Positions 1 through 22,122 of a DNA stretch of 22,122 nucleotides are shown here, in pieces. Source of the stretch: a virus. Numbering within the stretch: position 1 is the stretch's first letter; every line of letters begins with the position of its first letter. Under the pieces are notes generated by a model. The model worked only from the letters and a program-made list of their open reading frames with translations, was not told the origin of the DNA and did no database searches. Where the stretch lies: positions 1 through 22,122 of the IMG/VR virus record IMGVR_UViG_3300043395_000604; one strand, 5' to 3'. A program made the translations under genes and the position numbers.

Positions 1-1
1 C

Positions 2-271
2 ATGGCCAAGTCGCCTGCTTGGCAGCGGTCGGAGGGCAAGAACCCGGAAGGGGGCTTGAACGCCAAAGGGCGCGCCTCCTACAACCGCGCCAATCCTGGG
101 AAACCGGGCCTCAAGCCTCCCGCGCCAAATCCGAAGACGGAGAAAGACGCGGGAAGGCGCAAGTCTTTTTGCGCCAGGATGTCTGGGATGAAGAGCAAGC
201 TGACTAGCGAGAAGACTAAGAAGGACCCGAACAGTCGGATCAACAAGAGTCTGCGAGCATGGAACTGCTGA
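2..271 (+). CDS. DUF6321-like small phage protein
   Basis: An 89-residue basic protein. Its opening (MAKSPAWQRSEGKNPEGGLN) and the block SFCARMSGMKSKL followed by DPNSRINKSLRAWNC match what I recall of the DUF6321 family, common in uncultured aquatic phages. No biochemical function is known to me. It is rich in Lys, Arg, Gly and Pro and has no membrane segment, so nucleic-acid or virion association is possible but unproven. The ATG at base 2 gives the family's usual N-terminus, so the gene is probably complete, although only one upstream base is visible and no ribosome site can be checked. Its end overlaps the start of the next gene by 13 bases, which suggests translational coupling. Confidence 0.8.
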   Translation: MAKSPAWQRSEGKNPEGGLNAKGRASYNRANPGKPGLKPPAPNPKTEKDAGRRKSFCARMSGMKSKLTSEKTKKDPNSRINKSLRAWNC

Positions 272-507
272 TATGGAACATCATCCTGTCCTTCCTCTCG
301 GCGATCATCCTCTGGGTGATCAAGAGCCATGCGGAGGAAGTGCAGCGCATTCAGATCTTGCTCAATCGCACGCGGGAAGAGATTGCCAAGGAGTATGTGA
401 CCAAGTCAGATGTGCACGACGACATGAATCGCGTGATTGCGCGGTTGGATCGGCTTGAAGGCAAGTTGGATGCGTACATGAAGGAGCAGCGAAGTGCCCT
501 CAGCTAA
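259..507 (+). CDS. Membrane-anchored coiled-coil phage protein
   Basis: An 82-residue protein with one N-terminal transmembrane helix (about residues 4-22, LIWNIILSFLSAIILWVI) followed by a charged, heptad-like helical region rich in Glu, Arg, Asp and Leu (about 25-75). The topology resembles inner-membrane spanins and other short phage membrane proteins. I do not recognise a named family, and it lies far from the lysis genes at 10867-13240, so a lysis role is only a possibility. It starts inside the 3' end of the preceding gene with an AAGAG stretch upstream. Its own 3' end carries the AAGGAG ribosome site (481-486) of the next gene and overlaps that gene by 14 bases. Confidence 0.7.
   Translation: MELLIWNIILSFLSAIILWVIKSHAEEVQRIQILLNRTREEIAKEYVTKSDVHDDMNRVIARLDRLEGKLDAYMKEQRSALS
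481..486 (+). promoter_or_regulatory. Shine-Dalgarno AAGGAG fixing the GTG start at 494
   Basis: A perfect AAGGAG lies seven bases upstream of the GTG at 494, inside the coding end of the preceding membrane-protein gene. It decides the start of the 56-residue DUF6496-like gene, which has no upstream ATG that would give the conserved N-terminus. Confidence 0.75.
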
Positions 508-664
508 GAAACCGGCCAAAGTTGAAAAGGTCATGCACGAGTTCAAGACGGGGGCGCTCAAGTCCTCGTCTGGCCAGAAGGTGACCAATCGTAAGCAAGC
601 CGTGGCCATCGCCTTGAGCGAGGCAGGCATGTCCAAACCAGCCAAGAAAGGCGGCAAGAAATGA
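494..664 (+). CDS. DUF6496-like small basic protein (GTG start)
   Basis: A 56-residue gene that is easy to miss because it is short and starts with GTG. The core reads KVMHEFKTGALKSSSGQKV followed by TNRKQAVAIALSEAGMSK, which matches the DUF6496 family pattern as I know it (VMHE-K-G-L-SGSGKKVTN-KQAIAI-LSEA). The family is small, basic and of unknown function, widespread in phages and bacteria. The start is supported by a strong AAGGAG at 481-486, seven bases before the GTG. The stop overlaps the next start in an ATGA junction at 661-664, and the start lies inside the preceding gene. The Lys-rich C-terminus (PAKKGGKK) suggests nucleic-acid or protein surface binding, but this is inference. Confidence 0.82.
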   Translation: MPSAKKPAKVEKVMHEFKTGALKSSSGQKVTNRKQAVAIALSEAGMSKPAKKGGKK

Positions 665-912
665 TGAACGGCAACTACAAGAAGGGCGGCCTGGCCATGC
701 GTGGCGAGGGCATTGCCAAGAAGGGCTTCGCCAAGGGCGGAATGGCTATGAAGGGTGTTCCCAAGGGTGGCCAGATCGCCGCTTCGGGCCCGGATACGGC
801 CGGCCCGCAAGGCAAGACCATGCACGAGCAGGTCAAGAAGTCTGTCAAGGGTGACGTTGTGCAGGTTCGTGGCGTGGGCGCTGCCCGTGCCCGCAAGGCA
901 ACCATCTACTAA
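661..912 (+). CDS. KGG-repeat small phage protein
   Basis: An 83-residue, strongly basic, glycine-rich protein. The N-terminal half contains repeated KGG units (KKGGLAM, AKGGMAM, PKGGQIA), and the C-terminus ends in QVRGVGAARARKATIY. That tail resembles the RG-GAA-KG-KF ends of small proteins I recall from aquatic podoviruses. No function is known to me. The gene starts with two consecutive ATG codons; the first forms an ATGA overlap with the preceding stop. The next gene begins three bases after its stop. KGG-type motifs recur in the large ejection protein at 16519-19632, which hints at a shared virion-associated role, but the motif is short. Confidence 0.75.
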   Translation: MMNGNYKKGGLAMRGEGIAKKGFAKGGMAMKGVPKGGQIAASGPDTAGPQGKTMHEQVKKSVKGDVVQVRGVGAARARKATIY

Positions 913-915
913 ATC

Positions 916-1593
916 ATGGCCACCTCTGGGACCGCAACCTTCAACCTCGAATTCGATGACATCATCATCGAAGCGTACGAGCGTTGCGGCCTAGAGGGCC
1001 GCGATGGCTACGAGATGAAGACCGCGCTGCGGTCTATCAATCTCATGTTCGCAGATTGGGCCAACCGCGGCTTGAATCTGTGGACGATTGAGCAGCGGCA
1101 GATTGCCTTGGTTGCCGGCCAGTACGAGTATCAGCTCCCGGACGACACGGTGGACGCTTTGTCTGCCGTTATCCGCACAAATGCGGGCACTTCGAACCAG
1201 CAGGACATCACGATCGACCGGATTGGCTATGCAGAGTACCTGCATGTGCCCAACAAGAACACGCAGTCGCGCCCGGCGCAGTATTTTGTGCAGCGTACGG
1301 TGCCCGCCAAGCTGTTCCTGTACCCGGCTCCGGACAACACGACAGCGTACATCTTCCGCTACTACGCCATTCGCCGCATTCAAGATGCGGGCGGCTTCAC
1401 CAACACGGCGGACGTGTCTTTCCGCTTCCTGCCGGCGCTGATTGCAGGAGCGGCGTACTACCTGTCGATTAAGAAGGCCCCGGATCGCATTCCGATGCTC
1501 AAGCAGTTCTACGAAGAAGAGTTTGCTCGGGCCGCGGCTGAAGATCGGGAGCGGTCCAGCTACTTCGCTGTTCCGACCTACACCACGAGGTAA
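916..1593 (+). CDS. Head-tail adaptor-like protein 1
   Basis: A 225-residue protein resembling phage adaptor proteins (P22 gp4-like / T7 gp11-like neck components), which sit under the portal and join it to the tail. Recognisable blocks are FDDIIIEAYERCGLEG near the N-terminus, LRSINLMFADWANRGLNLWT (about residues 37-56), the beta block ALVAGQYEYQLPDDTVD, and the C-terminal RFLPALIAGAAYYLSIKKA with PMLKQFYEEEFARAAAEDRE. The mixture of helices around a beta layer and the length suit the family. A second, diverged adaptor-like gene follows at 1929. No clear Shine-Dalgarno precedes the ATG, so translation may depend on ribosomes terminating at 912. The exact neck position (adaptor versus head completion) is uncertain. 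Confidence 0.83.
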   Translation: MATSGTATFNLEFDDIIIEAYERCGLEGRDGYEMKTALRSINLMFADWANRGLNLWTIEQRQIALVAGQYEYQLPDDTVDALSAVIRTNAGTSNQQDITIDRIGYAEYLHVPNKNTQSRPAQYFVQRTVPAKLFLYPAPDNTTAYIFRYYAIRRIQDAGGFTNTADVSFRFLPALIAGAAYYLSIKKAPDRIPMLKQFYEEEFARAAAEDRERSSYFAVPTYTTR

Positions 1594-1596
1594 GGA

Positions 1597-1932
1597 ATGG
1601 GTGCCGGGTTCGCATCAGGCAAGTTTGCGATTGCGCTGTGCGACCAGTGCGGGCAGCGCTATAAGCTCAACACCCTGATCAAGGACTGGAAGGGATTCAA
1701 GGTCTGCCCGGAGTGCTACGAGCCTAAGCACCCGCAGTTGGAGCCCAAGCGCACGATCACTGAGCCCCAGGCGCTGTACCAACCTCGCCCCGAGGCCCGA
1801 ATGGCCGTTACCATTTATTTGGGCGAGACAACGGACACTTCGTTTGCCAGCATCGGTATGATGCCAATGCCGTATGCCAAGCCTTTGTGGGCGACTGGGT
1901 ATTTGGCCCCGGTGAGGACAAGCATCACATGA
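1597..1932 (+). CDS. Zinc-ribbon phage protein
   Basis: A 111-residue protein with a clear four-cysteine zinc-ribbon: C15-x2-C18 in LCDQCGQRYKL and C37-x2-C40 in KVCPECYEPKHPQ. The pattern KFAIALCDQCG and CPECYEPKHPQLEP occurs in small proteins next to adaptor genes in related aquatic phages as I recall them. The C-terminal part (after about residue 65) is a hydrophobic, glycine- and proline-containing tail with no recognised domain. Its place between two neck genes suggests a structural or assembly role; DNA or RNA binding is also possible. A GAGG at 1587-1590 lies six bases before the ATG. The stop overlaps the next start in an ATGA junction (1929-1932). Confidence 0.78.
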   Translation: MGAGFASGKFAIALCDQCGQRYKLNTLIKDWKGFKVCPECYEPKHPQLEPKRTITEPQALYQPRPEARMAVTIYLGETTDTSFASIGMMPMPYAKPLWATGYLAPVRTSIT

Positions 1933-2597
1933 ATTACGCCCAACTCAGCGCCGCGATTGTTGCGTACACCGAGAACACGAGCAGCGATTTTGCGGCTCAG
2001 ATCCCTGTTTTCGTCGAGCAGACGGAACAGCGGGTCTACAACACCGTTCAGATTGCCTATTTGCGCAAGAACGTGACGGGTGTGATGTCCAACGGCAACA
2101 AGTACTTGGCCGCCCCGGACGATTTCTTGTCTGCCTACTCGTTGGCGGTGATCGATGGCGACGGCAACTACACCTACCTGCAGAACAAGGATGTGAACTT
2201 CATCCGCCAGGTGTATCCGTCCCCAACGACCGGCGGCTTGCCGAAGTACTACGCCATTTTTGGCCCGACTACGACTAGCGGCGGGGCCATCACCAACGAA
2301 CTGACGTTCATTCTCGGCCCAACGCCGAATGCCAACTACCAGGCAGAGCTGCACTATTACTACTACCCGACCTCAATCGTGGTGTCTGGCACCTCTTGGC
2401 TGGGCGACAACTTTGATTCGGTGCTTTTGTATGGCTCGCTGGTTGAGGCGTACACGTACATGAAGGGTGAGCCGGATCTGCTGGCGTTCTACAACCAAAA
2501 GTACGCCGAAGCGCTGTCCCTGTTGAAGAACTTGGGTGATGCCAAGCAGCGTGGCGATGCCTACCGCGATGGCCAGGTCAAACTACCGGTGAAGTGA
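1929..2597 (+). CDS. Head-tail adaptor-like protein 2
   Basis: A 222-residue protein of the phage adaptor type. The N-terminus MNYAQLSAAIVAYTENT, then FAAQIPVFVEQTEQRVYNTV, LRKNVTGVMSNGNKYLAAPD and VNFIRQVYPSPTTGGLPKYY, are typical of neck proteins I know from aquatic podoviruses. The C-terminal helices contain LLYGSLVEAYTYMKGEPDLL and a charged AKQRGDAYRDGQVK tail. An ATG at 1887 is in frame, but the ATG at 1929 gives the family N-terminus and an ATGA overlap with the preceding gene, so I chose it. With the gene at 916 it probably forms successive rings of the neck below the portal. It resembles that gene in layout (helical N-terminus, beta middle, helical C-terminus), but the sequences are diverged. 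Confidence 0.82.
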   Translation: MNYAQLSAAIVAYTENTSSDFAAQIPVFVEQTEQRVYNTVQIAYLRKNVTGVMSNGNKYLAAPDDFLSAYSLAVIDGDGNYTYLQNKDVNFIRQVYPSPTTGGLPKYYAIFGPTTTSGGAITNELTFILGPTPNANYQAELHYYYYPTSIVVSGTSWLGDNFDSVLLYGSLVEAYTYMKGEPDLLAFYNQKYAEALSLLKNLGDAKQRGDAYRDGQVKLPVK

Positions 2598-2598
2598 C

Positions 2599-3021
2599 AT
2601 GATTACCGCAGGCTTGACCAACAGTTTCAAAGAGCAGCTTTTGCGGGGGCAGCAGGACCTCTCCGCGGATGTGTTGAAGATTGCTCTGTACACCTCCGCG
2701 GCCGACTTGGGTCCGTACACTACTGCCTACAGCACAGCCAACGAGATTTCTGGGGGTGGGTACACCGCTGGCGGCGAAGTCCTGATCAATGTCACCGTCA
2801 ACGTCAGCCAGAGCCTCAATGTGGCGTATGTGTCGTTTGACAATCCCTCTTGGCCAGCCAGCAGCTTTACGACTCGGGGTGCCTTGATTTACAACTTCAC
2901 GAAGGCAGGCAAGTCAATTGCCGTCATCAATTTCGGCTCAGACCAGACCACGCTGAACCAGGCCTTCCAAATCCAGCTTCCGACCAACAACCCCGAAACC
3001 GCGTTGATTCGCATTCTGTAA
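2599..3021 (+). CDS. Presumed virion structural protein, paralogue A
   Basis: A 140-residue, Thr/Ser/Gly-rich, beta-predicted protein. Shared landmarks with the gene at 3244 are LKIALYTSAADLG, TTAYSTANEISGGGYTAGG, GALIYNFTKAGKSIAVINFG and the C-terminal TALIRIL. This type is frequent between neck and fibre genes of aquatic phages and is usually annotated only as hypothetical or virion-associated. A head decoration or tail-surface role is plausible but I cannot assign one. The ATG follows the preceding stop after one base and lacks a strong ribosome site, consistent with coupled translation. Confidence 0.72.
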   Translation: MITAGLTNSFKEQLLRGQQDLSADVLKIALYTSAADLGPYTTAYSTANEISGGGYTAGGEVLINVTVNVSQSLNVAYVSFDNPSWPASSFTTRGALIYNFTKAGKSIAVINFGSDQTTLNQAFQIQLPTNNPETALIRIL

Positions 3022-3030
3022 GGAGCCTGC

Positions 3031-3228
3031 ATGGCAACGGTATTCACTACCAAAGGCGACATGGACGAATCCCTTCTTGAGAAAAAGGAAGGTCTAGTGG
3101 ACAATGACCACGAATACACGACTTGGGTCGAGTATTGGCACGAAGGTGAACTTGTTCATCGTTCTGTGCATGTGACGCTCAAGCAGATGCCCGTTTTTGC
3201 TGGTGCCGAAGCGGCATCGTTTGGTTAA
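3031..3228 (+). CDS. Small phage protein, unknown function
   Basis: A 65-residue acidic protein beginning MATVFTTKGDMDESLLEKKE and containing TTWVEYWHEGELVHRSVHVT. I recall near-identical small proteins in aquatic phage structural operons, always of unknown function. It has no membrane segment or catalytic motif. A strong AAGGAG at 3020-3025, five bases before the ATG, indicates good expression. It lies between the two paralogous structural proteins, so it may act with them in assembly or as a minor virion component; this is inference from position. Confidence 0.72.
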   Translation: MATVFTTKGDMDESLLEKKEGLVDNDHEYTTWVEYWHEGELVHRSVHVTLKQMPVFAGAEAASFG

Positions 3229-3243
3229 CGAAAGGAGCCTGAA

Positions 3244-3702
3244 ATGGCAAATACCCAATCAATGTGCACCTCGTTCATGCAGGAAGTCCTGACGGCGACG
3301 CACAACTTCACCACTGGCACCGGCGACACCTTCAAGGCTGCGCTGTATCTGGCCTCGGCCACGATGAACGCCAGCACCACGGCCTACACCAGCACGGGTG
3401 AAGTGACCGGCACCAACTACACCGCTGGCGGTGTGACGGTGACCAACGGCACGTCTCCGCTGTCTACCAACACCTCTGCTACGGCAGGCGTGGCGTACTG
3501 GACTCCCACGGCGAGCTTGACCTACACCAACGTGACGCTGACCACAGCGTTTGACGCGGTGTTGATCTACAACTCGTCAAAGTCCAACAAGGCTGTCAGC
3601 GTGCACACCTTCGGTTCGCAGACTGTGACCGCAGGCACGTTCACTCTGACGATGCCTTCGAACACGACTTCGACCGCGCTGATTCGTCTCTCGACGACTT
3701 AA
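3244..3702 (+). CDS. Presumed virion structural protein, paralogue B
   Basis: A 152-residue Thr/Ser/Gly-rich protein aligned by eye with the gene at 2599. Common features are FKAALYLASATM against LKIALYTSAADL, TTAYTSTGEVTGTNYTAGG against TTAYSTANEISGGGYTAGG, AVLIYNSSKSNKAVSVHTFG against ALIYNFTKAGKSIAVINFG, and the shared C-terminal TALIR. It has about ten extra residues, mostly in the central Thr/Ser-rich loop. An AAAGGAG at 3231-3237 lies six bases before the ATG. Its stop (3700-3702) sits one base before the hairpin that precedes the next gene, so ribosomes finishing here could open that hairpin. Function is unknown; it is likely a surface-exposed virion protein. Confidence 0.73.
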   Translation: MANTQSMCTSFMQEVLTATHNFTTGTGDTFKAALYLASATMNASTTAYTSTGEVTGTNYTAGGVTVTNGTSPLSTNTSATAGVAYWTPTASLTYTNVTLTTAFDAVLIYNSSKSNKAVSVHTFGSQTVTAGTFTLTMPSNTTSTALIRLSTT

Positions 3703-3703
3703 T

Positions 3704-3724
3704 CCGGCTCAGTAAAGGAGCCGG
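3704..3724 (+). promoter_or_regulatory. Hairpin overlapping the ribosome site of the repeat protein
   Basis: A perfect 7-bp inverted repeat, CCGGCTC (3704-3710) and GAGCCGG (3718-3724), with a 7-base loop AGTAAAG. The Shine-Dalgarno AAAGGAG (3714-3720) lies in the loop and the first three bases of the 3' arm, and the GTG start follows at 3728. No T-run follows, so it does not look like an intrinsic terminator. The likely effect is to limit translation of the downstream gene until ribosomes finishing the upstream gene melt the stem. Confidence 0.6.
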
Positions 3725-3727
3725 GTT

Positions 3728-5095
3728 GTGCCCACCTCATGGGGTAGTGGCACCTGGGGCAGTGGCGCTTGGGGTGGACTTGGTGAAACCCTAACAGGCG
3801 TCACTGCTAGTGGTGCTGTAGGTACGGCAGGGGCGAATGTAACGGTCGCCCTAACGGGCGTTGCTGCCACCGGCACTCCTGGCTCTATTGCAGTCAATGG
3901 GCGCAACATTGCGCTCACAGGCGTTGCTGCCTCGGGAGGGGTAGGTAGCGTCACAGAGACAAACGCTCCGACTGAAGATGGCGTCATTGCCACCGGCTCG
4001 GTTGGTACCGCAACTCCGTCCAGTACGGTTGCCCTTTCTGGCGATGATGCCGCAGGTGCGGTAGGTACCGTCACTGTTGGTGAGCGTACGGTTGCGCTCA
4101 CTGGTGTTTCTGCATCCGGGCTGGCCGGTACGGTATCTCCGGCTGTCTCCGTTGGCCTTGTCCATGTCGAAGCTGAAGGCTTCGTTGACGATGTAAATCC
4201 ATTCCCCAACCCAGAGATCTCTGAAGTTCACGGGGATGGTTTTGCTGGGGATGTCGAGAGTTCACGCACGGTTGCACTGACCGGCGTCAGTGCCTCTGGA
4301 ATTGTTGGCACGATGGATCCCATCGTCAGCCAGAACGCAGACATCACCGGAGTTCAGGCTGACGGCGCTGTGGGCAGCGTCGCGGTTGGCACAATTGAGG
4401 TCGCGCTCACGGGGGTTGAGGCGGCTGGTGAAACTGGCGACGTCACAGAAACAAACGCCCCCGCCGAGGACGGTGTTGTAGCCTTCGGTTCCGTTGGTAC
4501 TCTGGGTGTTGGTCCTCACGAGTTCAGCCTGTCTGGCGTATCCGCTCAAGGCGATGTCGGTACAGTTTCCGGTGCTATTTCGGTTGCTCTGACTGGGGTT
4601 GAAGCCCAGGGGCAGGTTGGCAACATCACGGCTGGTGAGCGCACGGTTGCGCTGACTGGAGTATCTGCGTCCGGCCTTACGGGCAATCTGGTTCGCCTTG
4701 TTGAGCAGCCTATCACGGGCGTGTCTGCGGCGGGTCAGGTTGGCGATGTAACCGAAACAAACAGCCCGACTGAAGACGGCGTTGTAGCAAACGGTTTTGT
4801 TGGCACCCCCGGTGTTGATGTCACGGTGGCCTTGACAGGCGTCAGTGCTTCTGGTGCAGTCGGGGATGTCACGTTCAATAAGATTGCCGCTCTAACCGGC
4901 GTGGCGGCAACAGGTGCCGTAGGCACCGTGTCCATTGGTGAACGGCTGGTGGCGATCACTGGCAGTCAGGCGATGGGCCAAGTAGGCTCGTTTGGTGTTT
5001 TCTACTGGTCACTTATTGATGACTCGCAGAACGCCAACTGGCAGAATATTGACAACTCGGAATCCAGCGACTGGGTTGTGATTCCAACGCAATAG
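3728..5095 (+). CDS. 20-residue-repeat virion/fibre protein (GTG start)
   Basis: A 455-residue protein built almost wholly from about 20 copies of a roughly 20-residue unit with consensus (V)ALTGVSASGxVGTV. It starts with a Trp/Gly-rich cap (SWGSGTWGSGAWGG, residues 4-17) and ends with a different, Trp- and Asn-rich tail (DDSQNANWQNIDNSESSDWV). The regular spacing and small residues suggest a beta-solenoid or stacked beta-hairpin rod exposed on the particle. I do not know a named family. The start is GTG, chosen because AAAGGAG lies seven bases upstream and MPTSWG resembles the MPTSY start of the next gene. The ribosome site is partly inside a hairpin (3704-3724). It leads the fibre cluster, so a fibre or tail-decoration role is likely. 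Confidence 0.72.
   Translation: MPTSWGSGTWGSGAWGGLGETLTGVTASGAVGTAGANVTVALTGVAATGTPGSIAVNGRNIALTGVAASGGVGSVTETNAPTEDGVIATGSVGTATPSSTVALSGDDAAGAVGTVTVGERTVALTGVSASGLAGTVSPAVSVGLVHVEAEGFVDDVNPFPNPEISEVHGDGFAGDVESSRTVALTGVSASGIVGTMDPIVSQNADITGVQADGAVGSVAVGTIEVALTGVEAAGETGDVTETNAPAEDGVVAFGSVGTLGVGPHEFSLSGVSAQGDVGTVSGAISVALTGVEAQGQVGNITAGERTVALTGVSASGLTGNLVRLVEQPITGVSAAGQVGDVTETNSPTEDGVVANGFVGTPGVDVTVALTGVSASGAVGDVTFNKIAALTGVAATGAVGTVSIGERLVAITGSQAMGQVGSFGVFYWSLIDDSQNANWQNIDNSESSDWVVIPTQ
3791..4989 (+). repeat. About 20 tandem copies of a 20-codon unit
   Basis: Successive units read LTGVTASGAVGT, LTGVAATGTPGS, LTGVAASGGVGS, EDGVIATGSVGT and so on to ITGSQAMGQVGS, with a period close to 20 residues. 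A special unit containing TETN-x-P-x-EDGV occurs three times, at 3950, 4442 and 4748. The two degenerate units around 4160-4260 (VHVEAEGFVDD, SEVHGDGFAGD) break the pattern. Codons differ between copies, so the array is old or under selection rather than a fresh expansion. Confidence 0.8.
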
Positions 5096-5104
5096 GAGCG
5101 TTAA

Positions 5105-7072
5105 ATGCCCACCTCATATACCTCCCTTCTGGGTTTGGCCCTGCCGGTCACCGGGGAACTCTCAGGCACCTGGGGCGACACAGTCAACCAGTACATCACG
5201 CAGTATCTCGATGCTGCGGTTGAAGGTACTCAAACCATCAGCGGAAGCCAGACCTCGGTCACGTTGAGCGTCACTAACGGAACGGCGCTGTCTCAGGTAG
5301 GGGCGGGCGCAACCGGCTCTGCCCAGTACGCCATCATCAACTGCACGGGCAACCCGGCAAGCACGCTGACCATCACGGCTCCGGCTTCCAGCCGCGAGTA
5401 CATCGTGCTTAACAGCACGTCCACCAGCCAGTCTGTAGTCTTCCGGGGTGCTGGCCCGACGACAGGCGTGACCGTTGTTTCTGGGGAGCGTTGTATCGTC
5501 GCCTGGAATGGCAGCGATTTCGTCAAGGTAGTCACCAGCGTGGCAGACGGCGTGACCTCGGTCAGTGGCACCGGCACGGTGCAGGGCTTGACGCTTTCCG
5601 GTACGGTGACCTCCACCGGCTCGCTGACTCTGGGCGGCTCGCTCTCGGCAGTTAGCCTTACCACTCAGGTTTCGGGCACGCTGCCTGTGGCCAACGGCGG
5701 TACGGGCGTCACGACTTCTACGGGCTCGGGCTCAGTGGTTCTGTCCACCAGTCCCGCGCTGACCACGCCCAATCTGGGTACACCTTCAGCCGCCACGCTG
5801 ACCAACGCAACTGGCCTGCCTCTGACGACTGGTGTTACAGGTACTCTGCCTGTGGCCAACGGCGGTACGGGTGTGACGACCTCTACGGGCAGCGGCAGCA
5901 ACGTGCTGTCTAACAGCCCTGCGTTGACCACGCCTAACTTGGGTACGCCCTCAGCCGCTACGCTGACTAACGCAACGGGTCTGCCCTTGACCACCGGGGT
6001 GACCGGTACTCTGGCTGTGGCCAACGGCGGCACGGGCCTTACCGCTGCTCCTACTAACGGCCAGATTGACATCGGCAGCACGGGTGTTGGATTTGTCCGA
6101 ACGACCCTGACCGCTGGATCAGGCGTAAGCATCACAAACGGCGCGGGGGCGATCACCATCGCTGCTACCGGCTCAGGCGGCACGGTTACTTCCGTGTCCG
6201 GCACCGGTACGGTCAACGGCCTGACGCTATCAGGTACGGTCACTTCTTCTGGCAGCTTGACGTTGAGCGGTGCCATCTCCGGGGTTCCGAACTCGGCCAC
6301 CACCGCCACAAGTCTGAACACGGCTTCTGCCATCGTAGCGCGGGATGCGTCTGGTAACTTCAGCGCTGGCACCATCACGGCGACCTTGAGCGGAAATGCT
6401 TCGTCTGCTACGACAGCCACTACCGCTACGACGGCCACGCAGGTTTCAAACAGCCTGACACTGGCAACTTCTGGTACGGGTCTGTCCGGCTCCGCCACGT
6501 TCAACGGCTCGTCTGCTCAGACCTTCACGGTCACCTCCAACGCGACTAGCGCGAATACGGCCAGCACCATCGTTGCTCGGGACGCTTCGGGTAACTTCAG
6601 CGCCGGTACGATTACGGCTACGCTGAGCGGCAACGCCACTACGGCCACGACAGCCACCACCGCCAACGCGTTGGCTACCGGTAATAACTACCAAGTCAAC
6701 TCGCTGGGCGTTGGTACCGCCGCATCTGGCACCATCGGTGAAATCCGCGCCACCAACAACGTCACGGCCTACTACTCAGATGACCGACTGAAGACGCGCC
6801 TGGGGGTTATTGAGAACGCTTTGCAGAAGTTGCGGACGTTGGAGGGTTTCTATTACCATGCCAACGAAACCGCGCAAGCCCTGGGCTATGAGCCGGTGCG
6901 CGAAGTTGGTGTGTCAGCGCAGTCTGTTCAGCGCATCCTGCCCGAAGTGGTTGCCCCGGCACCGATTGACGACAAGTACCTGACCGTTCGATATGAGAAG
7001 CTGATTCCCTTGCTGATTGAAGCAATCAAAGAACTAGCAGACCAAATCGACGCACTCAAAGGAGCCAAGTAA
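5105..7072 (+). CDS. Tail fibre with C-terminal peptidase S74-type chaperone
   Basis: A 655-residue trimeric-fibre-type protein. Residues 1-40 (SLLGLALPVTGELSGTWGDT and on) are a particle-attachment-type N-terminus common in aquatic phages. A beta head follows, with FRGAGPTTGVTVVSGERCIV near residue 120. The shaft (about 150-550) is Thr/Ser/Gly/Ala-rich and contains internal duplications. The C-terminus from S558 is an intramolecular chaperone of the peptidase S74 family: SDDRLK carries the S558/K563 pair expected for self-cleavage, followed by FYYHANETAQALGYEP, REVGVSAQSVQRILPEVV and YEKLIPLLIEAIKELADQI. In the family the chaperone trimerises the fibre and is then cut off just before the serine, leaving about 557 mature residues. 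AGGAGCG precedes the ATG; the stop overlaps the next start (TAATG). Confidence 0.9.
   Translation: MPTSYTSLLGLALPVTGELSGTWGDTVNQYITQYLDAAVEGTQTISGSQTSVTLSVTNGTALSQVGAGATGSAQYAIINCTGNPASTLTITAPASSREYIVLNSTSTSQSVVFRGAGPTTGVTVVSGERCIVAWNGSDFVKVVTSVADGVTSVSGTGTVQGLTLSGTVTSTGSLTLGGSLSAVSLTTQVSGTLPVANGGTGVTTSTGSGSVVLSTSPALTTPNLGTPSAATLTNATGLPLTTGVTGTLPVANGGTGVTTSTGSGSNVLSNSPALTTPNLGTPSAATLTNATGLPLTTGVTGTLAVANGGTGLTAAPTNGQIDIGSTGVGFVRTTLTAGSGVSITNGAGAITIAATGSGGTVTSVSGTGTVNGLTLSGTVTSSGSLTLSGAISGVPNSATTATSLNTASAIVARDASGNFSAGTITATLSGNASSATTATTATTATQVSNSLTLATSGTGLSGSATFNGSSAQTFTVTSNATSANTASTIVARDASGNFSAGTITATLSGNATTATTATTANALATGNNYQVNSLGVGTAASGTIGEIRATNNVTAYYSDDRLKTRLGVIENALQKLRTLEGFYYHANETAQALGYEPVREVGVSAQSVQRILPEVVAPAPIDDKYLTVRYEKLIPLLIEAIKELADQIDALKGAK
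5681..6060 (+). repeat. 165-bp tandem repeat in the fibre shaft (two full copies plus partial)
   Basis: Copies start at 5681, 5846 and 6011, each spaced exactly 165 bases (55 codons). Each begins with LPVANGGTG or LAVANGGTG; the two full copies share SPALTTPNLGTPSAATLTNA and LPLTTGVTGTL. The third copy diverges after about 15 residues into TNGQIDIGSTG. Synonymous differences between copies show that protein sequence, not recent DNA duplication, is being kept. Confidence 0.85.
6320..6637 (+). repeat. Second dispersed repeat in the fibre shaft (81 bp, 237 bp apart)
   Basis: The 27-residue block TASAIVARDASGNFSAGT plus ITATLSGNA is encoded at 6320-6400 and again, with Thr for the second Ala, at 6557-6637. 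Each block is followed by an Ala/Thr-rich tract (TTATTATTA). A third shaft motif, VSGTGTV-x-GLTLSGTVTS, occurs at 5561 and 6194. Such units are typical of modular fibre shafts that grow by duplication. Confidence 0.8.
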
Positions 7073-9429
7073 TGCCGCTGCCTTCATCCGGCCCCCTGAG
7101 CCTCAACGACATCCAGACTGAGTTCGGGGGCACCAACCCCATCGGACTCAATGAGTACTACGCAGGGGGCGGGCTTGTGCCTGCTGGGACAACCGGTACC
7201 AATGGTGCTGTGCCCAGCAGCGGCGCTATTTCCATCTTCAATTTCTACGGTACGGCTGCGGTTATTCCGCAATGGTCTTCTGGTTACGCATCGTTTGTCG
7301 TTGACCTATTCAAGGGCAAGCCGCGCGTGGTCGGAAACAGCCTTATTTACGGCTTCATCCAAAACAGCAATCAAAATCTATTTAACGTCGCAAACCTCAA
7401 TGCCGCGACAGGTGCAATTAATTGGGTAAATAGATTTACCATACCCTCGGGATCGAACTACGATACCAATGCTAACGGATCGTTCTACGTTGATGGCAGT
7501 GGCAACTCCTATATTTTATGGGGTAGGCAAACCACCGGCGTCTCAGCAGTACTCGCAAAAGTAGACAGTTCTGGAAACCTGGTCTGGAGCAAAAGCCTCG
7601 GCTTGCCGCTTTACACCGAATCGTCAAACGGAACAAATATAATAACCGATTCGGCTTCTAATATCTATATAGCCGCCTCTAACCTACAGAATACTAGTAA
7701 TGGCTCAGTTTTATATAAGTATGACTCAAGCGGCAATTTTGTTTGGGCCCGCTATTGGACAGACTCAGCGGTCGCGGTAAATGGGTTTAGAGTAGGTAGT
7801 TTGGCCATAGACTCTTCCGATAATATAACCATGTGGGGCGCAACCTACTCCCCCAATGTCTGGGGGTTTTTGGTTCAGTACAGCAGCGCCGGAACTTTTC
7901 TCAGCGCAACTAGAGTCTTTAATGGAACTTTTGGAACTTACTACGCTTATTCACAATATGGCAGCATCGCCATCGCTCCAAGTACTGGGAATGTCTATAT
8001 TGCAGGCTACTCCACACCTTCTGGAAGTGGAGCTGTACAACGGCTTTGTGTGACGAAACTTAATTCGTCAATGACACATCAATGGACACGGTTTTTTACT
8101 CCCACGGTAAATCAAATTACCCGAGCACTTGTCTTAGACTCCTCTGAAAACGTCTACATCACTTTTGGCGGTGCAACAAGCTCTTACCTGGAGTCTTTTG
8201 CGGTCCTTAATACCTCGGGTACGCTCTTGTGGAGTACGCAATTCGGTAATTCCCCGGCTTTTGCCGCAAATCAGTCCTTTATAAATTCGTTTCAGACCGC
8301 AGTTGTCTCAGGTGATTCTATATATGCTTTGGCCAGCCTTAGATATCAGGACGCAGCGCCACAAGATGTAATGCAGGTCTTGCGATTTAGCATAACAAGT
8401 TTCCTACCTGACGGTATATACCCCAGTCGCAGCGCTCTCAGTAGCACGCGGGGGGTTGCTTCTGGCGTAGATCAGGATCCCGGCGCATCGACTACCACTA
8501 GCATAGCGCCAGCCACGACATCCAACGCATCCTCTGCGACCATTTCTGGCTCATCAGCAAATACCACCGTAAATCAAACATCCCTTACGCTTCCGACGGT
8601 CTATAACGGAACCATATCGCCGGTCACAACAACGGGCTCCTTTGCTTTTGTTGATCCGGGGACTTATACGTGGCTTGTGCCTACTGGCGTCACAAGAGTA
8701 AGCGCTGTTGTGGTTGGCGCAGGAAGCGCCGGCCTTGCTAGTAGTGGTGGCGGTGGCGGTGGTCTTGCTTACGCAAATAACTACACTGTAACCCCCGGCA
8801 CCAACATCAATGTTCAGGTGGGGACAGGCCCAGCGGGCAGTATCAGTAACTGCGCCGTGACCCGTGGTACTGCTAGTTGGTTTGTCAACGCCTGTACCCT
8901 TAAAGGGGGCTCAGGGGCTTGCGCAGGCAACCCCTCAACCGGCGGCTCCTCCTCTGGGTCTGCCCGGGCCGGTGGAGGTTCTGGTGGAAACGGGTCGGGA
9001 TCTTATGGTAGCGGAGGCGGTGCTGGAGGATATTCCGGTAATGGCGGAGCGGGAGTTAGTTGCGGGACTCTGGGTAATGCCGGGACGGGGGGTGCCGGTG
9101 GTAGCGGTGCGGGAGCTAGTTTTGCGGGGAACACTTGCTATATTTATATGGGGCCGTCCGGAAGCGGGGGCGGAGTTGGGATTATAAGCGGGGGTTCGAG
9201 CGGCGCTGGCGGCGCAGCCTTAGGCAGTGGCGGGTATGCCGGTTCAGGCGGATATACCCAAACTTTTGGCGGGGGTGGTGGCGCTGGCGGATACTACATT
9301 GGTAATGTAGGTACCTGCTGCGAATACAGGGAGTGCTACGCAGGCGCACCTGGACATCAGGGCGCTGTAAGAATTATCTGGCCCGGAAGCACTAGAAGCT
9401 TCCCCAGCACTAACACAGGAGCGCCGTAA
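7072..9429 (+). CDS. Large tail adhesin: propeller-like core and glycine-rich tip
   Basis: A 785-residue presumed receptor-binding protein. Residues 1-65 (PLPSSGPLSLNDIQTEFGG through ISIFNFYG) are a conserved attachment domain of aquatic phage fibres. Residues about 80-445 hold six or so units pairing D-SSGNxYI-G with VxKxDSSGNLVWS (for example LAKVDSSGNLVW, YKYDSSGNFVW, LDSSENVYITFGG), like SBBP-type beta-propeller repeats. A Ser/Thr/Ala linker (445-520) leads to a glycine-rich C-terminal domain starting GTYTWLVPTGVTRVSAVVVG and ending AVRIIWPGSTRSFPSTNTG, a tail I recall in other phage fibres. The tip has eight cysteines and no evident chaperone. Base composition in the propeller region is AT-richer than neighbouring genes, suggesting exchange. 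AAAGGAG lies upstream; the start overlaps the S74 fibre stop. Confidence 0.82.
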   Translation: MPLPSSGPLSLNDIQTEFGGTNPIGLNEYYAGGGLVPAGTTGTNGAVPSSGAISIFNFYGTAAVIPQWSSGYASFVVDLFKGKPRVVGNSLIYGFIQNSNQNLFNVANLNAATGAINWVNRFTIPSGSNYDTNANGSFYVDGSGNSYILWGRQTTGVSAVLAKVDSSGNLVWSKSLGLPLYTESSNGTNIITDSASNIYIAASNLQNTSNGSVLYKYDSSGNFVWARYWTDSAVAVNGFRVGSLAIDSSDNITMWGATYSPNVWGFLVQYSSAGTFLSATRVFNGTFGTYYAYSQYGSIAIAPSTGNVYIAGYSTPSGSGAVQRLCVTKLNSSMTHQWTRFFTPTVNQITRALVLDSSENVYITFGGATSSYLESFAVLNTSGTLLWSTQFGNSPAFAANQSFINSFQTAVVSGDSIYALASLRYQDAAPQDVMQVLRFSITSFLPDGIYPSRSALSSTRGVASGVDQDPGASTTTSIAPATTSNASSATISGSSANTTVNQTSLTLPTVYNGTISPVTTTGSFAFVDPGTYTWLVPTGVTRVSAVVVGAGSAGLASSGGGGGGLAYANNYTVTPGTNINVQVGTGPAGSISNCAVTRGTASWFVNACTLKGGSGACAGNPSTGGSSSGSARAGGGSGGNGSGSYGSGGGAGGYSGNGGAGVSCGTLGNAGTGGAGGSGAGASFAGNTCYIYMGPSGSGGGVGIISGGSSGAGGAALGSGGYAGSGGYTQTFGGGGGAGGYYIGNVGTCCEYRECYAGAPGHQGAVRIIWPGSTRSFPSTNTGAP

Positions 9430-9938
9430 TGAGCCTGTATATTGAGGTCGTTGATGGGCGTCCAGTCAACCATCCCATCATGGCCAGCAACTTGGCCTTG
9501 GTTTATCCTGGACTGGACGAGGCAGGACTTCGGGCATTGGGGTACGAGCCGTTTGTTCGCGTACCGTTGGTGCAAACTACGGACAAGGTTTTTGTTAGAA
9601 CTGAATATGAGCTAGTTGGTGGCGTTTGGACGGATGTTCACTATTTTCGTGATTTGACGCCCGAAGAGATTGCGGAACACAAGCGGCAAAGACGAGAAGT
9701 AGTAACCAACTTTTGGCAAAACCAGCGCTCGTATGCTCACAATTTTACGGCGTGGGTGTACGATGAAACTCTGGAGCGTTTTGTGCCGCCTTTCCCCAAG
9801 CCGGATGATGGCAAGTTTTACCGTTGGAGCGGCCCGGATAACAACTGGAAAGAGGCCCCGCCGTTTCCAGACGATGGCAAAAAATATCACTTTGATTTTG
9901 ACAACTGGGTCAATATAGAGGCACCGACTAATGTGTAA
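9429..9938 (+). CDS. Fibre-associated small protein with duplicated C-terminal motif
   Basis: A 169-residue protein starting MSLYIEVVDGRPVNHPIMAS and containing VGGVWTDVHYFRDLTPEEIAE. The C-terminus repeats a motif: VPPFPKPDDGKFYRW (about residues 119-133, followed by NNWKE) and APPFPDDGKKYHF (143-155, followed by DNWVNIE). Similar proteins sit directly after fibre genes in aquatic phages; I recall them as hypothetical, with a likely assembly, chaperone or minor-fibre role by position. The N-terminal half is acidic and mixed alpha/beta, with a helical stretch around 77-105. Its ATG overlaps the adhesin stop (TAATG), which supports coupled production of the two proteins. It has no membrane segment or catalytic motif that I can identify. 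Confidence 0.7.
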   Translation: MSLYIEVVDGRPVNHPIMASNLALVYPGLDEAGLRALGYEPFVRVPLVQTTDKVFVRTEYELVGGVWTDVHYFRDLTPEEIAEHKRQRREVVTNFWQNQRSYAHNFTAWVYDETLERFVPPFPKPDDGKFYRWSGPDNNWKEAPPFPDDGKKYHFDFDNWVNIEAPTNV

Positions 9939-10614
9939 CGCTGCGCAGCCCAAGGAGGTCGTAGAGCAGAACGCGCTGCAAATCGCAGTGCAATTCCCTT
10001 GCCCGGTCTTCATCATCGACCGGCCCGACTTCTTGGCTGCGGTGCAGGAGGTGTCTGAAGAACATCTCAAGTCAATGCACGCTCAGCACCAAGTCAACGA
10101 CATTTATCCCGCCATGATGACGGGAACTTTCCACAACGATGCTCGGATTCGCCCTTTTGCGGAGTACGTGGCTTCCACCGCATGGAACATCTTGGACAGC
10201 CAAGGTTACGCCATGCAGCAGTTCAACACTTTCTTTGAGTCCATGTGGACTCAGGAGCACCACAAGCAGTCCTCGATGGAGCAGCATGTCCACGGTGGTG
10301 GCGTGCAGATCGTGGGGTTCTACTTTCTTGAGGTGCCTGAAGGCTCATCGCGTGTGGTGTTCCATGACCCGCGTCCCGGCAAGGTGATGGGCGATCTGCC
10401 ACAGAAGGACATTACCCAAGCCACCCCGGCCAGCCAGATGATTAACTTTGAGGCCAAGCCCGGTCGGTTGATCTTCTCCAATGCTTGGTTGCCGCATTCC
10501 TTCACCCGCCATGCGGGCGATAAGCCCCTGAAATTCGTGCACTTCAACCTTGGTGTGATGTACGCCAACGCTCAGGCTCAGACCTGCCAAGCGCCTGCTG
10601 CCGAGGTGGTATGA
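9931..10614 (+). CDS. 2OG-Fe(II) oxygenase-like protein
   Basis: A 227-residue protein resembling phage 2-oxoglutarate/Fe(II)-dependent dioxygenases, which couple decarboxylation of 2-oxoglutarate to hydroxylation of a substrate. The diagnostic stretch is EQHVHGGGVQIVGFYFLEVP (H119, H121) followed by SSRVVFHDPRP (D146), then GRLIFSNAWLPHSFTRHAGD (H189) and KFVHFNLGV. This fits the H-x-H...GxYFLxxP...FxDPR...FP-WLxH pattern of the putative 2OG-Fe(II) oxygenase group (2OG-FeII_Oxy_5-like). The usual 2-oxoglutarate-binding Arg near the C-terminus appears as K201 in PLKFVHFNL, so activity should be tested. It overlaps the preceding gene by 8 bases; GAGG at 9917-9920 precedes the ATG. The substrate is unknown; a virion protein or host small molecule are both possible. 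Confidence 0.8.
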   Translation: MCNAAQPKEVVEQNALQIAVQFPCPVFIIDRPDFLAAVQEVSEEHLKSMHAQHQVNDIYPAMMTGTFHNDARIRPFAEYVASTAWNILDSQGYAMQQFNTFFESMWTQEHHKQSSMEQHVHGGGVQIVGFYFLEVPEGSSRVVFHDPRPGKVMGDLPQKDITQATPASQMINFEAKPGRLIFSNAWLPHSFTRHAGDKPLKFVHFNLGVMYANAQAQTCQAPAAEVV

Positions 10615-10865
10615 ACAAGTACAGCATCCGTTTCAACAAGAGCCGTGGACAGCCCGGACGGGGCAGCATGGATCATGTGTGGCGGGTGTTTGAGAATGGC
10701 AAAGAGTTCCTGTTCAAAAACTTGGACATCTCGGTGCCGGTCAAGAGCGAGAAAGACGCCAACGGGCAGGACTACAACATCTGCTGCCAGGGCTACATGA
10801 CCATCGACCGTGAGTCGTCCACCGCCGTTATCACGGCGACCGTCAAGGAACCTGCGGAGGCATAG
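10611..10865 (+). CDS. Small phage protein, unknown function
   Basis: An 84-residue basic protein beginning MNKYSIRFNKSRGQPGRGSM, then DHVWRVFENGKEFLFKNLDI and a C-terminal block with YNICCQGYMTIDRESSTAVI. I recall this as a conserved small protein of aquatic phages, often next to a 2OG-Fe(II) oxygenase-like gene, with no known function. The predicted fold is mostly beta. It has a tandem CC pair but no metal-binding spacing. GAGG at 10603-10606 lies four bases before the ATG, and the start overlaps the oxygenase stop (ATGA, 10611-10614), which ties its production to the enzyme. A substrate or regulator role for the oxygenase is a guess. Confidence 0.75.
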   Translation: MNKYSIRFNKSRGQPGRGSMDHVWRVFENGKEFLFKNLDISVPVKSEKDANGQDYNICCQGYMTIDRESSTAVITATVKEPAEA

Positions 10866-10866
10866 C

Positions 10867-11232
10867 ATGGAAGACATCAAACCCGCCGAGACCGCCAAGG
10901 AAGTCGCTGGTAAGTCCATCGGCAGGTTTGGCCTCTTCTACATCACCCTGATCGTGCTGATCGGGGTTGGCTCCTCCTACTTCCTGTCTGACTCGGCCAT
11001 CACGGCGGTGATGACGATGATTGGCGGCGCTCTGGTGGCGCTCATCAACATGATGAACGGTATTGCCGGGACTGCCGAGAAGCAGGAGAAGCCCGAGTTC
11101 AAGGTCATCCAGACCCTCATCGAGAAACTTGACCGGCTTGACAAGCCTGAACAGCCCATGCGCGTGACAGTGCAAGGGGACAAAGTCACGGTGTCCAAGG
11201 GTGACGATGTGGTCACGGCGGCGAGGGAGTAA
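10867..11232 (+). CDS. Two-TM membrane protein, holin candidate
   Basis: A 121-residue protein with two hydrophobic segments (about residues 21-40, FGLFYITLIVLIGVGSSYFL, and 44-68, AITAVMTMIGGALVALINMM) and a long charged C-terminal tail containing VIQTLIEKLDRLDKPEQ and VTVQGDKVTVSKGDDVV. Topology and position suggest a class II-type holin or accessory lysis protein; no family is certain. The ATG at 10867 is chosen over an in-frame one at 10810 because GGAGG (10856-10860) lies six bases upstream and the longer version would start inside the preceding gene. It opens a run of four membrane-protein genes before the endolysin. Confidence 0.68.
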   Translation: MEDIKPAETAKEVAGKSIGRFGLFYITLIVLIGVGSSYFLSDSAITAVMTMIGGALVALINMMNGIAGTAEKQEKPEFKVIQTLIEKLDRLDKPEQPMRVTVQGDKVTVSKGDDVVTAARE

Positions 11233-11240
11233 CGGGGTGT

Positions 11241-11735
11241 ATGGAGCCAATTACCGGCATTCTCGCGGCAGTATCGGCGGCGAATGCTGCTTTTGGGGCC
11301 GTCAAGAAACTTGTCGCCACTGGCCGCGAGATCCAAGATGTAGCCGGTCAGATCGGCAAGTGGTACGGTGCCTTCGGGGACTTCAACCGCCTAGCCAACG
11401 AAAAGGCCAACAAGAAGCCGTCCGTCTTTAAACGCCTGCTGCATGACGGCTCGGTCGAGCAGGAAGCCTTGCAGATCACGATGCACAAGCAGGCGCTCGT
11501 GAAGCAGGAGTACGAACTCAAGATCCTGATCATCGCTCACTACGGTGAGAATGTTTACAACGAGATGATCATGGAGCGCATCCGACTCAAGAAGGAGCGC
11601 GAAAAGAAAGACCGTGAGCATCGTTTGCGGCAGCAGGAGTTCATGCTCAACGTGAAGTACGGGGCGGCGATTGCTTTCGTGCTGACCGCCCTGATCGGGG
11701 TTGGTTACTACTTGATTGACAAGGTGCAGAGATGA
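11241..11735 (+). CDS. C-terminally anchored basic-helix membrane protein
   Basis: A 164-residue protein with an Ala-rich, amphipathic N-terminus (MEPITGILAAVSAANAAFGA), a central helical region containing SVEQEALQITMHKQALVKQE, a strongly basic helix (RIRLKKEREKKDREHRLRQQ, about 114-132) and a C-terminal transmembrane helix (about 140-158, GAAIAFVLTALIGVGYYLI). I recall related proteins in aquatic phages, always hypothetical. The layout could serve lysis, as an anti-holin or spanin-like factor, or it could be a membrane-docked virion factor. It overlaps the next gene in an ATGA junction (11732-11735). A GGGG tract precedes the ATG. Confidence 0.68.
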   Translation: MEPITGILAAVSAANAAFGAVKKLVATGREIQDVAGQIGKWYGAFGDFNRLANEKANKKPSVFKRLLHDGSVEQEALQITMHKQALVKQEYELKILIIAHYGENVYNEMIMERIRLKKEREKKDREHRLRQQEFMLNVKYGAAIAFVLTALIGVGYYLIDKVQR

Positions 11736-12235
11736 GTTTCAAGAAGCCACCGGAGGGTGCAAGTCGGTCGGAGAGGGAGGCTTATGTCAAGGCTCTTGCT
11801 GCGGTTTCTATTAGCCTGCTTGCTCTTCTCCTTGCTGTTACAAATTACTTTGCCGGACGAAACTCATCTGCGGTTCTCAACGGAACCATAGAGGCCAACA
11901 ACCTCTGGACTTGGTACGGCACCAAGAATGTCCGGGCGTCCATGTTCTCTATCGCCGCCGAGCAGGGTGGGGCCAAGGCTGACACCTTCGACAAGCAGGC
12001 CATCCGGCTCAAGGACGACATGGTGGAGATTGAGGCTAAGGCCCGTGAGGCTGAGGCTAAGCGCGATGCTGCCAAGGCGAAGTCTTCTTGGTACTCCTAC
12101 TCCGGCATGGCGCTGCAACTGGCCATCGTCCTGTCCTCTGCCGCCATCTTGGCCGTCACCCTGAGCCTGTTCTACGCCTCCATCGGGGTGGGGGCAGTTG
12201 GGGTTGTTCTGTTCTTTGTTGCTCTAGGAGCCTGA
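11732..12235 (+). CDS. DUF4337-like three-TM membrane protein
   Basis: A 167-residue integral membrane protein resembling DUF4337: one N-terminal TM (about 21-41, ALAAVSISLLALLLAVTNYF), the signature-like IEANNLWTWYGTKNVRASMF (about 53-72), a charged coiled-coil rich in Lys, Glu and Ala (about 85-117), and two C-terminal TMs (126-147 and 149-166). The cellular family is of unknown function; it is unusual to see it inside a phage lysis block. It could be a host-derived membrane protein recruited for lysis control, superinfection exclusion or membrane remodelling. All three are inference. The start overlaps the preceding gene (ATGA), and the stop lies one base before the next start. Confidence 0.68.
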   Translation: MSFKKPPEGASRSEREAYVKALAAVSISLLALLLAVTNYFAGRNSSAVLNGTIEANNLWTWYGTKNVRASMFSIAAEQGGAKADTFDKQAIRLKDDMVEIEAKAREAEAKRDAAKAKSSWYSYSGMALQLAIVLSSAAILAVTLSLFYASIGVGAVGVVLFFVALGA

Positions 12236-12236
12236 G

Positions 12237-12740
12237 ATGCTGTCGCTCATTTCCACCCTTGGAGGTCTGCTGATCTCCGGCCTGCCCAAGTTGCTGGAGT
12301 ATTTTCAAAACAAGGCTGACCAGGCCCACGAACTGAAGCTGGCTCAGATTCAGACTGAACGGGAACTCCAGTTGGCGGCCCAGGGGTTTGCTGCACAAGC
12401 CCGGATGGAAGAGGTTCGCCTGGAGCAAGTGGCTCTGGAAACAGACGCCCGGATGACCGAGGCAGCGCTCGACCATGACAAGAAGATCATGGAAAAGGCT
12501 TCGACTTGGGTGGTCAATTACACCGGTACGGTGCGCCCCACGGTGACCTACCTGTTTGTTTTTGAGCTGATTGCCATCAACGCCTTCATGGCCTGGTATA
12601 TCTGGAACCACCCCAACCTGATCACCAGTATTGATGACATCGTCAAATACTCAGATCTGATTTTTAGCGAAAGCGAACTCAGTATGCTGGGGTCAATAAT
12701 TGGCTTCTGGTTCGGAAGCCGCCAGTGGGGCAAGAAGTGA
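12237..12740 (+). CDS. Holin, GTA_holin_3TM type
   Basis: A 167-residue protein ending in the features of the 3TM holin family associated with gene-transfer-agent release: TVRPTVTYLFVFELIAINAF (about 98-117) as the main TM after a VRP motif, and SMLGSIIGFWFGSRQWGKK at the C-terminus. The N-terminus has a short hydrophobic stretch (LISTLGGLLISGLPKLL), followed by a long charged helix rich in Glu, Gln and Ala (about 25-85). Holins open the inner membrane at a set time so that the endolysin reaches the wall. Pairing with the endolysin gene directly downstream (GTGA overlap at 12737-12740) supports this. TAGGAG at 12225-12230 lies six bases before the ATG. Confidence 0.85.
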   Translation: MLSLISTLGGLLISGLPKLLEYFQNKADQAHELKLAQIQTERELQLAAQGFAAQARMEEVRLEQVALETDARMTEAALDHDKKIMEKASTWVVNYTGTVRPTVTYLFVFELIAINAFMAWYIWNHPNLITSIDDIVKYSDLIFSESELSMLGSIIGFWFGSRQWGKK

Positions 12741-13240
12741 AACTGAGCCTGGTAGGTGAAGCCCTCATGCACAAGTATGAGGGGTTTAGGAGTAAACCCT
12801 ACCTTTGCCCCGCCCATATATGGACGATCGGGTATGGCCACGTGCTGTACCAAGAGCAGATCAAGCTGCCGTCCGTGCGCAAAGAAGGCTACACCGGGAT
12901 GCTCCGCAGCGAGTTCCCGTTGAAACCGGAGGACAACCGTGTTTGGACTAAGACGGAGATCGACGAACTATTCCACGCTGATGTCGTCATGTTTGAACGT
13001 GGTGTTCTTCGACTTGTTCCCCCTGTATCTGGGCGTCAAGGCAGCTTTGACGCTCTGGTCAGCTTTGCCTTCAATGCTGGGCTAGGCCGACTGCAAAGCA
13101 GTCAGATCAGGATGCGGGCCAATCGGGGGGACTGGGATGGGGCTGCCGCAGGGTTCAGGAACTTCATCACGGGGGGTGGCAAGGTGCTGCCGGGTCTGGT
13201 AAAACGCCGTGAGGCAGAGATTGCCCTTTTCTTGTCTTGA
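12737..13240 (+). CDS. Endolysin, GH24-type lysozyme (E-C-T triad)
   Basis: A 167-residue muralytic enzyme that would cleave peptidoglycan glycan strands. The N-terminal catalytic region reads HKYEGFRSKPYLCPAHIWT and continues IGYGHV: E15, then eight residues, C24, then five residues, T30. This is the E-8aa-D/C-5aa-T triad of T4/lambdoid-type endolysins, here in its Cys form. Later family blocks are FDALVSFAFNAGLGRLQSSQ, WDGAAAGFRNFITGGGKVLP and GLVKRREAEIALFL. No signal peptide or SAR helix is seen, so export would need the holin upstream. I chose the GTG at 12737, which overlaps the holin stop (GTGA) and has GGGG six bases before it. An in-frame GTG at 12725 would add four residues and is also possible. 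Confidence 0.9.
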   Translation: MKLSLVGEALMHKYEGFRSKPYLCPAHIWTIGYGHVLYQEQIKLPSVRKEGYTGMLRSEFPLKPEDNRVWTKTEIDELFHADVVMFERGVLRLVPPVSGRQGSFDALVSFAFNAGLGRLQSSQIRMRANRGDWDGAAAGFRNFITGGGKVLPGLVKRREAEIALFLS

Positions 13241-13255
13241 CACGAAAATACTGCC

Positions 13256-15100
13256 ATGCCGCTCCAAAAAATACTCTTCAAGCCCGGGGTCAACCGCGAG
13301 AACACGCGCTACACCACTGAGGGCGGTTGGTACGAGTGCGACAAGGTGCGCTTCCGTCAGGGCAACCCGGAAGTCATTGGCGGCTGGGAGCCGTTGTCCT
13401 TGGGCCGGTATTTGGGCGTGTGCCGCTCGCTGTGGAACTGGGTGACGCTGGGCAAACTCAACTTGGTCAGCGTAGGCACCAATCTCAAGTTCTACATTGA
13501 GCGCGGCGGCGCGTACTTTGACATCACGCCGATCCGCACAACCACCACGCTCCCGCTCGACCCCTTTACGGGCAACGGCACGACCACAGTAACGGTAAAC
13601 GCCCCGACCAACGGTGCCCTAACTGGGGACTTCGTTACCTTCAGCGGTGTGACTGGCGCATACGCCTCGCTGCTCAATGGCGAGTTCCAGATCAACAATG
13701 CATCCACGAACTCGTACACCATCACGGTGGCCTCAGCCATCCCTGCTGGGGTTACGGGTGGTGCCGCGGTATCTGCCGCATATCAACTCAACACTGGCCC
13801 GGCCGAGGCCATTCCTTTTAACGGCTGGGGCGCGGGTGCCTGGAGTTTTGGCGCTTGGGGCACGGGCGGATCTACGGTCACCGCGCTGCGCGTATGGAGC
13901 CAGGGCAACTGGGGCCAAGATTTGATCTTTGGCCCGCGCAACGGCGGCATTTACTACTGGGATGCCAATACTGGCGTGGCCACGCGCGGCTTTGATTTGG
14001 CCACAGCGGTTGGCGCGTCAGACGTACCTACGGTGCAGAACTACCTCTTTATCTCGGACATCAACCGATTTGTTTTTGCAATGGGCTGCAACGACTACGG
14101 CAGCGCGGTGCAGGACCCGATGTTGATTCGTTGGTCAGATCAGGAAGACGCGTACAACTGGACACCTGCAGCTACCAACCAGGCGGGTAGCCTGCGCCTG
14201 TCCCACGGCTCGACGATCGTCACGGCTGTGCAGGCACGTCAGGAAATCGTGGTGTTCACGGATTCCTCTCTGTACTCGCTGCAGTACCTGGATGCGCCTA
14301 TTTTCTGGGGCGCTCAATTGCTGGGCGACAACATCTCCATCGTGGGCCAGAACGCGGCAGTGATCGCTTCCGGCATCGTGTACTGGATGGGCGTGGACAA
14401 GTTCTACGCCTACGACGGCCGTGTGCAGACCTTGAACTGCGATCTGCGTCGGCACGTGTTCCAAGACTTCAACATGGCGCAGTCCCAGCAGGTCTTTGCT
14501 GGCACGAACGAAGGCTTCAACGAGGTCTGGTGGTTCTATTGCTCACAGAACTCCACGGTCATCGACAAGTACGTGGTATTCAACTACCTTGAGAATGTTT
14601 GGTACTACGGCACGATGAACCGTACGGCCTGGCTGGATTCCGGCCTGCGCGAGTTCCCGATGGCCGCCACTTACAGCAACACGCTGGTCTATCACGAGGC
14701 GGGGCTCAACGACAACGTGGCGGGCACTCCCGTGCCGATCAATGCCTACATCTCGTCGTCTGAGTTTGACATCGGTGACGGCCACAACTTCGGATTCGTG
14801 TGGCGCATACTGCCTGACCTGACGTTCCAAAACTCCACGAACGACCCGAACACAAACCTGTCGCCGCGTGTGACGATGTCGGTGGCAGGCCTTTACAACT
14901 CGGGGTCGGGGCGTATCGATACTGCCAGCGGCCTGGTGGCTAAGACCAGTCAGTACCTGCTGACCGAGGAGTTCACCGGCCAAATCTACACCCGTGTGCG
15001 CGGCCGGCAGATGGTGTTTGAAATTGAGTCCAACCAGTTGAACACGGCCTGGCAGCTTGGCGCGCCGCGTATTGACATCAGACCGGATGGGCGGCGATGA
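13256..15100 (+). CDS. Tail nozzle / stabilisation protein (P22 gp10- or T7 gp12-like)
   Basis: A 614-residue protein resembling the nozzle or packaged-DNA-stabilisation protein of podoviruses, which closes the tail below the adaptor ring. The start MPLQKILFKPGVNRENTRYT with GGWYECDKVRFRQGNPEVIG is typical of the family. Later blocks QEDAYNWTPAATNQAGSLRL, VQARQEIVVFTDSSLYSLQY, SIVGQNAAVIASGIVYWMGV and KFYAYDGRVQTLNCDLRRHV indicate a beta-propeller core (about 230-480). A Thr-rich insertion (about 100-180) and a WGAGAWSFGAWGTGG stretch (about 190) are accessory. No Shine-Dalgarno is visible before the ATG; reinitiation from the endolysin stop 16 bases upstream is likely. It overlaps the next gene (ATGA). 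Confidence 0.87.
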   Translation: MPLQKILFKPGVNRENTRYTTEGGWYECDKVRFRQGNPEVIGGWEPLSLGRYLGVCRSLWNWVTLGKLNLVSVGTNLKFYIERGGAYFDITPIRTTTTLPLDPFTGNGTTTVTVNAPTNGALTGDFVTFSGVTGAYASLLNGEFQINNASTNSYTITVASAIPAGVTGGAAVSAAYQLNTGPAEAIPFNGWGAGAWSFGAWGTGGSTVTALRVWSQGNWGQDLIFGPRNGGIYYWDANTGVATRGFDLATAVGASDVPTVQNYLFISDINRFVFAMGCNDYGSAVQDPMLIRWSDQEDAYNWTPAATNQAGSLRLSHGSTIVTAVQARQEIVVFTDSSLYSLQYLDAPIFWGAQLLGDNISIVGQNAAVIASGIVYWMGVDKFYAYDGRVQTLNCDLRRHVFQDFNMAQSQQVFAGTNEGFNEVWWFYCSQNSTVIDKYVVFNYLENVWYYGTMNRTAWLDSGLREFPMAATYSNTLVYHEAGLNDNVAGTPVPINAYISSSEFDIGDGHNFGFVWRILPDLTFQNSTNDPNTNLSPRVTMSVAGLYNSGSGRIDTASGLVAKTSQYLLTEEFTGQIYTRVRGRQMVFEIESNQLNTAWQLGAPRIDIRPDGRR

Positions 15101-16476
15101 GCTTCCTTATCGAAAATGTCACCGTCCCTGCACCGCCCAATCTGCCACTGGCTCCACGGGACTACGAGTCTCGCTACCACGAGCAGTTCAACAACGTCCT
15201 GCGCCTGTACTTCAACCGACTCGACGCGCTGCTGAGAGGCATTGTGGCTACAACTTCACCTATCCCAATCTCCATCGGCGGCACCAACGTAGACGCCTTT
15301 GGGCGGGTGCGGGCCAGCCAGCCTTACACGCTCTTCGACAGCCAGAACCGCTACGCTGCGGACAATCAGTTTGATGTGGCCACAACCGGCACAGGTACGA
15401 CCACGTTCTTGTCCAACGAAGCGGCAATCAAACTGGAGGTCACCGCAGGTGGTGTGGGGTCGGTCAAGCGCCAGACCTACAGAAGCTTCCCGTATCAGCC
15501 GGGGAAGAGTTTGCTTGTGCTTGCCACCTTCGTGATGGACAGCACCAACAGCCTGAACCTCACGCAGCGGGTGGGCTACTACAACGACAGCAACGGCGTG
15601 TTCTTCCAGCGGGTGGACGGCACCTACGCGTTTGTCCTGCGCTCCAGTTCAATCCCCACCCCCGGCACGCCGAGCGACGTCCGTACGGTTCCGCAATCTC
15701 AGTGGAACGGCGACAAGCTGGACGGCACCGGGGACTCCGGCCTGACGCTTGATCCGAGCAAGGCGCAGATCCTGTTCATGGACTTTGAGTGGTTGGGCGT
15801 GGGCTCCGTCCGGTGCGGCTTCATCATCAATGGCCAGTACATCGTCTGCCACACCTTCAACAACGCCAACGACATTACCGGCGTCTACATGACCACGGCT
15901 ATCCTGCCGGTGCGGTACGAGATCGTCAGTTCTTCGGCCTTGGCAGCGTCCATGAAGGCCATCTGCTGCTCGGTGGTGTCTGAAGGCGGGTTTGAGCAGA
16001 CCTCCATCGACCATGTGGCGCGTCGCACCACAGCGTTCACCAACATCGACACGGCGGCGTTCTATCCCATCGTATCTATCCGTCTGGCATCGGGCCGTAC
16101 CGGGGCGGTGGTGTTACCCAACCGGGTGCAGTTTCTGCCGCTGACCAGTCAGAACTATGAGGTGGCGCTCATCAAGAATCCCACGCTGACCGGGGCTACC
16201 TGGGCGGCTACGGTGCCTTCGGACTCCAACGTGGACTACGATGTGGCCGCCACTGCCCTGACCGGCGGAACGATTGTCCAGACCGACTATGTGACTTCCA
16301 CCGGTAGTGGTGGCACGGTCAACACTTCTATTGCAACGGGCTACAACTGGGATTTGCAGTTGGGTGCCACGATTGCCGGCGTCAGCGATATCTATACCTT
16401 GGCCGCGCGCACCGTTTCGGGCGCAACCAAGGGTGACGGGGTCGGGTCTATTTCTTTCTTCGACCTGACCCAATAA
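15097..16476 (+). CDS. Virion structural protein, unknown role
   Basis: A 459-residue protein. After an N-terminal helix (YESRYHEQFNNVLRLYFNRL), a beta-rich body contains GRVRASQPYTLFDSQNRYAA, VTAGGVGSVKRQTYRSFPYQ, VGYYNDSNGVFFQRVDGTYA, WNGDKLDGTGDSGLTLDPSK, ILFMDFEWLGVGSVRCGFII and MKAICCSVVSEGGFEQTS. I recall this pattern from virion proteins in many large aquatic phages, where the middle resembles a lectin-like jelly roll. A role in tail or capsid surface structure is likely; carbohydrate binding is possible. It shares an ATGA overlap with the nozzle gene. The C-terminal 100 residues are Thr/Gly/Ala-rich and less conserved in appearance. Confidence 0.78.
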   Translation: MSFLIENVTVPAPPNLPLAPRDYESRYHEQFNNVLRLYFNRLDALLRGIVATTSPIPISIGGTNVDAFGRVRASQPYTLFDSQNRYAADNQFDVATTGTGTTTFLSNEAAIKLEVTAGGVGSVKRQTYRSFPYQPGKSLLVLATFVMDSTNSLNLTQRVGYYNDSNGVFFQRVDGTYAFVLRSSSIPTPGTPSDVRTVPQSQWNGDKLDGTGDSGLTLDPSKAQILFMDFEWLGVGSVRCGFIINGQYIVCHTFNNANDITGVYMTTAILPVRYEIVSSSALAASMKAICCSVVSEGGFEQTSIDHVARRTTAFTNIDTAAFYPIVSIRLASGRTGAVVLPNRVQFLPLTSQNYEVALIKNPTLTGATWAATVPSDSNVDYDVAATALTGGTIVQTDYVTSTGSGGTVNTSIATGYNWDLQLGATIAGVSDIYTLAARTVSGATKGDGVGSISFFDLTQ

Positions 16477-16518
16477 AATCGACACAGTCTTCTGCTGGCC
16501 ACAGCTCAAGGAATAAAG
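16477..16518 (+). other. Longest gap between genes (42 bases)
   Basis: The gap before the internal virion protein block holds only a short GCTG/CAGC hairpin with a GCCA loop, too weak for a terminator, and the AAGGA (16508-16512) that serves as ribosome site for the gene at 16519. No promoter-like -35/-10 pair is visible. Confidence 0.5.
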
Positions 16519-19500
16519 ATGGCAAACGACACTTCCGGCATCATGGCTCTGCCTGCGATGGACCAGCAACAAGGACCGGGGCCCGCGGCCCAAGGGCCAG
16601 ACGCCCAGATGGTGTTCGACAGCTTGCGGCAAAACGTTTCCCCTCGGGAAGTTTCTGACGAGCTGCTGGCCACTGCCGCTGAAGCTGATCCGCAGGCCGT
16701 TGCGGAATTCAAGGCTGCTCTTGAGGAACTGGATGTTCCCGACGAGATCCTTGAGCTGCTGGACCGCCTGGTTGACGAGATCCTGGCCGATCCGGGCAAC
16801 TATGAGGCCATCAAGGAGAAGTACCGGGCGCAAGGCGTTACCGAAGACATCCTGCCGGAGGAGTTCGATCCCGAGCTGTTTGGCGCGCTGAACCTGGCCA
16901 TCGACCAGCTTCGCGGCAAGCCCGCAGCCCCAATGGCTCCCCAGGAGTTTGCCAAGGGCGGTATTGCAAACCTCACCCCGGTGGCCAAGGCTATTGCTGC
17001 CCAGGGCCGTAATGGTGACACCATGCTGGCGCACATCACGCCGGCAGAGGCCCGCATGCTGAAAAAGCGCGGCGGCTCGGGGACCATCAACCCGCGCACG
17101 GGCTTGCCTGAGTTTGCCAACATCTTCAGCCGTATTGGCAATGCCATCAAGAAGTTTGCTGGCAGCACCGTTGGCAAGTTAGTCATCGGCACCGCCTTGT
17201 TCATGGTGGCGGGCCCGGCGGCTGCTCAGTTTTTGACTCTTTCTAGCCCCATGGCCATTGCTGGCGTCAGCGGCTTTGTAGCGGGTGCGGGAACTACGCT
17301 CCTTGCTGGGGGCAACCTGCGCGATGCTCTGAAAGCAGGCGCGATCGGCGGCATTACCGCTGGCGCTATGCAGGGCATCACGGGCATGGGCCCGGGTACT
17401 CCGGGCGCTCCTAGCGGTGCTGAGGCAGCCCCTGGTGCTCCGGGCGCTCCTTCTGCTCCTGCAGCGCCATCTGCTCCGACGGCCCCAACGGCCCCGACAG
17501 CTCCTCCCGCAGCAATCTCTTCCGGGCCAACCCTTCCGACATTGCCAGGAAGCCAAGGCCTGAGCTCGGTGATGCAGCCCCCAACCGGAATCCCCACCGG
17601 CACCTTTACGGAAACGGGATTTGCCGGGATGATGCCTGGGAGCGCCCCGGTGGCTCCGCCCGTGTCAACTGCTGGAGTTCCCGCCGCTGCGGCTCCTGCG
17701 GGCACGTCTTCTGTTGCAGCCCCCACGTCCCTTTTTGACAAGACCACTGATTTCCTGAAGCAGACGTTTTCTCCTTCTGCAATCGAGGCGCAGGGGATCC
17801 CTGCTGCAGAAAAGGCAGGGCGCGAGGCAATCACATCGCTCACCAATCGGCTGCCTGACGCCACGCCTGCGATGAAAGAAGCGGCGTATCAGGCCGCATA
17901 CAAAAACGCCCTACCAGGTGCGTTTGCCAAGTACGGCCCTGCAGCCGCCGCAGGCCTGGGGATCTTGGGCCTGTCAGGCGGATTCCAAACCAAACAGGTC
18001 AAGTCCCCGTACTCGGATTTGTTTACGGGCGGCCCTGGTTCGGCCCGTGATCTGATGGCCAAGAACCCTTCCCTGTACTATCTCCAAGGCCTGCCGGGGG
18101 TGTCCTACTACAACGGATCCGTAGTGCCTCCGACTCTCGCCCCCACCGTTTCTCCCCCGGGCTATGCCCATGGCGGGGTGGTACAGCATTTTGAGGATGG
18201 CGGCGCCGCTACCAATCCTGTGGATCCGGCAGCCAGTACTCCTCCGATTGTTGGTGCAGCTCCTGCTGTAACGCCCCCCGCTTCTCAAATTGGTACCCCC
18301 TCGGTCTCGTCCGTGGAGGTAGCTACGCCTGCCAGCGGTGGGTACAACAACTACTACCCTGCGGCGCAAAACATCTTCTACGGGGAGATGAACAAGCGCC
18401 TGTTGAGCGGCATCCCCACGATCGATCCCAGCATTACTTCTGCTACACCGGAGCAGAAGGCTGACTACTACAACCAGCTTATTGGCCAGGGCTACACGGA
18501 TCCTCAAATCCGAGCAGGGGCGGGGCCGCAAACAAATGAGAACTGGAACCAGTTGCGGGACATTGCTTCTCGCCGTCCGGCTGTGACGGGTGGCGGAATC
18601 GGTGCATTTCAACCGCAGCCTTTGATGTTCCCGGGCCAAGAAGAATTGGCCCGACTGGATGCCGAATACCGCAAGACCATGGGGGACCGCGCTCCACGGA
18701 CAGAGCCCCCGGGCTATGGGGCACCTCTCCGTTTGCCTGGCGTGACTATTCCCGGCGCGGGAGCCGGAGGCGGCGGGGGCGGCGCACCGACCCTGCCCCC
18801 GGCCACAAACCTGTCACCGGAAGCCAAACGTCTGCAGGGCATTTTCGACACGTCCATCTTCAACAAGACACCTAACGAAAAGGCGGCTTACTACAACTCG
18901 CTACTGGCGCAAGGCTACGACGACGCCACCATCCGGGCAGCCATCAATGCCCCGCTGGACCAGAACTGGCTTGATCTGCGGTCCATTGCTGCTGGCTTGC
19001 GTGCAGGCTCAACGGGCGGAGGCGGTGGCGGTGGCGGTGACACAACCACAACCACGGGCGGAGGCGGTGGCGGTGGCGGTGGCGGAACGACCACGACTAC
19101 CGGTGGGGGCACGACCACGACCACGGGTGGCGGTACCACAATTACCCCGCTGGAGCGGTTGCGGGCCACCTTTGACATGTCGATTCTTAGCGGAACGCCG
19201 CAGCAAAAAGCGGCCTACTACAACTCCCTGATTTCTGCCGGGTATGACGATGCCACCATTCGTGCTGCCATCGGTGCCCCAGAAGACGACAATTGGATGC
19301 TTTTGCGCCAGTTGGCCGCGGGGCAGTTGTCCGGGGGGAATTTGAGCCCGGGTGGCGGAGCCGCAAAGGACACGAATGATTCAACCATCGTGCAGCAAAA
19401 GGCACTGGGCGGTATTGCCGCTTTAGGCTCGGGCGGGTATCCTCGTCGCACTGGTCAAATCAGTGGCCCTGGGACCGAAAAGTCGGATTCCATCCCTGCA

Positions 19501-19632
19501 ATGCTCTCTGACGGCGAATTTGTCATGACTGCCCGTGCCGTGCGTGGCGCGGGAGGCGGCGACCGCCGCAAAGGGGCAAAGAAGATGTATGCGCTCATGC
19601 ATCAACTGGAACGTAATGCATCACGGGGCTGA
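16519..19632 (+). CDS. Presumed internal virion / DNA-ejection protein (1037 residues)
   Basis: A 1037-residue, Ala/Gly/Pro-rich protein. Order: acidic helical N-terminus (about 30-135); a block AKGGIANLTPVAKAIAA with DTMLAHITPAEARMLKKRG and INPRTGLPEFANIF (145-204); a hydrophobic region that could cross or insert in a membrane (about 214-290, GKLVIGTALFMVAGPAAAQF); an Ala/Pro/Thr-rich stretch (291-400); a second KGG-like motif YAHGGVVQHFEDGG (about 550-563); three copies of a 56-residue module (627-686, 771-826, 880-935) separated by Gly- or Thr-rich linkers; and a conserved C-terminus GPGTEKSDSIPAMLSDGEFV, then MTARAVRGAGGGDRRKGAKK. I recall the KGGIANL and SDGEFVMTA motifs from internal virion proteins of aquatic podoviruses. 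A role in DNA ejection is likely but inferred. It is followed by two more such genes. Confidence 0.72.
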   Translation: MANDTSGIMALPAMDQQQGPGPAAQGPDAQMVFDSLRQNVSPREVSDELLATAAEADPQAVAEFKAALEELDVPDEILELLDRLVDEILADPGNYEAIKEKYRAQGVTEDILPEEFDPELFGALNLAIDQLRGKPAAPMAPQEFAKGGIANLTPVAKAIAAQGRNGDTMLAHITPAEARMLKKRGGSGTINPRTGLPEFANIFSRIGNAIKKFAGSTVGKLVIGTALFMVAGPAAAQFLTLSSPMAIAGVSGFVAGAGTTLLAGGNLRDALKAGAIGGITAGAMQGITGMGPGTPGAPSGAEAAPGAPGAPSAPAAPSAPTAPTAPTAPPAAISSGPTLPTLPGSQGLSSVMQPPTGIPTGTFTETGFAGMMPGSAPVAPPVSTAGVPAAAAPAGTSSVAAPTSLFDKTTDFLKQTFSPSAIEAQGIPAAEKAGREAITSLTNRLPDATPAMKEAAYQAAYKNALPGAFAKYGPAAAAGLGILGLSGGFQTKQVKSPYSDLFTGGPGSARDLMAKNPSLYYLQGLPGVSYYNGSVVPPTLAPTVSPPGYAHGGVVQHFEDGGAATNPVDPAASTPPIVGAAPAVTPPASQIGTPSVSSVEVATPASGGYNNYYPAAQNIFYGEMNKRLLSGIPTIDPSITSATPEQKADYYNQLIGQGYTDPQIRAGAGPQTNENWNQLRDIASRRPAVTGGGIGAFQPQPLMFPGQEELARLDAEYRKTMGDRAPRTEPPGYGAPLRLPGVTIPGAGAGGGGGGAPTLPPATNLSPEAKRLQGIFDTSIFNKTPNEKAAYYNSLLAQGYDDATIRAAINAPLDQNWLDLRSIAAGLRAGSTGGGGGGGGDTTTTTGGGGGGGGGGTTTTTGGGTTTTTGGGTTITPLERLRATFDMSILSGTPQQKAAYYNSLISAGYDDATIRAAIGAPEDDNWMLLRQLAAGQLSGGNLSPGGGAAKDTNDSTIVQQKALGGIAALGSGGYPRRTGQISGPGTEKSDSIPAMLSDGEFVMTARAVRGAGGGDRRKGAKKMYALMHQLERNASRG
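18397..19323 (+). repeat. Three copies of a 56-residue helical module
   Basis: Copies lie at 18397-18576, 18829-18996 and 19156-19323. The consensus is TPxxKAxYYNxLxxxGYxDxxIRA(A)xxxPxxxNWxxLRxxA. Copies 2 and 3 are the closest, both 56 codons long and containing KAAYYNSL, GYDDATIRAAI and LR-x-LAAG or LRSIAAG endings; copy 1 is more diverged (KADYYNQL, GYTDPQIRAG). Linkers between copies are glycine- or threonine-rich. Confidence 0.82.
19010..19141 (+). repeat. Gly/Thr low-complexity linker
   Basis: Between module copies 2 and 3 the DNA alternates GGCGGAGGCGGTGGCGG runs with ACGACCACGACC-type runs, encoding stretches of up to ten Gly alternating with five-Thr blocks. The near-identical units at 19018-19058 and 19058-19140 suggest slippage or unequal exchange. 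The protein would be a flexible spacer. Confidence 0.8.
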
Positions 19633-19634
19633 GA

Positions 19635-21308
19635 ATGGCAACTGATATCACCACCCAATTTGTCCGGGAAGCACCGGAGATCGAGGCCCAGAAACTGGGC
19701 CTTTTGCAAAGTGGCAAGGCGCTTGTCGATGCGGCCAACATAGCCGCAACAGAGGGGCGCTATCTTTCGCCCGACTATCGAATTGCAGGCTTCTCTCCTG
19801 ATCAAGTTCAGGCGATGGAGGCCGCCCGCACGGGCATTGGCGCGTATCAGCCTTACATGGCCACGGCCACTCAGCAGGCCATGGACGCTTCCCGGGGCTT
19901 CAACCGGGCCATGCAGACGCTTCAGGGAGCCGATACCCGGGGGCAGTTTGGCCAGGCGCGCAACCTTTTGAGCTCTTCCGTAGGGGCCATGAACGCCGCG
20001 GGCCCTCAATTTGGCCAAGCCTCTAACCTAGTTAATGCTGGTCTGGGTCAAGGGCAGTTCGCCGCGGAGCAAGCCGCACAGGCCGCAGCTCAGCAGCCGG
20101 CATTCCAGCAAGGCATCGGCGCGCTGTACAGCGCAGCCGGCCAAGCACAGCGTGCTGCGCAACTTGGTGCCGCACCTACGGTGGACTACGCCCCCAACTT
20201 GGCCATGTACCAGATGGGTCCGGCCGAGCGCGTGCGCACGCAATCGTTCACGCAACCCGGTGCCGCTGGCTCCTTCATGTCTCCCTACATGCAAAATGTG
20301 GTGGACATTCAGCAGCGCGAAGCTCAGCGCCAGGCCGATATTGCAGCCGCTTCTCGCGGCCAAAAATACGCCCGGGCTGGTGCCTTTGGTGGCGCTCGTC
20401 AGGCTATTGAGAACGCTGAGGCTCAGCGCAACCTTGCTACCCAGATGGGCGACATCCAGGCCACCGGCCTGCAAAGCGCTTTCCAGCAGGCTCAGCAGCA
20501 GTTCAACCAGGAGCAACAAGCGCGGCTCGCGGCCCAGCAGGCCAATCAGCAGGCTGGCTTGACGGTCGGTGGGCAGAACCTACAGGCGGCCTTGGGCGTG
20601 CAGCAACTCGGTGCGCAACAGGGCCTGCAGTCAGCCCTGGCCAATCAAGCTATGCAGGGCCAGTACGGCCTGGCAGGTGCTCAGTACGGCTTGCAGGCCG
20701 CCGATGCGCTGCGTCAAGCCGGTTTGGGACAAATGTCCGGTGCTGGTCAACTGGGCCAGCTTGGTCTTGCCGCTGCTCAGCAGCAGGCACAGGCCGGCCA
20801 GATGAGCTTGCAGGGCGCTCAGCAGCTGGCTTCCCAAGAAGCTCAGCGCTCACAAGCCGCACAAGAAGCTGCTCGCTACATGGGCAACGTTGGCCAAGGT
20901 ATCGGTGCCTTGGCTGGCCAGGAGTTTGGTATTGGTGCCCAGATGGCACAGGGTATCGGTGGCTTGGCTGGCCAACAGGCTGGCTTGGCGGGTCAGATCG
21001 CAGGAATGGGCGGTCAGCAGCAGGCCATGGGCCAGCAGGATGTCAACTTCCTGTACAACATCGGTGCTCAGCAGCAGCGTCAGCAGCAGGCCATTCTGGA
21101 TGCTCAGCGCCAGAACCAGTTGCAGAAGAACATGCAGCCGTTCACCACGGCGGGCTTCTTGTCGGACATCTACAAGAACGCCCCCTCCAGCCAGATGGCC
21201 ATGACCCAGCAGAACCAGGCGGCTCCCAGCCCCTTCCAGCAGATTGCAGGCCTCGGCGTGGCTGGCGTAAGCGCAGCCGCGGCCGGTGCCAAGGCAGGCC
21301 TCTTCTAA
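19635..21308 (+). CDS. Presumed internal virion protein, Ala/Gln-rich
   Basis: A 557-residue protein dominated by Ala, Gln, Gly and Leu, predicted largely helical. N-terminal features are FVREAPEIEAQKLGLLQSGK, IAGFSPDQVQAMEAARTGIG and YQPYMATATQQAMD. The middle holds SFMSPYMQNVVDIQQREAQR and GQKYARAGAFGGARQAIENA (about 243-262), a block I recall from internal or DNA-transfer proteins of aquatic podoviruses. Long Gln/Ala runs (about 280-480) resemble coiled rods. The C-terminus FTTAGFLSDIYKNAPSS then a hydrophobic glycine tail (LGVAGVSAAAAGAKAGLF) could insert in a membrane. An ejection-channel role beside the 1037-residue protein is likely but inferred. A GGGG run precedes the ATG. Confidence 0.72.
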   Translation: MATDITTQFVREAPEIEAQKLGLLQSGKALVDAANIAATEGRYLSPDYRIAGFSPDQVQAMEAARTGIGAYQPYMATATQQAMDASRGFNRAMQTLQGADTRGQFGQARNLLSSSVGAMNAAGPQFGQASNLVNAGLGQGQFAAEQAAQAAAQQPAFQQGIGALYSAAGQAQRAAQLGAAPTVDYAPNLAMYQMGPAERVRTQSFTQPGAAGSFMSPYMQNVVDIQQREAQRQADIAAASRGQKYARAGAFGGARQAIENAEAQRNLATQMGDIQATGLQSAFQQAQQQFNQEQQARLAAQQANQQAGLTVGGQNLQAALGVQQLGAQQGLQSALANQAMQGQYGLAGAQYGLQAADALRQAGLGQMSGAGQLGQLGLAAAQQQAQAGQMSLQGAQQLASQEAQRSQAAQEAARYMGNVGQGIGALAGQEFGIGAQMAQGIGGLAGQQAGLAGQIAGMGGQQQAMGQQDVNFLYNIGAQQQRQQQAILDAQRQNQLQKNMQPFTTAGFLSDIYKNAPSSQMAMTQQNQAAPSPFQQIAGLGVAGVSAAAAGAKAGLF

Positions 21309-21317
21309 GGAACGAAG

Positions 21318-22122
21318 ATGAAAGACGAAATCCTGAAGCGCGAGATGTTCGCAATGCCGCTGTCTAAGGCCTCGCGCAACAGCGGCATCATGGAAGGGTT
21401 TGAGGACGAGGATTTTGAGGACATGGAAAACGAGGGCATGGAAGACATGCCTTCGATGGCCCGCACGCCTCAGAACCCCGAGATCCTGATGAACACCCTG
21501 CGCGGCGACATGCGCTCGGTGGATGCTCGGTACATGGAACTGGCGCAGATGGTGGGCGAAGAGGCTGCGATGGAAACGCCGCCGGAAGTCCTGGCCATGT
21601 TGCAGATCCAGCTTGGCCAACAGCAACAGGGTGGAATTGGTTCGCTGCCCCAAGCAGCCGGCATGGCGCCGCCTCCGATGGGTGGAATGCCGCCGGGTGG
21701 AGCCCCTGGTATGCCTCCGATGCCCGAAGGAGCGCCCCAAGGCATGCCGCCCGGGGGTGGCGGCATCGGCCCTTTTTCCCAGGGCGGGGCTGAGGCTCCG
21801 CCGACGCCTGATGGAATGCCGCCGATGAAGGCGGCTGTTGGCGCTTTTGTTACGCCCCTGACGCGTGCAGCTCAATACTTGAGCGACAAGGGCGGCACTG
21901 CTGCCCAGGCACTCAATGCCTACCTTGGCCGTGCGCTGATGGCACCGCAGCCCACACTGGAGCGCTTGGTCGGTCCGGGCGGCTATCCGCTGTCTGTGCA
22001 GGGCCGGGAGACGCTTGTCCGCGGTCCGGGAGGCCAGATCGTGGAAGGCGTGGGCACCCGCATGGCTCCGTACACCACGCTGGGTGGTCTGCAGTCGCCG
22101 ACGCTCACAGAAGGGCTGCGCA
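21318..22122 (+). CDS. Presumed internal virion protein, 5' part (continues past the window)
   Basis: An open reading frame of 268 codons with no stop before the window ends, so the C-terminus is missing. It begins MKDEILKREMFAMPLSKASR, then an acidic stretch FEDEDFEDMENEGMEDM and the block NPEILMNTLRGDMRSVDARY, MELAQMVGEEAAMETPPEVL. I recall this pattern from large internal virion proteins of aquatic podoviruses. A Met/Pro/Gly-rich linker follows (about 120-175, MPPGGAPGMPPMPEG), then AAVGAFVTPLTRAAQYLSDK and a helical region. AAGGA lies six bases before the ATG. Function is inferred from position after two other presumed ejection proteins. Confidence 0.75.
   Translation, partial: MKDEILKREMFAMPLSKASRNSGIMEGFEDEDFEDMENEGMEDMPSMARTPQNPEILMNTLRGDMRSVDARYMELAQMVGEEAAMETPPEVLAMLQIQLGQQQQGGIGSLPQAAGMAPPPMGGMPPGGAPGMPPMPEGAPQGMPPGGGGIGPFSQGGAEAPPTPDGMPPMKAAVGAFVTPLTRAAQYLSDKGGTAAQALNAYLGRALMAPQPTLERLVGPGGYPLSVQGRETLVRGPGGQIVEGVGTRMAPYTTLGGLQSPTLTEGLR

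Follow-up and report, generated by a model that had tools for sequence, protein, structure and literature searches.

The window analysed here, a 22,122-nucleotide virus fragment from IMG/VR, encodes virion proteins similar to those of Phage DSL-LC04 and, at a greater distance, of Puniceispirillum phage HMO-2011 and cyanophages; gp15097 is 67% identical in DSL-LC04 and 44% identical in HMO-2011. In HMO-2011-type phages, variable tail-fibre genes have been linked by the authors to host adaptation (PMC6918029). On the plus strand of the window, the adhesin comes after an S74-chaperone tail fibre and is itself followed by a 169-aa gene and then by an oxygenase of the 2OG-Fe(II) type. The tail-fibre gene (5105-7072; Pfam Peptidase_S74, E 1.7e-8; PHROG tail fibre) ends in a C-terminal S74 intramolecular chaperone and forms a conserved left flank, while the oxygenase (9931-10614; Pfam 2OG-FeII_Oxy_5, E 5.5e-11) forms the conserved right flank. 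Between them lie the adhesin, one open frame of 785 codons at 7072-9429, and a fast-diverging gene at 9429-9938 whose 169-aa product has an aromatic-rich C-terminus. The adhesin itself is divided into an N-terminal module of residues 1-66 (7072-7269), a predicted beta-propeller core of residues 67-450 (7270-8421), a Ser/Thr-rich linker of residues 451-522 (8422-8637) and a Gly-rich C-terminal domain of residues 523-785 (8638-9429; Pfam Gly_rich_2, E 7.5e-9; phrog_4474, E 5.5e-40). Elsewhere in the window, long poly-Gly/poly-Thr tracts occur at 18950-19180 inside a 1037-aa ORF (16519-19632), and two small neighbouring membrane-protein genes share a 31-nt stretch (10948-10978 and 11682-11712, 81% identical) that covers a hydrophobic segment and is possibly duplicated.

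The initial annotation had drawn attention to an AT-rich dip at 7340-8420, based on hand counts of single 60-base lines. Those counts were accurate (41.7, 38.3 and 33.3% G+C at 7381, 7621 and 7681; 56.7% at both 14101 and 16681), and the dip is real, as 7340-8420 has 45.42% G+C and equals the minimum, at 7339, among all 1081-base windows of the contig (mean 58.4%, sd 3.6). To take protein composition out of the comparison of codon usage, we set the observed GC3 against a value predicted by amino-acid content and by the codon preferences of the remaining genes. By this measure the first 66 codons resemble their neighbours, as had been proposed (0.677 against a predicted 0.694, z -0.3), and the core departs strongly (0.442 against 0.701, z -11.0). 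The proposal that the C-terminal tail is likewise neighbour-like did not hold, since the Gly-rich tail has a GC3 of 0.494 against 0.687 expected (z -6.7); its total G+C is high (0.607) and looks normal because the GGN codons of glycine are GC-rich. The linker (here residues 451-528, z -3.6) and the gene at 9429-9938 (z -5.1) are also shifted, and normal codon composition returns in the oxygenase gene (z +0.6). The shift was therefore correctly placed on the core but is not confined to a propeller domain of residues ~80-445, as low GC3 runs from about codon 66 to about position 9930. The compositional block spans approximately 7270-9930, and the exchangeable propeller and linker approximately 7270-8637. 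A second strong codon shift lies upstream in the ORF at 3728-5095 (GC3 z -7.7, leave-one-out offset -0.16), which is built of GVSASG/VGTV-type repeats, matches no Pfam or PHROG family and has relatives in DSL-LC04 and further phages, where they precede the S74 fibre.

The full-length adhesin was modelled poorly (mean pLDDT 40), and the core was therefore folded alone. From a two-sequence alignment, AlphaFold2 predicted a beta-propeller for residues 67-450, in agreement with the propeller-like domain suggested earlier, with a pTM of 0.75, a mean pLDDT of 66 and a propeller-like strand pattern; a single SBBP repeat is detected in the core at the Pfam cut-off. In VIA-align comparisons, the model matched CylK (Z 33), YncE (Z 28) and the PLL lectins of Photorhabdus (Z 25). 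YncE and the PLL lectins are seven-bladed, and the core is predicted to be a propeller of the seven-bladed type, the blade number resting on the strand count and the likeness to YncE and PLL instead of a direct count. The core thus shares its predicted fold with SBBP/NHL-type and PLL-type propellers (Photorhabdus lectins, the CylK C-domain and YncE; Z 25-33 over ~285-345 residues), but the likeness is at the level of the fold, with only 8-20% sequence identity to the solved propellers and 8-11% to the PLL lectins. A like fold at ~21-25% identity is found in propeller proteins of uncultured Caudovirales (BFVD A0A6J7WN20 and A0A6J5N4Z3) and in a propeller repeat protein of Leptospira phage LE1, which belong to different phages with no established N-module in common. 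A sequence search of the PDB returned nothing significant, and a plasmid search returned weak generic SBBP proteins only. Back-translated peptide patterns, which reach close relatives only, detected no kin of the core, either in IMG/VR or in 84,980 genomes, and a distant blastn of the block against phage records gave no match. By analogy with known modular receptor-binding proteins, the propeller most likely binds a host surface glycan, and a role of the adhesin in host range may be inferred.

The N-terminal module occurs at no fewer than 80 viral loci at 55-92% identity, with an S74-type gene near most of them, and by analogy is a probable virion-attachment plug. The bodies behind it are unrelated to one another and include RCC1 repeats (L083), DUF7483 repeats (L050 and L091), a fibronectin (fn3) domain (L097), the Gly-rich domain itself (L090) and others without any family. 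Several pairs of loci with unrelated bodies resemble each other in N-module and flanks; for example, L098 and L102 share 83% identity upstream, 85.5% in the N-module and 86% over 2463 nt downstream; L097 and L119 share 81% upstream and 84% in the N-module; and L124 and L136 share 91% in the N-module and 99% in one downstream stretch. Some N-module proteins match phrog_30374, a PHROGs family of unknown function. When the N-module was sought in genomes, the single match was a short contig (L166) in a Saccharibacteria bin. This 3.4 kb contig, with an N-module of 61% identity, is possibly a misbinned phage contig or a hint of the host.

The Gly-rich domain is also found outside this context. It is carried on other N-termini at five loci (L174, L176, L181, L190 and L210); at the last four it has the shared C-terminal ending, the N-termini are entirely different and the downstream genes are the same. 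As the N-module and the Gly-rich domain each travel independently, the propeller sits between two mobile modules. The domain matches phrog_4474 and Pfam Gly_rich_2, a family of unknown function, but is fused here to a propeller and the N-module. The gene at 9429-9938 travels with it and is adjacent in many loci, and the set of Gly-rich domain, 169-aa gene and oxygenase is kept together across many phages with varied adhesin N-termini. A pattern search of IMG/VR with the C-domain found no relative, and its relatives surfaced later by synteny. Weak matches of L210 to the S74 fibre and the core that overlap low-complexity fibre were set aside, as were weak C-domain matches from an uncorrected tblastn that had no HMM support.

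Close syntenic loci number only three, which is not enough to build a tree. L082 shares its gene order and all three modules with the window, with identities of 92% in the N-module, 25-31% in the propeller, 42% in the linker and 48% in the Gly-rich domain. The neighbouring proteins are 77-87% identical (79% for the oxygenase, 83% for the final 150 aa of the S74 fibre), except for the next gene at 60%. At the DNA level, blastn matches to L082 are restricted to 6341-7253 and 9615-10808, which leaves the plus-strand stretch 7254-9614 without detectable similarity between conserved flanks. The neighbouring fibre in L082 is collagen-like, with GPTGPTG repeats, which raises the question of whether the oxygenase modifies tail fibres. 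L090 is also syntenic but lacks the propeller and linker; its N-module continues in frame straight into the Gly-rich domain, at a point corresponding to residue ~523. The S74 fibre and the adhesin are among several genes of this record (IMG/VR 3300045125_000021) that contain frameshifts, which are probably sequencing errors. Phage DSL-LC04 shows no match to the N-module or the propeller at the corresponding place. The initial annotation expected relatives with conserved ends and an unrelated core, and a different or missing core was indeed found, but the L082 core is homologous, albeit very diverged.

A comparison of the orders of relatedness indicates that propeller presence and the history of the gene at 9429-9938 disagree with the flanks. 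Between oxygenase and lysozyme, both included, the window is 81.8% identical to L090 over 2233 nt and 73.2% identical to L082 over 1962 nt. Nevertheless, L082 alone has the propeller as well as the more similar version of the gene after the adhesin, whose DNA identity has the opposite order (64.7% to L082, 54.5% to L090). This disagreement fits a block exchange, with loss in L090 combined with uneven rates as an alternative.

Whether AT-richness marks an import was addressed with a panel of 49 non-redundant N-module proteins, in which each body was compared with the codon expectation of its own phage. Across these independent bodies, GC3 tracks the expectation from the phage that carries the body (r 0.90, slope 0.85) and is generally depressed (mean offset -0.067, p 1e-6), with 14% of bodies below -0.15. 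In a leave-one-out control, the offset came out at -0.069 in bodies against +0.001 in other ORFs (p 3e-8), only 1.3% of the latter falling below -0.15, and other ORFs rich in Gly/Ser/Thr/Asn were only slightly low (-0.012). The body in the window is the lowest of the 49 (-0.22), though narrowly, as the next have offsets of -0.22, -0.20 and -0.19. Low GC3 is a class trait of N-module bodies and is stronger in GC-rich phages. Since the bodies are low in GC3 as a class, AT-richness by itself is no proof of recent import and speaks only weakly for a foreign donor in the recent past; most of the AT-rich codon usage is a class trait, which an AT-richer source possibly strengthens here. A GC dip within an adhesin should accordingly not be taken to prove recent import. 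It is rather improbable that low GC3 in these bodies is a property selected in its own right, for example through slow or less accurate translation that aids the folding of repetitive fibres, or through relaxed selection where segments recombine. If so, synonymous codon usage would mark exchangeable adhesin segments in phages that differ widely in composition.

We favour the reading, with a probability of roughly three in four, that the gene encodes a three-module tail-tip adhesin in which the propeller with its linker (~7270-8637) is exchangeable between shared modules. The gene has a conserved N-terminal module shared with other proteins, differing bodies between conserved flanks and a position directly after the S74 fibre, as is typical of modular receptor-binding proteins. 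In such a mechanism, the N-module would plug the adhesin into the tail, as in known modular receptor-binding proteins, and the propeller would present a glycan-binding face. Homologous recombination in the conserved S74 end and N-module on one side, and in the Gly-rich domain and downstream genes on the other, would swap the part between them. Because plug and Gly-rich domain are each common to many phages, the conserved DNA on both sides permits a body to be gained, lost or replaced. Sequence comparison supports modular exchange of the core. The earlier proposal of a receptor-binding domain swapped in from elsewhere stands as far as conserved ends and an exchangeable core are concerned; its other part is not supported, as the searches, whose peptide patterns reach close relatives only, revealed no donor, and the presence in L082 of a very diverged member of this core family shows that the core is no one-off import. 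Weighing against exchange, the homologous L082 propeller is explained equally well by long divergence in place, the missing core of the frameshift-ridden L090 could be a simple deletion, and the searches brought up neither a recent donor nor a near-identical core.

In an alternative without import, the propeller may have been resident for long and diverged rapidly under host selection, its low GC3 being ordinary for surface-exposed repetitive fibre bodies. The homologous propeller at the same place in L082 agrees with this, as do the close dependence of body GC3 on the phage's own genome, upheld by the leave-one-out control, and the extension of the codon shift beyond the core into the Gly-rich tail and next gene. 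We nonetheless consider this history doubtful, if possible, because L090 is nearer by flank and has no propeller, the GC3 offset of the window is the largest in the panel, and loci of this type often hold unrelated bodies within conserved flanks. That same extreme offset would also suit a recent transfer of the whole block, from the propeller to the end of the gene at 9429-9938, out of an AT-richer phage whose codons have yet to adapt. In favour of this, composition changes sharply near codon 66 and again at the oxygenase gene, the gene at 9429-9938 shows reversed relatedness, and the Gly-rich domain, 169-aa gene and oxygenase adjoin one another in several AT-richer phages. Such a transfer is unlikely, however, given that low GC3 is general among these bodies, that the distant blastn found no donor-like DNA in phage records and that the peptide patterns, within their reach of close relatives, found no kin of the core.

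As a lone virus record with no reads behind it, the contig could be an assembly chimera or owe its composition to chance, but this is scarcely credible because the open frame of 785 codons spans both composition edges, L082 shows the same module and gene order, and chance falls far short of a z of -11. Diversity-generating retroelements commonly target tail adhesins, and hypermutation by such a system might underlie the divergence. We regard this as very improbable, since the divergence spans the entire propeller and the repeats of at least 30 nt within 5000-13300, which lie within the S74 fibre or between the two small membrane genes, include no template/variable pair in the adhesin; this search covers the fragment, and a distant reverse transcriptase could lie outside the window. 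Adhesins as retroelement targets are treated in PMC10743442.

That modular adhesins exchange their bodies is already well established. What is new is the N-module with its range of bodies, a single syntenic locus at which the propeller may be present, diverged or missing, and the class-wide codon depression. The locus is a well-delimited illustration of how a tail tip can be re-equipped: dozens of unrelated bodies are found on one small attachment plug, and the propeller varies in state among syntenic relatives. The receptor-binding proteins of Klebsiella phages (PMC8262889) and the tail spikes of Kuttervirus (PMC8432352) are likewise modular, with a conserved N-terminal module, exchanged bodies that vary among close relatives, and conserved flanks. 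Unlike in those systems, the body of the adhesin analysed here is predicted to be a propeller, lies between modules that are both shared with other phages, and belongs to an uncultured phage.
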